DNA from: Stenotrophomonas maltophilia
Lineage (GTDB): Bacteria; Pseudomonadota; Gammaproteobacteria; Xanthomonadales; Xanthomonadaceae
Direction of reading: 5' to 3'
Assembly (NCBI RefSeq): GCF_039555535.1
Contig: NZ_CP154630.1
Span: forward strand, 633,001 to 697,000
DNA length: 64,000 nt
Shown here one piece after another: positions 1-64,000 of the stretch (position 1 is the stretch's first letter; every line of letters starts with the position of its first letter). The position numbers were made by a program, and so were the translations under genes. The notes under the pieces are model-generated. The model made no database searches. It had not been told where the DNA came from and saw nothing but the letters and a program-made list of their open reading frames with translations.

Positions 1-169
1 CCGAGCCACCGACCACGCCCAGGATCTCGCCGCGGCGCACGTCCAGGTCCAGGTCTTCATGCACGGTCTGGCTGCCGAAGCGGTTGACCAGCCCGCGCAC
101 GCGGATGGCCAGGTCGTGGCCTTCGCCGTCCTGCATGGGGATTTCTTCGGGAGTCGTATGCGTGCTCAT
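1..169 (-). CDS. ABC transporter ATP-binding protein, MlaF-like (N-terminal part)
   Basis: Only the first 56 codons are in the window; the gene continues past base 1. The ATG at 169-167 follows the stop of the upstream permease gene by one base, so the two are translationally coupled. The visible protein starts MSTHTTPEEIPMQDGEGHDL, then reads IRVRGLVNRFGSQTVHEDLDLDVRRGEILGVVGGS (quoted here in outline), which is the first strand of an ABC nucleotide-binding domain running into the Walker A glycine loop. The neighbour is an MlaE-type permease, so this is most likely the MlaF-like ATPase that powers phospholipid or lipid transport between the membranes. The signature and Walker B motifs lie outside the window and cannot be checked. 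Confidence 0.85.
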   Translation of the reverse strand, partial: MSTHTTPEEIPMQDGEGHDLAIRVRGLVNRFGSQTVHEDLDLDVRRGEILGVVGGS

Positions 170-170
170 G

Positions 171-1292
171 TCACCAGTCCATGTGCATGAACCACAACGC
201 CGCGAAGGCATCGATGATGATCACCAGCGAGATGGTCTGCACCACGCTGGAGGTGGTGCGTTCACCGACCGACTGCGCCGTGCCTTCCACCTTCAGGCCT
301 TCCAGGCAGCCGATCAGGCCGATCACCAGTGCGAACACCGGGGCCTTGGACAGGCCGACCAGCATGTGCCGCACTTCCATGGTTTCGTGCATGCGCGCGA
401 TGTACATCTGCGGCGGGATGTCTAGGTCGAACGCGCCGACGGTGATACCGCCGGCCAGGCCGGCAACCATCGCGATGAAGGTCAGCAGGGGCAGGGTGAC
501 CAGCAGCGCCATCAACCGTGGCAGCACCAGCAGGTCGATCGGGTCCAGGCCCAGCGTGCGCATGGCATCGATTTCCTCGCGCGCCTTCATCGCACCGATC
601 TGCGCGGTGAACGCACTGGCGGTGCGGCCGGCCAGCACGATCGCGGTCAGCAGTACCGCGAACTCGCGCAGGAAGGCGATGTTGACCAGCTCGACCACGT
701 AGATCTCGGCGCCGAAGTCGCGCAGGATGGTCGAGCCGAGGAAGGCGATCACCGCACCGACCAGGTACGACAGCAGCGCCACCAGCGGTACTGCGTCCAG
801 CCCGACCTGCTCCATCTGGTGCACGGTGGCGGTCAGTCGGAAGCGACGGGGCTCCTTGACCAGCCGGGCTGCCTTGACCAGGTTTTCGCCCAGGAAACTG
901 CACAGCGCCTTGATATTGTGGCCAGTGGCATGGACGCTGACACCGAGCCGTTCCAGCGCGGCCAGCACGCCGAAATCGCGCTTGGGCCTGGGCCGGTCGT
1001 CGGCCACTTCCTCGATGGTGCAGACCAGCGCCTGGTGATCCGGGCGGAACTGCAACGCGTCCTCGCCGAGATCGGCGCGATGGGCCACCCGCAGCACCTG
1101 CAGCACGCCGGCCGAATCCATCTTCTCGATGCCGGTGGCGTCGATGCCGGTCAGTGTGTCGGGAACGCCGCGCAGGACTTCGGCCGCGGCCAGCGCGGTC
1201 TTCAAGGTCCAGGTGCCGGACAGGCGGATCAGGCCCGGGTCATGGGCGTCCTGTTCGAGCTGGGGGGCGTGGTTCGGGGTCACTTGGGCCAT
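171..1292 (-). CDS. MlaE-family ABC permease with fused N-terminal STAS domain
   Basis: 373 residues. Residues 1-110 or so form a soluble STAS/MlaB-like domain (LIRLSGTWTLKTALAAAEVL, then GIDATGIEKMDSAGVLQVLR). The rest is an MlaE permease with hydrophobic helices and the family loop around KAREEIDAMRTLGLDPIDLL. In E. coli the STAS protein MlaB and permease MlaE are separate; here both are one polypeptide, a known variant in this family. Together with the ATPase that follows, it would form an inner-membrane lipid transporter that maintains outer-membrane asymmetry. The start ATG at 1292 is preceded by a TATGCT hexamer only 9 bases upstream, so the leader may be very short. The substrate is inferred from family, not visible in the sequence. 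Confidence 0.85.
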   Translation of the reverse strand: MAQVTPNHAPQLEQDAHDPGLIRLSGTWTLKTALAAAEVLRGVPDTLTGIDATGIEKMDSAGVLQVLRVAHRADLGEDALQFRPDHQALVCTIEEVADDRPRPKRDFGVLAALERLGVSVHATGHNIKALCSFLGENLVKAARLVKEPRRFRLTATVHQMEQVGLDAVPLVALLSYLVGAVIAFLGSTILRDFGAEIYVVELVNIAFLREFAVLLTAIVLAGRTASAFTAQIGAMKAREEIDAMRTLGLDPIDLLVLPRLMALLVTLPLLTFIAMVAGLAGGITVGAFDLDIPPQMYIARMHETMEVRHMLVGLSKAPVFALVIGLIGCLEGLKVEGTAQSVGERTTSSVVQTISLVIIIDAFAALWFMHMDW

Positions 1293-1385
1293 TCGGGTCG
1301 CAGCATAACCGTTCTGTCTGGGGCATCGCGTCGAACCCGGATGAATTTATCCAGTGCGGCCCGGCAGTAGGTAATACTACGGCGC

Positions 1386-2645
1386 ATGTCCGCAGACGCT
1401 CACACGATCCCCACGCCCCAGGCCACCTACGCGCAGCGCGTGGCCTTTGTTTCCGAGATCGCCGGACGCCTGCACAGCTACGGCACCACGGCCCAGCGCC
1501 TGGAAACGGCAGTGGTGGCACTGGCTCGCCAGCTCGATCTGGATTGTGAACCGTGGTCGAATCCCACCGGTATCATCCTCAGCTTCAGCGACCCGGCACA
1601 GGCGATCGGCTCCAGCGACATCACCCGCGTGATCCGCCTGGCGCCTGGCGAGAACGACCTGCACAAGCTCAGCGTCGCCGACCATATCGCCGAGGAAGTG
1701 TCCAACGGCCGGATGAGCATCGCCCAGGGCCACACCGCGCTGCGCCAGCTGGACAAGGATCCCGGCCGGCGCGGCAAGTTGCGCACCATCCTTTCGTTCA
1801 CCCTCGGCGCTGCCGGCGTGGCCGGCATGTGGAAGCTGCCGTGGCTGGACATCGCCACCGCCGGTGTCATCGGCCTGATGATCGGCCTGCTCGGCATGGT
1901 CACCGACCGTCGCCCGGCCACCCGCGAAGCGGCCGAGGCGCTGGCGGCGCTGCTGGCCGGCATGGTCGCAACCCTGGTCGCGTCCTTTGTCGGCGCACTC
2001 AACCTCAACACGGTGATCATCGCCTCGCTGGTGGTGTTGCTGCCCGGCATGTCGCTGACCAATGCGGTCAATGAACTCGCCAGCCAGCACTGGGTCTCCG
2101 GTACCGCGCGCTTCGCCGGCGCGTTGACCACCATCATGAAGCTCAGCGTGGGCGCGATGATCGCGGTGACCCTGGCCGACGTACTCGGCCTGGACCCGGT
2201 GATCCGCGCCACGCGGCCGCAGGGGCCGTGGGTGGAGTGGGGTTCACTGCTGACCGCAGCATTCGCCTTCGCGATGTTGTTCAAGGCCAACCGCCGCGAC
2301 TATCCCTGGGTAATCGCCGCCTCGGTGGCCGGTTATGCGATCTCCAAGTTCGGCGGCCACGCCTGGGGTGCGCCGGCCGGCATCTTCCTGTCGGCGATGC
2401 TGCTGACCGCCGGTGGCAATCTGTTTGGCCGCCTGGTGGGTCGACCGGGCGCGATCATCCGCCTGCCCGGCATCATCATGATGGTGCCCGGCAGCACCAG
2501 CCTGCGCGGCGTGCTGACCCTGGTCCAGCAGCAGGATGTCGGCGCTGGCCAGAGCGTGTTCCTCACCGTGCTCAACGTGGTGATGGCGCTGGTGGCCGGC
2601 CTGCTGTTCGGCAACCTGCTGATGCCGGCGCGCAAAACCCTGTAG
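1386..2645 (+). CDS. ThrE-family threonine/serine exporter-like protein
   Basis: 419 residues. The N-terminal part (about 10-110) matches the cytoplasmic DUF1212/ThrE region (GRLHSYGTTAQRLETAVVAL, followed by NPTGIILSFSDP). From about residue 130 there are some ten hydrophobic helices, in the two-half arrangement of proteins that fuse ThrE and ThrE_2 domains. The family exports threonine and serine in Corynebacterium; the substrate here is unknown. No clear Shine-Dalgarno precedes the ATG; a TAATAC hexamer at 1372-1377 would put the transcript start almost on the start codon. The TAG stop at 2643-2645 lies inside the GTAG head of a SMAG palindrome, so the C-terminus may have been set by repeat insertion. 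Confidence 0.85.
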   Translation: MSADAHTIPTPQATYAQRVAFVSEIAGRLHSYGTTAQRLETAVVALARQLDLDCEPWSNPTGIILSFSDPAQAIGSSDITRVIRLAPGENDLHKLSVADHIAEEVSNGRMSIAQGHTALRQLDKDPGRRGKLRTILSFTLGAAGVAGMWKLPWLDIATAGVIGLMIGLLGMVTDRRPATREAAEALAALLAGMVATLVASFVGALNLNTVIIASLVVLLPGMSLTNAVNELASQHWVSGTARFAGALTTIMKLSVGAMIAVTLADVLGLDPVIRATRPQGPWVEWGSLLTAAFAFAMLFKANRRDYPWVIAASVAGYAISKFGGHAWGAPAGIFLSAMLLTAGGNLFGRLVGRPGAIIRLPGIIMMVPGSTSLRGVLTLVQQQDVGAGQSVFLTVLNVVMALVAGLLFGNLLMPARKTL

Positions 2646-2701
2646 AGCCGAGCCCATGCTCGACTTTGCATATGGATAGCCGAGCGTGGGCTCGGCTCTA
2701 C
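2642..2701. repeat. SMAG palindrome dimer
   Basis: Two GTAG-headed SMAG units face each other: GTAGAGCCGAGCCCATGCTC on plus, and its near complement ending GGGCTCGGCTCTAC. The TAG of the first GTAG is the stop codon of the upstream ThrE-family gene. SMAG elements are a described REP family of S. maltophilia. Confidence 0.85.
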
Positions 2702-2708
2702 AAACAAG

Positions 2709-2735
2709 AAACGCCGGCTTCCGCCGGCGTTTTTC
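2709..2735. terminator. Bidirectional hairpin terminator
   Basis: AAACGCCGGC TTCC GCCGGCGTTT followed by T residues on plus. It lies between the converging ThrE-family and H-NS-like genes and could serve both; the minus-strand tail (CTTGTTTG) is weaker. Confidence 0.75.
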
Positions 2736-2755
2736 ATTGCAATCTGATCCTGGCC

Positions 2756-3139
2756 TCAGGCCTTCTTGATCAGGAAATCTTCCGGCTTCTTGTTGCCCTT
2801 GGCGGTCAGCTCGGCCATCCAGCGCGGCTGCTTGCCACGACCGGTCCAGGTTTCCTTCGGGTTGGCCGGGTTGCGGTACTTCGGTGCCACCTTGCCCAGC
2901 TTGCGGCCGGCGGTCTTGGACGGTGCCTTGGCTGCCGGGGCGGCCTTGCGCGCGCGCGGGGCCGGGGCGCCGCCGAACAGTTCTTCGATGGTGTAACCCT
3001 CGGTCTTGGCCAGCTTGGTCAGCTGGGCCCGGACCTTGGTGATTGGCCGGCGCTTGGCGACGATGGTCTGCTGCTTCTTGGCGGTGCGGATCAGGGCGCC
3101 CAGTTCGCGTGCCGACAGGCCGGTCAGGTCAATGCTCAT
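2756..3139 (-). CDS. H-NS-family histone-like nucleoid protein
   Basis: 127 residues. The N-terminal ~50 residues are helical and charged (LSARELGALIRTAKKQQTI, then KVRAQLTKLAKTEGY). A lysine/alanine/proline linker follows (about 60-85). The C-terminus holds the H-NS DNA-binding core TWTGRGKQPRWMAELTAKG. The protein should bind AT-rich DNA and silence genes, as XrvA/XrvC-type proteins do in Xanthomonas; which paralogue this is cannot be told. The start ATG at 3139 is chosen because the helical domain begins there and a good sigma-70-like promoter sits 60-90 bases upstream. It is monocistronic, with its own promoter and a terminator on either side. Confidence 0.9.
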   Translation of the reverse strand: MSIDLTGLSARELGALIRTAKKQQTIVAKRRPITKVRAQLTKLAKTEGYTIEELFGGAPAPRARKAAPAAKAPSKTAGRKLGKVAPKYRNPANPKETWTGRGKQPRWMAELTAKGNKKPEDFLIKKA

Positions 3140-3200
3140 TTACGGTTACTCCGGAAACTAATGTGTGGACGGGACGAGCCAGTCCATGGCGTCGCAGCAC

Positions 3201-3229
3201 AGAATAGAGATGAATTATTCCAAGCACAA
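3201..3229 (-). promoter_or_regulatory. Candidate sigma-70 promoter of the H-NS-like gene
   Basis: On the minus strand TTGTGC (3229-3224) and TATTCT (3206-3201) are separated by exactly 17 bases, in an AT-rich patch upstream of the H-NS-like start codon. Confidence 0.5.
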
Positions 3230-3324
3230 ATGCAGACAGGACAGGGCTTGGCGACGTACCGGCTGCATTGCGTCGATTTTGACCGGATTATGTCCGCTGC
3301 AATATCGGTGACGTGGCGGAAACG

Positions 3325-3354
3325 CAAAAAAAGACCGGGGCATGCCCCGGTCCT
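3325..3354 (-). terminator. proS terminator
   Basis: GACCGGGG CATG CCCCGGTC hairpin (3333-3352) followed on the minus strand by a run of seven T, 10-40 bases after the proS stop codon. Confidence 0.85.
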
Positions 3355-3362
3355 TTCTGCGA

Positions 3363-5066
3363 TCAGCCCTGCAGTCGCTGCAGCAGGGTGGCCTTGTCCA
3401 GGCTTTCCGCTTCGCTGGCGCGGCGCGAGCGGTACTCGTAGGTACCGGCGGCCAGGCCACGCTCGCTCACCACCACGCGGTGCGGGATGCCGATCAGTTC
3501 CATGTCGGCGAACATCGCGCCCGGGCGCAGGCCACGGTCGTCCAGCGCGGCATCGAGGCCGGCGTCGCGAAGTTCCTGCAGCAGGCTGGACGCTGCATCG
3601 GCGACGGCAACGTCGCCCTTCGGGTTGATCACGCACACCACCACCTGCCACGGCGCCATCGCGTCCGGCCAGATGATGCCGGCATCGTCATGGTTCTGTT
3701 CGATCGCGGCAGCCACCACGCGCGAAATGCCGATGCCGTAGCAGCCCATCGCCATCACCGCGGCCTTGCCGTTCTCGTCCAGCACGGTGGCATCCAGTGC
3801 TTCGGCGTACTTGCGGCCGAGCTGGAATACGTGGCCGACTTCGATGCCGCGGGCGATCTTCAGTTCGCCGCCGTCCAGCGCGCGGTCACCGGCACGCACG
3901 TTGCGGATGTCGGCCACTTCCGGTTCCGGCAGGTCACGGCCCCAGTTGACGCCGGCCAGGTGGAAACCAGCTTCGTTGGCGCCGACGACGAAGTCGGACA
4001 TCGCGGCCACTTCGCGATCGGCGACCACGCGGATGGCCTTCGCAGGCGCGACCGGGCCGAGGAAGCCGGGCACGCTGCCCAGGTACTCGGCGATCTCTGC
4101 TTCGCTGGCAAAGCGTTGCTCGTCCAGGCCGGCGACCTTGGCCAGCTTGATCTCGTTGACTTCATGGTCGCCGCGCACCAGCACCAGCACGAACTGCTGT
4201 GCGTCGCCTTCGCCGGCGACCAGCGCCACCGACTTCACGGTGCGCTGCAGGTCGATGCCGAGCAGGGCCGCGACGTCCTCGCAGGTCTTCTGGGTGGGCG
4301 TGTCGACCTTGCGCATCGCTTCAGCGGCGGCCGCACGCGGGGCCGGATCGGCGCTGATCGCCGCTTCCATGTTGGCCGCGTAATCCGAGCCGGTGGAGAA
4401 CACCAGCGCGTCTTCGCCGGAATCGGCGATCACGTGGAATTCCTGCGAGGCATCGCCGCCGATCGCACCGGAGTCGGCCTGCACCATGCGGAAATCCAGG
4501 CCGAGGCGGGTGAAGATGCGGCTGTAGGCCGACTTCATGTTCTCGTACTCGCGCACCAGGCATTCATCATGCAGGTGGAACGAGTAGGCGTCCTTCATCA
4601 GGAACTCGCGCGAACGCATCACGCCGAAGCGCGGGCGGATCTCGTCGCGGAACTTGGTCTGCACCTGGTAGAAGTTCACCGGCAGCTGCTTGTAGCTGGA
4701 CAGCTCGCTGCGCGCGAAGTCGCAGGCGGCTTCTTCGGCGGTCGGGCTGTAGCAGAAGACCTGGTCCTTGCGGTCCTTGATCTTCAGCAGCTGCGGGCCG
4801 AACTTCTGCCAGCGACCGGTCTGCTCCCACAGTTCCTTCGGCTGGATGGTCGGGATCTGGAATTCCACGGCACCGGCACGGTCCATTTCCTCGCGCACGA
4901 TGCGCTCGACCTTGCGCAGCACGCGCAGGCCCAGCGGCGACCAGGTGTACAGGCCCGATGCAAGCTTGCGGATCATGCCCGCACGCAGCATCAGCCGGTG
5001 GCTGGTGAGCTCGGCGTCGCTGGGAGTTTCCTTGGTGGTGTGCAGGTGGAACTGGGAGAGGCGCAT
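3363..5066 (-). CDS. proS: Prolyl-tRNA synthetase
   Basis: 567 residues from the ATG at 5066, giving [20 protein letters not shown], the usual ProS N-terminus; the open frame upstream is not conserved protein. Class II synthetase motif 2 is seen as [20 protein letters not shown] and motif 3 as [20 protein letters not shown]. Between them lies the long insertion domain (about residues 220-410) that in bacterial ProS edits mischarged alanyl-tRNA. The C-terminal anticodon-binding domain follows motif 3 and ends in [10 protein letters not shown]. Length matches the family (~570). It charges tRNA-Pro in the cytoplasm. It stands alone, with a strong terminator downstream and the first composite palindromic element in the gap upstream. 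Confidence 0.97.
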
Positions 5067-5210
5067 CGTCGGCTTCGGATAACGGCAGAGACGCCTATTC
5101 TGCCAGCCCGGCCGGGGTGGGGGTACTGGCAGGGCTGCGCCCTGCACCCGCCTCAAGCAACGTCAACTGCAACTGCCGAAGCAACGGCAAAGGCGGACTT
5201 CCCGTGGGAT

Positions 5211-5312
5211 GGCGGGGTGGGTCCGGTTGCGGGGGACGCCGTAAATACGTCCCTGTAGGCTCGGTCGCGCCATCCATGGCGCTCACGCCCCCGCAACCGG
5301 ACCCACCCCGCC
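5211..5312 (+). repeat. Long hairpin, copy 1
   Basis: A perfect 25-bp stem pairs 5211-5235 with 5288-5312. The 52 bases inside hold the conserved segment ACGCCGTAAATACGTCCC, then GGCTCGGTC, then a nested hairpin GCGCCAT CC ATGGCGC (5267-5282). Confidence 0.9.
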
Positions 5313-5344
5313 TTCGACGGTTTTCCGCGATCTGTCGCCCTTTT

Positions 5345-5369
5345 GTAGAGCCGAGCGATGCTCGGCTTT
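5345..5369 (+). repeat. SMAG unit
   Basis: Single GTAGAGCCGAGCGATGCTCG unit between the two long hairpins of element I. Confidence 0.8.
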
Positions 5370-5407
5370 TCGATCAATTCTCGAAATATTCGATTTCCAT
5401 GGAGATT

Positions 5408-5431
5408 CATCCACGCATGGCGTGGATCTAC
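5408..5431 (-). repeat. SMAG unit, GTAGATCCACGC subtype
   Basis: On minus it reads GTAGATCCACGCCATGCGTG. The same subtype recurs at 21293, 46251 and 48340. Confidence 0.8.
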
Positions 5432-5455
5432 CACCGTCACCAGGAACCTGTCGGA

Positions 5456-5559
5456 GGTGGGGTGGTGTGGGCTGGCAGGACCGTTGGCGCCATGGATGGC
5501 GCCATCGAGCCCCCATGGAAGGGTTTACGGCGTGTCCTGCCAGCCCACACCGCCCCGCC
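5456..5559 (-). repeat. Long hairpin, copy 2 (inverted relative to copy 1)
   Basis: A 26-bp stem pairs 5456-5481 with 5534-5559, with two G-T wobbles. The arm sequence differs from copy 1. The inner hairpin is GGCGCCAT GG ATGGCGCC (5486-5503). The conserved segment is present as its reverse complement (GGGTTTACGGCGT). Confidence 0.9.
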
Positions 5560-5641
5560 AAACCCACAGAAAGCCCGTAGCCGGCTGTTGACGTTGCCGT
5601 TGCTTGAAGCAGGTGCAGGGCTGCAAGCCCTGCCGATACCC

Positions 5642-6016
5642 TCACTCCGCCGGGCAATACGCCTTGATGGCCGCTTCCGCCAACCCCTTCTGCGCGCTGC
5701 GCTGTTCCGGGGTCAACGCGGTATCGGGCTTGCCGTCGCCATCGGTGTCGTGCATCACCTGGCCGGAGCCTTCCAGCAGGGCCAGGTTGGCACGGGCGGT
5801 GCTGCACTGTTCCGGCACCGGCGCGGCCGGTGTCTCGGCGCTGGCCGCGGCCTGAGGGCTGCGGGCCTGCTCGCGGGTCTCGAATTTCTTGCCGGCCGGC
5901 GGGGTCTCCGAGTACTGGGTCACGCCATTGGCGTCCTTCCATTTATAGACCGGGCCGGCCACGGCGTTGGCACTGGCCAACAGCAGCAGGCATCCAAGGC
6001 AGGACAGGGCACGCAT
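5642..6016 (-). CDS. Secreted DUF4124-domain protein
   Basis: 124 residues from the ATG at 6016. I chose that start because GGAG lies 6 bases upstream of it, and because MRALSCLGCLLLLASANAVA is a clean signal peptide. The mature part begins GPVYKWKDANGVTQYSETPP, the DUF4124 pattern (an aromatic and KW-D-G-Q-YS-PP motif) found in many small periplasmic proteins of gammaproteobacteria. A linker rich in alanine and proline and two cysteines (EQCSTARANLALL, AYCPAE) follow; they may form a disulfide. A DTDGDGKPDT segment resembles a calcium-loop. Function unknown. It faces pssA divergently across 80 bases. Confidence 0.8.
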   Translation of the reverse strand: MRALSCLGCLLLLASANAVAGPVYKWKDANGVTQYSETPPAGKKFETREQARSPQAAASAETPAAPVPEQCSTARANLALLEGSGQVMHDTDGDGKPDTALTPEQRSAQKGLAEAAIKAYCPAE

Positions 6017-6096
6017 GGCAAACTCCATGGAATGGGCGTAGAACGCCGATTGCAGCATTGGCGCCGAGCACTGGCAAGTCGATTAAACTGGATTCC

Positions 6097-6873
6097 ATGG
6101 ACCCGATCACACCGCCGCCGCGTTCGCGCACGATTTACCTGCTGCCCAACCTGTTCACCACCGCCGGCCTGTTCGCCGGCTTCTACGCGATCATCGCCGC
6201 GGCCAACGGGGATTTCGTCAATGCCAGCATCGCCGTGTTCGTGGCAGCGGTGATGGATGGCCTGGACGGGCGCGTGGCGCGCCTGACCGGTACCAGCAGC
6301 GAATTCGGTGTGCAGTACGACTCGCTGGCCGACCTGGTCAGCTTCGGCATGGCCCCGGCGCTGGTGATGTACCACTGGTCGCTGTCGTGGCTGAAGTTCG
6401 ATGACCCGCTGCTCGGGCGGGTCGGCTGGGCGGTGGCGTTCCTGTATGCCGCCTGCGCGGCACTGCGCCTGGCCCGCTTCAACACCCAGGTGGCGGTGGT
6501 CGACAAGCGCTGGTTCGTCGGCCTGGCCAGCCCGGCTGCGGCCGGCCTGATGATGTCCTTCGTCTGGGCCTTCGCCGATGGCAACCTGGGCTGGGACGGC
6601 AACCAGCTGCGCTATGTGGCGCTGGCGGTGACGATCGTCGCGGCGTTGCTGATGGTCAGCCGCATCCGCTTCTGGAGCTTCAAGGGCGGTGCTGCCAAGG
6701 GGGGGCGTTCCGACCGTGTGCCGTTCCTGGTGCTGGCACTGGTACCGGTGGCGATCGCCATCGCGGTCATCGATCTGCCGCGCGTGCTGTTCGCGGTGGG
6801 CATCCTGTACGCCTTGTCCGGCCCGGTGATGTGGGCCGTGCAGCGCCTGCGCAAGAAGCCCGAGGCCGCGTGA
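6097..6873 (+). CDS. pssA: CDP-diacylglycerol-serine O-phosphatidyltransferase
   Basis: 258 residues from the ATG at 6097. The CDP-alcohol phosphatidyltransferase signature is complete: DG-RVAR, eight residues, G, VQY, D, SLA, D (DGRVARLTGTSSEFGVQYDS, then LAD). About eight membrane helices follow. This is the integral-membrane subclass II PssA, found in Bacillus and many proteobacteria, unlike the peripheral E. coli enzyme. It makes phosphatidylserine from CDP-diacylglycerol and serine, the precursor of phosphatidylethanolamine. Its TGA overlaps the GTG start of the next gene, so the three genes pssA, the HolD-like gene and rimI are probably one transcript. Confidence 0.93.
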   Translation: MDPITPPPRSRTIYLLPNLFTTAGLFAGFYAIIAAANGDFVNASIAVFVAAVMDGLDGRVARLTGTSSEFGVQYDSLADLVSFGMAPALVMYHWSLSWLKFDDPLLGRVGWAVAFLYAACAALRLARFNTQVAVVDKRWFVGLASPAAAGLMMSFVWAFADGNLGWDGNQLRYVALAVTIVAALLMVSRIRFWSFKGGAAKGGRSDRVPFLVLALVPVAIAIAVIDLPRVLFAVGILYALSGPVMWAVQRLRKKPEAA

Positions 6874-7379
6874 GCCAGGACCTGCCCGTGCTGTGGTCAC
6901 CGGCCCAGCAGGCCTGGCTGCAGGCCATGGGTTACACCGTGTATCACGACGGCCAGCTGGCCGCCGAACTGGACGCCGCGCTGCAGTTGAGCGTGGCCGA
7001 AGCCGATGCGGCCGCAGCGGCTTCGGCGGAACCAGTGCGGGCGGGTTCGGCCTCCATGCGGGAACACCCTGCCGAAGCCGCAGCCGCTCCTCATCAGGGA
7101 CGCCCGGCACCGCCGCGTCGCGAGACCCCCATCACCGCACCGGATACCGCGCCGGCACCGGTCCGTCCGCTGCCGGGCGGCAATGCACGGCAACCGGCGG
7201 TGCGGCTCCCGGATCGCCTGCAGATCGCACTGCTGCGTGCGTCCGGCTGCAATCCCAACGATCCCGCCACGCAGGCGCTGATGGACAGTTGGCCGCTGGA
7301 CCAGCTGCGCCAGGATCCGGCCGCCAAGCGCGCTTTGTGGCCGCAGTTGCGTGCCCTGCGCAAGCGGGGCAGTGCATGA
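6870..7379 (+). CDS. holD: Probable DNA polymerase III psi subunit (HolD-like)
   Basis: 169 residues if translation starts at the GTG at 6870, which overlaps the pssA stop (GTGA). The N-terminus QQAWLQAMGYTVY resembles the LQQLGITQW segment of E. coli HolD, and the C-terminus SWPLDQLRQDPAAKRALWPQ resembles its LTDLRANPTARAALWQQ. The middle (about residues 40-120) is an alanine/proline/arginine-rich, probably disordered insert absent from E. coli psi. The gene sits directly before rimI, overlapping it by four bases, as holD does in enterobacteria. Psi links the clamp loader to chi and SSB; the chi gene holC is in this window at 11767. The match is from memory of the E. coli sequence, so this is a strong inference rather than a certainty. 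Confidence 0.6.
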   Translation: MSQDLPVLWSPAQQAWLQAMGYTVYHDGQLAAELDAALQLSVAEADAAAAASAEPVRAGSASMREHPAEAAAAPHQGRPAPPRRETPITAPDTAPAPVRPLPGGNARQPAVRLPDRLQIALLRASGCNPNDPATQALMDSWPLDQLRQDPAAKRALWPQLRALRKRGSA

Positions 7380-7873
7380 GCGCGGTCAGCCAGCCCGGCC
7401 CGGTCGGCCTGCGCGCATTGCGCGAGAGCGACCTCAATGCGGTGATGGCGATCGAAGTGCGTGGCTATCCGTTCCCATGGACCCGCGGCATCTTCGTTGA
7501 TTGCCTGCGTGCCGGTTATCCCGGACTGGCGATGGAGCGCGATGGCCAGCTGATCGGCTACGGCGTGCTCAGCATTGCCGCCGACGAGGCACATGTACTG
7601 AACATCTGCATCGATCCGCTGGCGCAGTCGCGTGGGCTGGGTCGCCAACTGCTGCGCGCACTGGTGCAGCTGGCGGGCAACCGGGGTGCGCACCGCGTGT
7701 TCCTGGAAGTGCGTCCGTCCAATACACCCGCGCTGGCCCTGTACCACAGCGAAGGTTTCAACGAGATCGGCCGCCGTCCACGCTACTACCCGGCGGCACA
7801 GGGCCGCGAGGATGCGGTGGTGATGGCCATCGAACTGGTCGACGGCGACCTGCAGGCGATGCCGCCGTTGTAA
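7376..7873 (+). CDS. rimI: Ribosomal protein bS18 alanine N-acetyltransferase
   Basis: 165 residues; the ATG at 7376 overlaps the preceding stop (ATGA). It is a GNAT-fold protein: substrate strand IEVRGYPFPWTRGIF, central strand IAADEAHVLNICIDP, acetyl-CoA pyrophosphate loop QSRGLGRQLLRAL, and the C-terminal FLEVRPSNTPALALYHSEGF strand-helix typical of RimI. It acetylates the N-terminal alanine of ribosomal protein S18. A short C-terminal extension (ELVDGDLQAMPPL) goes beyond the E. coli length of 148. It is the last gene of the pssA transcript; a SMAG unit follows within 10 bases. Confidence 0.93.
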   Translation: MSAVSQPGPVGLRALRESDLNAVMAIEVRGYPFPWTRGIFVDCLRAGYPGLAMERDGQLIGYGVLSIAADEAHVLNICIDPLAQSRGLGRQLLRALVQLAGNRGAHRVFLEVRPSNTPALALYHSEGFNEIGRRPRYYPAAQGREDAVVMAIELVDGDLQAMPPL

Positions 7874-7882
7874 GGGAGAAGG

Positions 7883-7907
7883 GGTGCCGCCCAGCGGCCG
7901 GCACTAC
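7883..7907 (-). repeat. SMAG unit, GTAGTGCCGGCC subtype
   Basis: On minus: GTAGTGCCGGCCGCTGGGCG. It lies between the converging rimI and EamA-transporter genes, 2 bases from the latter's stop. Confidence 0.75.
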
Positions 7908-7909
7908 CT

Positions 7910-8731
7910 CTACGCCAGCCGCAAGGCCAATATACCGCCCACGATGAGTGCCGCTGCCAGCCAGCGCGCACGCGGGATCCGCTCGCGCAGCAGGAACACC
8001 GAGATCAACAGCGCGAACAGGATGGACGATTCGCGCAGCGCTGAGACCATCGCCACCGGGGCCTGGGTCATCGCCCACAACGCCATCGCGTAGGACGCGG
8101 TGGTGCCGACGCCGCCGGCCAGTCCCAGCGGCCAATGCTGGCGCGCATAGTCCAGCACCGCGCCACCGCGGGTGTACAACGCCCAAAGTGGCAGTGGAAT
8201 GCCCGACAGCAGGAACAACCACAGCGTGTAGCTGAGCGCACTGCCGGATTGGCGCGCACCCTGCGCATCGACCAGGGTGTAGGTGGCGATCATCGCCGCG
8301 GTCAGCAGTGGCAGGCGCAGTTGGCCGCCACGTGCACCCAGTGCCATGCACAGGATGCCGGTGCTCACCAGCACCACGCCCAGCCACGCGGCAGGGGGCA
8401 GCTGCTCGCCCAGCAGGGTGCCGGCCAGTGCAACCAGGATCGGCGCGCTGCCACGCATCAGCGGATAGGCCAGGCTCATGTCGACCTGCTGGTAGCAGCG
8501 TGCCACCAGGCCGTAGTAGGTCACCTGCAGCAGCACGGATGCAGCCAGCCAGGGCCAGCTGTGCGCGGCCGGGAACGGCAGGAAGGGCAGGGCGGCCGCC
8601 GACAGCAGTGCGGCGCTGCCGGTCACCAGCACGGTGCCGAGGAGCTTGTCCGGCCCGCGTTTGACGATCGCATTCCAGCTGGCGTGCAGGGCCGCAGCCG
8701 CGAGGACCAGCAGGAAGATGGAAAGAGGCAT
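7910..8731 (-). CDS. EamA-family (DMT superfamily) membrane transporter
   Basis: 273 residues from the ATG at 8731, where the first hydrophobic helix starts (MPLSIFLLVLAAAALHASWN). About ten membrane helices are visible in two repeats, with the family pattern PLMRGSAPILVALAGTLLGE in the first half and SALRESSILFALLISVFLLR in the second. EamA proteins export metabolites such as amino acids; the substrate cannot be deduced. The open frame extends upstream to 8848, but that part runs through a terminator hairpin and repeats and is not protein-like. It has its own gap on both sides and no operon partner. Confidence 0.85.
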   Translation of the reverse strand: MPLSIFLLVLAAAALHASWNAIVKRGPDKLLGTVLVTGSAALLSAAALPFLPFPAAHSWPWLAASVLLQVTYYGLVARCYQQVDMSLAYPLMRGSAPILVALAGTLLGEQLPPAAWLGVVLVSTGILCMALGARGGQLRLPLLTAAMIATYTLVDAQGARQSGSALSYTLWLFLLSGIPLPLWALYTRGGAVLDYARQHWPLGLAGGVGTTASYAMALWAMTQAPVAMVSALRESSILFALLISVFLLRERIPRARWLAAALIVGGILALRLA

Positions 8732-8758
8732 CGGGCGATGATGCCATGCCGGGAAAAT

Positions 8759-8787
8759 GGAAACGCCGGGCATTGCCCGGCGTTTCC
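8759..8787 (-). terminator. Hairpin terminator downstream of valS
   Basis: GGAAACGCCGGGC ATT GCCCGGCGTTTCC, a perfect 13-bp stem, followed on minus by ATTTTCC. The T-run is short, so efficiency is uncertain. Confidence 0.55.
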
Positions 8788-8799
8788 GATTCCGCATCG

Positions 8800-8848
8800 G
8801 TAGATGCCAACCTCTCCCGCCGTGGTAATTGCCAACCTTGGCTGGCAC
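8800..8848 (+). repeat. Degenerate SMAG pair, GTAGATGCCAACC subtype
   Basis: GTAGATGCCAACC at 8800 is a truncated unit; GTAATTGCCAACCTTGGCTG (8825 on) is a nearly complete one with GTAA instead of GTAG. Confidence 0.55.
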
Positions 8849-8865
8849 GCACCAGAGCGCGGCGC

Positions 8866-11694
<2,829 letters not shown>

Positions 11695-11766
11695 GCGGGG
11701 GAACCAGGAGGTAATCGTTGAAGGATCAGGGCGCGGCGGCGGCCCATCAAGGGGGCCGGGGCGCGC

Positions 11767-12192
11767 TTACATGTCGTGCTTGTTCAGGTCGTAACCGGCG
11801 GCCTTGTACTGGCGCCAGCGTTCGCGCAGCGGTTCGCGCGCTTCCGGATCGGCCGGGACCACTTCCAGCACGCGTTCGCACTGGCCCAGCCAGGGCTCAT
11901 CGCGCAGGTTGATCACCAGCGGGCGTGCCGGCGCGCCGGTGCCTGGTACGGCGATCAGCACCAGGGCCTCTTCCTCGTCCATGTCTTCGCCGGCGATCTG
12001 GTGCGGGATGTAGGCATCGTTGTCGAAGGCCCACAGCAGCTCGTCCAGCTCTTCGGCCTGGGCCTGGTCGCGGGCCAGCACCAGGGTGAACAACCCGGCG
12101 TCGTTGGCCTTGCGTGCCAGCTCGCAGACCAGGCGCAGTGGCTCGGTCAGGAAGCGGGGCTTGGCGATCAGGTAGAAGTCGGCGCGGGGCAT
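11767..12192 (-). CDS. holC: DNA polymerase III chi subunit
   Basis: 141 residues, the usual HolC length. It begins MPRADFYLIAKPRFLTEPLR, followed by VCELARKANDAGLFTLVLAR and the conserved core ELDELLWAFDNDAYIPHQIA, all typical of chi. A Rossmann-like fold binds single-stranded-DNA-binding protein and, through psi, ties it to the clamp loader. It lies between pepA and valS as in E. coli. An 82-base gap to pepA contains a GC-rich hairpin (12237-12262). The presumed partner psi is encoded at 6870. The acidic loop GEDMDEEEALV is a normal family feature. Confidence 0.95.
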   Translation of the reverse strand: MPRADFYLIAKPRFLTEPLRLVCELARKANDAGLFTLVLARDQAQAEELDELLWAFDNDAYIPHQIAGEDMDEEEALVLIAVPGTGAPARPLVINLRDEPWLGQCERVLEVVPADPEAREPLRERWRQYKAAGYDLNKHDM

Positions 12193-12236
12193 GGCAGGGT
12201 CCGGGTCAGGCAGAAGCCCGGTCGTGCCGGGCGAGG

Positions 12237-12262
12237 CCCTGGCCGGCGTGGGCCGGCCAGGG
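12237..12262. other. GC-rich hairpin between pepA and holC
   Basis: CCCTGGCCGG pairs with CCGGCCAGGG around a 6-base loop, in the 82-base gap. No T-run follows on minus, so it looks like a processing or stabilising structure rather than a full terminator. Confidence 0.4.
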
Positions 12263-12274
12263 TCGGGTACGGCA

Positions 12275-13753
12275 TCAGGCGCGGGCGGCCTGGTCCAGCA
12301 GCCACTGGCTCAGCAGGCCGACCGGGCGGCCGGTGGCCATGCCACGCTTGCCTTCATCGCTGGCCACGCCGGCGATGTCCAGGTGCGCCCAGCGTTGGCC
12401 TTCGGCGAAGCGCGACAGGAAGCAGCCAGCGGTGATCGCACCGGCCCAGCGGCCGCCGATGTTGTAGACGTCGGCGAAGGTCGAATCCAGCATCGGCTGG
12501 TACTCGTCCCACAGCGGCAGGCGCCAGGCGCGGTCGAACACGTGCTCGCCGGCAGCCAGCAGCTCGTTGGCCAGGTCGTCGTGCTTGGTCATCAGGCCGG
12601 CGGTCTGGTGGCCGAGGGCGACCATGCAGGCACCGGTCAGGGTGGCGACGTCGACCAGCGCGGCCGGCTCGAAGCGCTGTGCGTAGGTCAGCGCGTCGCA
12701 CAGGATCAGGCGGCCTTCGGCGTCGGTGTTGCCCACTTCGATGGTCTTGCCCGACATCGAGGTGATCACGTCAGATGGACGGTAGGCGTTGCCATCGATC
12801 GCGTTTTCAACGGCCGGCACCACCACGACGAGGTTCAGCGGCAGCTTGGCCTTCACGGCCGCGACGAAGGTGCCGATGACGTTGGCGCCACCGCACATGT
12901 CGTACTTCATCTCCTCGATGCCGCCTTGGGTCTTCAGGTTGACGCCACCGGTATCGAAGGTGATGCCCTTGCCGACCAGCACATAGGGCTTGGCGTCGCC
13001 GCCACCGGTCCACTTCAGCACGACCAGACGCGGACGGTTGGCCGACCCGCGGGCCACGGCCAGCAGCGAGCCCATGCCCAGCGCTTCCATCTGGGTCTCA
13101 TCCAGGATCTCGGCCTCGGCACCGTCGTGCTCGCCGGCAAACTTCACGCCCACTTCGGCCAGGTAGGCCGGGGTGCAGTAGTTCGGTGGCAGGTTGCCCA
13201 GTTCGCGGGCGAACTCGACACCGGCGGCGATGGCCTGGCCTTGGGCCAGGGCCTGGGCGTCGTCACCGGCAATGGCCAGCTGGGCCAGGCCGGCGTCGTC
13301 GGCCTTCTTCTTGCCCAGCGTGGCGGTGTAGCGGTAGGCGGCGTGATCGGCGGCGATCACTGCCTGGCGGATCGCCCAGGCCGCGTCGCGGTCCTTGATG
13401 GCCACTTCGGACAGGGTGAACAGTGCGCTGCGGGTAGCGCCGGCCTTCAGCGCGCGCACGGCGTCGCCAACGGCCTTCAGGTACTGCGGCACGCCGAAGC
13501 GGGCGGCATCGCCCAGGCCGACCACCAGCACGCGCGGGGCGGTCACGCCCGGCAGGTCGTGCAGCAGGGTGGTGGCGCCGGTCTTGCCGGACAGGTCGCC
13601 GCGCTGGGCCAGCGAGGCCAGGCGGCCGCCGCTGGCAGCGTCCAGGGCCTGTGCGGCCGGGGTCAGGGTATGGTCGGCGTAGGCGCCGACCACCAGGCAA
13701 TCGACGGTGGCGGCGGCCGGAGCAACGTGGTTCAGGGTGAATTCGAGGGCCAT
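12275..13753 (-). CDS. pepA: Leucyl (cytosol) aminopeptidase, M17 family
   Basis: 492 residues from the ATG at 13753 ([20 protein letters not shown]). The M17 signature [17 protein letters not shown] is present at about residue 340. The metal and catalytic segments [20 protein letters not shown] (lysine and aspartate ligands) and [13 protein letters not shown] are intact. The N-terminal macro-like domain precedes them. It forms a hexamer with two metal ions per subunit and removes N-terminal residues, leucine preferentially; in E. coli it also binds DNA in Xer recombination at cer sites and regulates carAB. It heads the pepA-holC-valS operon and is divergent from lptF across 104 bases. Confidence 0.97.
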
Positions 13754-13857
13754 TGAGCAGATTCCATTGGCGAGTCCGTACAATCGCAGGCCGTTTACGC
13801 CCAGACAGTAGACTGGGCGGCACCGCGAACGAACCCCAGAGTTTAAACCACCGCCCC

Positions 13858-14940
13858 ATGCTGAAGCTCGACCGATACCTGCTGGGCGATTTCGTCCAGA
13901 GTTTCCTGGCTACCCTGATCGTCCTGCTGGTCGTCAGCGTAGGCGGCGTGCTGGTGGACATCCTCGGCAACATCGCCGACGGGCGTCTGCCGGCCAAGCT
14001 GCTGTTCTCCCAGCTGGGCCTGCAGTTCATCGCCTACCTGCCGCTGATCCTGCCGCTGGCGCTGATGCTTGGCCTGCTGCTGGCGGTCGCCCGCCTGTAC
14101 CGGGACTCGGAGATGGCGGTCATCACCGCCATTGGCGTGGGCCCCAAGCGCCTGCTGCGGCCGCTGCTGATGCTGGTGGTGCCGGTGGTGCTGCTGGTCG
14201 GCGCCTGCTCGCTGTGGCTGGGCCCGTGGGCCGGCCGGGTGGCCGAGCAGATGATCGTCGAGGCCAACCGCAGCGTGCTGATGGCCGGCCTGGAGCCGGG
14301 CCGCTTCACCCAGCTGCCCAATGGCGGCGTGGTCTACCTGTCCTCGATCTCGCCCGATGGCACCCAGCTGGGCAAGGTGTTCCTGCAGCGGCAGAAGGAT
14401 GACCGGCTGGAGGTGGTGTCGGCCAACGGCGGCCGCATGTTCTTCGAGGGCACCCGCCAGCGCTTCCTGGAGCTGGATGACGGCCACCAGGTGGAAGGTC
14501 CGGTGGCCGGTGCGCTGGACTACCGGTTGGCGACCTTCGCCCGCAACGACGTGGCCCTGCCTGATGGCGCGCAGACCCGCACCGAGGATGACCCGGAACT
14601 GATGCCGACGCTGAAGCTTATCGGTGACGAGCGCCCGCAGGCGCAGGCACAGCTGCACCGTCGCCTGGCACCACCGCTGATCGCGCTGGCGTTCGCCCTG
14701 CTGACCGTGCCGCTGGGCCGCAGCTCGCCGCGCCAGCAGCGCTACGGCCGGATGATGCTGGCCCTGATGGCCTATATGGTCGGTACCAACCTGATGTTCA
14801 TCGGCAGTGGCTGGATTGCCAACGGCAAGATTCCGCCCGCGCTGGGCCTGTGGTGGCTGACTCTGCCGCTGCTGGCGCTGGCGATCTGGATGTATGCCCG
14901 TGATGGCCGCCTGGGCCGCCCGAAGGGAGCCCGCGCATGA
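13858..14940 (+). CDS. lptF: LPS export ABC permease LptF
   Basis: 360 residues from the ATG at 13858 ([20 protein letters not shown]); the upstream open frame overlaps the divergent promoter region. Three N-terminal helices, a periplasmic beta-jellyroll region (about 125-265; [20 protein letters not shown]) and three C-terminal helices give the LptF/LptG layout. [20 protein letters not shown] with [14 protein letters not shown] is the coupling-helix segment that contacts LptB. With LptG and LptB it extracts lipopolysaccharide from the inner membrane and passes it to LptC. Its stop overlaps the lptG start (ATGA). Confidence 0.95.
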
Positions 14941-16043
14941 GGCTGCGCCCGATGCGTTTCGATCTGTACCTGGGCCAGTCGGTGTTCACCACCGTACTGC
15001 TTACCTGGGCGGTGCTGGTCGGCCTGGACGTGGTGATGGCGTTCTCCGGCGAGTTCAAGGACATCGGCAAGAACGGCTACACCCTGGGCCATGCCGCCGC
15101 ATGGGTGCTGTACACGGTGCCCCGCCGCGCCTACACGATGTTCCCCACCGCAGCGGTGATCGGGGCACTGATGGGCCTGGGCCAGCTGGCGGCGACCTCG
15201 GAGCTGACCGCGCTGCGTGCGCTGGGCCTGTCGCGGAAGCGCCTGAGCGTATCGGTGGCCATCGCGCTGTCGTTGCTGACCGCAGTGATGGTGCTCAGCG
15301 CCGAGACATTGGGCCCCTGGGGCCAGGACCGCGCCGATGCGCTGAAGTCCAGCGCCAAATGGGGGCGGGACATTTCCAGCAGCCGCTACTCGGGCCTGTG
15401 GGCGCGCGAAGGCGATACCTTCCTCAGTGCCGTCGCAGGCGAAGAGCAGCTGGTGGGCGACAAGGGCACGCGGCTGATCCTGCGCGACGTGCGCCTGTAC
15501 CGCATTGCCGAGGACGGCCGGATCGCCTCGTTGACCCATGCCGACACCGTCGAGCATGACAAGGACGGCTGGATACTGACCGGGGTGCGCCGCGACACCT
15601 TCGGCGAGCGCTCGGTGACCCGCCAGGAAGTGGCGCGTGAGCCCTGGAATTCGAAGCTGGACCCGGCGGCGCTGGCTACCGGCATCGCCAAGCCACGCAA
15701 TCTCAGCCTGGCGGAACTGAGCACCAGCATCGCCTATCGCGAGCGCAACGGCCTGGATGCGCGCGATTTCGAGGACGTGTACTGGAGCCGCTGGTTCTAC
15801 CCGGTGAACGTGCTGGCGCTGTGCCTGGCGGCGGTGCCGTTCGCGTTCGGCTCGCTGCGTAGTGGTGGCATGGGCAAGCGCCTGTTCCTCGGTATCCTGT
15901 TCGCGCTGGGCTTCTGGCTGCTGCAGCTGTTCTTCGGCCGCATGGCCGGCGCGTTGAAGTTCGATTTCCGCATTGCCTATGCGTTGCCGCCGATCGTGAT
16001 GCTGGCGGTATCGGGATTGCTGTTCCGGCGGAAATCGGGCTGA
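14937..16043 (+). CDS. lptG: LPS export ABC permease LptG
   Basis: 368 residues; ATG at 14937 overlaps the lptF stop by four bases. The N-terminus RFDLYLGQSVFTTVLLTWAV is the typical first helix. The coupling segment is TSELTALRALGLSRKRLSVS. A periplasmic jellyroll (about 140-270) and C-terminal helices (VLALCLAAVPFAFGSLRSGG, then LFFGRMAGALKFDF) follow. Partner of LptF in the LPS extractor. The gene ends just before a SMAG dimer, and no other gene follows on the same strand until xerD. Confidence 0.95.
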   Translation: MRLRPMRFDLYLGQSVFTTVLLTWAVLVGLDVVMAFSGEFKDIGKNGYTLGHAAAWVLYTVPRRAYTMFPTAAVIGALMGLGQLAATSELTALRALGLSRKRLSVSVAIALSLLTAVMVLSAETLGPWGQDRADALKSSAKWGRDISSSRYSGLWAREGDTFLSAVAGEEQLVGDKGTRLILRDVRLYRIAEDGRIASLTHADTVEHDKDGWILTGVRRDTFGERSVTRQEVAREPWNSKLDPAALATGIAKPRNLSLAELSTSIAYRERNGLDARDFEDVYWSRWFYPVNVLALCLAAVPFAFGSLRSGGMGKRLFLGILFALGFWLLQLFFGRMAGALKFDFRIAYALPPIVMLAVSGLLFRRKSG

Positions 16044-16053
16044 TCGTGATTGT

Positions 16054-16123
16054 TGTAGAGCCGAGCCCATGCTCGGCTGCTTTTCGCTCACCGCTCGTCA
16101 GCCGAGCATGGGCTCGGCTCTAC
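16054..16123. repeat. SMAG palindrome dimer
   Basis: GTAGAGCCGAGCCCATGCTC and its inverted partner separated by 20 bases, between the converging lptG and RDD genes. Confidence 0.85.
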
Positions 16124-16133
16124 AGGTCGTGCA

Positions 16134-16625
16134 TCAGCGCTTCGGTATCCGCATCAGGTGGGTGCCGCTGGCGCGGTCGTGCCAGGTCAGTCGCTGGCGG
16201 TCGATCCACGCCCACCAGAATCCCAGGCCGCCCAGCAGCAGTGACAACGTGCCCACGGCGAAACGCAGCCAAAGCTGCGTGCGTCGCAAGGGCGCGCCAT
16301 CGCTCGATTCCAGCTTCAACCGCCACGGCCGCATGCCCAGTGTCTGTCCGCCGCGGCGCCAGCTGGCCGTGGCATACCCCCCCGTGATCAGCCAGCACAC
16401 TGCCCACAGCAGCCACTGCCAGGCGCTGAACGGTGCAATGTTCTCGCGCTGGGCGTGGCCGCTGAAGGTGTAGGCCAGGGTGAACAGGGTGCCGGCCAGC
16501 ATCCACAGCGCCAGCACCGGCAGCGCGTCGTAGACCATCGCCAGCGCACGCCACAGCAGCAAAGCGCGTGGGCGGGGCAGCTCGGTAGCGGCCGCAGGGA
16601 CCGTATCAATGACGGGACGGGACAT
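16134..16625 (-). CDS. RDD-family membrane protein
   Basis: 163 residues from the ATG at 16625 (MSRPVIDTVPAAATELPRPR); the open frame extends far upstream but there overlaps xerD and is not protein-like. Three or four hydrophobic segments are seen: RALAMVYDALPVLALWMLAG (the R..D helix of the family), WQWLLWAVCWLITGGYATA, and LLLGGLGFWWAWIDR. Between them is the conserved GGQTLGMRPWRLKLE and near the end RLTWHDRASGTHLM, both hallmarks of the RDD family. Function is unknown; related proteins are thought to be small transporters. It faces xerD divergently with a 56-base gap. Confidence 0.85.
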   Translation of the reverse strand: MSRPVIDTVPAAATELPRPRALLLWRALAMVYDALPVLALWMLAGTLFTLAYTFSGHAQRENIAPFSAWQWLLWAVCWLITGGYATASWRRGGQTLGMRPWRLKLESSDGAPLRRTQLWLRFAVGTLSLLLGGLGFWWAWIDRQRLTWHDRASGTHLMRIPKR

Positions 16626-16681
16626 GAGCCGAGCATACGCAATGCTGGCCGCATCCGCAGTGGCCCTCGTATCCTGCACGC

Positions 16682-17659
16682 ATGGCTTCTGTTTCCACCC
16701 CCGCCGAACGCCGCCAGCTGGTGCAGCAACTGCCGGAACTGCGCGCCGATGACAGCGTGCGCATCCAGCGTTTCCTCGATGCGATCTGGGCCGAGAACGG
16801 CCTGGCCCGCGCCACCCTCGACAGCTACCGGCGCGACCTGGAAGGGTTGGCACGCTGGATGGACGGGCGCGACGGTGGCCTGGCCGGCATCGAGCGTCCC
16901 GGCCTGTTCGACTACCTGGCCTGGCGCACCCGGCATGGCTGGTCGCCGCGAAGCAATGCCCGCCTGTTGTCGGCGTTGCGCGCGTTCTTTGCCGATGGCG
17001 TGCGCCGGGGCGACCGCAGCGAAGACCCCAGCGCGCTGCTGGACCCACCCAAGCTGCCTCGGCTGCTGCCCAAGGCACTGGCCGAGAGCCAGATCGACGC
17101 GCTCCTGGCAGCACCCGATGTCGACAGCCCGCTGGGCCTGCGCGATCGCGCCATGCTGGAGCTGATGTATGCCGCCGGCCTGCGCGTGAGCGAACTGGTG
17201 CTGCTGCCGGCCACTGCGGTCAACCTGCGCCAGGGCGTGCTGCGGGTCACCGGCAAGGGCAGCAAGGAGCGGCTGGTGCCGCTGGGCGAGGAATCCCAGC
17301 ATTGGCTGGAGCGTTACCTGCAGCAGTCCCGGCCGCAGCTGGTCGGCAAGGGCAGGGTACAGGCCTTGGCGGATGGGCAGACCCCGCTGTTTGTCGAAGC
17401 GACGTTGCATGCGCTGACCCGGCAGGCGTTCTGGCACCTGGTCAAGCGCTACGCGCAGATTGCCGGTATCGACCCGGTGCGGATCAGCCCGCATGGCCTG
17501 CGCCACAGCTTCGCCACCCACCTGCTCAATCGTGGCGCCGATCTGCGTGCGCTGCAGATGCTGCTTGGCCACAGCTCGTTGTCGACCACCCAGATCTACA
17601 CCCTGGTGGCGCGCGAGCACCTGCAGAAACTGCACGCCCGGCATCATCCGCGTGGATGA
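16682..17659 (+). CDS. xerD: Site-specific tyrosine recombinase XerD
   Basis: 325 residues. The N-terminal SAM-like DNA-binding domain ([20 protein letters not shown]) is followed by the catalytic domain. The catalytic residues are all present: R in [13 protein letters not shown] in [14 protein letters not shown] in [15 protein letters not shown] in [13 protein letters not shown], and the nucleophilic tyrosine in that last segment. With XerC it resolves chromosome dimers at dif under FtsK control. The 25-residue N-terminal extension compared with E. coli (298) could mean the true start is at a later codon. dsbC follows 100 bases downstream, an arrangement also seen in enterobacteria. Confidence 0.93.
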
Positions 17660-17759
17660 GCGGTGGCCTGAACCTTGGCCCCGGGCGGTGCGCGGCGTCG
17701 CGGCCCGGTGCCGGTGGCTGTGTCAGAATCCGAGGTCTTCTTCTGCCGCGGACCGTTCC

Positions 17760-18545
17760 ATGCTCCGATTTGCCATCGCCGCCGTGTTCGGCGCGCTCAG
17801 CCTGACGGCCTGTGCCCAGCCCGCGCCGCCGGCCGCCAAGGCCCCTGCTACCACTGCGGCCAAGGCCAGCCCGGCCGCCAACGCGTCGGCCGACCAGGCC
17901 GTGCGTGCCGCGCTGACCGCGCTCAATCCCGGTTTCCAGGTGGATTACATCGGCGCTGCGCCGTTCCCCGGCTTCCGCGAGGTCGTCGTGTCCGGCCAGT
18001 TGCTGTACGTGTCCGATGATGGCCGCTACCTGTTCCAGTCGCAGCCGTATGACACCCGCGCCAAGGGCCCGGCCAACAGCGAAGGCCTGCTCGGCTACCG
18101 CCGCGATCTGCTGGCCAAGGCCAACCATGGCGACCGCATCGTGTTTGCTGCCCCGAACGCCAAGTACACCATCAGCGTGTTCACCGACATCGAATGCGGT
18201 TACTGCCGCAAGCTGCACCAGGACATCGCCGAGCTCAACCGCAACGGCATCTCCGTCGAGTACCTGGCGTTCCCGCGCATGGGCCTGGGCAGCAAGGACT
18301 ACACCGACATGATCTCGGTCTGGTGTGCGGCTGATCGTCGCCAGGCACTGACCAACGCCAAGCGCGGTGGCAGCGTGCCGGCCAAGAACTGCACCAACCC
18401 GGTAGCGATGCAGTACGCACTGGGCCAGCAGCTGGGCGTGAACGGCACGCCGGCGATCTTCGCCCCCGACGGCACCCAGCTGGGGGGCTACCTGCCGCCG
18501 GCACAGCTGCGTGCGGCGCTGGAAAAGCTGTCGGCCAAGCGCTGA
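17760..18545 (+). CDS. dsbC: Thiol:disulfide interchange protein DsbC-like, predicted lipoprotein
   Basis: 261 residues from the ATG at 17760. The signal peptide ends in a lipobox, SLTAC, so the mature protein should be acylated at Cys18; classical E. coli DsbC is soluble. A DsbC-type dimerisation domain (FPGFREVVVSGQLLYVSDDG) is followed by a thioredoxin fold with active site ECGYC (Cys146, Cys149) and the cis-proline loop GVNGTPAIF. A second cysteine pair (WCAADR and KNCTNP) matches the structural disulfide of DsbC. It isomerises wrong disulfides in the periplasm. The xerD-dsbC order is conserved. A SMAG dimer follows. Confidence 0.9.
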   Translation: MLRFAIAAVFGALSLTACAQPAPPAAKAPATTAAKASPAANASADQAVRAALTALNPGFQVDYIGAAPFPGFREVVVSGQLLYVSDDGRYLFQSQPYDTRAKGPANSEGLLGYRRDLLAKANHGDRIVFAAPNAKYTISVFTDIECGYCRKLHQDIAELNRNGISVEYLAFPRMGLGSKDYTDMISVWCAADRRQALTNAKRGGSVPAKNCTNPVAMQYALGQQLGVNGTPAIFAPDGTQLGGYLPPAQLRAALEKLSAKR

Positions 18546-18563
18546 TCACCGCCGACCTTTTCC

Positions 18564-18623
18564 TGTAGAGCCGAGCCCATGCTCGGCTGCGGAAGCATCA
18601 GCAGAGCATGGGCTCGGCTCTAC
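18564..18623. repeat. SMAG palindrome dimer
   Basis: GTAGAGCCGAGCCCATGCTC and its inverted partner, between the converging dsbC and chitinase genes. Confidence 0.85.
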
Positions 18624-18667
18624 AGGTGGGAAGCCGGGAATGCGTGTCGCATCCCCGGCTTTTCTGC

Positions 18668-20767
18668 TTACTTCAGGCCATCACTGACCGCCTTGGTCAG
18701 CGTGCCCTGCGCATCGTCACCACTGAACTCCCAGACGAACGCACCGCCCAGGCCCTGGGTCTTCACGTAACCCATCTTGCGGGTGATGTTGGCCGGGGTG
18801 TCGAAGCTCCACAGCGTGCTGCCGTTGTAGATCCAGGTGGCACCGGCGGTGTTGTCGGTGTAGCCCGGCCACGCCAGGTTCTTCAGCACCTTCCAGTCCT
18901 CGATGCCGGCCTCGTAGGTACCCGGGGCGGCGCCGGTCGCGGTCTGGTACAGGCCGTTGTTGGCGTTGGCCACGCCGGTCCAGCCACGCCCGTAGTAGCC
19001 GATGCCCAGGTTGAGCTTGGCGGCGGGAACGCCTCGGCTGATGAAGGCCTCGATGGCGTCGTTGCTGTTGTACAGCTTCTGGTCGCCGGTGGACGGATCA
19101 TTCGGCGAATCGAACAGTGCGGACTGGTGATTGGTCTTCGCGTCCCACGCGCCGTGGAAGTCGTAGGTCATCACGTTGATGTAGTCCAGGTACGGGTGGT
19201 ACGCGGCCGGATCGGTGACGCGGATCTTGTCGATGCCCGCACCCACCGCCACCGTCAGCAACAGGCCCGGACGCACTGCATCGAGCTGGCGGCGGAACTC
19301 GGCCATCAGCGCGGTGAAGTTGGCGTTGTCTTCCGGCTTGCCGCACTCGATGCCGCACGCCACCGGGTATTCCCAGTCGATGTCGATGCCGTCGAACACG
19401 CCCAGCGCGGCACCGGCGCCACCGGCACCGTCGGTCACCGGCAGGTTGCCCTTGATGTAGGCATCGATGCACGAGGCGACGAAGGCCTGGCGGTTTTCCG
19501 GGCGTGCCGCGCTGGAGAAGCCGCGCGACCAGGTCCAGCCACCCAGCGAGATCAGCACCTTCATGCCCGGGTACTTGGCCTTGAGCTGCTTGAGCTGGTT
19601 CCAGTTGCCGCGCAGCGGCTGGTCCCAGGTATCAGCGCTGCCGCTGACGCTCTCGGCGGCGCTGAAGGCCTTGGTGTAGTCGGCGAAGGCATCGCCACCG
19701 GCACCACTGTTCGGATCCGACGGCTGGGTGATGCCCACTTCGCAGCGGTTGTTGCGCACGTTGCCGAAGGCGTAGTTGATGTGGGTCAGGCGTGCGGCCG
19801 AACCGCTGCTGTCGATGTTCTTGACCCGGTAGTTGCGGCCGTAGATGCCCCACTGGGTGAAGTAGCCGATGACCCGCTTGCCGGTGGTGCCGCCGTCGCC
19901 GGCCAGCGTGGTGGCGCTGATCTCGGTGCCTTGGGCGGACGCGTTGCCGGCGTTGTCGCGGGCACGCACGCGGTAGCGATAGGTGGTGGATACGGTCAGG
20001 CCACCATCGACATAGCTGGCGCTGGACGGCGAACCGACCAGGCTGCCATTGCGGTACACGTCATAGCCGGCCACGCCGCTGCCACCGGTGTTGTCGGTGG
20101 ACGGGCTCCAGCTGAGCGCGATGCTGTTGGCGGTACGCGTGCCCACCGTCAGCCCACCGGGCACGCTCGGCGCGGTGGTATCCCCACCGGCGGCGTTGAC
20201 GGTGATGGTGATGGTCGACGTGCTGCTGGTGGCGTTGTTGTTGTCGGTGGCCACCGCGCGCAGGGTGTGGCTGCCGGCGCTGGCATTGGCCCAGCTGGCC
20301 GCATACGGCGCACTGGTGGCGATGCCCAGCGAGGCGCCGTCGCGGAAGAACTCGACCTTCGCGACGCTGCCGTCCGGGTCGCTGGCGTTGGCGGTCACGT
20401 TGACCGTGCTGCCGGCGCTGAAGGTGGCGCCGTTGGCCGGCGAGGTCAGGCTGACCACTGGCGGCTGGTTGGTTCCGCTGCCATCGCAGGCACCGAGGTT
20501 GGTGTAGTAGGGCGCGCCGGCCGGATGGTCCGGCGGCGCGTTCCAGATGTCCTGGTTCGCCCGATAGAGGACGCCTCCTTTCTGGAGGGTATCGCCGGCC
20601 CGGTAGATCTTGGCCTGGTCCCACTGGGCCACGCCGGCACAGCTGGCGGCCTGCGCCAGGCCGGGCAGGGCGGCGGTACCGGCGGCCAGGGCAAGCAGCC
20701 AGGCCAGGCGGCGGGGACGACAGCTTCGGGTCGCACGTTCGGCACTGCGCACAATCGGGTCGTACAT
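18668..20767 (-). CDS. chiA: Secreted chitinase: CBM5/12, Ig-like, Fn3 and GH18 domains
   Basis: 699 residues from the ATG at 20767, which has GGAGA at the right distance. A long signal peptide ends near PGLAQA. Domain order: chitin-binding CBM5/12 (about 45-95; CAGVAQWDQAKIYRAGDTLQ), Ig-like repeat (about 105-190; PPVVSLTSPANGATFSAGST), fibronectin type III (about 195-285), then GH18 catalytic domain with the DxxDxDxE motif FDGIDIDWEYP, catalytic Glu466. It hydrolyses chitin outside the cell; export is probably by the type II machine encoded at 35303-45999. The S. maltophilia ChiA I recall has similar length and domains. A candidate NagQ operator lies upstream at 20904-20921, implying induction by N-acetylglucosamine. 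Confidence 0.92.
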   Translation of the reverse strand: MYDPIVRSAERATRSCRPRRLAWLLALAAGTAALPGLAQAASCAGVAQWDQAKIYRAGDTLQKGGVLYRANQDIWNAPPDHPAGAPYYTNLGACDGSGTNQPPVVSLTSPANGATFSAGSTVNVTANASDPDGSVAKVEFFRDGASLGIATSAPYAASWANASAGSHTLRAVATDNNNATSSTSTITITVNAAGGDTTAPSVPGGLTVGTRTANSIALSWSPSTDNTGGSGVAGYDVYRNGSLVGSPSSASYVDGGLTVSTTYRYRVRARDNAGNASAQGTEISATTLAGDGGTTGKRVIGYFTQWGIYGRNYRVKNIDSSGSAARLTHINYAFGNVRNNRCEVGITQPSDPNSGAGGDAFADYTKAFSAAESVSGSADTWDQPLRGNWNQLKQLKAKYPGMKVLISLGGWTWSRGFSSAARPENRQAFVASCIDAYIKGNLPVTDGAGGAGAALGVFDGIDIDWEYPVACGIECGKPEDNANFTALMAEFRRQLDAVRPGLLLTVAVGAGIDKIRVTDPAAYHPYLDYINVMTYDFHGAWDAKTNHQSALFDSPNDPSTGDQKLYNSNDAIEAFISRGVPAAKLNLGIGYYGRGWTGVANANNGLYQTATGAAPGTYEAGIEDWKVLKNLAWPGYTDNTAGATWIYNGSTLWSFDTPANITRKMGYVKTQGLGGAFVWEFSGDDAQGTLTKAVSDGLK

Positions 20768-20903
20768 GGGTAAGTCTCCGATCAAAGGGCGCGCGGGCCC
20801 CGATGGCGCCGCGCGTGACGCAGGTCCGGGCGTCGCCCGGGAAGGCGACGGAGGGGGCGGACGGGGTACCTGGGAGGCCGGGGAGAGAGTCCGGCGCCAG
20901 GTA

Positions 20904-20921
20904 GGGACAACGTTGTCATCA
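20904..20921. promoter_or_regulatory. Candidate LacI-family (NagQ-like) operator upstream of the chitinase
   Basis: The core GACAACGTTGTC (20907-20918) is a perfect 12-base palindrome with the central CG of LacI-family operators. The surrounding 18 bases match 15 of 18 positions of the Xanthomonadales NagQ box as I recall it, AATGACARCGYTGTCATT. A minus-strand TTGACC (20935-20930) just upstream could be the -35 box, so a bound repressor would cover the promoter. Confidence 0.5.
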
Positions 20922-21053
20922 ATTGTGTGGTCAATCCGTGAGCAAGCGCATGGTTCCGGGATTCAGGCGGAGAGCGCGCTGCGCGCGGTCGGCGGCCATC
21001 GGCGGAGCCCCTCGTGGCTGGGGCTTTCCGCGAACAGGGGATTTCTGGAGGTT

Positions 21054-21157
21054 GGCCGGGTGGGTGGGCTGCGCAGGGGACGCCGTGAATACGTCCCTGT
21101 AGGCTCGGGCGCGCCATCCATGGCGCTTACGCCCCTGCGCAGCCCACCCGCCCGGCC
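21054..21157 (+). repeat. Long hairpin, copy 3
   Basis: A 26-bp stem pairs 21054-21079 with 21132-21157, one wobble. The arm sequence (GGCCGGGTGGGTGGGCTGCG at its start) is unlike copies 1 and 2. The inner segment ACGCCGTGAATACGTCCC and inner hairpin GCGCCATCCATGGCGC are conserved. Confidence 0.9.
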
Positions 21158-21260
21158 ACGGACAGGTTCCTGCGCGGCCAGCCACGGAAGACAGAACAAA
21201 AAGTCAAAAGCAGAAGCCGGTCGCTGCGCTCTTCAATGCCTGACTTCTGAGATTTCCCTG

Positions 21261-21316
21261 GTTGCCGGCCAGCGGCCGGCACTACCGGCGAGCATCCACG
21301 CATGGCGTGGATCTAC
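21261..21316 (-). repeat. Two SMAG units between hairpin copies 3 and 4
   Basis: On minus: GTAGATCCACGCCATGCGTG (21316-21293) and GTAGTGCCGGCCGCTGGCCG (21285-21261), two subtypes in tandem. Confidence 0.75.
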
Positions 21317-21339
21317 CGCAGATCGCGAAATCTGTCGAA

Positions 21340-21441
21340 GGCGGGGTGGGTCCGGTGGCGGGGGTGTCCGCGGCATGGATGCCGCGGCCAAGCCCCCAAG
21401 GACGGGTTTACGGCGTCCCCCGCCACCGGACCCACCCCGCC
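21340..21441 (-). repeat. Long hairpin, copy 4 (inverted)
   Basis: A perfect 25-bp stem pairs 21340-21364 with 21417-21441. It differs from copy 1 by one base pair, changed on both arms. The inner hairpin is a new sequence, CCGCGGCAT GG ATGCCGCGG (21368-21387). Confidence 0.9.
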
Positions 21442-21469
21442 ATCCCACGGGAACCCAGCTTTTGCTTTG

Positions 21470-21514
<45 letters not shown>

Positions 21515-21569
21515 CTGGCCTCGGCGGGTGCCGGGCGCCGCCCGGCCAAAGCCCTTCCCCCGCTTCCGG

Positions 21570-21575
21570 TACAAT
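21570..21575 (+). promoter_or_regulatory. Candidate -10 box of purL
   Basis: TACAAT preceded by CGG, 35 bases upstream of the purL ATG and just after the composite element. No convincing -35 box is seen. Confidence 0.35.
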
Positions 21576-21609
21576 GTCGGGCCCGTTTCCCAACTACGGT
21601 TCCCCGGAC

Positions 21610-24600
21610 ATGATGGTCCTCGAGGGCGCGCCCGCCCTGTCGCCGTTCCGCCGCGAACGTCTTGAATCCCGCCTGCAGTCTATCGCTCCCTCCCTGCGCA
21701 TCAGCGGTGCCTGGCACGTCTACTTCGTGCAGCCCGAAGGCAGCACCGCACCCGACCTGACCACCCTGTGCCGCATCCTCGAAGCTGCGCCGCAGGCCGA
21801 GGCCCTCGCCGACGGTGCGGTCAGCCGCATCGTGGTGCCGCGCCTGGGCACGCTGTCGCCGTGGTCGAGCAAGGCCACCGAGCTGGTGCGCGGTGCCGGT
21901 CAGCCGGTCAGCCGGGTCGAGCGTGGCCTGCGCATCGATGTGCAGGGCTGGCCGGCCGATGCCGATGCCCGGCAGGCGCTGGTCAAGGCGCTGCACGACC
22001 CCATGACGCAGTCGGTGCTGGAGACCGTGGAGCAGGGCCAGGCGCTGTTCTCGGCGCCGGCCCGTGGCGAGCTGGAACGCGTGCCGGTGGACCAGTTGGA
22101 GGCTGCCAACCAGCGCCTCGGCCTGGCCATGGCGCAGGATGAGATCGACTATCTGCGCGAACGCTTCACCGCGCTGGGCCGCTCGCCGTCGGACGTGGAA
22201 CTGATGATGTTCGCGCAGGCCAACTCCGAGCACTGCCGGCACAAGATCTTCAACGCCAGCTGGACCATCGACGGCCAGGAGCAGGACCGCTCGCTGTTCC
22301 GGATGATCAAGAACACCCACCAGCAGACCCCGCAGCACACGCTCAGCGCGTACAGCGACAATGCGGCGGTGATCGAAGGCCATCCGGCCTCGCGCTATCG
22401 CCCGGACCCGGCCAGTGGCGAATACCGCCGCGAGCCGCAGGTGCCCAGCGCGTTCCAGATCAAGGTGGAAACGCACAACCACCCGACCGCGATCGCGCCG
22501 TTCCCGGGCGCCTCGACCGGTGCCGGTGGCGAGATCCGCGACGAAGGCGCGACCGGCCGCGGTGGCAAGCCCAAGGCCGGCCTGACCGGCTTCTCGGTCT
22601 CGCACCTGCGCATTCCCGAACTGCCGCAGCCGTGGGAAGCGCCGCGCGCGCTGAACCCGCGCATGGCGCCGGCGCTGGAAATCATGACCGACGGCCCGCT
22701 CGGCGGCGCCGCATTCAACAACGAGTTCGGCCGCCCGAACCTGCTCGGCTACTTCCGCAGCTTCGAGCTGCCCGAAGGCGCCGATCTGGTCCGCGCTTAC
22801 GACAAGCCGATCATGCTGGCCGGTGGCCTCGGCGCCATCGACCGCATCCAGGTCGACAAGATCCAGCTGCAGGCCGGTGATGCGGTCATCGTGCTCGGTG
22901 GCCCGGCCATGCTGATCGGCCTGGGCGGTGGTGCCGCCAGTTCGGTGGCCTCCGGCGAAAGTGCCGAGGACCTGGACTTCGCGAGCGTTCAGCGCGACAA
23001 CCCGGAGATGGAACGTCGCTGCCAGGAGGTCATCGACCGCTGCGTGGCGATGGGGGCCAACAACCCGATCAAGTTCTTCCACGACGTCGGTGCCGGTGGC
23101 CTGTCCAATGCCATCCCCGAACTGCTGCACGACTCCAACGTCGGCGGCGTGATCGACCTGGGCAAGGTGCCCACCGACGATCCGTCGCTGTCGCCGATGC
23201 AGCTGTGGTGCAACGAATCCCAGGAACGTTACGTGCTGGGCGTGGCCCAGGAGCGCCTGGCCGAGTTCGCCGCGCTGTGCGCCCGCGAGCGCTGCCCGTT
23301 CGCTGCGGTCGGCGTGGCCACCGCCGAGGAACACCTGGTGGTGGCTTACGGTGCCGTGCCGGGCCACACCCCGGCCGATGCGCCGATCGACCTGCCGATG
23401 GACGTGCTGTTCGGCAAGCCGCCGAAGATGCACCGCGACACTACGCATCCGCCGGCACCGCGCTGGCCGGCGCTGAAGACCGCGGGTCTGGATCTGCAGG
23501 AAGCGGGCCTGCGCGTGCTTGCGCACCCGACGGTGGCGTCGAAGAACTTCCTGGTCACCATCGGTGACCGCAGCGTCGGCGGCCTGACCGCACGCGAACA
23601 GATGGTCGGCCCGTGGCAGCTGCCGGTGGCCGATGTAGCCATCACCGTGGCCGACTTCGAAGGCGTGGCCGGTGAAGCGATGTCGATTGGCGAGCGCACC
23701 CCGCTGGCCCTGCTCGATGCGGCAGCTTCGGCACGCATGGCGGTGGGCGAAGCGCTGACCAACCTGTGCGCTGCCCCGGTCGATGCGTTGGATGAGATCA
23801 AGCTGTCGGCGAACTGGATGGCCGCGGCCGGCCACCCGGGCGAAGACGCGCTGCTGTACGACGCGGTGAAGGCCGTGGGCATGGAACTGTGCCCGCAGCT
23901 GGACATCAGCATCCCGGTGGGCAAGGACTCGCTGTCGATGCAGGCGCAGTGGCACGACCAGGGCGAGGCGCACAAGAGCGTGTCGCCGGTGTCGCTGGTG
24001 ATCTCCGCGTTCGCACCGGTCGCCGACGTGCGCCAGCAGCTGACTCCGCTGCTCGACCGCGACGTCGAAAGCGAGCTGTGGCTGATCGGCCTCGGCGCCG
24101 GCAAGCAGCGCCTGGGCGGTTCGATCCTGGCCCAGGTGCATGCCGACCACGGTGACCTGCCGGCCTTCGCCGGTGCCGCCCCGGACCTGGACGACCCGCA
24201 GCGCCTGCGCGGCTTCTTCGAACTGATCCGCGATGCGCGCCAGGCCGGCCTGCTGCTGGCCTACCACGACCGCAGCGACGGCGGCGCCTTCGCCGCGCTG
24301 TGCGAAATGGCCTTCACCTCGCGGCTGGGCCTGGACATCACCCTCGATGCCTGGGGCGATGATCCGTTCCGCAGCCTGTTCAACGAAGAACTGGGTGCGG
24401 TGGTGCAGATCGCGCGCGAAGACCGCGCGGCATTTGCCGACCTGGTCGAGCGCCATGCATTGACCGAATGCGCACAGCGCATTGCCAAGCCGACCACTGC
24501 ACCGGTGGTGCGCGTGTCGCTGGCCGGCGAGAACCTGGCCGAATGGCGCTGGGAAGCGTTGTTCGACGCCTGGTGGTCGGTCACCCACGCCATGCAGAAG

Positions 24601-25494
24601 CGCCGCGACAACCCGGCCAACGCCGATGCCGAGCGTGAGATCGTCCGTGCCTTCAACGCACCGGGCCTGAAGCCCAAGCTCAGCTTCGACATCAATGAAG
24701 ACGTGGCCGCCCCGTTCATCAGCACGGGTGCGCGTCCGCGCGTGGCCGTGCTGCGCGAGCAGGGCGTCAACGGCCAGATCGAAATGGCGAATATCTTCGA
24801 ACGTGCTGGCTTCCGTCCCTTCGATGTGCACATGAGCGACCTGATCGAAGGCCGCGTCGCCCTGCAGGACTTCACCGGCCTGGTCGCCTGCGGCGGCTTC
24901 AGTTACGGCGACGTGCTTGGTGCCGGCCGTGGCTGGGCGACGTCGATCCTGGAGCGCAGCGCGCTGCGTGATGCCTTCGCCGCGTTCTTCGCGCGCGAGG
25001 ACAGCTTTGCCCTGGGCGTGTGCAACGGCTGCCAGATGATGAGCCAGCTGAAGGACATCATTCCCGGTGCCGAACACTGGCCGCAGTTCCGCCGCAACGC
25101 CAGCGAGCAGTTCGAGGCCCGCACCGCGCTGCTGGAAGTGGTGGAATCTCCATCGATCCTGCTGCGGGGCATGGCCGGTTCGCGCCTGCAGGTGGCAGTG
25201 GCGCATGGCGAAGGCCAGGCGGTGTTCGACAACGCGGTCGACCAGGCCGCGGCCCGTGTTTCGCTGCGCTACATCGATGGCCACGGCAACGTTGCCAACC
25301 AGTACCCGCTGAACCCGAACGGTTCGCCGGACGGCATCACCGGCCTGACCAGCAGCGACGGCCGCGTGACCATCATGATGCCGCACCCGGAACGCACCCC
25401 GCGTGCGCTCAACATGAGCTGGGCCCCGGCCGAGTGGCAGGGTGATTCGCCGTGGATGCGCATGTTCCGCAACGCGCGGGTGTGGTGCGGCTGA
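21610..25494 (+). CDS. purL: Phosphoribosylformylglycinamidine synthase (large, single-chain)
   Basis: 1294 residues from the ATG at 21610, the E. coli length; the frame is open upstream through the palindromic element but that part is not protein. Domains: N-terminal PurS-like (1-150), linker, two AIRS-like halves with [18 protein letters not shown] and the ATP segment [20 protein letters not shown] (outline), and a C-terminal glutaminase. The glutaminase nucleophile is Cys1138 in [12 protein letters not shown], with the histidine-glutamate pair in [11 protein letters not shown]. It converts FGAR to FGAM with glutamine and ATP in purine synthesis. It stands alone, with a strong terminator at 25535. 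Confidence 0.98.
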
Positions 25495-25534
25495 TCGCAC
25501 CACATCGCGCACGCATCAATGCCGCCGCGTATGG

Positions 25535-25566
25535 AAAAACCCGCCGTTGACCGGCGGGTTTTTTCT
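25535..25566 (+). terminator. purL terminator
   Basis: AAAACCCGCCG TTGA CCGGCGGGTTTTTTC: a GC stem followed by six T. Confidence 0.9.
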
Positions 25567-25933
25567 TTGCGCGCGTGAAAATCCTGATGCGCCCGCTAGT
25601 TACATGGATTTTCAGGCGACAAAGTATCGTCACGCATCGCTAACAAAATCCTTTTATAAACAGGCGAAAAAGTGAACTGCTTCACGGCAATAGGATTTGT
25701 CGTGTCAAAGTCTTGACGATCTGCAAAGTTGCCGTTAACACTTGAACCCCGTTTCAGAATCATTCATTTCGCAGTAACCGGTTGGCGCACGCGCTCGGTT
25801 TTCTGTCGCTGCGCGCCGTTCGGCAATACCCCGCAGTAAATCACGCGAATAAACGCCCCCAGGGGACGTTGGGCCGGAAAGCCCAGCGGTGGCGTTGCTT
25901 TGCCCAAAACCAGTCCAATCAGGAGCCGTACCG
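25567..25933 (+). promoter_or_regulatory. AT-rich regulatory region of the adhesin gene
   Basis: 367 bases without a gene, clearly lower in GC than its surroundings. TTGACG (25713-25718) and TAACAC (25736-25741), 17 bases apart, are the best sigma-70-like pair. A short inverted repeat GTCAA AGTC TTGAC surrounds the -35. Such a long AT-rich leader would suit silencing by an H-NS-type protein such as the one at 2756. Confidence 0.4.
25852..25896 (+). promoter_or_regulatory. Structured 5' leader hairpin of the adhesin mRNA
   Basis: AACGCC (25852-25857) pairs with GGCGTT (25891-25896), enclosing an inner TGGGC CGGAAA GCCCA hairpin. It sits 25 bases before the AGGAG ribosome-binding site (25921-25925). 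I could not match it to a riboswitch family. Confidence 0.4.
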
Positions 25934-28900
25934 ATGAATCGGATTTATCGCAAGGTCTGGAACAAAGCATTGGGTCAGTTGGTGGTGGCCTCGGAACTGG
26001 CTTCCTCCGACAGCAGCAGCGGTGGGGTCGTCGACCAGCGCCGCGATGCGACACAGGCCACGCCCGCACTGCTGGCGGTGGCACTGGGCCTGGTATTGGG
26101 ATTGGGCATGAGTGGCCCTGCCACCGCACAGTCGGTGCAGATCGGCGGTAGCGCCACCTGCGTGGCATTCAGCGGCAAGCTGCTCGAAAAGTGCCTGATC
26201 GAAGGCTCGGCCACGGCCAAGGGCAGCAATGCGGTGGCGATCGGCAGCAACAGCAGTGCCAGTGCGGCCAACAGCGTGGCGCTGGGCGCCGGCTCCAGGG
26301 CCACGCGTGCCAACACCGTCTCCGTCGGTGATGCCGGCAAGGAACGGCAGGTCACCAACGTCGCCGCAGGCACGCAGGCGACCGACGCAGTGAACAAGGC
26401 TCAGCTGGACGCGCAGGCGCGCGCCACGCAGGCCGCGCTGGCCGACGTTGCCGCCGACGGCGACCGCTATTTCAAGGCCGACGGCGCAGGCGATGACAGC
26501 GACGCGGCGAAGATCCAGGGCGAGGGCGCACTGGCCGCCGGTGCCGGTGCGCAGTCGCTGGCCAACGCCACCACCGCCATCGGCACCCAGGCCATCGCGG
26601 CCGGCATCGGCGCCAGCGCGTTCGGCCAGGGCGCCTTGGCGATCGGTGATGCCAGCGTAGTGGTCGGGCAGAGCGCGGCAGCCTTCGGCCTTGGCGATAC
26701 CGCCATCGGCGCCAGTGCGTATGCCGCCAGCGAGAACGGCGCAGCAACGGCACTGGGTGCATTGTCCGAAGCCACCGCAGACGGTGCGACCGCCGTCGGT
26801 GGCGGTGCCGTGGCGATGGGTCCCGGCAGTACTGCATTGGGTCGCGGCGCCACCGCCGCCAACGAAGCCTCGATTGCCGTCGGTGCGTTCAGCACGGCGG
26901 TCGGTGAGTACAGCACGGCGTTGGGCTCCAATTCCGCCGCGGTCGCTACTGGCAGCGTGGCGCTGGGCGCCGGCTCGCTGGCCGACCGTGTCGATACCGT
27001 ATCCGTCGGTGCCGCCGAATACGGCCTGACCCGCCAGATCACCAGCGTTGCCGCCGGCACCGAGGACACCGATGCGGTCAACGTCGGCCAGTTGAAGGAT
27101 GTTGCCGCGGTGGCCGATGCCACCGCCAAGCGCTTCCAGGCCACCGGCAGCAGCAACAGCGATGCCGGCGCACTGGCTGAAGGTGATGACGCGCTGGCCG
27201 CCGGCGAGGCCGCCAACGCCATCGGCAACGGCACCACGGCGGTCGGTGCCGGTGCCACCGCCGTTGCGCAGAACGCGACCGCGGTGGGCAACAACGCGCT
27301 GGCCTCTGGCCCGAACAGCGCAGCATTCGGCAACAACGCGCAGGCCAACGGACCGGGCAGCGTGGCCGTGGGTGGCGCTGCGGTGGATGCCAACGGCAAT
27401 CCGCTGATCACCAGTGGTGGCGTGCCGGTGGTCACCGGCGCCACCAGTGCCGGCGTGGGTGGCACGGCCGTCGGCGCCAGCGCCGATGCCAGCGGCTTTG
27501 CCGCATCGTCCTATGGCGTGGGGGCCTATGCCTCCGGCGCGCAGGCGTCGGCGTTCGGTGCGGTCTCCAATGCCATCGGTGATTACTCCACGGCACTGGG
27601 TACGCAGAGCAATGCCACGGGCACCAGCAGCGTTGCCATCGGTGGCCCGGCCGACCTGATTCCCGGCCTGGGCTTCTTCGTACAGACCCAGGCCAGCGGT
27701 GAATCGGCGACTGCGGTCGGCGCAGGCGCCATCGCCAGCGGCGACCGTGCCGTGGCCAACGGCAGCCTCAGCGAAGCCTCCGGTGCCGAAGCCACCGCAC
27801 TGGGCTACTTCGCTTATGCGCCGGGCGAGAACGCCAGTGCGCTCGGCGCGCAGACCTGGGCCAGTGGTGCGCAGAGCACTGCGGTGGGCTACTACGCCAC
27901 TGCACGCGGCGCCAACAGTGTCGCGCTGGGCGCGAACTCCGAAGCGGTGCGTGCCAACAGCGTTGCGGTGGGCAGCGCCGGCAATGAGCGGCAGATCACC
28001 AGCGTCGCTGCAGGCAGCGAAGCCACCGATGCGGTGAACAAGGCGCAGCTGGATGCGGTAGCGAACATCGCCGACAGCACCGCGCGCTTCTTCCAGGCCC
28101 AGCCGGAAGCCGACAGCGATGCCGGCGCGCTGGCGGAAGGCGAGGGGGCCATCGCGGCCGGTTCGTCGAGCAACGCGATCGGTGCTGGCGCGGTTGCGCA
28201 TGGCGCGGCCGCGTCGGCAATCGGCGATGACAGCGTGGCGGTGGGCCGCAACAGCACGGCCACCGGCAGCGGCGGCGTCGCCATTGGTGGCCTGGGCCAG
28301 GCCTACGACGAGTTCAACCAGCCGATCGTCGGTGCCGATGGCAAGGCGCAGCAGGTGGGTACCACGGCCGTGGCCGATGCCACGGCAGTCGGCAGCGCTG
28401 CGCAGGCCACCGGTGCTGCCAGCAGCGCCTTCGGCAATGCGGCCAAGGCCAGCGGTGACAACAGCTTCGCCGCCGGCGGCAAGTCGCGCGCAACCGGCGC
28501 GTATGCGGTGGCGGTGGGTGACAGTGCGTTCGCCAGCAGCGATGACAGTACCGCGGTGGGCGGCTACAGCTGGGCCACCGCCAGTGGCGCCAGCGCCTTC
28601 GGTTCCGGTGCGTGGGCGACCGCCACCAACGCTTCCGCGTTCGGCAACGCGGCGTGGGCCAGCGGCGCTGGCGCCACGTCGATCGGCTACAACAGCTGGG
28701 CCAACGGCACCAGCGCCACCGCCGTCGGCCGCGGTGCCTTCGGCTATGGCGACAACAGCGTGGCACTGGGCTTCCAGGCGCTGGGCAACAGCATCAACAG
28801 CATCGCCATCGGCACCAACACGGTGGCCGGCGGCGAAAGTGCGATCGCGCTGGGTGCGGGCAGCAATGCCACTGCCAGCAACGCCGTCGCACTCGGCGCG

Positions 28901-31900
28901 GGCTCGGTCGCCAACCGCGCACGCACGGTGTCGGTGGGCAGCAGCGGCAACGAGCGCCAGGTCACCAACGTTGCCGCCGGTACCCAGGCCACCGATGCGG
29001 TGAACAAGGCACAGCTGGACGCGGTGGCAAGCACCGCCACGACCACCAGCCGCTTCTTCCAGGCCAGCGGTAACGGCGACGATGTGGCGGGTGCGCTGGT
29101 GGAGGGCGACAACGCGCTGGCCGCAGGTGATTCGGCCAACGCCATCGGCAATGGCGCCACCGCGCTCGGCAGCGGTGCCAATGCGCTGGCCGGCAACGCG
29201 CAGGCGATCGGCTTCAACGCGCTGGCGACCGCCGCCAATGCCAGTGCCGTAGGCGCCAATGCACAGGCCACCGGCGAATACGCCACCGCGCAGGGTGCGG
29301 AAAGCGAAGCCAGCGGTGAGCAGAGTGCGGCGTTCGGCGCGGCCAGCATCGCCAGCGGCGCGGGCAGCACCGCCATCGGTGCCTTGTCCGAAGCCTCCGG
29401 CGAAGAAGCCGTAGCCGTGGGCTACTTCAGCAACGCCAGTGGTAGTGGTGCCACCGCGGTCGGCAGCGAGAGCGTGGCCAGCGGCACGGCTGCGGCAGCG
29501 TTCGGTATCGGTGCCGAAGCCACCGGTGGTTACAGCACCGCCATCGGCGGCTATGCACAGGCTTCGGCCTTCAATGCCACCGCCTTTGGCAACTTCGCCA
29601 ATGCCTCCGGTTCCAACAGCGTGGCGCTGGGCGGCGATTCGCAGGCGTCCGGCGCCTACAGCACCGCCACCGGCCAGGGCAGCCTGGCCACCGGCACCAA
29701 CAGCGTCGCCATTGGTGGTTCGCTGTTCGGCACGCTGGCCACCGAAGCCTCGGGCAACTACTCCACGGCGGTGGGCGGTGGCGCCTGGTCGGGAGGCATC
29801 AACAGCACCGCGCTGGGCAATGCGGCGGAATCGCGCGCGGCCAACAGCGTGGCGCTCGGTGCGGATTCGATTGCGGACCGCGACAACACCGTGTCGGTGG
29901 GCGGCGGCGGGAACACCCGCCAGATCACCAACGTGGCCGATGGCACGCAGGGCAACGATGCGGTCAACAAGAACCAGCTCGATGCCGTAGCCGCCGCCGC
30001 GGAAAAGACCAGCAGGCAGTTCCAGGCCAGCGGCAATGCCGATGGTGAAACCGGCGCGCTGGTGGAGGGCGACAATGCGCTGGCCGCCGGTGATGCGGCC
30101 AACGCCATCGGCAACGGCGCTACCGCGCTGGGCAGTGGTGCCAATGCGCTGGCCGCCAACGCCACCGCCGTCGGCATCGATGCACTGGCGACCGGCACCA
30201 ACGCGGCGGCACTGGGCAGCACCGCACAGGCCACCGGCGAGGACAGCCTGGCCCTGGGCAGTGGTGCCAGCGCCAGCGAAGTGGGGACAAGCGCGGTGGG
30301 CGCGCGTGCACAGGCAAGCGGTGTCTACAGCACCGCCAACGGTACTGAATCCAACGCCAGTGGCGCACAGTCCCTTGCCAGCGGCTTCCGCAGCGCGGCC
30401 TCCGCCGATGGCACCACAGCGGTGGGTGGCTATGCCGAAGCGACCGGTCGCCTCGGCACCGCACTGGGCTATGGCTCGGCGGCCAGCGGCGCCAACACAA
30501 CGGCGGTGGGCTTCGGCGCGGCCGCGGCCGGCACCGGCGCGGTTGCGGTGGGTCAGTCGAGTGAAGCCAGCGGTGCGGAAAGCGTGGCGATCGGCGGCAG
30601 CACCTTCTTCGGCCTGATCCCATCGCGTGCCAGTGGCACCGGTGCGGCGGCGTTCGGTGCCGGTGCGTGGGCCACCGAGGACTACGCTACGGCCATCGGC
30701 TGGAATGCCTGGTCGGCTGGTACCAACGCCACGGCGCTGGGTGCAAACGCCACCGCCAATGGCAGCAACAGCGTTGCGCTCGGTGCCGGTTCCAAGGCTG
30801 ACCGCGACAACACGGTGGCCGTTGGCAAGGCCGGCAGCGAACGCCAGGTCACCAACGTTGCCGCCGGTACCGAAGCCACCGATGCGGTGAACAAGGGCCA
30901 GCTCGACGCCGTTGCCAGCGTGGCCGACAAGACCAGCCGCCAGTTCCAGGCCAGCGGCAATGCCGATGGCGAGGCAGGTGCACTGGTCGATGGTGAAAAT
31001 GCGCTGGCGGCCGGCAATGCGGCCAATGCGATCGGCAACGGTGCGACTGCGCTGGGCAGCGGCGCCAACGCCATGGCCGCCAACGCCACCGCGGTCGGCT
31101 TCGATGCACTGGCCACCGGCAACAACGCTGCCGCACTGGGCAATGCTGCGCAGGCCAGTGGTGTCGACAGCGTTGCGCTGGGCAGCGGCGCCAGCGCCAG
31201 CGAAACCGGCGCCAGCGCCACTGGCGCCGGGGCCCAGGCCAAGGGGCCCTACAGCACGGCCAACGGTGCGCAGTCCACGGCTACCGGCACGCAGTCGCAG
31301 GCCAGTGGCTTCCGCGCCAGTGCCTCGGCCGATGGCGCTTCGGCGCTGGGCAGCTATGCCGAAGCCAGCGGCCGCCTGGGTACTGCGGTCGGTTACGGCA
31401 GCAAGGCCACCGGTTTGAATGCCACGGCGGTGGGTGTCAGTGCCAACGCTTCGGCTGCCGGCAGTGTCGCACTGGGTGGAGGCTCGGTGGCCGATCGTGC
31501 CAATACCGTGTCCGTCGGCAGTGCCGTCAACAACCGGCAGGTCACCAATGTCGCCAACGGTACCGAAATCAATGACGCAGTGAATCGCGGGCAGCTGGAC
31601 GCCGTTGCGTTCACCGCCAACACCACCAACCGATATTTCCGCGCCAATGGCACGGGAACCGCGAACGCCATCGGTACCGATTCGGTAGCGATGGGCTCGG
31701 TGGCCAATGCGGCGGGCGCACGCAGCATCGCGCTGGGTGCCAATGCCACGGTGTCTGCCTCCGGTGCACTGGCCGTTGGCGCCGGCGCGGGAGCGGTCGG
31801 CGTCAACTCGGTTGCAATCGGTGCCGGAGCACGTGCGCTGGATGCCAATGTTGTGTCGGTGGGCAGTGGCAACCCCACCGATGGCCCGGCCACGCGCCGC

Positions 31901-33115
31901 ATCGTCAACGTGGCCGATGGCCGCATTGCTGCCGGCAGCAGCGACGCGGTGACCGGCTCCCAGCTCAATGTCACCAACCAGCGCGTGGGCGCAGTGGAAA
32001 CCCGCGTCGGTGATTTCGATTCGCGCATCGCCACGGTGGAGACCACGGCGGCCAGTGCGGTCGGCTACGACGACGCCAGCCGTGACCGCCTGACCCTGTC
32101 CGGCTTCCAGGGCACCACCATCGACAACGTCGGTGCCGGCAGCATCGCCGCCGGCAGCCGCCAGGCGATCAATGGCGGCCAGCTGTTCCAGTCGCTCAGC
32201 GATGCCGCCAGTTTCCTCGGCGGCGGCGCCAGCGTCGGCATGCAGGGCGTGTTCGTGGCGCCGAACTACGTGATCCAGGGGGCTACCTACAGCAACGTCG
32301 GCGATGCGCTGGGTGCGCTGGACCGCAAGGTCAGCGAGATCGACCGCCGCACCGCCGGTGGCACGCGCTCGGGAACGGCCAGCCTGCGTTCGATGAGTGT
32401 CTCGCTGGATGAAAGCGCACTGGCCAGCGTTGCCGAAGCCCCGGCGACGGCCGATGCGGCACCGGCCAGCACCGCGCGCGTGCAGGGCACGCCGACCGCT
32501 GCGGCGGCGGGTGCGGGCATCCCGGTGGGCACCCCGGCATCGGGGCTCAACGCGGTCGCCATGGGCGACGGCGCGGTGGCCAGCGGCGCCTCGTCCACTG
32601 CCATCGGCCAGGGCGCAAGTGCCACCGCTGCCAACGCGGTGGCGCTGGGCCAGGGCTCGGTTGCCGATCGTGCCAATACGGTGTCGGTGGGCAGCGAAGG
32701 CAACGAGCGCCAGGTCACCAACGTGGCAGCCGGTACCACCGCCACCGATGCGGTCAACAAGGGCCAGCTCGATCGTGGCATGGCCACCGCCAACAGCTAC
32801 ACCGACAGCCGCGTGCAGGCCGTCGCCGACAGCTTCGATGTGTTCAAGGGCGAGGTCGACGGGCGCCTGCGGCACATGGATCGCCGCATCGACCGCCAGG
32901 GCGCGATGAGCGCGGCGATGCTCAACATGGCCACCAGTGCTGCCGGCATCCGTACCCAGAACCGGGTCGGCGTCGGCATCGGCTTCCAGGGCGGCGAATC
33001 GGCACTGTCGCTGGGTTACCAGCGTGCGATCAGCGATCGCGCCACGGTGACGGTCGGCGGTGCCTTCAGCAGCGACGACAGCTCGGTCGGCGTCGGTGCC
33101 GGCTTCGGCTGGTAA
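25934..33115 (+). CDS. Giant trimeric autotransporter adhesin (YadA-like)
   Basis: 2393 residues from the ATG at 25934, with AGGAG 9 bases upstream. It begins with an extended signal peptide (MNRIYRKVWNKALGQLVVAS) cleaved near PATAQ. The passenger is a stack of head repeats (NAIGNGATALGSGANALA type, SVALG motifs) broken by nine HIM necks of the kind RQVTNVAAGTQATDAVNKAQ. HIM positions are near residues 132, 359, 680, 1002, 1323, 1631, 1862, 1980 and 2253. A short stalk with coiled coil (DVFKGEVDGRLRHMDRRIDR) precedes the YadA anchor (last ~70 residues), ending in an aromatic residue (GAGFGW). It should form a surface trimer for adhesion or biofilm. No cysteines or enzymatic domains are visible. 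Confidence 0.93.
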   Translation: MNRIYRKVWNKALGQLVVASELASSDSSSGGVVDQRRDATQATPALLAVALGLVLGLGMSGPATAQSVQIGGSATCVAFSGKLLEKCLIEGSATAKGSNAVAIGSNSSASAANSVALGAGSRATRANTVSVGDAGKERQVTNVAAGTQATDAVNKAQLDAQARATQAALADVAADGDRYFKADGAGDDSDAAKIQGEGALAAGAGAQSLANATTAIGTQAIAAGIGASAFGQGALAIGDASVVVGQSAAAFGLGDTAIGASAYAASENGAATALGALSEATADGATAVGGGAVAMGPGSTALGRGATAANEASIAVGAFSTAVGEYSTALGSNSAAVATGSVALGAGSLADRVDTVSVGAAEYGLTRQITSVAAGTEDTDAVNVGQLKDVAAVADATAKRFQATGSSNSDAGALAEGDDALAAGEAANAIGNGTTAVGAGATAVAQNATAVGNNALASGPNSAAFGNNAQANGPGSVAVGGAAVDANGNPLITSGGVPVVTGATSAGVGGTAVGASADASGFAASSYGVGAYASGAQASAFGAVSNAIGDYSTALGTQSNATGTSSVAIGGPADLIPGLGFFVQTQASGESATAVGAGAIASGDRAVANGSLSEASGAEATALGYFAYAPGENASALGAQTWASGAQSTAVGYYATARGANSVALGANSEAVRANSVAVGSAGNERQITSVAAGSEATDAVNKAQLDAVANIADSTARFFQAQPEADSDAGALAEGEGAIAAGSSSNAIGAGAVAHGAAASAIGDDSVAVGRNSTATGSGGVAIGGLGQAYDEFNQPIVGADGKAQQVGTTAVADATAVGSAAQATGAASSAFGNAAKASGDNSFAAGGKSRATGAYAVAVGDSAFASSDDSTAVGGYSWATASGASAFGSGAWATATNASAFGNAAWASGAGATSIGYNSWANGTSATAVGRGAFGYGDNSVALGFQALGNSINSIAIGTNTVAGGESAIALGAGSNATASNAVALGAGSVANRARTVSVGSSGNERQVTNVAAGTQATDAVNKAQLDAVASTATTTSRFFQASGNGDDVAGALVEGDNALAAGDSANAIGNGATALGSGANALAGNAQAIGFNALATAANASAVGANAQATGEYATAQGAESEASGEQSAAFGAASIASGAGSTAIGALSEASGEEAVAVGYFSNASGSGATAVGSESVASGTAAAAFGIGAEATGGYSTAIGGYAQASAFNATAFGNFANASGSNSVALGGDSQASGAYSTATGQGSLATGTNSVAIGGSLFGTLATEASGNYSTAVGGGAWSGGINSTALGNAAESRAANSVALGADSIADRDNTVSVGGGGNTRQITNVADGTQGNDAVNKNQLDAVAAAAEKTSRQFQASGNADGETGALVEGDNALAAGDAANAIGNGATALGSGANALAANATAVGIDALATGTNAAALGSTAQATGEDSLALGSGASASEVGTSAVGARAQASGVYSTANGTESNASGAQSLASGFRSAASADGTTAVGGYAEATGRLGTALGYGSAASGANTTAVGFGAAAAGTGAVAVGQSSEASGAESVAIGGSTFFGLIPSRASGTGAAAFGAGAWATEDYATAIGWNAWSAGTNATALGANATANGSNSVALGAGSKADRDNTVAVGKAGSERQVTNVAAGTEATDAVNKGQLDAVASVADKTSRQFQASGNADGEAGALVDGENALAAGNAANAIGNGATALGSGANAMAANATAVGFDALATGNNAAALGNAAQASGVDSVALGSGASASETGASATGAGAQAKGPYSTANGAQSTATGTQSQASGFRASASADGASALGSYAEASGRLGTAVGYGSKATGLNATAVGVSANASAAGSVALGGGSVADRANTVSVGSAVNNRQVTNVANGTEINDAVNRGQLDAVAFTANTTNRYFRANGTGTANAIGTDSVAMGSVANAAGARSIALGANATVSASGALAVGAGAGAVGVNSVAIGAGARALDANVVSVGSGNPTDGPATRRIVNVADGRIAAGSSDAVTGSQLNVTNQRVGAVETRVGDFDSRIATVETTAASAVGYDDASRDRLTLSGFQGTTIDNVGAGSIAAGSRQAINGGQLFQSLSDAASFLGGGASVGMQGVFVAPNYVIQGATYSNVGDALGALDRKVSEIDRRTAGGTRSGTASLRSMSVSLDESALASVAEAPATADAAPASTARVQGTPTAAAAGAGIPVGTPASGLNAVAMGDGAVASGASSTAIGQGASATAANAVALGQGSVADRANTVSVGSEGNERQVTNVAAGTTATDAVNKGQLDRGMATANSYTDSRVQAVADSFDVFKGEVDGRLRHMDRRIDRQGAMSAAMLNMATSAAGIRTQNRVGVGIGFQGGESALSLGYQRAISDRATVTVGGAFSSDDSSVGVGAGFGW

Positions 33116-33272
33116 GCCACTCCATCGCGCCGGCGGCCACCCACGCCGGCGCAGCACCTGCAACGAGGGCCTGGGGGGAGGTCACGGCAATCCCGGCTGG
33201 GCCGGCCGGGAGTCGTCAAGGAATGATGGCCGCAGTGTTGGTTCGATCCATGACCCAGAAGAGGAATTCGAC

Positions 33273-35165
33273 GTGATCAAGAAGCAGAACCTTCGCATCA
33301 ATGTGTTGGCAGCCGCCGTGCTGTCGCTGACCGGTGTTGGCCTGGCACAGGCCGCCGACCTGAAAGCAAATGCGCCGTTGTCCGGCCCGAAGACGCAGCA
33401 GGTTGATGGCATCATCGTGAAGTACCGCGCTGGCAGCGCCGCAGCTGCCGATGCAAACGCCAAGCTGGCCGTGGTCAACTCGGCCATCGCGCGCGCCGTG
33501 CCGGCAGGCACCAGCGCGGCTGCGCGCAGTGCCGCGCTGCGCCCGCAGGTGGCCCGCAAGCTTGGCATCGGTGCAGATCTGATCCGCCTGCAGGGAGGGA
33601 TCGCGCGCGCCGAGCTGGACAAGGTGCTGGGCGAACTGAAGGCTGACCCGACCGTCGAATATGCGGTGGCCGACGCCGTCATGTATCCGATCGATGCCGC
33701 GTCGTCGCCGCGCGCTGACGCCGTCGCGAAGTCCGATGCGTCGCCCAACTTCGTGCCCAATGATCCGTACTACCAGAGCCACAACTGGCACTTCCACAAC
33801 CCGGTCGGCGGCGTCAACGCACCGGCCGCATGGGACGTCTCGCAGGGCGAGGGCATCGTGGTGGCCGTGCTCGATACCGGCATCCTGCCCGAGCACCCGG
33901 ATTTTGCCGCCGGCACCCTGCTGGAGGGCTACGACTTCATCAGCCAGGCCAGCCGCTCGCGTCGTGCCGCCGATGGCCGCGTGCCGGGTGCACTCGACTA
34001 CGGTGACTGGATGCCCACTGCCAACGCCTGCTACGACGGTTCGCCGGTACGTGACAGCAGCTGGCACGGTACCCATGTGACCGGCACCATCGCCGAGGCC
34101 ACCAACAACGGCCTGCATACCGCCGGCCTGGCCTACAAGGCCAAGGTGCTGCCGGTACGCGTGCTCGGCTACTGCGGTGGCACCCTGTCGGACATCACCG
34201 ACGCCATCACCTGGGCTTCGGGCGGTACCGTGGCCGGCATCCCTGCCAACCAGAATCCCGCCGAAATCATCAACATGAGCCTGGGCGGCTCCGGCAGCTG
34301 TGATCCGGCCTACCAGGCGGCCATCACCGGTGCCACCAACCGCGGTACCCTGGTGGTGGTGGCAGCCGGCAACGACTCGATGAATGTCGCCAACGCCCGC
34401 CCGGCCAACTGCGACGGCGTGGTCTCGGTCGGCGCGACCGGCATCACCGGCGCCATGGCCTACTACTCCAACTTCGGTACCCGCATCGATCTGTCCGGCC
34501 CGGGCGGTGGCGTCACCGACGGCAATCCGAACGGCTATGTCTGGCAGGCGGTGTCCAGCAGCAAGACGTCGCCGCCGGCAGCCGGTTCCACCGAGGGCTA
34601 CACCCTGGGCGGCAAGGCCGGCACCTCGATGGCGGCACCGCATGTGGCTGCCGTCGCCGCGCTGGTGCAGAGCGCGCTGATCGCCGCCAACCGCGACCCG
34701 CTCGCACCGGCAGGCATGCGGACCCTGCTGAAGGAAACGGCACGTCCGTTCCCGGTCAGCATTCCGTCCGCCACCCCGATCGGCACCGGCATCGTCGACG
34801 CCAAGGCCGCGCTGGACAAGGCCCTGGAAGAGCCGTGCACCGAGAACTGCGGTCCGGTGGCCAAGCCGCTGACCAACAAGGTGGCCATCGGCGGGTTGAG
34901 TGGTGCCGCCGGCAGCAGCGTGCTTTACAGCTTCGAGGCCGCGGCAGGCAAGCAGCTCAGCGTCATCACCTATGGCGGCACCGGCAACGTATCGGTGTAC
35001 CTGGCCAAGGGCCGTGAACCGAGTGCCACCGACAACGATGCGCGCTCGACCCGCCCGGGCACCTCGGAAACGGTGCGCGTAACTGCAGCGACTGCCGGCA
35101 CCTACTACATCAAGGTGGTGGGCGAAGCGGCATACAGCGGCGTGAGCATTCTCGCCACGCAGTAA
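33273..35165 (+). CDS. stmPr1: Secreted subtilisin-family serine protease (StmPr1-like)
   Basis: 630 residues from the GTG at 33273, which follows GAGGAAT. Signal peptide ends at GLAQA (27 residues). An inhibitor-like propeptide (about 28-140) is followed by the S8 domain with Asp201 (VAVLDTGILPEH), His265 (SWHGTHVTGTIAE) and Ser452 (GTSMAAPHVAAVAAL). After ECTENCGP comes a C-terminal PPC domain (about 525-630) that is usually removed on maturation. S. maltophilia StmPr1 is, from memory, encoded immediately next to the xps genes and exported by them, which fits here. It degrades collagen, fibronectin and similar host proteins. A terminator separates it from xpsE. Confidence 0.93.
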   Translation: MIKKQNLRINVLAAAVLSLTGVGLAQAADLKANAPLSGPKTQQVDGIIVKYRAGSAAAADANAKLAVVNSAIARAVPAGTSAAARSAALRPQVARKLGIGADLIRLQGGIARAELDKVLGELKADPTVEYAVADAVMYPIDAASSPRADAVAKSDASPNFVPNDPYYQSHNWHFHNPVGGVNAPAAWDVSQGEGIVVAVLDTGILPEHPDFAAGTLLEGYDFISQASRSRRAADGRVPGALDYGDWMPTANACYDGSPVRDSSWHGTHVTGTIAEATNNGLHTAGLAYKAKVLPVRVLGYCGGTLSDITDAITWASGGTVAGIPANQNPAEIINMSLGGSGSCDPAYQAAITGATNRGTLVVVAAGNDSMNVANARPANCDGVVSVGATGITGAMAYYSNFGTRIDLSGPGGGVTDGNPNGYVWQAVSSSKTSPPAAGSTEGYTLGGKAGTSMAAPHVAAVAALVQSALIAANRDPLAPAGMRTLLKETARPFPVSIPSATPIGTGIVDAKAALDKALEEPCTENCGPVAKPLTNKVAIGGLSGAAGSSVLYSFEAAAGKQLSVITYGGTGNVSVYLAKGREPSATDNDARSTRPGTSETVRVTAATAGTYYIKVVGEAAYSGVSILATQ

Positions 35166-35190
35166 GCGCGCATCGCGGTAGTTGAATGGC

Positions 35191-35229
35191 CGAAGCCCGT
35201 CACCCGCATGTGACGGGCTTCGTCTTTTT
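35191..35229 (+). terminator. Protease gene terminator
   Basis: CGAAGCCCGTCA, 8-base loop, TGACGGGCTTCG, then TCTTTTTA. It ends protease transcription before the xps operon. Confidence 0.88.
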
Positions 35230-35302
35230 ACGAAAGCGGGCGGCGGGGCGACGGAAATCACGGCGTAACTGCTAAAGTCGAGCCGATTGACAGGAGGGTC
35301 AC

Positions 35303-37024
35303 GTGAACGCGCTTGCTGCAACCGCCGCTGACGACGCCGAAGGTCGCATCCTGGATGCGTTGCTGGCGCGTGGCCGCCTCAAGGAGGGCGATCTTGCACG
35401 GGCTCGGCCGCTGCACGCGGAGGCGGGCGGCAGCCTGCTCGGCCTGCTGGTGCGGCTGGGGCTGGTATCCGAACGTGACCAGGCGCAGGCCAGCGCCGAG
35501 GTGCTGGGTCTGCCGCTGCTGGATGGCAAGCAATTGCCGGATTCACCGCCCCAGGGCCTGGCCGAGGGCCTGCCGCTGTCCCTTCGTTTCCTCAAGCAGT
35601 TCCATGTATGCCCGCTGGCGCTGGATGAACAGGGCGTGCGGCTGTGGCTGGCGGACGCCCACGATCCGTACCCGCAGCAGGCCGTGCAGCTGGCGCTGGG
35701 CGTACCGGTGACGCCGGTGTTGGGCATGCGTGCGGAGATCGATGACCTGGTCGAGCGCTGGTTCGGCCAGGGCCGCAGCGCGATGGGCGCGATCGTTGAA
35801 ACCGCAGACGGCGAGGGTGGCGCGGTCGACGATATCGAGCACCTGCGCGACCTTGCCTCGGAAGCGCCGGTGATCCGCCTGGTCAACCTGGTGATCCAGC
35901 GTGCGGTGGAGCTGCGCGCTTCGGACATCCATGTCGAGCCGTTCGAGAGCCGGCTGAAGGTGCGTTACCGCGTCGACGGCGTGCTGGTGGAGGGCGAAAG
36001 CCCGCCGGCCAACCTCACTGCCGCGGTGATCAGCCGCATCAAGATCATGGCCCGCCTCAACATCGCCGAGCGCCGCCTGCCGCAGGATGGGCGCATCATG
36101 CTGCGCGTTCAGGGCAAAGAGCTGGACCTGCGCGTGAGCACGGTGCCGACCGCGCACGGCGAGAGCGTGGTGATGCGCCTGCTCGACCGCGAAACGGTAG
36201 TGTTCGATTTCCATCGGCTCGGCTTTACCGATGCGTTCCTGCCGCAGTTCCGCAAGGTGCTGGAACAACCGCACGGCATCCTGCTGGTCACCGGCCCGAC
36301 CGGTTCGGGCAAGACCACCACGCTGTACACCGCGCTGAGCCAGCTCAACACCGCCGACGTCAAGATCATCACGGTGGAAGATCCGGTCGAGTACCAGATC
36401 GAGGGCATCAACCAGATCCAGGCCAAGCCGCAGATCGGCCTGGACTTTGCCAACGCACTGCGCAGCATCGTGCGCCAGGACCCGGACATCATCATGATCG
36501 GCGAAATGCGCGACCTGGAAACCGCGCGCATCGCGATCCAGTCGGCGCTGACCGGCCACCTGGTGCTGTCCACCCTGCACACCAACAATGCGGCCGGCGG
36601 CATCACCCGCCTGCTCGACATGGGTGTGGAGGACTATCTGCTCACTTCCACCATCAACGGCATCCTGGCCCAGCGCCTGGTGCGCCGGCTGGAACCGACG
36701 CACGCCGAGCGCTATGAAGCCTCGCCGGAGGAGATCGAGCGTTTCGAGCTGCGCCGTCTGCAACCGGAAGGGCCGATCCACCTGTACCGCCCGAAGCCTT
36801 CGGCACTGGCGCCGACCGGCTACCTGGGCCGCACCACCATCATGGAATTCCTGGTAATGAACGACGCGCTGCGGCGTGCGGTGATGCGCCGCGATGGCAT
36901 GGGCGAGATCGAACGCATCGCCCGCGAAGCCGGCATGCGCACCATGTACGAGGATGGCCTGGCCAAAGCGCTCAGCGGCCAGACCACCATCGAGGAAGTG
37001 CTGCGCGTGACCGAGGAAAGCTGA
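35303..37024 (+). CDS. xpsE: Type II secretion ATPase XpsE (GspE)
   Basis: 573 residues from the GTG at 35303, preceded by AGGAGG. The N-terminal domain (1-150) contacts XpsL. The core has Walker A TGPTGSGKTTTL (about 330-341), the Asp box VEDPVEYQIEGINQIQ, Walker B PDIIMIGEMRD and the His box SALTGHLVLSTLHTNNA. The region that in most GspE proteins carries two CxxC pairs binding zinc is present (RLVRRLEPTHAERYEASPEE onward) but has no cysteine at all. It powers pseudopilus assembly from the cytoplasmic side. First gene of an eleven-gene operon ordered as in Xanthomonas. Confidence 0.96.
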   Translation: MNALAATAADDAEGRILDALLARGRLKEGDLARARPLHAEAGGSLLGLLVRLGLVSERDQAQASAEVLGLPLLDGKQLPDSPPQGLAEGLPLSLRFLKQFHVCPLALDEQGVRLWLADAHDPYPQQAVQLALGVPVTPVLGMRAEIDDLVERWFGQGRSAMGAIVETADGEGGAVDDIEHLRDLASEAPVIRLVNLVIQRAVELRASDIHVEPFESRLKVRYRVDGVLVEGESPPANLTAAVISRIKIMARLNIAERRLPQDGRIMLRVQGKELDLRVSTVPTAHGESVVMRLLDRETVVFDFHRLGFTDAFLPQFRKVLEQPHGILLVTGPTGSGKTTTLYTALSQLNTADVKIITVEDPVEYQIEGINQIQAKPQIGLDFANALRSIVRQDPDIIMIGEMRDLETARIAIQSALTGHLVLSTLHTNNAAGGITRLLDMGVEDYLLTSTINGILAQRLVRRLEPTHAERYEASPEEIERFELRRLQPEGPIHLYRPKPSALAPTGYLGRTTIMEFLVMNDALRRAVMRRDGMGEIERIAREAGMRTMYEDGLAKALSGQTTIEEVLRVTEES

Positions 37025-37048
37025 TGCGCGCAGGACGCCGGGGCTGAC

Positions 37049-38269
37049 ATGCCGAACTACCGCTACAAGGCGCTCAATCCGCACGGCGAGATCTTCGACG
37101 GGCAGATGGAAGCAGGCAGCGAGGCCGAACTGATCGCGCGCCTGCAGGATCAGGGCCACCTGCCGATGGAGACCCAGCTGGCCGATGGCGGCGTGGTCGG
37201 CGGCAGCAGCTGGCGCACGCTGCTGCGCCAGCGCCCGTTGCAGGGTGCGGCGCTGCTGCAGTTCACCCAGCAGCTGGCGACCCTGCTGGGTGCCGGCCAG
37301 CCGCTTGACCGTGCGCTGTCGATCCTGCTCGGCCTGCCGGAAGACGAGCGTTCGCGCCGCGCGATCACCGACATCCGCGACGTGGTGCGCGGTGGTGCGC
37401 CGCTGTCGACCGCATTGGAGCGCCAGCACGGCCTGTTCTCGCGCCTGTACGTGAACATGGTGCGTGCCGGCGAGGCGGGTGGCAGCCTGCACGAGACGCT
37501 GCAGCGGCTGGCCGACTATCTCGAACGCAGCCGCGCGCTGCAGGGCAAGGTGATCAACGCACTGGTCTATCCGGCCATCCTGCTGGTGGTGGTGGGCGGT
37601 GCGCTGCTGTTCCTGCTCGGTTACGTGGTGCCACAGTTCGCGCAGATGTACGAAAGCCTGGACGTGGCGCTGCCGTGGTTCACCAATGCGGTGCTGCAGC
37701 TGGGCCTGTTCGTGCGCGACTGGTGGGTGCTGCTGCTGGTGGTGCCTGCAGTGCTGGCACTGTTCTTCGAACGCAAGGTACGGCAGCCGGCGTTCCGGCT
37801 GGCGCTGGATGGATGGCTGCTGCAGCGTCGCGGCATCGGCCGCCTGCTGGGCGAACTGGAAACCGCACGGCTGGCGCGCACGCTGGGCACCCTGCTGCGC
37901 AATGGCGTGCCGCTGCTCGGGGCGCTGGGCATCGCACGCAACGTGCTGGGCAACCGCGCGCTTGCCGCTGACGTGGAAGCGGCCGCCGATGAAGTGAAGA
38001 ACGGTGCCGGCCTGTCGCTGGCGCTGTCACGTGGCAAGCGATTCCCGCGCCTGGCGCTGCAGATGATCCAGGTCGGCGAGGAGTCCGGCGCGCTCGATAC
38101 CATGCTGCTGAAAGCTGCCGACACGTTTGAACAGGACAGCGCCCGTCGCATCGACCGCCTGTTGGCGGCGATGGTGCCGGCGATCACCCTGGTGCTGGCC
38201 TCGGTGGTCGGTGCGGTGATCGTGGCCGTGCTGGTGCCGTTGTACGACCTGACCAATGCCATCGGCTGA
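37049..38269 (+). CDS. xpsF: Type II secretion inner-membrane protein XpsF (GspF)
   Basis: 406 residues, 24 bases after xpsE. It begins MPNYRYKALNPHGEIFDGQM, the usual GspF start. Two cytoplasmic T2SSF domains are visible: FTQQLATLLGAGQPLDRALS to AGEAGGSLHETLQRL in the first half and ARLARTLGTLLRNGVPLLGA to GEESGALDTMLLKA in the second, each followed by a long helix (PAILLVVVGGALLFLLGYVV; MVPAITLVLASVVGAVIVAV). It forms the membrane platform that couples XpsE to the pseudopilus. Confidence 0.96.
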   Translation: MPNYRYKALNPHGEIFDGQMEAGSEAELIARLQDQGHLPMETQLADGGVVGGSSWRTLLRQRPLQGAALLQFTQQLATLLGAGQPLDRALSILLGLPEDERSRRAITDIRDVVRGGAPLSTALERQHGLFSRLYVNMVRAGEAGGSLHETLQRLADYLERSRALQGKVINALVYPAILLVVVGGALLFLLGYVVPQFAQMYESLDVALPWFTNAVLQLGLFVRDWWVLLLVVPAVLALFFERKVRQPAFRLALDGWLLQRRGIGRLLGELETARLARTLGTLLRNGVPLLGALGIARNVLGNRALAADVEAAADEVKNGAGLSLALSRGKRFPRLALQMIQVGEESGALDTMLLKAADTFEQDSARRIDRLLAAMVPAITLVLASVVGAVIVAVLVPLYDLTNAIG

Positions 38270-38318
38270 TGATGGCTCCCTACGCAACCTCGACACTCCG
38301 CAACTGAAAGGACCGACC

Positions 38319-38762
38319 ATGATTGCTTCCCGTCGACCGATCCGCCTTTCCTTCACCGCCGCGCGCAGCCAGTCGGGCATGAGCCTGCTGGAGATCATCA
38401 TCGTCATCGTGCTGATCGGCGCGGTGCTGACCCTGGTCGCCAGCCGCGTGCTGGGCGGCGCCGATCGTGGCAAGGCGAACATCGCCAAGGCCCAGGTGCA
38501 GACCGTTGCCTCCAAGGTCGACAACTACCAGATCGATACCGGCAAGCTGCCGGGCTCGCTCAACGATCTGGTGACCGCACCGGCCGGTGTCGGCGGCTGG
38601 CTGGGCCCGTACGCCAAGCCGGCCGACCTGAATGACCCGTGGGGCCACGCGCTGGAGTACCGCGCGCCGGGCGAAGGCCAGCCGTATGAACTGATCAGCC
38701 TGGGCAAGGACGGCAAGGCCGGTGGCAGCAGTGTCGACGCTGACATCCGCTACCAGCCGTAA
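38319..38762 (+). CDS. xpsG: Major pseudopilin XpsG (GspG)
   Basis: 147 residues from the ATG at 38319, with GAAAGGA upstream; an earlier in-frame ATG lies in xpsF. The prepilin peptidase site is QSG/MSLLEIIIVIVL, with Met at +1 instead of the usual Phe and the required Glu at +5. The C-terminal GspG signature PWGHALEYRAPGEG and the calcium-site region near the end (LGKDGKAGGSSVDADI) are present. It polymerises into the pseudopilus that pushes substrates through the secretin. The prepilin peptidase gene is not in this window. Confidence 0.95.
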   Translation: MIASRRPIRLSFTAARSQSGMSLLEIIIVIVLIGAVLTLVASRVLGGADRGKANIAKAQVQTVASKVDNYQIDTGKLPGSLNDLVTAPAGVGGWLGPYAKPADLNDPWGHALEYRAPGEGQPYELISLGKDGKAGGSSVDADIRYQP

Positions 38763-38768
38763 CCGGGC

Positions 38769-39263
38769 ATGACGCATTTCCTGCCGCGCCGGCTGCCTCG
38801 CCCGCGCCTGCACGACAGGCGCGCAGCGGGCCTGTCGTTGCTGGAAATGCTGCTGGTGATCGCGCTGATCGCCGCGATCGGCCTGATCACCGCCGCGGGT
38901 CTGTCGCGCGGCTTTGCCGGCATGCAGCTGCGCAGCGCCGGCAAGGACATCGCCAACCAGCTGCGCATGGTGCGCGCCCAGGCCATCGCGCGCGGTGAAC
39001 CGCAGCGCTTCGTGATCGAACCGGCGCGTCGCCACTGGCAAGGTGCGAACCAGCGCCAGGGCGACGTCCCGGCGCAGCTGCAGGTGCAGTTCGAAGGCGC
39101 CGCGCAGCTGGCCACCGCACCGGGGCAGGGCGTGATCGAGTTCCATCCCGATGGTGGCTCCAGTGGTGGCCGCATCCGGCTGCAGCGTGAGGGCGCCGAA
39201 TGGCGCATCGATGTCGGCTGGTTGACCGGCGAGGTCCGCTCCGGCCCGTGGCAGGCGCCATGA
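38769..39263 (+). CDS. xpsH: Minor pseudopilin XpsH (GspH)
   Basis: 164 residues, 6 bases after xpsG. Cleavage site RRAAG/LSLLEMLLVIALI near residue 22, Glu at +5. The C-terminal part is the beta-rich globular domain of GspH/FimT (GEPQRFVIEPARRHWQ; VIEFHPDGGSSGGRIRL). It links the tip complex to the major pilin rod. Its stop overlaps the xpsI start (ATGA). Confidence 0.92.
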   Translation: MTHFLPRRLPRPRLHDRRAAGLSLLEMLLVIALIAAIGLITAAGLSRGFAGMQLRSAGKDIANQLRMVRAQAIARGEPQRFVIEPARRHWQGANQRQGDVPAQLQVQFEGAAQLATAPGQGVIEFHPDGGSSGGRIRLQREGAEWRIDVGWLTGEVRSGPWQAP

Positions 39264-39685
39264 AGCGGCGGGCGCGTGGTTTCACCCTGCTGGAAGTGAT
39301 CATCGCCTTCGCCCTGCTGGGCCTTGCGCTGACACTGCTGCTGGGCAGCCTGTCAGGTGGCGCGAAACAGGTCCGCGAGGCCGAGCTGCGCACGCGTGCG
39401 GTGCTGCATGCGCAGTCGTTGCTGGCCGAAGCCGGTGTCGCCTCGCCATTGCAGGTCGGCAGCCAGCAGGGCGACTGGGAACAGGGCCGATACCATTGGG
39501 AGCTGCAGGTGCAACCATGGGTCGAGCCGCGTGCCGGCAACGTGGCACAGGTACAGGCGCAATCGCCGGGGGCTCCCTGGCTGGCCGAGCTGCAGCTTCA
39601 GGTGCGCTGGGGCGACAGCGAACGCGAACAACTGCGCTGGCGCAGCCTGCGCCTGCTGCCACCGGACCTGGAGAGCGCGCGATGA
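39260..39685 (+). CDS. xpsI: Minor pseudopilin XpsI (GspI)
   Basis: 141 residues from the ATG at 39260, overlapping the xpsH stop. Cleavage site KRRARG/FTLLEVIIAFALL, with Phe +1 and Glu +5. The mature domain has the GspI pattern GDWEQGRYHWELQVQPW. It nucleates the tip complex with XpsJ and XpsK. It overlaps xpsJ by four bases. Confidence 0.93.
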   Translation: MKRRARGFTLLEVIIAFALLGLALTLLLGSLSGGAKQVREAELRTRAVLHAQSLLAEAGVASPLQVGSQQGDWEQGRYHWELQVQPWVEPRAGNVAQVQAQSPGAPWLAELQLQVRWGDSEREQLRWRSLRLLPPDLESAR

Positions 39686-40314
39686 AGCGACGCGCCGCAG
39701 GCTTCACCCTGGTGGAAGTGATGCTGGCCACGGTGCTGTTGGCCGGTGGCCTGGCGTTGGCGTTCGCCAGCGTGCGCTCGGCGATGGCGGTGAGCCAGCG
39801 TGGCGAGCAGATTGCCGCCGAGAGCGAACGCATGCGTGCGGTTGAGACCTTGCTGCGGCGACAACTGGCGGGTGCGCTGCGCACGCCGCTGGAAGTGCCT
39901 GATCCCACCCGCGAACCGATCTTCTTCCAGGGCGAAGAACAACGCATGCTGTTCGCGGCTGATCTACCCGGTTATCTCGGCCGCGGTGGGGCGTACCTGC
40001 ATGCATTGCAGGTGGACGGCCGCAGCGGCCAGCAGCGCCTGCTGCTGGACCTGGTGCTGCTGCAGGAAGGCGAGCGCATTGCCGAGAATCCGCCGCGCCC
40101 GCCGGAGGTGCTGGTGGAGAACCTCAAATCGGTACAGCTGCGCTACCGCGGCATCGATGCCAGCACCGGCCAGGTCACCGACTGGATGCCGCGCTGGGAC
40201 GATACCCGGCGCCTGCCGATGCTGGTGGAGATCCAGATCGTGCCCGCCAAGGGCGCCCCCTGGCCTGCACTGGTGGTCGCTCCGCGCGCGGGCGGCAGTG
40301 GAGGTGCACGGTGA
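39682..40314 (+). CDS. xpsJ: Minor pseudopilin XpsJ (GspJ)
   Basis: 210 residues from the ATG at 39682, overlapping the xpsI stop. Cleavage site KRRAAG/FTLVEVMLATVLL. The GspJ domain shows LQRRL-type start (VETLLRRQLAGALRTPLEVP), then FQGEEQRMLFAADLPGYLG and VQLRYRGIDASTGQVTDWMP. Part of the pseudopilus tip. It overlaps xpsK by four bases. Confidence 0.93.
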   Translation: MKRRAAGFTLVEVMLATVLLAGGLALAFASVRSAMAVSQRGEQIAAESERMRAVETLLRRQLAGALRTPLEVPDPTREPIFFQGEEQRMLFAADLPGYLGRGGAYLHALQVDGRSGQQRLLLDLVLLQEGERIAENPPRPPEVLVENLKSVQLRYRGIDASTGQVTDWMPRWDDTRRLPMLVEIQIVPAKGAPWPALVVAPRAGGSGGAR

Positions 40315-41174
40315 ACCGGGAACGCGGCGCGGCACTGGTGCTGGTGCTGTGGCTGATCGCGCTGATGACGGCGCTGGTGGGGGCGTTCGCGTTGAGCGCG
40401 CGGGTCGAGCATCTGCAGCAGCGGGTGCTGGACGATGATGCGCGTGGCCAGGAGCGTGCACGGGCGGGACTGGAGTACGCGCTGACGCGCCTGTCCGCCG
40501 ATCCGCAGCGAGCGCCCTGGCGCGCCGATGGCCGTGCCTATCGCTGGCAGTTCGATGACGCCAGCATCGAGATCAAGGTGCTGGACGAGAACGGCAAGAT
40601 CAACCTGAACCTGGCCGACGTGGCCCTGCTGAGCGCCTTCCTCAAGGCGCTGGGTGAAGACGAAATGCAGGCCCGCCAGCTGGCCGGCGCGATCGTCGAC
40701 TGGCGTGACGAGGACAGCCTGCTGCAGCCCGGCGGTGGTGCCGAAGCGCCCGACTATGCTGCGGCAGGCCTGCCCTATGGCCCTCGCAACAAGCGTTTCG
40801 AGACCCTTGGCGAGCTGCAGCGGGTGCTCGGCATGCGTGGGCCGTTGTATCAGAAGATGCTGCCGCACCTGACCCTGTACAGCCGCCAGGCGCGGCCGGA
40901 TCCGCAGTTCGCCAGTGCGGTGGTGTTGACCGCATTGGGCCTGGACGCCGATACCGTGCTGGCCCAGCGTGCCCAGCAGGAGCGTGATGCCGATTCCGCT
41001 GCGGGTGCGTCAACCCTTGCCAGCAGCAGTGGCACCTATAGTATCGAGTCCCGTGTCACCGACGGCAGTGGACGCCGGTCGGTGTTGCAGGCGGTGGTAC
41101 GCAATGGCTCGGGCGGGGTTCCCGGGCGGTCCTACACAGTGCTTCGCTGGGAGCAGGGAATGACAGCAAGATGA
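40311..41174 (+). CDS. xpsK: Pseudopilus tip protein XpsK (GspK)
   Basis: 287 residues. Its N-terminus NRERG/AALVLVLWLIALM is a pilin-type segment lacking Glu at +5, as is usual for GspK, which caps the tip and cannot sit inside the rod. The large globular domain contains KINLNLADVALLSAFLKALG, the SAM-like domain RQLAGAIVDWRDEDSLLQPG and KRFETLGELQRVLGM. It tops the XpsI-J-K complex that meets the secretin. It overlaps xpsL by four bases. Confidence 0.94.
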   Translation: MNRERGAALVLVLWLIALMTALVGAFALSARVEHLQQRVLDDDARGQERARAGLEYALTRLSADPQRAPWRADGRAYRWQFDDASIEIKVLDENGKINLNLADVALLSAFLKALGEDEMQARQLAGAIVDWRDEDSLLQPGGGAEAPDYAAAGLPYGPRNKRFETLGELQRVLGMRGPLYQKMLPHLTLYSRQARPDPQFASAVVLTALGLDADTVLAQRAQQERDADSAAGASTLASSSGTYSIESRVTDGSGRRSVLQAVVRNGSGGVPGRSYTVLRWEQGMTAR

Positions 41175-42316
41175 CGGCTTGGCAGGACAGTGTGCGGCAG
41201 GTACAGGGCCGGATCGGCCCGGGCGTCGGCCGTTTCCTGCGCTGGTGGCGGCAATCGTTGCTGGCGTGGGTGCCGGCCCGTTGGCAGTGGGCGCTGGGCT
41301 GGGCGCAGGCACGCCTGCTGCTGCAGCGTGAAGGCGACCAGCTCCAGGTCTGGCGCGAGGCCGGTGAGCGCCGCGAGCCGGTGGTACGGCTGCCGTGGCC
41401 GCTGTCCCCGGCCGAACTGGATCGCGTGCTGGAAGCCCGCCTGCGCAGCTTGCCGCGGGTGTGGCTGCTGCCGGCCGCCGATGTGCTGCGCCGGCAGCTG
41501 CGCCTGCCAGTGGCGGCGGCTGACCGCCTGCGTGCGGTGGTCGGCTTCGAGATCGACCGGCAGACGCCGTTCGAATCCAGCCAGGTCAGCTATGACGTGC
41601 GTGAACGTGGCGCGGCAGGCGAGGGCCAGCTGCAGGTCGAACTGGTGGCTTGGCCGTTGCGGCAGCTCGAGGCCTGGCGCAGCAATGTGGGCCAATGGGC
41701 CGATGTACTGTCCGGTGTCGATGCCATCGATGCGCAGGGCAACATCCTGCAGGTGAACCTGCTGCCGCCCGCGCAGCGTCAGCAGCAGGCCGACCCGATG
41801 CGGCGCTGGAACCTTCTGCTGGCGGTGGCCGCGGTGGTGATGCTGGTGCTGGCTGGCCTGCAGCTGCTCGACAACCGCCGCGCGGCAGCTGACGAACTGC
41901 GGGCCCAGGTGGAGCGCAGCGCGCGCAGTGCGCGTGGCGTGGCCAGCGAACGTGCGCAGCTGCAGGCGCTGATCGACGGTGCTGCGTTCCTGGAAAAGCA
42001 GCGCGGCCAGCGCGCCGGTACGGTGGAGATCTGGAACGAACTGACCCGGCGCCTGCCGGAGGGGACGTACCTGGAAAAACTGGCCATCGAGAACAACAAC
42101 CTGCAGCTGATCGGGCTCAGCCGCGAGGCATCGCAGCTGGTGCAGCTGCTGCAGGATGCGCCGCAGTGGCGCAAGGTGAACCTGACCGGCGTGCTGCAGG
42201 CCGATGGTGCCGCCAGCGGCCGCGACCGCTTCACCCTGACCGCTGAACTGCAGCCGTTGCCGACGGCGGCCCCGACCCGGGAGGCGGCCGATGCCGATGC
42301 CAAGCGCACGCCGTGA
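41171..42316 (+). CDS. xpsL: Type II secretion protein XpsL (GspL/PilN-like)
   Basis: 381 residues. The cytoplasmic part (1-215) is an actin-like domain with VVGFEIDRQTPFESSQVSYD, a pattern of the Xanthomonas-type GspL shared with PilM. One membrane helix (WNLLLAVAAVVMLVLAGLQL, about residue 212) leads to a periplasmic PilN-like region with coiled coil and IWNELTRRLPEGTYLEKLAI. It recruits XpsE to the membrane and pairs with XpsM. It overlaps xpsM by 26 bases. Confidence 0.9.
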   Translation: MTAWQDSVRQVQGRIGPGVGRFLRWWRQSLLAWVPARWQWALGWAQARLLLQREGDQLQVWREAGERREPVVRLPWPLSPAELDRVLEARLRSLPRVWLLPAADVLRRQLRLPVAAADRLRAVVGFEIDRQTPFESSQVSYDVRERGAAGEGQLQVELVAWPLRQLEAWRSNVGQWADVLSGVDAIDAQGNILQVNLLPPAQRQQQADPMRRWNLLLAVAAVVMLVLAGLQLLDNRRAAADELRAQVERSARSARGVASERAQLQALIDGAAFLEKQRGQRAGTVEIWNELTRRLPEGTYLEKLAIENNNLQLIGLSREASQLVQLLQDAPQWRKVNLTGVLQADGAASGRDRFTLTAELQPLPTAAPTREAADADAKRTP

Positions 42317-43004
42317 CCGCTGGCTGGCACTGGCACTGCTGCTGGCAGTGCTGGGCCTGGCCTATCTGCTGCTGGTGCACCCGTGGTTCACCCAGCCGCT
42401 GCGCGAGATCGATGCCGATGTGGCCGCACTGCGCGAGCGCGAATCGCGGGTGCAGGCACAGTTGCAGCAGAAGCCGCAGATCGAGCAGCGCCTGCGCGCC
42501 ACCCGGGAAGCCCTGCAGCAACGGCCGGGCTTCCTGCGCGAAGCGACCGCCGAAGCGGCTGCCGCTGCGCTTGGCGCCAAGCTGCAGGATGCGGTGGCGA
42601 TGGCCAGCCCGGGCAACCGCAGCTGCACCATCAGCAACCGCACGCCGCTCACCGACAACCGCCGGGACGCCGAGTTCGTGCGCGTGGCCATGCAGGTGCG
42701 CCTGCGCTGTGGCGTGGCCGAGCTGGCCACGGTGCTGCACAGCCTGGAAACCGGCAGCCCGCGCTTGTTCGTCGACAATCTCAACCTGATCGCGCAGCGC
42801 TTCCAGCAGTCGCCGAATGAATCCGGGCTTGGCCTGGATGTGTCGTTCGAGCTGGCGGGCTACCTGCTGCCGGGCGCTGCTGCCGATGGCAGTGCCCCGG
42901 CACCTGCCGCCGAACCGGTGTCCGCGCCGCAGCCGCCTTCGGCGGCCCCCGCCCCCGCACCGGCTGCGCCGGCCGAGGGACAGGAGGTGGCTGATGAAAC
43001 TTGA
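42291..43004 (+). CDS. xpsM: Type II secretion protein XpsM (GspM)
   Basis: 237 residues from the ATG at 42291, inside the 3' end of xpsL. One membrane helix (RWLALALLLAVLGLAYLLLV), a coiled coil (about 35-85; LRERESRVQAQLQQKPQIEQ), and a ferredoxin-like periplasmic domain with RVAMQVRLRCGVAELATVLH and ESGLGLDVSFELAGYLL. The tail is proline/alanine-rich (about 200-237), probably disordered. It stabilises XpsL and, with XpsN, the inner-membrane platform. Its end overlaps the xpsN start by 11 bases. Confidence 0.88.
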   Translation: MPMPSARRDRWLALALLLAVLGLAYLLLVHPWFTQPLREIDADVAALRERESRVQAQLQQKPQIEQRLRATREALQQRPGFLREATAEAAAAALGAKLQDAVAMASPGNRSCTISNRTPLTDNRRDAEFVRVAMQVRLRCGVAELATVLHSLETGSPRLFVDNLNLIAQRFQQSPNESGLGLDVSFELAGYLLPGAAADGSAPAPAAEPVSAPQPPSAAPAPAPAAPAEGQEVADET

Positions 43005-43788
43005 GCAGATCAGCCTGCGCACCGGTTTCCTGCTGGCCCTGGCGGGTTGGGCCGCGGCGGTCTGGTTGGCCACCGGCTTCGGTCTGGGCAGCCAGCTACC
43101 CGTTGCAGACGGCGATGCCGATGCGGCGCCTTTGCTGCCGGTGCTGCCGCCGTTGGCCGCAGAACGCATGCCCAGCGCCGACAGCTACAGCGCGATCGGT
43201 GAGCGTCCACTTTTCGCTGAGGACCGCACGCCGAAGCCCTACCTGCTCGGTGGAAGCGAGCCTGCCGCCAGCGCCGCGCTGCGCTTGACCGGCGTGCTGC
43301 TGACCGGGGACTTCGGCATGGCCACCTTCACCACCGAACAGAATCGTTCGCTGCGGCTGCGCCTCAATGGCGAAGCGGTGGACGGCTGGCAACTGGTGGG
43401 GCTGGCGCCGCGCCAGGCCACGGTGATCGGCCCAAGTGGCAGCCAGGTGCTGGAACTGGCCGTGTTCAACGGCCAGGGCGGCGAGCCACCCACCGTACTG
43501 CGGGGTGCCAATGGCGCGCCGCCGGCGGGTGCGGTCGTTGTGCCGCCGCCGGCGGGCGCACCGCCGATGCCATCCCCACCTCCGGCTGCTGCAACCGCAA
43601 CCGCGCAGCCGCAGCCCGCCAGCAGCGTGCCACCAGCCGCCGCCGCGGCACCGCCTGCCAACAACAACGGCCCCAGCGAAGCGCAGATGCAGGCCATCCG
43701 CGAACGCATCCAGGCCCGTCGCCGCCAGCTGCAGCAACAACAGCAGCAACAACCGTCGCCGCCCCCGGGCGATGGCACCAACCGATAG
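42994..43788 (+). CDS. xpsN: Type II secretion protein XpsN (GspC-like)
   Basis: 264 residues from the ATG at 42994, with GGAGG upstream inside xpsM. One membrane helix (LRTGFLLALAGWAAAVWLAT) and a periplasmic domain with the GspC homology-region pattern YSAIGERPLFAEDRTPKPYL, LTGVLLTGDFGMATF and GWQLVGLAPRQATVIGPSGS. The last ~90 residues are proline/alanine-rich and end in a glutamine stretch (RRQLQQQQQQQPSPPPG). No PDZ domain is seen. In Xanthomonas XpsN takes the GspC role, linking XpsL/M to the secretin XpsD; the gene order here is identical. Confidence 0.85.
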   Translation: MKLEQISLRTGFLLALAGWAAAVWLATGFGLGSQLPVADGDADAAPLLPVLPPLAAERMPSADSYSAIGERPLFAEDRTPKPYLLGGSEPAASAALRLTGVLLTGDFGMATFTTEQNRSLRLRLNGEAVDGWQLVGLAPRQATVIGPSGSQVLELAVFNGQGGEPPTVLRGANGAPPAGAVVVPPPAGAPPMPSPPPAAATATAQPQPASSVPPAAAAAPPANNNGPSEAQMQAIRERIQARRRQLQQQQQQQPSPPPGDGTNR

Positions 43789-43797
43789 AGTGAATGC

Positions 43798-45999
43798 ATG
43801 AGCCTGCGTTTTCTTCCCTGGTCCTTTGCCCTCGCGCTGCTGGTTGGCTGCAGCACCGTGTCCGCGCCGCATGTGCAACGCAAGGGCAACCTGTCGCCCA
43901 CTGCCGAGGCCGGCCAGGCGGCCGAGGTCGCCGCCGATGCCGCCCGTGACGCCCAGGGGGCTCCACAGGCCGTGATCCGCCGCGGTACCGGTACCATGAT
44001 CAACCGCGAAGCCGCACGCGCACCGGCACCGGCGTTGCATGGCGCCAGCACTGGCGAGGCCACCTTCAACTTCGAAGGCGAGTCTGTGCATGCGGTGGTC
44101 AAAGCCATCCTGGGTGACATGCTGGGCCAGAACTACGTGATCGCACCGGGCGTGCAGGGAACGGTCACCCTGGCCACGCCCAAGCCGGTGTCGCCGGCAC
44201 AGGCGTTGAACCTGCTGGAAATGGTGCTGGGCTGGAACAACGCCCGCATGGTCTACAGCGGCGGCCGCTACAACATCGTCGCCGCCGACCAGGCCCTGGC
44301 CGGCACCGTCGCGCCGAGTACCGCACCGGCGGCCAGCGCACGTGGCTTCGAAGTGCGGGTGATCCCGCTGCAGTTCATCTCCGCCACGGAAATGAAGAAG
44401 GTGCTGGAGCCGTATGCGCGGCCCAACGCCATCGTCAACGTCGACAGTGGCCGCAACGTGATCACCCTCGGTGGCACCCGCGCCGAGCTGGAAAACTACA
44501 TGCGCACCGTCGAGATCTTCGACGTCGACTGGCTGTCGGGCATGTCGGTGGGCGTGTTCCCGATCCAGTCGGGCAAGGCCGAGCAGGTCGCTGCCGATCT
44601 GGAGAAGGTGTTCGGCGAGGAGAGCAAGACCCCCAGCGCCGGCATGTTCCGTTTCCTGCCGCTGGAAAACGCCAACGCGGTGCTGGTGATCACCCCGCAG
44701 GTGCGTTACCTGGACCAGATCCAGCAGTGGCTGGACCGTATCGATACCGCCGGTGGCAGCGCCCGCCTGTTCTCCTACGAGCTGCGTTACATCAAGGCGC
44801 GCGACCTGGCCGAGCGCCTCAGCGAAGCCTTCGCCAGCAGCGGCAATCGTGGCGGCTCCAGCCCCGCATCGCTGGCGCCCGGCGCGATTCCATCGCAGCT
44901 GGGCAGCGACGGCGAGCGCGGCATGGACAGCAACAACAGCAGCAGCTTCGGTTCGACCCCGGGCAGCAGCTCCGGCAGCGGCAACAGCGGCAGCATGAAC
45001 CTGCCGCAGCGCCAGTCCGGCAACGTCAGCGTCAGCCTGGAAGTGGAAGGCGACCGCGTGGGCGTGTCGGCGGTGGAGGAAACCAACACCCTGCTGGTGC
45101 GCTCGACCCCGCAGGCCTGGCGCTCGATCCGGGAAGTGATCGAGAAGCTGGATGTGATGCCGTTGCAGGTGCACATCGAAGCGCAGGTGGCCGAAGTCGC
45201 GCTGACCGGAGACCTGAAGTACGGCGTCAACTGGTTCTTCGACAATGCCGTGCTCGGGCAGAAGCTGACCGGCGCCCTGGGCGGCGTGACCCTGCCTGCC
45301 GCCGCTGGCGGTTCCTGGAGCAGCTTCGCCGGTGCAGTGACCGGTGGCGAAGGCCTGGGCTGGGCGTTCACCGGCCACAACGGCGCGGCGGTGGTGAGCG
45401 CGCTGGACAAGGTCACCGACGTACGCCTGCTGCAGACTCCCTCGGTGTTCGTGCGCAACAACGCGGAGGCCACACTCAACGTGGGTGACAAGGTACCGAT
45501 CAACACCACCACGGTGAACACCGGCCTGGGCACTGGTACCTACAGCTCCGTGCAGTACATCGATACTGGCGTGATCCTGAAGGTGCGCCCGCGCGTGACC
45601 CGCGACGGCACGGTGTTCCTGGACATCGTGCAGGAAGTGAGCAGCGCCTCCGAGGTGCCGGAGAACTGCAACCCGACCGAGCGCAACTGCAACCCGCGCA
45701 TCTCCACCAAGAAGCTGTCGACCGAAGCGGCGGTGCAGAGCGGCGACACCATCATGCTGGCCGGCCTGATCACCGATTCGGCGACCGATGGCAGCAGCGG
45801 CATTCCCGGCCTGAGCCGGATTCCGGTGGTGGGCGCCCTGTTCGGGCAGAAGACGCGCACCAGCCGTCGTTCGGAAGTGATCGTACTGCTGACCCCGAGC
45901 ATCGTGCGCAACGGGCAGGAAGCACGCACGCTGACCGACGAGTACAGCCAGCGCTTCCGCGCGATGGAACCGCTGAACCAGCCGCGCGCGAAGAAGTAA
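43798..45999 (+). CDS. xpsD: Type II secretion outer-membrane secretin XpsD (GspD)
   Basis: 733 residues. The signal peptide ends in a lipobox, LLVGC, so Cys18 should be acylated; Xanthomonas XpsD is a lipoprotein, and no separate pilotin gene is seen here. N0 domain (about 85-150; FNFEGESVHAVVKAILGDML), N1-N3 repeats (VIPLQFISATEMKKVLEPYA; YELRYIKARDLAERLSEAFA), a long Gly/Ser/Asn linker inside N3 (about 345-400), then the secretin barrel with VQYIDTGVILKVRPRVT and TIMLAGLITDSATDGSSGIP. It forms the exit gate for proteases and other enzymes. Last gene of the operon; element III follows 10 bases later. Confidence 0.96.
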   Translation: MSLRFLPWSFALALLVGCSTVSAPHVQRKGNLSPTAEAGQAAEVAADAARDAQGAPQAVIRRGTGTMINREAARAPAPALHGASTGEATFNFEGESVHAVVKAILGDMLGQNYVIAPGVQGTVTLATPKPVSPAQALNLLEMVLGWNNARMVYSGGRYNIVAADQALAGTVAPSTAPAASARGFEVRVIPLQFISATEMKKVLEPYARPNAIVNVDSGRNVITLGGTRAELENYMRTVEIFDVDWLSGMSVGVFPIQSGKAEQVAADLEKVFGEESKTPSAGMFRFLPLENANAVLVITPQVRYLDQIQQWLDRIDTAGGSARLFSYELRYIKARDLAERLSEAFASSGNRGGSSPASLAPGAIPSQLGSDGERGMDSNNSSSFGSTPGSSSGSGNSGSMNLPQRQSGNVSVSLEVEGDRVGVSAVEETNTLLVRSTPQAWRSIREVIEKLDVMPLQVHIEAQVAEVALTGDLKYGVNWFFDNAVLGQKLTGALGGVTLPAAAGGSWSSFAGAVTGGEGLGWAFTGHNGAAVVSALDKVTDVRLLQTPSVFVRNNAEATLNVGDKVPINTTTVNTGLGTGTYSSVQYIDTGVILKVRPRVTRDGTVFLDIVQEVSSASEVPENCNPTERNCNPRISTKKLSTEAAVQSGDTIMLAGLITDSATDGSSGIPGLSRIPVVGALFGQKTRTSRRSEVIVLLTPSIVRNGQEARTLTDEYSQRFRAMEPLNQPRAKK

Positions 46000-46047
46000 G
46001 GGGTTTATGGCCGGGCTGCGCCCGGCACCCGCAGAGGCCGGAGCTGG

Positions 46048-46080
<33 letters not shown>

Positions 46081-46097
46081 GGGTTTTACTGAGGGAT

Positions 46098-46201
46098 GGC
46101 GGGGCGGTGTGGGTTGGCAGGACACGCCGTAAACCCGTCCCAGGGGGCTCGATGGCGCCATCCATGGCGCCAACGGTCCTGCCAACCCACACCGCCCCGC
46201 C
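46098..46201 (+). repeat. Long hairpin, copy 5
   Basis: A perfect 26-bp stem pairs 46098-46123 with 46176-46201. It differs from copy 2 by a compensated base pair (T-A for C-G). Conserved segment ACGCCGTAAACCCGTCCC; inner hairpin GGCGCCATCCATGGCGCC (46154-46171). Confidence 0.92.
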
Positions 46202-46225
46202 TCTGACAGATTCCCGTGGCTGTTG

Positions 46226-46275
46226 GTAGGTGTCGACCTTGGTCGACACGGTAGATCCACGCCATGCGTGGATGA
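46226..46275 (+). repeat. Two SMAG units between hairpin copies 5 and 6
   Basis: GTAGGTGTCGACCTTGGTCG (46226) and GTAGATCCACGCCATGCGTG (46251), two subtypes in tandem. Confidence 0.8.
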
Positions 46276-46304
46276 CTGTCTGTCAGATTTCGAAATCAGG
46301 AAAT

Positions 46305-46345
46305 GGGGTCAGATCCGTTTTCCGAAGGAAAACGGATCTGACCCC
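46305..46345. repeat. Perfect 19-bp inverted repeat
   Basis: GGGGTCAGATCCGTTTTCC, GAA, and its exact complement. Unrelated to SMAG; it sits inside element III beside hairpin copy 6. Confidence 0.9.
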
Positions 46346-46382
46346 CAGGAGCCATTCCGGCAGATCGCAGAAATCTGTCGAA

Positions 46383-46484
46383 GGCGGGGTGGGTCCGGTT
46401 GCGGGGGCGTGAGCGCCATGGATGGCGCGACCGAGCCTACAGGGACGTATTTACGGCGTCCCCCGCAACCGGACCCACCCCGCC
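46383..46484 (-). repeat. Long hairpin, copy 6 (inverted)
   Basis: A perfect 25-bp stem pairs 46383-46407 with 46460-46484, identical in arm sequence to copy 1 although about 41 kb away. Inner hairpin GCGCCATGGATGGCGC (46413-46428). Confidence 0.92.
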
Positions 46485-46616
46485 AACTCCAAGGAACCCA
46501 GCTTCTGCTTCGGCTGTTGCTGTTGCTCCGACCCCGGCCTGAAGCGGGTGCCGGGTGCAACCCGGCCGATACCCTCCCAGTGCTAGGCTGTGGCCACCGA
46601 CAACCACGGAGGCGGG

Positions 46617-47468
46617 ATGGGGGCGATCGTGTTGTTGCCGCTGTGCGTGGACGATGCCGCGCTCGACCGCTGCCTGGCTGCACTGGATGCCGGCACCGCG
46701 CCGGGCACCGCGGTCTGGTTGGCCGACGATGCGCAGACCGGTCCGCGTGCGCAGGCGGTGGTGGAACACTGGTTGGCGCATACGCCACTGCAGGCCGAAT
46801 ACACCCGCCGCGCGCGGCCGCTGGGGGAAGTGGCGCATCTGGACGAGATGCTGCGCGCCTGCGATGGCATGGACGTGGTCGTGCTGGCCCCGGACAGTGT
46901 GCCGGCACCCGGTTGGCTGCAGCAGCTGCAGGATGCCTTTGCCCGCGACGCCGCGATCGCCACTGCAACCCCGTGGTGCAACGCGGGTGAAACTGCGGCC
47001 TGGCCGCGCTTGGGCGAGATCAATCCCGAGCCCGATGACGCAGAACTGCTGGCTCACGTCTGTAGCGGGCTGCCGACGCTGCACCCGGAACTGCCATCGG
47101 CGGTCACCCATGCGGTGCTGGTGCGTGGCAATGCACGCCGTCGCGCCGGTGGCCTGGATGTGGACAGCTACGCCGGCTGGAACGCGGCCCTGGTCGACCT
47201 CAGCCTGCGCATGGCCGGCCTGGGCTGGCGCAACGTGCTGTGCGAGACCGCCTTTGTCAGCCGGGCTGGCGAGGCGGTCAGCCGTGATGGCGACCTTGAG
47301 GCGCTGGCTGCGCGTTGGCCCGGCTGGGTGCCGCGCCTGGCAGATTTCCTGATGCACGATCCATTGCACGGGCTGCGCGCCGACCTGCAGCAGCGCATGC
47401 GGCAGGCGATAATGCCCAGGGAGCAGGGCGACCTGTTCGTTCCTTCCGCACCGGAGCCCCCCGTTTGA
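46617..47468 (+). CDS. Glycosyltransferase-family-2-like protein
   Basis: 283 residues from the ATG at 46617, preceded by GGAGG 6 bases away. The N-terminus GAIVLLPLCVDDAALDRCLA resembles the nucleotide-binding half of GT-A fold enzymes. Where family 2 enzymes have a DxD the protein reads VVVLAPDSVPAPGWLQQL, so the metal site is altered. The second half has the acceptor-side pattern GGLDVDSYAGWNAALVDLSL and a C-terminal helix. It may be a sugar transferase for a surface polysaccharide or a non-catalytic relative. Its stop overlaps the TTG start of the next glycosyltransferase, so both are one transcription unit. Confidence 0.65.
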   Translation: MGAIVLLPLCVDDAALDRCLAALDAGTAPGTAVWLADDAQTGPRAQAVVEHWLAHTPLQAEYTRRARPLGEVAHLDEMLRACDGMDVVVLAPDSVPAPGWLQQLQDAFARDAAIATATPWCNAGETAAWPRLGEINPEPDDAELLAHVCSGLPTLHPELPSAVTHAVLVRGNARRRAGGLDVDSYAGWNAALVDLSLRMAGLGWRNVLCETAFVSRAGEAVSRDGDLEALAARWPGWVPRLADFLMHDPLHGLRADLQQRMRQAIMPREQGDLFVPSAPEPPV

Positions 47469-48304
47469 ATGCTGCCATCGCCGCCATCGTCGTCACCTAC
47501 CAGAGTGGCAGCACCATCGATGCCTGCCTCTCGCGCCTGCGCCAGGCGCAGGACGTGGCCGAGATCCGGGTGATCGACAACGGCTCGCTGGATGGCACGC
47601 TGGATATCGTGCAACGGCACGCCAGCCACGACCCCCGCGTGCGTTTTGTCGGCAATCCTGACAATCCCGGCTTCGCCGCTGCCAACAACCAGGGGGTGGC
47701 CGATTCGCACAGCCCGTGGCTGGCCTTCATCAACCCGGACCTGATGGTGGAGCCCGATACCTTGGCCGAGCTGCGCAGCCGTGCCGAAGGGTTGGGTGAT
47801 TGCCTGCTGGGTGTCGAGCAGCTGGACGAGCATGGCCATGCCGACGAGGCGGTGCGCCGTCGTGATCCGGATTTTCTGTTGATGCTGCGTTCGCCGGGTA
47901 GAGGCTCGAAGCTGGCGGTTCCGCGCGACCCCCAGCAGCCGCTGCAGCGGGTGCCGGCACTGTCCGGTGCGCTGCTGATGATGCCGCGTGCGCTGTTCGA
48001 CCGCATCGGTGGCTGGGACGCTGGCTACCGCCTGCACGCCGAAGACCTGGACCTGTGCCGGCGCGCACGTGAGGCTGGCGCGGTGGTGGCGATCGCCAAC
48101 GACCTGCAGGTCACCCATGTGCGTGGTGTCTCCAGCCGCTCACGACCGTTCTTCGTTGAATGGCACAAGCACAAGGGCCTGTGGCGCTATTTCCAGAAGT
48201 TCGAAGCGAAGCAGCGTTCGCTGCCGGTGCGGGTGGCGGTGTGGTGCGCGATCTGGGCCCACGCTGTGATGCTGGTGCCGCGCCTGTTGCGCCGGTCCCT
48301 GTAG
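47465..48304 (+). CDS. Family 2 glycosyltransferase
   Basis: 279 residues if translation starts at the TTG at 47465, which overlaps the preceding stop by four bases and gives the classic GT2 start NAAIAAIVVTYQSGSTIDAC. The DNGSLDGT segment binds nucleotide sugar, NPGFAAANNQGV and the metal-site motif FINPDLMVEPDTL follow, and GALLMMPRALFDRIGGWDAG with HAEDLDLCRRAREAG is the acceptor loop with the catalytic base. This is the rhamnosyltransferase-like group often used in O-antigen or exopolysaccharide synthesis. The TAG stop lies within a SMAG unit. Confidence 0.85.
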   Translation: MNAAIAAIVVTYQSGSTIDACLSRLRQAQDVAEIRVIDNGSLDGTLDIVQRHASHDPRVRFVGNPDNPGFAAANNQGVADSHSPWLAFINPDLMVEPDTLAELRSRAEGLGDCLLGVEQLDEHGHADEAVRRRDPDFLLMLRSPGRGSKLAVPRDPQQPLQRVPALSGALLMMPRALFDRIGGWDAGYRLHAEDLDLCRRAREAGAVVAIANDLQVTHVRGVSSRSRPFFVEWHKHKGLWRYFQKFEAKQRSLPVRVAVWCAIWAHAVMLVPRLLRRSL

Positions 48305-48401
48305 AGCCGAGCCCACGCTCGGCCACACGAGATCCGTCGGTAGATCCACGCCATGCGTGGATGGGGTGCCCGATCGGTAGCGCCGAGCCCGCGCTCGGCT
48401 G
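48301..48401 (+). repeat. Cluster of three SMAG units of different subtypes
   Basis: GTAGAGCCGAGCCCACGCTC (48301), GTAGATCCACGCCATGCGTG (48340) and GTAGCGCCGAGCCCGCGCTC (48377), all on plus. The first one's TAG is the stop codon of the upstream glycosyltransferase gene. Confidence 0.85.
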
Positions 48402-48481
48402 CATGGATAGGGGCATCCATGCAGGGTGTGGATCCACGGGCGGCGCCCCCGGTTCACCCGTCCGGGCGCATAATCCGCCCC

Positions 48482-49663
48482 ATGCCTATCATCCAGTCCC
48501 TGCTCGACACCGACCTGTACAAGTTCACCATGATGCAGGCGGTGCTCCACCAGCACCCCGGCGCGCAGGTGCAGTACCGGTTCAAGTGCCGCACCCCCGG
48601 CATCGACCTGGCCCGTTACATCGACCAGATCGACGAAGAGATCAACCACCTGTGCAGCCTGCGCTTCAGTGACGCGGAACTGGACTACATGCGTGGCCTG
48701 CGCTTCGTGAAGCCGGACTTCGCCGATTTCCTCGGTCTGTTCCACCTGGACCGCAAGTACATCCAGTTGCGTGCCTCGAAAACCGTGCCCGGCGAGATCG
48801 AACTGGACATCACCGGCCCGTGGCTGCACACCATCCTGTTCGAAGTGCCGCTGCTGGCGATCATCAACGAAGTCTGGTTCCGCAATACCACCACGGCTGA
48901 CTTCGCCGAAGGCGAGCGCCGCCTGCAGGCCAAGGCCGCGCTGCTGCGCGATACCCCCGGTTTCGAACAGTGTCGCATCGCCGACTACGGCAGCCGCCGG
49001 CGTTACTCGCGCGACTGGCATGCGCGCCTGCTGCCGCTGCTGCGCGATGCGCTGGGCCCGCAGCTGGTGGGCACCAGCAACGTGCACTTCGCCCGCCTCT
49101 ACGGCATGACCCCGCACGGCACGATGGCGCACGAGTACCTGCAGGCGTTCCAGGCGCTGGGCCCGCGGCTGCGTGATTCGCAGGTGGCGGCACTCGAGTC
49201 GTGGGCGCGCGAGTACCGCGGCGACCTGGGGATCGCGCTGTCCGACGTGGTCGGCCTGGACGCGTTCCTGCGCGATTTCGACATGTACTTCTGCAAGCTG
49301 TTCGACGGTGTCCGCCATGACTCCGGCGATCCGTTCGACTGGGGCGACCGCATGCTGGCGCACTTCCAGCAGCGCCGGGTCGACCCGCGCAGCAAGGTAC
49401 TGGTGTTCAGCGATGGGCTCGACATCGCCAAGGTCATGCGCCTGTACGACTACTTCCGTGGTCGCTGCCAGGTCGCGTTCGGCGTCGGCACCCACCTGAC
49501 CAATGATCTGGGTCCGACGCCGCTCAACATCGTCATCAAGATGGTTCGCTGCAACGGCCAGCCGGTGGCCAAGCTCAGCGATTCGCCGGGCAAGAGCATG
49601 TGCGACGACCCGGGTTACCTGGCTTACCTGCGCCAGGTCTTCGAGCTGCCGCAGCCAGCGTAA
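48482..49663 (+). CDS. pncB: Nicotinate phosphoribosyltransferase
   Basis: 393 residues from the ATG at 48482 ([20 protein letters not shown]), the usual PncB N-terminus. [19 protein letters not shown] and [20 protein letters not shown] carry the active-site histidine region; [20 protein letters not shown] and [11 protein letters not shown] bind phosphoribosyl pyrophosphate, and [11 protein letters not shown] closes the barrel. It makes nicotinate mononucleotide for NAD salvage. No Shine-Dalgarno is seen; CATAAT at 48469-48474 would start the transcript at or next to the ATG, so the mRNA may be leaderless. Confidence 0.95.
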
Positions 49664-49685
49664 CCGCGCCGGCCTTCAGTGCTGC

Positions 49686-50051
49686 TTACAGGTAGTCGAC
49701 AACGACCAGGTAGGCGCCCTGCAGCGGCTGCTGCTTCGAGGCCTGCACGCTGTAGCGCTCTGAGAAGGCGATATCGCCGGCGCGCATCGCGCTGGCCGAC
49801 ACCGACAGCTTCTGCCCCTGGCGCTTGCCATCGCGCAGCGTTGCGGCCTGGCCATCGGCCAGCGCCGTCACAGCCACCGTCGAGCCCTTGGCCGACGGCG
49901 GGCAGGCCGCCAGGCTCAGCTCGCCCTGGGACAGGTTGGTCGTGCAGCCCGGTTCGACGATGCGGCCGCTGAAGCGGATGCTGCCGCTGCTGGCCTGGGC
50001 CACGGCACTGATGGACATCAGGGCCACGCACAGCAGAAGGGAGGTTCTCAT
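49686..50051 (-). CDS. Small fimbrial-subunit-like protein
   Basis: 121 residues. A signal peptide (MRTSLLLCVALMSISAVAQA) is followed by SGSIRFSGRIVEPGCTTNLS, the start of type 1 pilins: an alternating donor strand and the first pilin cysteine. A second cysteine follows (LAACPPSA). The end, QGAYLVVVDYL, has the C-terminal beta strand with penultimate Tyr typical of chaperone-dependent subunits. The body is shorter than the usual ~150 residues. It is transcribed away from the smf-1 operon, so it may be an accessory or adapter subunit using the same chaperone; that is inference. The shared 457-base gap holds an FNR-like site. Confidence 0.75.
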   Translation of the reverse strand: MRTSLLLCVALMSISAVAQASSGSIRFSGRIVEPGCTTNLSQGELSLAACPPSAKGSTVAVTALADGQAATLRDGKRQGQKLSVSASAMRAGDIAFSERYSVQASKQQPLQGAYLVVVDYL

Positions 50052-50148
50052 GACACGTTCTCTGGTTCGGTGTGTCCTAGTTAGCGACAGCTTCGATCAG
50101 CCTTTAATAGGACGATTCCGAATCTGCTAGGCCCATCACCAAGAAAGA

Positions 50149-50162
50149 GTGATGCGCATCAA
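50149..50162. promoter_or_regulatory. Candidate FNR/Anr-type site
   Basis: GTGAT GCGC ATCAA matches the TTGAT-N4-ATCAA consensus at 9 of 10 defined bases and contains a perfect 12-base palindrome. It lies about 100 bases upstream of the divergent pilin-like gene and 350 upstream of smf-1. Confidence 0.4.
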
Positions 50163-50315
50163 AGAAGCCGATTTCCACCTGAAAAAGGCCTGTTTCCGTG
50201 CATGCCGAACGCGCCACCTGAAGCGTCATCCAAGGTCGTTTCCGACCTGATCCGGCGACCGTCAAATCCCCGCACCTTTGAGGTCATCATTTCGCCTAGC
50301 ACGTCACATTTGCAG

Positions 50316-50411
50316 CGTCAATGAATTGACGTTCAGAAAAATAATGAGACTTTCATCACACTTGTGCATATACTTGCGTCACGGATTCAGGGGAACGTAT
50401 GTCCGAATCCG
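50316..50411 (+). promoter_or_regulatory. Inverted repeats in the smf-1 upstream region
   Basis: CGTCAAT GA ATTGACG (50316-50331) is a perfect 7-base inverted repeat that could be an operator. CGGATTC (50382-50388) pairs with GAATCCG (50405-50411) and could fold in the mRNA leader. The region 50260-50380 is the most AT-rich part of the gap and is where I expect the smf-1 promoter, but no clear -10/-35 pair stands out. Confidence 0.35.
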
Positions 50412-50508
50412 GCCACAGGTGAGACGCAAGGATGGGTCTTGTTCGCCCGGCAGTGCTCCTTGCTTCCTCCTCTACTTCCATCTCTTCAGTAGGGTTAGGT
50501 AAAAGCGA

Positions 50509-51048
50509 ATGCACAAGATCAACCTCATCGCCGCTCTGATGCTGGCCGCCGCTCCGCTGGCCGCCAACGCCGCCGACGGCACCATCACCTTCACCGGCAA
50601 GGTGACCGACAAGACCTGCACCATCTCGACCCCGGGCGGCAAGGACTTCGCCGTCAACCTGCCGACCGTGTCGAAGAACACGCTGGCCGCCGCCGGCAAC
50701 GTTGCGGGCCGTACCCCGTTCGCGATCAACCTGACCAAGTGCAGCGCCGGCAACGTCGCTACCTACTTCGAGCCGGGTTCGACCGTTGACTTCAACACCG
50801 GCCGCCTGCTGAACCAGGCCTCGGCCAACGCTGCCACCAACGTGCAGCTGCAGCTGCTGGGCTCGAACAACCAGGTCCTGCCGATCAAGGCTGCAGGTGC
50901 TGGCCAGGCCCAGACCAACTCGCAGTGGGTCACCGTCGGCACCGACGGCTCGGCCGACCTGAACTACTACGCCGAGTACTACGCCACTGCCGCCGCCACC
51001 CCGGGCGACGTCACCAGCAGCGTCAAGTACACGATCATCTACAACTGA
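50509..51048 (+). CDS. smf-1: Major fimbrial subunit SMF-1
   Basis: 179 residues. Signal peptide MHKINLIAALMLAAAPLAAN then A; mature start ADGTITFTGKVTDKTC, a type 1-like donor strand plus first cysteine, with the second cysteine in LTKCSAGNVATYFEP. The C-terminus VKYTIIYN has the aromatic residue before the end used by the chaperone. It polymerises into the SMF-1 pilus that mediates adherence to epithelial cells, haemagglutination and early biofilm. First of four genes: subunit, chaperone, usher and tip protein. AGGT upstream of the ATG is a modest ribosome-binding site for such an abundant product. Confidence 0.93.
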   Translation: MHKINLIAALMLAAAPLAANAADGTITFTGKVTDKTCTISTPGGKDFAVNLPTVSKNTLAAAGNVAGRTPFAINLTKCSAGNVATYFEPGSTVDFNTGRLLNQASANAATNVQLQLLGSNNQVLPIKAAGAGQAQTNSQWVTVGTDGSADLNYYAEYYATAAATPGDVTSSVKYTIIYN

Positions 51049-51133
51049 TCGCAGCCGTACCCGCATTGGCCGGCGTACGCGCCGGCCAGTGCCTCGCGGC
51101 CTCTGGCCCCATACCTCGAGCGTAGTACTTCCG

Positions 51134-51862
51134 ATGAAAGCATTCTTTCCCCGGGCGCTGCTGCTGGCAGCGTTCACGCTGCCCTTCTGCCAGGACGCAC
51201 TGGCCGGCGTGGTGGTCAATGGCACGCGGGTGATCTATCCGGCGCAGGCGCGCGAAGTCACCGTGCAGGTCGACAACGTCGGCGACTCGCCCGCCCTGGT
51301 CCAGGCCTGGATCGACAGTGGCGACGCCAACCAGACCGCCGATACCAGCGACGCCCCGTTCGTACTGACGCCGCCGATCGCGCGCGTTGAACCGGGCCGC
51401 AGCCAAGCGCTGCGCGTGATCTTCTCCGGCGCGCAGCTGCCGACCGATCGCGAGTCTGTGTTCTGGCTCAACGTGCTGGACGTTCCGCCGTCGCCGGACA
51501 ACGCCGACAGTGGCGACCAGAACTACCTGCAGGTTGCGTTCCGTTCGCGCCTGAAGCTTTTCTACCGGCCGCAGGGCCTGAAGGGCGTCGCCAACGACGC
51601 GCCGGCAGCGCTGCGCTGGACGCTCGCCGGCGATCGCCTGCGGGTGGAAAACCCGAGCCCCTTCCACGTCACCCTGGCTGAAGTGCACGCCGTGACCGGC
51701 GGCACCGAAAAGGCCGTCGAGGACAAGGGCGCAATGGTTGCACCGAAGCAGAGCCTGGAGTTTGCCGCACCGGCGGGCACCAGCCAGGTCCGCTTCATCA
51801 CCATCAACGACTACGGCGGCCGGGTGGAACACACGATCCGCCTCGGCAGCACCGGGGGCTGA
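51134..51862 (+). CDS. Periplasmic pilus chaperone (PapD family)
   Basis: 242 residues from the ATG at 51134 (MKAFFPRALLLAAFTLPFCQ, signal peptide). The mature start GVVVNGTRVIYPAQAREVTV is the family's first strand, with the conserved Arg of the subunit-binding cleft. FVLTPPIARVEPGRSQALRV and VFWLNVLDVPPSPD are the G1-F1 region, and KLFYRPQGLKG ends domain 1 with its second cleft residue lysine. Domain 2 ends DYGGRVEHTIRLG. It folds subunits by donor-strand complementation and delivers them to the usher encoded next. Confidence 0.95.
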   Translation: MKAFFPRALLLAAFTLPFCQDALAGVVVNGTRVIYPAQAREVTVQVDNVGDSPALVQAWIDSGDANQTADTSDAPFVLTPPIARVEPGRSQALRVIFSGAQLPTDRESVFWLNVLDVPPSPDNADSGDQNYLQVAFRSRLKLFYRPQGLKGVANDAPAALRWTLAGDRLRVENPSPFHVTLAEVHAVTGGTEKAVEDKGAMVAPKQSLEFAAPAGTSQVRFITINDYGGRVEHTIRLGSTGG

Positions 51863-51933
51863 ACGCGCCGCGCTGGCCCACGGCCCGCGCATCCCGCCAC
51901 CGCCGCCGTGCGGCGAACTGAAGGAATGTCAGT

Positions 51934-54519
51934 GTGATCGGAAACAGATTGACATTGTCGATCCATCAGGCGCTTTGCCTGCTGGTTGCTGGCGTGGCCT
52001 GCCCAGGATGGGCGCTGGCTGCTCCGGCCAATCTCGGCGAACAGGCGCTGATGGCGCAGAGTGGTGCGGCCAATGCGCGTGCCCCGGAGTCGGCCCAGTT
52101 CAACTCCAGCTTCCTGTCTGGCCAGGCCAAGCAGGTCGATCTGGCGGCCTTCAGCAACGGCAACCCGATGGTGGCCGGCAACTACCGTGTCGACGTCTAT
52201 GTCAACGGAGCCTGGCAGGGCCGCCGCGACCTGCAGTTCAAGGCCGATGCGCAGGGCCGCGTAGACGCCTGCCTGCCGCTGCCGATGCTGGAAGAAATGG
52301 GCGTGGACAGCGAGGCTGTGCTGCTGCAGCAGGACCCGTCCGTGCCGACCGACACGACCAGCTGCGTGCCGGTCCAGCAGCGCATGGCCAATGCCTATGG
52401 TGTCTACGACAGCGGCAACCTGCGCTACGACCTCAGCATCCCGCAGGTGTTCCTGCGCCGCGAGGCGCGTGGCTACGTCAACCCGGCACTGTGGGACCGT
52501 GGCATCAATGCCGGCTTCGTCGGCTACAGCTTCAATGCCATCGACAGCGACAGCCGCGTCGAAGGCGGCCAGCGCAACCGCAGTGCCTACCTGGGCCTCA
52601 ACGCTGGCCTCAACCTGGGCGGCTGGCAGTTCCGCCACGATTCGAACCTGACCTGGTCCGAGGGCGACGGCCGTCATTGGCAGAGCATCGCGACCTACGC
52701 CCAGCGCGGCATCCCGCAGGTGCGCGGCATGCTCACCATCGGTGAGGCCTACACCACCGGCGAGCTGTTCGACTCGATCGGTTACCGCGGTGCCAGCCTG
52801 GCCAGCGACGACCGCATGCTGCCCGATTCGCTGCGCGGTTACGCGCCGGTCGTGCGCGGCATCGCCGAGACCAACGCGCGCATCGAAGTGCGCCAGAACC
52901 AGCAGCTGATCTATTCCTCGACCGTATCGCCGGGCAGCTTTGTCATCGACGATCTTTATCCGACCGGCTATGGCGGCGACCTGGAAGTGAGCGTGATAGA
53001 GGCCGATGGCCGTCGCCGCGAGTTCAAGGTGCCGTTCGGTTCGGTGCCGCAGATGCTGCGCGAAGGCGTGTCGCGTTACTCGCTGACCGCCGGCCAGGTG
53101 CGCAACAAGCTGCTGGCCGATGAGCCGTGGCTGGTGCAGGGCACCTACCAGCGTGGTATCGGCAACCAGCTGACCCTGTACGGCGGCAGCGCACTGAGTG
53201 ACGGCTACCTGTCGCTGCTGTACGGCGTTGGCCTGTCCACGCCGGTCGGCGCGTTCGCCGCCGACGTCACCCATGCGCGTACCTCGTTCGATCACTACGG
53301 CAACCACACCGGTGCCAGCGTGCGCCTGAGCTACAGCAACATGATCGGCGAGACCGGGACCAACCTGACCCTGGCCGCCTACCGCTATTCGACTGAAGGC
53401 TTCTACAGCCTGCAGGACGCACTGTACGGTCGTGATTCGGACAAGCGTGGCATCGATCCGACCACCCGCGGCCGCCAGCGCAGCCAGTTCCAGGTGACGC
53501 TGAACCAGCCGCTGGGTCGTCGCGGCGGCGCGCTCTACCTGACCGGTTCGGTGCGCGACTTCTACGATCGCCCCGGCACCTCCAAGCAGTACCAGGTCGG
53601 CTACAACAACGCCTGGCGCTCAGTGAACTATGGCTTCTCTGCGCTGCGTACCGAAGAGGGCGTTCTGGGCCGTTCCGATACCCAGTACCTGCTGTCGATG
53701 AGCGTGCCGCTGGGCCGTGGTACCCACCCGGTATCGTTCAGCGCCGACCTCGGCGTGCGCGATCGCGGTGGCTACGACAACAGCCGCGTCGGCATCACCG
53801 GTTCGGCCGGCGTCGACAACAACTTCAGCTATGGCGCCGCCCTGTCCGACTCGCGCGAAGGCGGCACCACCGCAGTCGGCAACGTCGAATACCGCAGCCG
53901 CTATTCGGCATTGAACGCCACCTACAGCCACTCGCGTGATTTCCGCCAGGCCTCGGTCGGTGCCAACGGCAGCGTGGTCGTGCATCCAGGCGGCTTCACC
54001 TTCACCCCGCAGCGTGGCGACACCATGGTGCTGGTGGAAGCGCCGGGCGCACGCGATGCCATCGTCAGCAACGCCCCGGGCCTGCGTGTCGATGGCCGCG
54101 GCTACGCGGTGGTCCCGTACGTGTCGCCGTACCGCCTCAACACCGTCACCCTCGACCCGCAGGGCATGGCCCACGACGTCGAACTGGAGAGCACCAGCCA
54201 GGCGATCGCACCGTTCGCCGGTGCCATCAGCTACCTGCGCTTTGATACCCGCAAGGGCAACGCGCTGCTGATCCAGGTACGCAACCCCGATGGCCGCAGC
54301 ATGCCGTTCGGTGCACAGGTCAAGGACGAGCAGGGCCAGCCGGTGGGCATGGTCAGCCAGGGCGGCCGCCTGTACGTGCGCAGTGAAAAGAACCAGGGCC
54401 GCCTGCTGGTGGAGTGGGGCGCGGGCGCCGATCAGCGCTGCACCGTCGATTACCAGGTTCCGGCGGACGCCGATGCGTCCAAGACCGGCTTCATCCCGCT
54501 GGAGGCAGCATGCCGATGA
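51934..54519 (+). CDS. Outer-membrane fimbrial usher
   Basis: 861 residues from the GTG at 51934, preceded by GAAGGAA. Signal peptide ends near GWALA. N-terminal PapC_N domain (about 40-185; FNSSFLSGQAKQVDLAAFSN with the VDVYVNG strand), the 24-strand barrel with a plug (GSFVIDDLYPTGYGGDLEVS), and two C-terminal domains (PFAGAISYLRFDTRKGNALL; PFGAQVKDEQGQPVGMVSQG). A cysteine pair near the C-terminus (QRCTVDYQVP, LEAACR) is usual. It assembles and exports the pilus. It overlaps the tip gene by ten bases. Confidence 0.95.
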   Translation: MIGNRLTLSIHQALCLLVAGVACPGWALAAPANLGEQALMAQSGAANARAPESAQFNSSFLSGQAKQVDLAAFSNGNPMVAGNYRVDVYVNGAWQGRRDLQFKADAQGRVDACLPLPMLEEMGVDSEAVLLQQDPSVPTDTTSCVPVQQRMANAYGVYDSGNLRYDLSIPQVFLRREARGYVNPALWDRGINAGFVGYSFNAIDSDSRVEGGQRNRSAYLGLNAGLNLGGWQFRHDSNLTWSEGDGRHWQSIATYAQRGIPQVRGMLTIGEAYTTGELFDSIGYRGASLASDDRMLPDSLRGYAPVVRGIAETNARIEVRQNQQLIYSSTVSPGSFVIDDLYPTGYGGDLEVSVIEADGRRREFKVPFGSVPQMLREGVSRYSLTAGQVRNKLLADEPWLVQGTYQRGIGNQLTLYGGSALSDGYLSLLYGVGLSTPVGAFAADVTHARTSFDHYGNHTGASVRLSYSNMIGETGTNLTLAAYRYSTEGFYSLQDALYGRDSDKRGIDPTTRGRQRSQFQVTLNQPLGRRGGALYLTGSVRDFYDRPGTSKQYQVGYNNAWRSVNYGFSALRTEEGVLGRSDTQYLLSMSVPLGRGTHPVSFSADLGVRDRGGYDNSRVGITGSAGVDNNFSYGAALSDSREGGTTAVGNVEYRSRYSALNATYSHSRDFRQASVGANGSVVVHPGGFTFTPQRGDTMVLVEAPGARDAIVSNAPGLRVDGRGYAVVPYVSPYRLNTVTLDPQGMAHDVELESTSQAIAPFAGAISYLRFDTRKGNALLIQVRNPDGRSMPFGAQVKDEQGQPVGMVSQGGRLYVRSEKNQGRLLVEWGAGADQRCTVDYQVPADADASKTGFIPLEAACR

Positions 54520-55547
54520 TTTCTTCCCGTGGCCGCAAGGTGCTGGCTGCAATGGCGCTGCTGGGCGGTGTTCTGCTGGCGCAGCAGGCCAGCGCAGCCT
54601 GCCGCATCCAGATCAATGGTTTCGTTGCGCAGGACGTGCAGATGGACATGGGGCAGATCGTGATCCTGCCCAGCACCCCGGTGGGTGGCGTGATCAAGGA
54701 AATCAGCGTGCCGATCAACCAGCAGAACAGCGTCGCCCGCTGCGACTATTGGTATGGCGGCAGCTCGACCGGCGAGTATGTCAATGCCCCGCAGAAGCGG
54801 CCAGTGGCCGGCTTTGCCAACGTCTACGAGACCGGTGTCGCTGGCGTAGGTATTCGACTGTTCCGCGACTCCGGCGCGATCCAGACCTACTACCCGCATT
54901 CCATCAACTTCGGTGCCAACTCCACCATCTCGCTGATCGGTGGCCAGTTCCGCATCCAGCTGATCAAGACCGCCACGCAGACCGGTTCGGGGGTGATCGC
55001 ACCCAATGGCCGCTTCACCACCTATTACTTCGATGGTGATGGTCCCAGCCGCCCGGTACTGACCTCGACCTTCAGGGGCTCGGGCACCACCGTGGTCAGC
55101 CCGACCTGCGAAGTGCAGGCCGGCAGCCGCAACATCGCGGTCGATTTCGGCAGCGTGGCCAACACCACCTTCACCGGCGTCGGCTCGCGCGCGGTCGACC
55201 GTGACTTCGAGATCCGCCTGAACTGCCAGGGCAGCAACGTGGCCGCATACCAGAGCAAGATCGGCATCCGCCTGGATGCCGATCAGGACAGCTCGAACAT
55301 GCCCGGCGTGCTGAAGCTGAGCGCAGCCACCAACAGCGCTACCCGCATCGGCATCCAGATGGTCCAGCGCGACGGCAGCAGCGAGCGCGAAGTGCGCTTC
55401 GGCCAGACCATCAGTGTCGGCACCACCACCACCGGTACCAGTGTCATGAGCCTGCCGCTGCGGGCCCGCTATGTGCAGACCCAGGCCGGCACCGTCGGTG
55501 CCGGCACCGCCAACGGGCAGGCGACGTTCACGATCCAGTACGAGTAG
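54510..55547 (+). CDS. Fimbrial tip adhesin
   Basis: 345 residues from the ATG at 54510, inside the usher's 3' end and just after GGAGG; a second ATG two codons later is equally possible. Signal peptide ends near QQASA. Two domains: an N-terminal lectin-like domain with two cysteines (ACRIQINGFVAQDVQMDM; VARCDYWYGGSS) and a C-terminal pilin domain beginning SPTCEVQAGSRNIAVDFGSV and ending QATFTIQYE. That two-domain form is like FimH, so it should bind host receptors at the pilus tip. The ligand is unknown. Confidence 0.88.
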   Translation: MPMISSRGRKVLAAMALLGGVLLAQQASAACRIQINGFVAQDVQMDMGQIVILPSTPVGGVIKEISVPINQQNSVARCDYWYGGSSTGEYVNAPQKRPVAGFANVYETGVAGVGIRLFRDSGAIQTYYPHSINFGANSTISLIGGQFRIQLIKTATQTGSGVIAPNGRFTTYYFDGDGPSRPVLTSTFRGSGTTVVSPTCEVQAGSRNIAVDFGSVANTTFTGVGSRAVDRDFEIRLNCQGSNVAAYQSKIGIRLDADQDSSNMPGVLKLSAATNSATRIGIQMVQRDGSSEREVRFGQTISVGTTTTGTSVMSLPLRARYVQTQAGTVGAGTANGQATFTIQYE

Positions 55548-55667
55548 TACGCGCTTTCCATTGCTGAGTTTCGAGCCTCACGTCGCCCGTTCCGCGGGCG
55601 GCGTTGACTGCGTCTTGATCCCGCAAACGTGAAGATCAGGGCTATCATTGCCGTACAGAAACATGAA

Positions 55668-55683
55668 TGTGATGTACGTCATG
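55668..55683. promoter_or_regulatory. Candidate Clp/CRP-type site upstream of bcsE
   Basis: TGTGA TGTACG TCATG matches the TGTGA-N6-TCACA consensus at 8 of 10 positions. In Xanthomonas, Clp is a CRP-like regulator released from DNA by c-di-GMP. A TATCAT hexamer (55643-55648) lies just upstream. Confidence 0.4.
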
Positions 55684-55745
55684 AAAGTGACCTCCTTTTC
55701 ACCGCAGCGCCTCCACTGCCGGGCTTTCCGCCCGGTTGAGGGGCA

Positions 55746-57299
55746 ATGAAAGGATCCGGCGTGCCTGCGACCCACCTTGCCATTGCCGGATTGCCCGCCG
55801 AGTTCGTCGAGATGCGCAGCGGAGGCCTGTACTGGGTGGTGGCCGCCGGCAGCGCGCCGACGGACCTGCTCGGTGCCGGCGTGCTGGCCACGGCCGAGGC
55901 ACTGGATGAAGCCGTGCTGGTCACGCTGGGGCGGGGGGCCGAATCGATGCTGGCGCTGCTGGCTGCCGACCAGGGGCCGGCCCGCCTGCGGCTGTTCCAG
56001 CGTTCGCACCATGGCATGCAGCAGGCGCTGCGCGGGCTGACCGGCGATCTGCCGCGCACCGCCTCGGCGCGCACCCGGCTCAGCCTGGTGCAGTTTCCGG
56101 TGGCGGCGCTGGACGGCTGGGATGATGCCCGGCTGGCGCGCTGGTGCCAGCAGCTGCAGGAATGTGCCGTGCAGGCGCAGCAGGTGCTGCTGTTGCTGTG
56201 CCACGGCGAAGTGGCGACCCTGGCCCCGCGCCTGTTGGCATTGAACCGGATCTGCGCCGGTGTGGCCCAGCTGCATCCGCATCGTGGTGCCCTGCAGCTG
56301 CTGCTGCATTACTGGTCCAACAGCCATGGCGTGGTGGCCCAGCGATCGTTCGGCGTCGAGCAGGAAAGCTGCGGGCTGCGCCACCTGGCCGAGGCCGGTG
56401 CCGCCGAGACTGGGATCGATGCGACCAGTGGCAGCGACCGCGATGTCTTCCTGGCCCAGGCCGAAGTGCTGGAAGGTGCGCCGCCGTTGTCGGCGGCCTG
56501 GCGCCTGTATGACGGCTGGGCCGGATTGCTGCCGGCCGCGCTGCAGGCGCGCGAGGCCACCGTGGTGCTGGCCATCGACGAGAATGCCAAGGTGGATGCA
56601 CTGGCCCGCCTGCTGCACCGCCTGCGCCGAGAACGTGGCAATGCGCTGAAGCTGGTGGTGCGCGAGCTGCAGCCCTGCCTGCGCTACGCCGATGAGCGGC
56701 TGCTGATGCAGTGCGGTTGCAGCCTGGTGGTGCCGTCAGCGACGCCCTTGCCGCGACTGCTGACCCTGCTGGAAACCGTGCAGCGGCAGCGTTGGCAGGG
56801 CCAGCTGGCTGAGGATCCGGAGCCGTTGATCCGTGCGCATCGGCCACCATCGGTGAGTGGCCTGGTCAACGCCGCACGCTTCCGCCAGATCGCAGGTGAT
56901 CGCATCGACCAGGACGGTAGTGCGGTGGAAAGCGCCGTGCTGGCGCTGCAGCCGGTGGCCGGCCTGCGTGCCGAGCAGACCCTGCAGCAGCTGCGCATCC
57001 GCCGCCAGGGCGATCTGGCCTGTGTCTACCGCGGGCAGGTGCGCCTGTTCCTGTTTGGTTGCCGGCGTGATGCGGTCGAGCAGGCCCTGGGCAATCTGTT
57101 CCGCCTGCCCTGGCGCGAGCTGTTCGATGGCTACCAGCGCCTGGCCGAATATGACATTGCAGCGATGAATGCCCACGGCAGTGATCCTGAGGCCGAGGTG
57201 CTGCCCGAAGCACCTGCGGCCCTGCCGGCTGTGGCCCCGGCGCTCGAGGCGCCTGTTTTCACCGCCCCGAAGCCGCTGCGGCTGGGAGATCGCGCATGA
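55746..57299 (+). CDS. bcsE: Cellulose biosynthesis c-di-GMP-binding protein BcsE
   Basis: 517 residues, close to E. coli BcsE (523). The GIL-type region contains VVRELQPCLRYADERLLMQC and LLTLLETVQRQRWQG. The c-di-GMP I-site is RQGD (Arg420 to Asp423) in QLRIRRQGDLACVYRGQVRL, equivalent to RTGD in E. coli. The N-terminal half is a degenerate NTPase-like fold. It binds c-di-GMP and BcsF and is needed for full cellulose output. GAGG precedes the ATG by five bases. First gene of a colinear operon; its stop overlaps bcsF (ATGA). Confidence 0.9.
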   Translation: MKGSGVPATHLAIAGLPAEFVEMRSGGLYWVVAAGSAPTDLLGAGVLATAEALDEAVLVTLGRGAESMLALLAADQGPARLRLFQRSHHGMQQALRGLTGDLPRTASARTRLSLVQFPVAALDGWDDARLARWCQQLQECAVQAQQVLLLLCHGEVATLAPRLLALNRICAGVAQLHPHRGALQLLLHYWSNSHGVVAQRSFGVEQESCGLRHLAEAGAAETGIDATSGSDRDVFLAQAEVLEGAPPLSAAWRLYDGWAGLLPAALQAREATVVLAIDENAKVDALARLLHRLRRERGNALKLVVRELQPCLRYADERLLMQCGCSLVVPSATPLPRLLTLLETVQRQRWQGQLAEDPEPLIRAHRPPSVSGLVNAARFRQIAGDRIDQDGSAVESAVLALQPVAGLRAEQTLQQLRIRRQGDLACVYRGQVRLFLFGCRRDAVEQALGNLFRLPWRELFDGYQRLAEYDIAAMNAHGSDPEAEVLPEAPAALPAVAPALEAPVFTAPKPLRLGDRA

Positions 57300-57475
57300 C
57301 CACCGACCAGCAACTCTGGACCCTGATCGTCGCCTGCGCGCTGGTGATGATTCCCTTCGGAGCCATGCTCGGCACGCTGTGGCGCGGGCTGCGCCGCCGT
57401 GCCGCACGCTGGCTGCCACCCCGCCATCTGCGCCGCGCCGGTGTACGCCAGCGTGCGCCGCGGAGGGCTGCATGA
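57296..57475 (+). CDS. bcsF: Cellulose biosynthesis membrane protein BcsF
   Basis: 59 residues: one membrane helix (LWTLIVACALVMIPFGAMLG) and a strongly basic C-terminus (about 19 Arg/His/Lys residues). Size, helix and position between bcsE and bcsG identify it. BcsF anchors BcsE to the inner membrane and helps BcsG. It overlaps bcsE and bcsG by four bases each. Confidence 0.88.
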   Translation: MTTDQQLWTLIVACALVMIPFGAMLGTLWRGLRRRAARWLPPRHLRRAGVRQRAPRRAA

Positions 57476-59103
57476 GTCCGCAGATGGCACCCGCATCTCC
57501 CTTCGCCTGGGCCGACCTGCGTGGCTGGAACCTGTACTTCCTGTCCAAGGTGGTACTGGCCTGGATGGGCGCGCTGGATCTGAAGATCCTGCCCAACCTG
57601 CTGTTCCTGGGCGCGCTGCTGATTCCGCTGCGCTGGCGCTGGGCACGCATCGCGCGCACCGTCGTCGCGGTACCGGTGGGCGTCGCGCTGTACTACCAGG
57701 ACACCTGGTGGCCGCCGTTCCGGCGCCTGCTGGTGCAGCCGGGCGTGCTGGACTTCTCGGCCGACTATTGGCTTGAACTGGCCCAGCGCTTCATCAACTG
57801 GCAGATGGTGGCGGTGCTGGTGATGCTGGTGCTGGCCTACGTGCTGCTCAAGCCGTGGCTGCGCATCACTACCCTGAGCGTGCTGGGCATGCTTGGCCTG
57901 GCCGTGATGGCGATACCGATGCCGGCGGGCTGGAACTGGGGGCAGGGTACCGCCACCGCAGCCACCGCCAGCACCGGAGGCACCTCAGGTGGCGGCCTGC
58001 CGCCGGCCAACAACGAGACGCTCAATGCATGGCTGGCCAGCTTCTACCAGCAGCAGGCCAGCCTCAAGACCAGCTTCCCCGCACCGGGCAGCGGCGCGCC
58101 GTTCGACGTCATCATCCTCAACATCTGCTCGCTGGCATGGAGCGATCTGGATGAAGTGGGGCTGCGCCAGAACAACCTGCTCGACCACATGGACGTGGTG
58201 TTCGACGACTTCAACTCGGCAACCGCCTACAGCGGCCCAGCAGCGATCCGCCTGCTGCGCGCCAGTTGTGGCCAGACCTCGCACACCGCGCTGTTCGATC
58301 CGGTGCCGGCCGAGTGCCAGCTGTTCTCGAACCTGCAGCATCTAGGCTTCCAGAGCGAGCTGGCGATGAACCATGACGGTCACTTCGACGACTTCATCGG
58401 TGAACTGCACCAGTACGGTGGGCTGCAGGCGCAGCCGATGGACATCAGCGCGTTTCCCAAAGCGCTGGTGGCGTTCGACAAGTCACCGCTGCGCCGCGAT
58501 GGTGATGTGCTGATGGCGTGGTGGAAACAGCGGCTGGCCGGGACCAGCCAGCAGGTGGCGCTGTTCTACAACACGATCTCGCTGCACGATGGCAACCGCA
58601 TCGTCGGCGCCGATGGCCGTTCGAATGCCGCCGACTACAAGGCACGTGCGGAAATGGTGCTGGGTGACATGGCCGGTTTCGTCGATGCGGTGGAGAAGAG
58701 TGGCCGCCGCGCGATGATCGTGGTGGTGCCTGAGCATGGCGCGGCCCTGCATGGCGACCGCATGCAGATTCCGGGCATGCGTGAGATTCCCAGTCCATCG
58801 ATCACCCACGTGCCGGTGGGCGTGAAGCTGATCGGCATGGGCGCGCCGGCGGCCGGCGGCCCACGTCATGTGCCCGAACCGAGCAGCTACCTGGCGGTGT
58901 CCGAGCTGGTGTCGCGTGTGTACGCGCTCAATGCCCAGTCGCCGCCGAGCGAGCGCAACTGGGACAGCCTGCTGAAGGGGTTGCCGCAGACACCGTCGGT
59001 ATCGGAGAACGAAGGCGCCAAGGTCATCGAGTACGCCGGCAAGCCCTGGCTGCAGCTGCAGGGCAGCCAGACCTGGAGCCCCTACCCGGAGGAGGCGCGC
59101 TGA
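57472..59103 (+). CDS. bcsG: Cellulose phosphoethanolamine transferase BcsG
   Basis: 543 residues from the ATG at 57472, overlapping bcsF. Four or five N-terminal helices (to about residue 170) precede a periplasmic alkaline-phosphatase-fold domain. Zinc and catalytic residues fit the E. coli enzyme: Cys219 (LNICSLAWSD), nucleophile Ser254 (AYSGPAAIRLLRASC), Glu421-His422 (VVVPEHGAALHGD). It transfers phosphoethanolamine from phosphatidylethanolamine onto nascent cellulose, so this strain should make modified, not plain, cellulose. The lipid donor is supplied through pssA at 6097. Confidence 0.94.
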   Translation: MSPQMAPASPFAWADLRGWNLYFLSKVVLAWMGALDLKILPNLLFLGALLIPLRWRWARIARTVVAVPVGVALYYQDTWWPPFRRLLVQPGVLDFSADYWLELAQRFINWQMVAVLVMLVLAYVLLKPWLRITTLSVLGMLGLAVMAIPMPAGWNWGQGTATAATASTGGTSGGGLPPANNETLNAWLASFYQQQASLKTSFPAPGSGAPFDVIILNICSLAWSDLDEVGLRQNNLLDHMDVVFDDFNSATAYSGPAAIRLLRASCGQTSHTALFDPVPAECQLFSNLQHLGFQSELAMNHDGHFDDFIGELHQYGGLQAQPMDISAFPKALVAFDKSPLRRDGDVLMAWWKQRLAGTSQQVALFYNTISLHDGNRIVGADGRSNAADYKARAEMVLGDMAGFVDAVEKSGRRAMIVVVPEHGAALHGDRMQIPGMREIPSPSITHVPVGVKLIGMGAPAAGGPRHVPEPSSYLAVSELVSRVYALNAQSPPSERNWDSLLKGLPQTPSVSENEGAKVIEYAGKPWLQLQGSQTWSPYPEEAR

Positions 59104-59282
59104 TGCCTGCCGACATTCTTGCCGTGCCGGTCACACTGTCCGTGGAAGAGGATGACATCGACCTGCTGCGCCGCAGCCTGGACATGCCGGGCTTGCCCTA
59201 CGTGGACTTCTCGGCCCAGCAGGAACGTGCACGGGCGCTGGCGCGCTGGCCGTTGCTGGCCGAACTGGAGCCGCGCCGATGA
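59103..59282 (+). CDS. bcsR: Cellulose biosynthesis regulator BcsR
   Basis: 59 residues. EEDDIDLLRRSLDMPGLPYV and ERARALARWPLLAEL match the E. coli BcsR pattern (DIVALKQAFSLPDIDYADIS, then LKRWPLLAEF). The stop of bcsG and this start overlap in TGATG, and its own stop overlaps the bcsQ start. BcsR forms a complex with BcsQ that stabilises the synthase. Confidence 0.88.
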   Translation: MPADILAVPVTLSVEEDDIDLLRRSLDMPGLPYVDFSAQQERARALARWPLLAELEPRR

Positions 59283-60034
59283 GCACCGTGTTGTCGCTGC
59301 AGGGCATCCATGGCGGAACCGGCGTCACTACGGTGCTTGCCGCGCTGGGCCAGGGCCTGCACGCCCAGGGGCAGCGTGTGCTGCTGGTCGAATGCAGCCC
59401 GGACCAGATGCTCGGCCTGCACCTGGGTCTGCCTGCCGACGTGGACAACGGTTGGGCGCGCGCGCAGCTGGACGGTACGGATTGGCGTGATGCCGCCTAC
59501 GCCGTCGCAGCAGGACTCGCGGTGCTGCCCTACGGTCGTGTCGACGCCGAGGCCGCGATGCACATCGAACAGCAGCTGCAGCAGGCACCGGCCACCTGGG
59601 CCGAACGCATTCCGCTGCTGGAGGCCCAGTTCGACTGGATCCTGTTCGACCTGCCGCAGCGCCTGCCGGCGCACGCTGCGGCCATCAACCAGCACGCGCG
59701 CTGCACGCTGCCGCTGCGCCTGGCCTGTGTCGATCCGGTCAGCCATGTGTTCCTGCAACGACAGCCGGATGACACTCGCCTGCTGCTGGCCAACCGCTAT
59801 GACCCGGTCATTCCGGTGCAGCGCGACCTGATGCAGCTGTGGCTGCACGCGCACGGGGCGCGGCTGGTGCCGCAGCCGCTGCACGAGGATGCGCGGGTGC
59901 CGTCCGCATTGGCCAGCAAGCAGCCACTGGGCCGCTATGCGACCGATTCGCTGGCTGCTGCCGATGTGGATGGCTTGGTGCTGTGGTGCCTGGCGGAGGC
60001 CGCACGGCGCCAGGCCGCGGCGGGAGGACGCTGA
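59279..60034 (+). CDS. bcsQ: Cellulose biosynthesis MinD-like ATPase BcsQ
   Basis: 251 residues. The P-loop is GIHGGTGVTTVLAALG: it has GTG-V-TT where MinD proteins have GKGGxGKT, so both lysines are absent. E. coli BcsQ has a similar GVRGGVGTTT, so this is the family norm rather than decay. DGTDWRDAAYAVAAGLAVLP and WILFDLPQ (Walker B-like) follow. It acts with BcsR at the cell pole to assemble the Bcs complex. Overlaps bcsR by four bases and bcsA by one. Confidence 0.92.
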   Translation: MSTVLSLQGIHGGTGVTTVLAALGQGLHAQGQRVLLVECSPDQMLGLHLGLPADVDNGWARAQLDGTDWRDAAYAVAAGLAVLPYGRVDAEAAMHIEQQLQQAPATWAERIPLLEAQFDWILFDLPQRLPAHAAAINQHARCTLPLRLACVDPVSHVFLQRQPDDTRLLLANRYDPVIPVQRDLMQLWLHAHGARLVPQPLHEDARVPSALASKQPLGRYATDSLAAADVDGLVLWCLAEAARRQAAAGGR

Positions 60035-62658
60035 TGGGTGCCCGCGTCTATTACCTGGACTGGGGACGCCTGCGTGAGCGGGTGCATGCGTCCTGGCCGA
60101 CGCGGGCAATGCTGTGGCTGCTGCAATGCGTGGGCTGGGCGTTCCTGCGCCTGGAAGGGCCGGCGTGGCAGGCACAGGCCCCGCGCCTGCGCAACGCCTT
60201 CCCGCAGATCCAGGGCGACCGTCGCTGGCGCCCGGGCGATCCGTTGCGGTTACTGATCCAGGCCATGTGGCTGTCGGTGGTGCGGTTGGTACCGCAGCCT
60301 TCGCTGAGGCGGCAGCGGTTGGCCCAGGCCCGGCGCGAACGCATTGCCGAACTGCGTGGCGCGGCCGGTCGCGGCCGCCTGCGCTATCTGCGCGCCATGC
60401 GCGATGCGCCCAGTGAATTCTGGAACAGCCGCGTGGCGGCCTGGTTCGGCCGGAAGGTGGGCAGCCTGTCGCCACGTTCGCGGCACCTGCTGACCCTGCT
60501 GGTCGGGTTGGCCACGCTGGGGCTGGCGGCGCTGTGCATCACCCAGCCGTTCACCTATCTCGCACAGTTCGTGTTCGTTGCACTGCTGTGGGCCATCGCG
60601 CTGCTGGTGCGGCGCATGCAGGGGCGCTATGCGACGCTGGTGCTGGTGGTGCTGTCGATCACCGTGTCCTGCCGTTACCTGTGGTGGCGCTACACCGCCA
60701 CGCTGAACTGGAACAGCACCTTCGACCTGGTCTGTGGCGTGGTGCTGCTGGCGGCGGAAACCTATTCGTGGCTGGTGCTGATGCTGGGCTACGTGCAGGT
60801 GGCCTGGCCGCTGCGTCGCCGTCCGGCGCCGTTGCCGGCCGATATCCGCCAGTGGCCGACGGTGGATGTGCTGATTCCCACCTACAACGAAGACCTGGCG
60901 CTGGTGAGGCACACCGTGTACGCAGCAATGGGCCTGGACTGGCCGGCCGACAAGCTGCGCATCCATATCCTCGATGATGGCAAGCGCGAAGAATTCCGCG
61001 CATTCGCCGAGCGTGCCGGGGTCAACTACATCACCCGCGCCGACAACCGCCATGCCAAGGCCGGCAATCTCAACCATGCGTTGACCCTGATCGATGGTGA
61101 GCTGGTGGCCATCTTCGACAGCGATCACCTGCCGGTGCGTTCGTTCCTGCAGATCACCTGCGGCTGGTTCCTGCGCGACCCGAAACTGGCGCTGGTGCAG
61201 ACCCCGCACCACTTCTTCTCGGCCGATCCGTTCGAACGCAACCTGCAGGTGTTCCGCAGCGACCCCAACGAAGGCGAGCTGTTCTACGGTCTGGTGCAGG
61301 ACGGCAACGACCTATGGAACGCGGCGTTCTTCTGCGGCTCCTGCGCGGTACTGCGGCGCGAGGCCATCGATGCCATCGGCGGGTTTGCCACCGAGACCGT
61401 CACCGAAGATGCGCACACCGCGCTGCGCCTGCATCGCAACGGCTGGAACTCGGCCTACCTGCGCATTCCGCAGGCGGCCGGCCTGGCCACCGACAGCCTC
61501 GGCGCGCACGTCAACCAGCGCATCCGCTGGGCACGCGGCATGGTGCAGATCTTCCGCATCGACAACCCGCTGCTGGGCAAGGGCCTGAGCTTGTTCCAGC
61601 GCTTCTGCTACGCCAACGCGATGCTGCATTTCCTGGCCGGCATTCCGCGCCTGGTGTTCCTCACCGCGCCGCTGGCGTTCCTGCTGCTGCACGTCTACAT
61701 CATCTACGCACCGGCACTGGCCATCCTGCTGTTCGTGGTGCCGCACATGGCCCACGCCAGCCTTACCAACGCGCGAATCCAGGGCAAGTACCGGCGACCG
61801 TTCTGGGGTGAGGTGTACGAGACCGTGCTGGCCTGGTACATCGCACGGCCCACCACCGTGGCGCTGTTCAGCCCGGACCGTGGCAAGTTCAACGTCACCG
61901 ACAAGGGCGGTACCCAGGCCGGTGATCGTTTCGACTGGCGCGTAGCGCAGCCCTACCTGGTGCTGGCGCTGCTGAACGTGCTGGGCCTGTGCTTTGCCGT
62001 GTGGCGCTTCATGCATGGGCCGCTCGACGAACGCGGCACGGTGGTCGTCAGTTCGCTGTGGGTGCTGTACAACCTGCTGATCATCGGTGGGGCGCTGGCG
62101 GTGGCCGCTGAAGTGCAGCAGGTGCGGCGCACGCATCGCGTCACCACCCACCTGCCGATGGCGCTGCAGGTACCCGATGGCCGCCGCCTGCGCGGCGTGC
62201 TTCAGGATTACTCCAACGATGGCGTGGGCGTCGAGCTCGGCGAAGACGCACAACTGGCCGAAGGCCAGCGCGTGCAGGTGCTGCTGGGGCGCGGCCGCCG
62301 CGAGTTCGCGTTCCCGGCGCGCGTGCAGCGCACGGTCGGCCAGCGACTGGGCCTGCTGCTGCTGTTCGAGAACGAACGCCAGCGCGTCGAGTTCGCCCAG
62401 TGCACCTTCGCCCGCGCCGATGCCTGGCTCGACTGGCACGCCGGTTACCAACCCAAGAGCCTGCCGCGCAGCCTGTGGAGCGTGCTGGTCCTGGGCTGGC
62501 GTGGCTATCGGCGGATGGGTGATTTCGCACCGTTCGACCTTGACCGCCCGGCACACTGGAACCGTCGCCTGCTGCGATGGCTGGCCAGTTTTGCTCCGCA
62601 ACGTCCGCTTCCTTCCCACCCGGCTGACCCAGCCGCTGATCCAGGGCTTCGTCCATGA
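60034..62658 (+). CDS. bcsA: Cellulose synthase catalytic subunit BcsA
   Basis: 874 residues from the ATG at 60034, preceded by GGGAGG; this is the long E. coli type with an extra N-terminal region (1-150). Membrane helices flank a GT2 domain with DVLIPTYNEDLALV, LDDGK (Asp314-315), FDSDH (Asp362, Asp364), TVTEDAHTAL (Asp459 as base) and QRIRW (Gln495-Trp499). A PilZ domain follows with R-x3-R at 698-702 (RRTHR) and DYSNDGVGVEL, which binds c-di-GMP and opens the gate. It polymerises UDP-glucose and extrudes the chain. ATGA overlap with bcsB. Confidence 0.97.
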   Translation: MGARVYYLDWGRLRERVHASWPTRAMLWLLQCVGWAFLRLEGPAWQAQAPRLRNAFPQIQGDRRWRPGDPLRLLIQAMWLSVVRLVPQPSLRRQRLAQARRERIAELRGAAGRGRLRYLRAMRDAPSEFWNSRVAAWFGRKVGSLSPRSRHLLTLLVGLATLGLAALCITQPFTYLAQFVFVALLWAIALLVRRMQGRYATLVLVVLSITVSCRYLWWRYTATLNWNSTFDLVCGVVLLAAETYSWLVLMLGYVQVAWPLRRRPAPLPADIRQWPTVDVLIPTYNEDLALVRHTVYAAMGLDWPADKLRIHILDDGKREEFRAFAERAGVNYITRADNRHAKAGNLNHALTLIDGELVAIFDSDHLPVRSFLQITCGWFLRDPKLALVQTPHHFFSADPFERNLQVFRSDPNEGELFYGLVQDGNDLWNAAFFCGSCAVLRREAIDAIGGFATETVTEDAHTALRLHRNGWNSAYLRIPQAAGLATDSLGAHVNQRIRWARGMVQIFRIDNPLLGKGLSLFQRFCYANAMLHFLAGIPRLVFLTAPLAFLLLHVYIIYAPALAILLFVVPHMAHASLTNARIQGKYRRPFWGEVYETVLAWYIARPTTVALFSPDRGKFNVTDKGGTQAGDRFDWRVAQPYLVLALLNVLGLCFAVWRFMHGPLDERGTVVVSSLWVLYNLLIIGGALAVAAEVQQVRRTHRVTTHLPMALQVPDGRRLRGVLQDYSNDGVGVELGEDAQLAEGQRVQVLLGRGRREFAFPARVQRTVGQRLGLLLLFENERQRVEFAQCTFARADAWLDWHAGYQPKSLPRSLWSVLVLGWRGYRRMGDFAPFDLDRPAHWNRRLLRWLASFAPQRPLPSHPADPAADPGLRP

Positions 62659-64000
62659 CCCTTCCGTCCTCTCTGCGTTGGCTGCTGCTGCCCCTGCTGG
62701 CCCTGCCCGTGGCGTCAGGCAACAGCGCGCCTGCCCCGGCACCGGCCACTCCTCCCACCACGGCGCCTGCCGCGCCACCGATGCCGAGCGTGCCGGCCGC
62801 ACCCGCCACCACGCCTGCCGCCGGTACCGAGCCCGCGCTGGCGCAGACCTGGGCGGGCAGCGCCTGGCCCTGGCAGCGGCAGAACACCTTCGCGCAGCTG
62901 GGGCGTCGCCAGGACACGCTGCTGTCGGGGGTGCGCAATGCCACCACCTTCGAGTTCCAGGTGCGCCGTGACCGCCTGGTCCGCGATGCGGAACTGGATC
63001 TGAGCTTCACGCCTTCACCATCGCTGCTCCCGACCCTGTCGCACCTGCGGGTCTACCTCAACGACGCGATGATGGGCGTGGTGCCGATCAGCAACGACCA
63101 GCTCGGCCGCCCGGTGCAGGCCAAGCTGCCGCTGGACGCACGCCTGATCGCCGATTTCAACCAGGTCCGCCTGGAGTTCGTCGGTCACTACACCGACATC
63201 TGCGAAGAGCCGACGCACAGCTCGCTGTGGGTCAACCTGTCCAGCAACAGCACGCTGCGCCTGGGTGGCCAGCCACTGGCGATGCAGGACGACCTGGCCA
63301 ACTTCCCGCTGCCGTTCTTCGACCCGCGCGATACCGCACGCCTGGAACTGCCGGTGGTGTTCGCCGCCGCACCGAGCCTGGCGCAGCAGCGCGCGGCGGC
63401 GGTGATGTCCTCGTACTTCGGCAGCCTGTCCGGCTGGTGGCGCCAGGCGCGTTTCCCGGTCAGCTTCGGTGCGCTGCCGGACAAGGGCCACGCGGTGGTG
63501 CTGGCGGTCAACGGCAGGTTCCCGCCGGTGATCGCCAACCATGCCCCAGTGAAGGGCCCGATGATCGAACTGATGTCGCTGCCGGAGGATCCGCAGCGCA
63601 AGCTGCTGCTGGTGCTGGGCCGCAACGATGAGGATCTGCAGAAGGCGGTGGCCGCGATGGCGGCCGGCAACGTGCTGTTCCGCGGCCGTCAGGTCAGCGT
63701 CGACGAGATCAAGCCGCTGGCCCCGCGCAAGCCGTACGACGCACCGAACTGGGTGCGTACCGACCGCGCCGTGCGCCTGGCCGAACTACTCGACTATCCG
63801 CAGCAGCTGCACGCCAACGGCGTGTCGCCGCAGCCGATCACGGTCAACCTCAACCTGCCGCCGGACCTGTTCATCTGGCGCAACCAGGGCATTCCGCTGA
63901 ACCTGCGCTACCGCTACACGCCGCCGTTCGGCAGCGATGAGTCGCGGCTGGGCGTTGCAATCAACGACCAGTTCATCTCCAGCTTCCCGCTGGTGCGCCG
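62655..64000 (+). CDS. bcsB: Cellulose synthase regulatory subunit BcsB (N-terminal part)
   Basis: The first 448 codons are in the window; no stop is reached. A signal peptide (PSSLRWLLLPLLALPVASGN) is followed by a proline/alanine-rich stretch (to about residue 70) and the carbohydrate-binding and flavodoxin-like domains: ATTFEFQVRRDRLVRDAELD, LRVYLNDAMMGVVPISNDQL and YTDICEEPTHSSLWVNLSSN. BcsB sits in the periplasm, anchored by a C-terminal helix beyond the window, and guides the cellulose chain away from BcsA. Genes such as bcsZ and bcsC would be expected next. Confidence 0.95.
   Translation, partial: MTLPSSLRWLLLPLLALPVASGNSAPAPAPATPPTTAPAAPPMPSVPAAPATTPAAGTEPALAQTWAGSAWPWQRQNTFAQLGRRQDTLLSGVRNATTFEFQVRRDRLVRDAELDLSFTPSPSLLPTLSHLRVYLNDAMMGVVPISNDQLGRPVQAKLPLDARLIADFNQVRLEFVGHYTDICEEPTHSSLWVNLSSNSTLRLGGQPLAMQDDLANFPLPFFDPRDTARLELPVVFAAAPSLAQQRAAAVMSSYFGSLSGWWRQARFPVSFGALPDKGHAVVLAVNGRFPPVIANHAPVKGPMIELMSLPEDPQRKLLLVLGRNDEDLQKAVAAMAAGNVLFRGRQVSVDEIKPLAPRKPYDAPNWVRTDRAVRLAELLDYPQQLHANGVSPQPITVNLNLPPDLFIWRNQGIPLNLRYRYTPPFGSDESRLGVAINDQFISSFPLVR

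Follow-up and report, generated by a model that had tools for sequence, protein, structure and literature searches.

Organization of the composite islands

The DNA analysed here is a 64-kb stretch of Stenotrophomonas maltophilia (64,000 nucleotides, the window), in which two co-directional genes (3363-5066 and 5642-6058, both on the minus strand) enclose an intergenic composite of repeats, composite I, at 5129-5633. A sequence-only reading of the window had placed composite I between genes that it took for proS and a DUF4124 gene, and had described it as a mirror-symmetric array of palindromes, short repeats and long hairpins around SMAG units, and every one of these parts was recovered at its position. 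The long hairpins are referred to here as Y-hairpins, and the strand on which their terminal loops read A-N-GGA-Y as the ANGGAY strand. Composite I comprises the following features:

5129-5145, no strand, left outer REP-like palindrome GCAGGGC-TGC-GCCCTGC, read in the sequence
5155-5193, plus strand, GCAAC-type short repeats, left outer arm
5207-5316, minus strand (ANGGAY strand), left TwoAYGGAY-like Y-hairpin, hexaloops C-ATGGAT-G and C-AGGGAC-G
5345-5367, plus strand, SMAG-like unit GTAGAGCCGAGCGATGCTCGGCT, inside
5409-5431, minus strand, SMAG-like unit of GTAGATCCACG type, inside
5452-5563, plus strand (ANGGAY strand), right TwoAYGGAY-like Y-hairpin, hexaloops C-ATGGAT-G and C-ATGGAA-G
5587-5603, minus strand, right outer arm, in which the GCAAC-type repeats are mirrored
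5615-5633, no strand, right outer REP-like palindrome GCAGGGC-TGCAA-GCCCTGC

SMAG repeats, which the same reading had mentioned for this species, are described for S. maltophilia in the available part of PMC2613905, and SMAG-like units lie inside composite I. The layout had also been said to recur at two other places in the window; this holds in full at 46.0-46.6 kb (composite III), and at 21.0-21.5 kb (composite II) for the right half, the left half having no REP/GCAAC block seen in it and an outer arm of another type instead. Composite III, like composite I, lies between co-directional genes, and composite II between divergent genes. The features of composites II and III are:

21001-21021, plus strand, composite II left outer arm of the second type (GGCGGAGCCCCTCGTGGCTGG; CCCCTCGTGG type)
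21050-21161, minus strand (ANGGAY strand), composite II left Y-hairpin
21261-21317, no strand, two SMAG-like units inside composite II (21261-21286 and 21294-21317)
21336-21445, plus strand (ANGGAY strand), composite II right Y-hairpin
21473-21514, minus strand, composite II right outer arm, seven GTTGCC units
21528-21546, no strand, composite II right outer REP-like palindrome
46009-46029, no strand, composite III left outer REP-like palindrome
46049-46080, plus strand, composite III left outer arm, GCAACA repeats
46094-46205, minus strand (ANGGAY strand), composite III left Y-hairpin, one tip TGGGAC, off consensus
46225-46345, no strand, composite III interior, with two SMAG-like units (46225-46249 and 46250-46273)
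46305-46345, GGGGTCAGATCC palindrome of the composite III interior, resembling the ends of a Y1-transposase element in locus L031
46379-46488, plus strand (ANGGAY strand), composite III right Y-hairpin
46516-46526, minus strand, composite III right outer arm, GTTGC repeats
46548-46566, no strand, composite III right outer REP-like palindrome

When each of the six window hairpins was compared with 200 shuffles, fold z-scores ranged from -7.9 to -9.6 and none of the 200 shuffles was as good. A gathering-score Rfam scan of the 64-kb window gave 0 matches, and an E-value scan of L050, the locus containing composite I, gave weak matches, none of them to TwoAYGGAY.

Copy number, pairing and order of parts

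A covariance model built from the six window hairpins (R1), the check that the sequence-only reading had proposed, was run on the whole 4.83-Mb genome and identified at least 134 copies of the Y-hairpin (150 of 2818 candidates scored). Joining hairpins less than 1500 nt apart into one cluster yielded 92 clusters, comprising 42 pairs and 50 singles (27 on the plus strand and 23 on the minus strand). All 42 pairs share the same mirrored, convergent orientation (p ~5e-26 against random orientation), and the spacing within pairs is 119-254 nt with a single exception of 856 nt. Six of the 50 singles (L037, L045, L077, L080, L082 and L126) retain faint remains of a partner, oriented as expected, with a second model, R2, applied to 10 of the 50; the two models conflict on the strand of the single in L092, the single in L118 has a weak match in the opposite orientation, and at L115 the mirrored outer arm appears by eye to be kept without its hairpin. 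The outer ends at L115 (TAGTTTCCAGCCAACGG and its mirror) also seem by eye to overlap with the stop codons of the convergent genes on either side.

The remaining parts keep a fixed order around the hairpins. Within 130 nt of the 134 hairpins, GCAAC repeats were found outside rather than inside (64 vs 2), as were REP-like palindromes (80 vs 3) and CCCCTCGTGG-type arms (23 vs 0), and the reverse was true of SMAG-like motifs (5 outside vs 86 inside) and of GGGGTC-type palindromes (1 vs 43). The composite is thus a real arrangement and a long way from what chance would produce. An accidental accumulation of repeats with no relation to one another, in gaps that tolerate them, is hardly credible: the parts are also found apart, 50 of the 92 clusters hold one full hairpin, and in another genome, G592, 127 of the 150 copies listed are without a neighbour within 400 nt, but the uniform orientation of the pairs (42/42) and the fixed order of parts have already refuted it for this genome. 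Parts occurring with no regard to order or pairing, which the sequence-only reading had set down as evidence against itself, are not what this genome contains, but pairing is not universal, as G592 shows.

Stems of the same pair were more than 85% identical in 0 of 42 pairs, compared with 11.6% of cross-pairings (p 0.006), and partners without common stem sequence are expected if each hairpin must fold alone. By a simple coding score, 21 of the 42 pairs lie between convergent genes, 18 between co-directional and 3 between divergent ones; against a small baseline from the window, where 3 of the 24 gaps longer than 60 nt are convergent, this is an excess of convergent gaps (Fisher p 0.003). A two-way transcription stop or a protector of mRNA 3' ends, acting through strong RNA hairpins and without RsmA, would fit this excess, the strand-symmetric layout and the centre of L116, which looks terminator-like by eye; it would leave unexplained the two conserved ANGGAY loops, the mismatch asymmetry and the three-way junction described below, and the three composites of the window lie in gaps of the other two kinds. 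We consider such a role quite unlikely as the main explanation. Among singles between co-directional genes, the ANGGAY strand was sense in 14 and antisense in 11, with no strand preference.

Fold and loops of the Y-hairpin

An alignment of 30 diverse copies, read on the ANGGAY strand, showed that the Y-hairpin is a three-way junction of a 27-pair stem and two arms (called arm 2 and arm 3), with compensatory changes at 40 of the 42 base pairs. The stem (~25-30 bp among copies) is free in sequence and keeps its complementarity; one arm consists of 7 pairs and a hexaloop, and the other has 3+3 pairs, a bulge of 5 nt and likewise a hexaloop. The loops of 127 of the 134 hairpins could be read by script (7 could not). 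Arm 3 has the loop ATGGAT in 120 of these 127, and arm 2 has A-N-GGA-Y in nearly all of them with all four bases occurring at N, its variation being confined mostly to this N and the last base: position 1 is A in 125, position 2 is G in 45, T in 57, A in 20 and C in 5, positions 3-5 are G in 125, G in 127 and A in 126, and position 6 is C in 84, T in 39 and A in 4. Frequent arm-2 twelve-mers are TACATGGACGTA and CCCATGGATGGG. Both tips of the ANGGAY strand are A-N-GGA-Y hexaloops, matching the consensus of RsmA/CsrA sites; selections with CsrA and RsmE yield RUACARGGAUGU and (A/U)CANGGANG(U/A). Kissing between the loops of partners was considered and is unsupported, the same N being present in 8 of 40 pairs against 13.1 expected.

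In several copies, palindromic insertions of ~80 nt were seen by eye inside a hexaloop, directly after ANGG on the ANGGAY strand and with two bases lost, in arm 3 in L171 and L178 and in arm 2 in L172, L103, L126, L209 and L212. These insertions seem to be a second repeat family that targets the loop. In L188, where a contig ends within the hairpin, a long G run is followed by a long C run; the strong fold has probably misled the assembly there.

Occurrence in other genomes

R1 was positive in 49 of 61 Stenotrophomonas genomes, and, with 12 candidates scored per genome, in 74 of the order's 299 genomes, which fall into 24 of its 85 genera; in genus g8, five genomes gave no R1 match at the same number of candidates. 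The exact arm-2 pattern was present in 31 of the 369 genomes of the class and in 27 of 271 genera, each of these genomes giving 0 with a reversed control; records among the matches listed came from Xanthomonas, Arenimonas, Alteromonas, Microbulbifer, Marinobacter, Shewanella, Rheinheimera, Halopseudomonas, Methylotuvimicrobium and Yersinia proxima. The Xanthomonas records include alternating hairpin arrays (L293, L325) and pairs (L245, L269, L292) in both pair orientations.

Across 100 named gammaproteobacterial loci, R2 found 135 hairpins in 93, and 32 neighbours within 400 nt were mirrored as here in 20 cases, opposite in 5 and on the same strand in 7 (p 8e-6 against random). Genome G592 is rich in the element: all 150 scored candidates were Y copies, and the arm-2 pattern matched 263 times. 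Among the G592 matches listed, 10 of 12 neighbours within 400 nt were on the same strand and 2 were opposed; mirrored pairing is not universal. The ANGGAY strand in G592 was, if anything, antisense both to the upstream gene (20 vs 10) and to the downstream gene (19 vs 11), according to rough ORF calls at the 30 best-scoring loci. A sense bias of the ANGGAY strand relative to genes was therefore dropped as a candidate, there being none for the singles here and none in G592.

Strand asymmetry of stem mismatches

A stem mismatch that reads as G.U on one strand reads as A.C on the other, and the two strands of the Y-hairpin differ greatly in this respect. In this genome, stem mismatches were G.U on the ANGGAY strand in 77 cases and on the other strand in 7, with 38 of other kinds (hairpins with more than 6 arm differences, ~5 of 134, being dropped), and these came from 49 and 7 distinct contexts, respectively. 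The asymmetry was retained without the commonest column (51 vs 7) on both strands, the counts by strand and chromosome half being 10:4, 17:1, 21:1 and 3:1. Other genomes gave 53 vs 6 with 20 of other kinds, from a set of 46 copies before the poorly paired ones were dropped. For these searches R1 was built on the strand opposite ANGGAY and works against the observed bias. The named gammaproteobacterial loci gave 144 vs 14 in 109 of their 135 hairpins (26 dropped for length or differences), a set biased in favour by R2, which was built on the ANGGAY strand.

In line with these counts, RNA of the ANGGAY strand was more stable than its complement in 85 of 134 hairpins (mean -2.24 kcal/mol), a difference that vanished (+0.11) once the stems were made perfect in silico, and in the named loci the ANGGAY-strand fold was more stable in 111 of 125. 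The ANGGAY-strand fold appears to be under selection, as RNA or possibly as single-stranded DNA. Other kinds of mismatch share the lean, with G.G on the ANGGAY strand in 11 cases against C.C in 1 and A.G in 18 against C.U in 6, the milder forms falling on the ANGGAY strand; because they lean alike, a strand-linked mutation bias, with an excess of changes at C positions of the ANGGAY strand, could also give the asymmetry.

Relationship to TwoAYGGAY and to CsrA/RsmA systems

TwoAYGGAY (RF01731) was listed in 2010 from gut samples, gammaproteobacteria and Clostridiales, with its role unknown, and was graded as probably an RNA and probably not cis-regulatory (PMC2864571, in the part available). 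Sequestration of CsrA by this motif has been proposed as a hypothesis for validation in the available part of PMC4333381, which also mentions two tandem G.A pairs in one TwoAYGGAY stem. A search of the genome with RF01731 matched 22 Y-hairpins, all on the ANGGAY strand, when 150 of 302 candidates were scored; one of them reached 44 bits, above the curated score of 43, and the other 21 of the 22 stayed below it. At E <= 10, 22 of the 23 rows fell on Y-hairpins, and the 23rd adjoins the single hairpin of L080, where R2 sees a weak partner; none of the matches at this threshold, among the same candidates, was one of the six window hairpins. With the threshold kept equally loose, 1 of 14 control genomes was matched, below the cut-off.

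The Y-hairpin shares with TwoAYGGAY two terminal GGA hexaloops on one closing stem and an occurrence in Gammaproteobacteria. At loop position 2, a pyrimidine in AYGGAY, arm 3 conforms with T or C in 124 of 127, whereas in arm 2 all bases occur there (a purine in 65 of 127, T or C in 62), and the Y-hairpin further differs in its at least 134 copies, its inverted pairs and its composite islands. The sequence-only reading knew of no name for the whole composite; its long hairpin is now placed near a named RNA motif, and the strand with the better-preserved fold hints at a role as RNA. The parts of the TwoAYGGAY literature covered contain no mention of Stenotrophomonas repeats, of such copy numbers, of inverted pairs or of composite islands.

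Paired ANGGA hairpin loops, as in RNAs that sequester RsmA/CsrA, are present in the Y-hairpin, and GGA hairpin loops of this kind are likewise found in CsrB/CsrC, RsmX/Y/Z and RsmU; the Y-hairpins differ in being modules scattered in many copies instead of a single sRNA gene. According to the available part of PMC7694677, Xanthomonas is without a homologue of CsrB/RsmX/Y/Z, and RsmU is an RsmA-sequestering RNA from a 3' UTR. SMAG/GTAG REP elements are palindromes of 20-40 bp with a GTAG end; SMAG-like units carrying GTAG lie in the composite interior, but the Y-hairpin is ~110 nt long with no GTAG tag, GTAG being absent from its ends in the alignments read. A csrA gene was found in 19 of the 20 genomes tested, and its presence is useless as a discriminator, as it was also present in the 8 tested genomes in which R1 found no copy.

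Mobility and turnover between strains

Orthologous gaps were compared across strains, as the sequence-only reading had suggested for locating insertion endpoints, with hairpins counted at E <= 1e-12. The gap of composite I held two hairpins at 15 of 30 loci, one at 9 and none at 6 (2 of the 6 cut by contig ends), and that of composite III held two at 12 of 30, one at 10 and none at 8. At one place the right-hand stems are not the same in all strains, and there are deletions and hybrid hairpins (L169, L179; all by eye); in two composite III gaps (L209, L212) an interrupted hairpin reaches the contig end. Between strains the gaps were full, half, rearranged or empty, as would be expected of the recombining unit suggested in that reading. 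In L190, one palindrome and no island stand in place of composite I, which may be the scar of a deletion or an empty site; both palindrome and island are missing from L192 and L194, and a clean empty site for composite I was accordingly rejected. The empty composite III gaps L222-L224 are too diverged to fix endpoints.

The genome has four Y1-transposase (PF01797) genes, and no Y-hairpin match at E <= 1 lies within ~1.5 kb of any of them, which agrees, as regards the Y1 family, with the earlier remark that no transposase is nearby. The Y-hairpin as a TIR of the transposase genes of S. maltophilia, whose linked TIR repeats are treated in the available part of PMC3733652, was rejected, the four Y1 genes having other flanking repeats. 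In L031 (1296-2118; source genome ~1216.9-1217.8 kb), a Y1-transposase gene of 248 aa is flanked by self-complementary 42-nt inverted repeats (GGGGTCAGATCC..), perhaps an element of the TIRYT 1152 type of PMC3733652, and motifs like these repeats adjoin 43 of the 134 hairpins on the inside. Repeats like the ends of this element are thus part of the composite interior, but the Y-hairpin adjoins none of the four Y1 genes. Near another Y1-transposase gene, L032 carries a 113-bp tandem array composed of SMAG-like units (2719-3283).

In G592, a non-coding element of 165 bp accounts for 16 of the 30 best-scoring Y copies; its inverted ends, CAGCAATTCCCAATTTGG and TCAAACTGGGAATTGCTG (CAGCAATTCCCAATTT), match at 16 of 18 nt. 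Direct repeats of 8-11 nt were found at 12 of the 16 copies (at the remaining 4 the script found no right end), with a core of 9 nt by eye that is also visible in three of those four. Because the inverted ends lie outside the Y, the Y of G592 is, to judge from this arrangement, cargo of a 165-bp MITE. Such a setting invites comparison with MITEs in general, from which the Stenotrophomonas islands differ in that their ends are REP-like palindromes and that no target duplication was recognised in the gaps read. A second Y-carrying unit of G592 (among L358-L386, e.g. C1:3508890-3509454) starts with CTGTGAAAG, ends with CATGAACGTTA, is mostly preceded by TTA or TA and is repeated at 227-nt spacing in places; this unit, too, may be a MITE, one that duplicates a short target.

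These observations bear on whether the Y-hairpin is mainly a DNA substrate, a single-strand fold with no RNA role that would be recognised in trans by an HUH-type or other transposase, the GGA loops serving as recognition letters. The MITE-borne copies with direct repeats in G592, the loop insertions directly after ANGG, the four Y1-transposase genes of the genome and the lack of a sense-strand bias relative to genes are all in its favour, and G.T mismatches are mild in single-stranded DNA too. On the other hand, the hairpin is absent near all four Y1 genes, the arm-2 loop with its free N has the CsrA consensus, and the Y lies inside the inverted ends in G592 as cargo. We regard a mainly DNA-level role as unlikely.

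Putative mode of action

Fold, loop consensus, mismatch asymmetry, copy number, pairing, order, turnover and, in one other genome, MITE-borne copies are read from the sequences themselves; transcription, RsmA binding, titration and the way in which the Stenotrophomonas island moves are inferred. The island core would be a structured RNA element, a relative of TwoAYGGAY, present in two opposed copies, of which RNA from the ANGGAY strand would hold an RsmA/CsrA dimer by two side-by-side A-N-GGA-Y hexaloops. A transcript running through a paired island, from either side, would copy the UCC-loop mirror first and the GGA-loop Y second, so that the inverted copies would give one GGA module per crossing transcript, whichever side it comes from. 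This second Y would bind the RsmA dimer, and crossing transcripts would thereby bind or titrate RsmA. The modules would spread and reshuffle as non-coding mobile or recombining units, with SMAGs and other repeats lying between them. That two opposed TwoAYGGAY-related modules act in this way, binding or titrating RsmA/CsrA through island transcripts and moving or recombining, seems to us somewhat probable.

Several results temper the RsmA part of this proposal. Transcripts of convergent genes that stop in the middle of an island would carry only the copy without GGA loops, which counts against it; the lack of sense bias among singles or in G592 and the presence of csrA in genomes both with and without the Y-hairpin weaken it, and confidence in it is lowered slightly because no window hairpin matches RF01731 and because other mismatch kinds share the strand bias.

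The finding is more general than the sequence-only reading had supposed, namely a many-copy composite, mobile-looking and related to an orphan RNA motif, and it ties a large class of Stenotrophomonas intergenic repeats to the named motif TwoAYGGAY. With at least 134 natural relatives, strand asymmetry and strain turnover, the CsrA-sponge proposal (PMC4333381, in the part available) becomes directly testable. If the RsmA reading is true, repeat expansion and a global regulator would be linked within a family in which the genus Xanthomonas is reported to have no CsrB/RsmX/Y/Z homologues (PMC7694677, in the part available). A broader form, possible and rather doubtful in our view, is that the Xanthomonadaceae, like other Gammaproteobacteria, would titrate RsmA/CsrA through a mobile RNA family of many copies in place of one or two dedicated sRNA genes. 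Its MITE-like islands, selfish or domesticated, would supply a dual RsmA site to transcripts of ~100 gene neighbourhoods, and, the islands being mirrored, the direction of insertion would be irrelevant.

Four viral contigs (L344-L347) contain the arm-2 pattern of the Y-hairpin.
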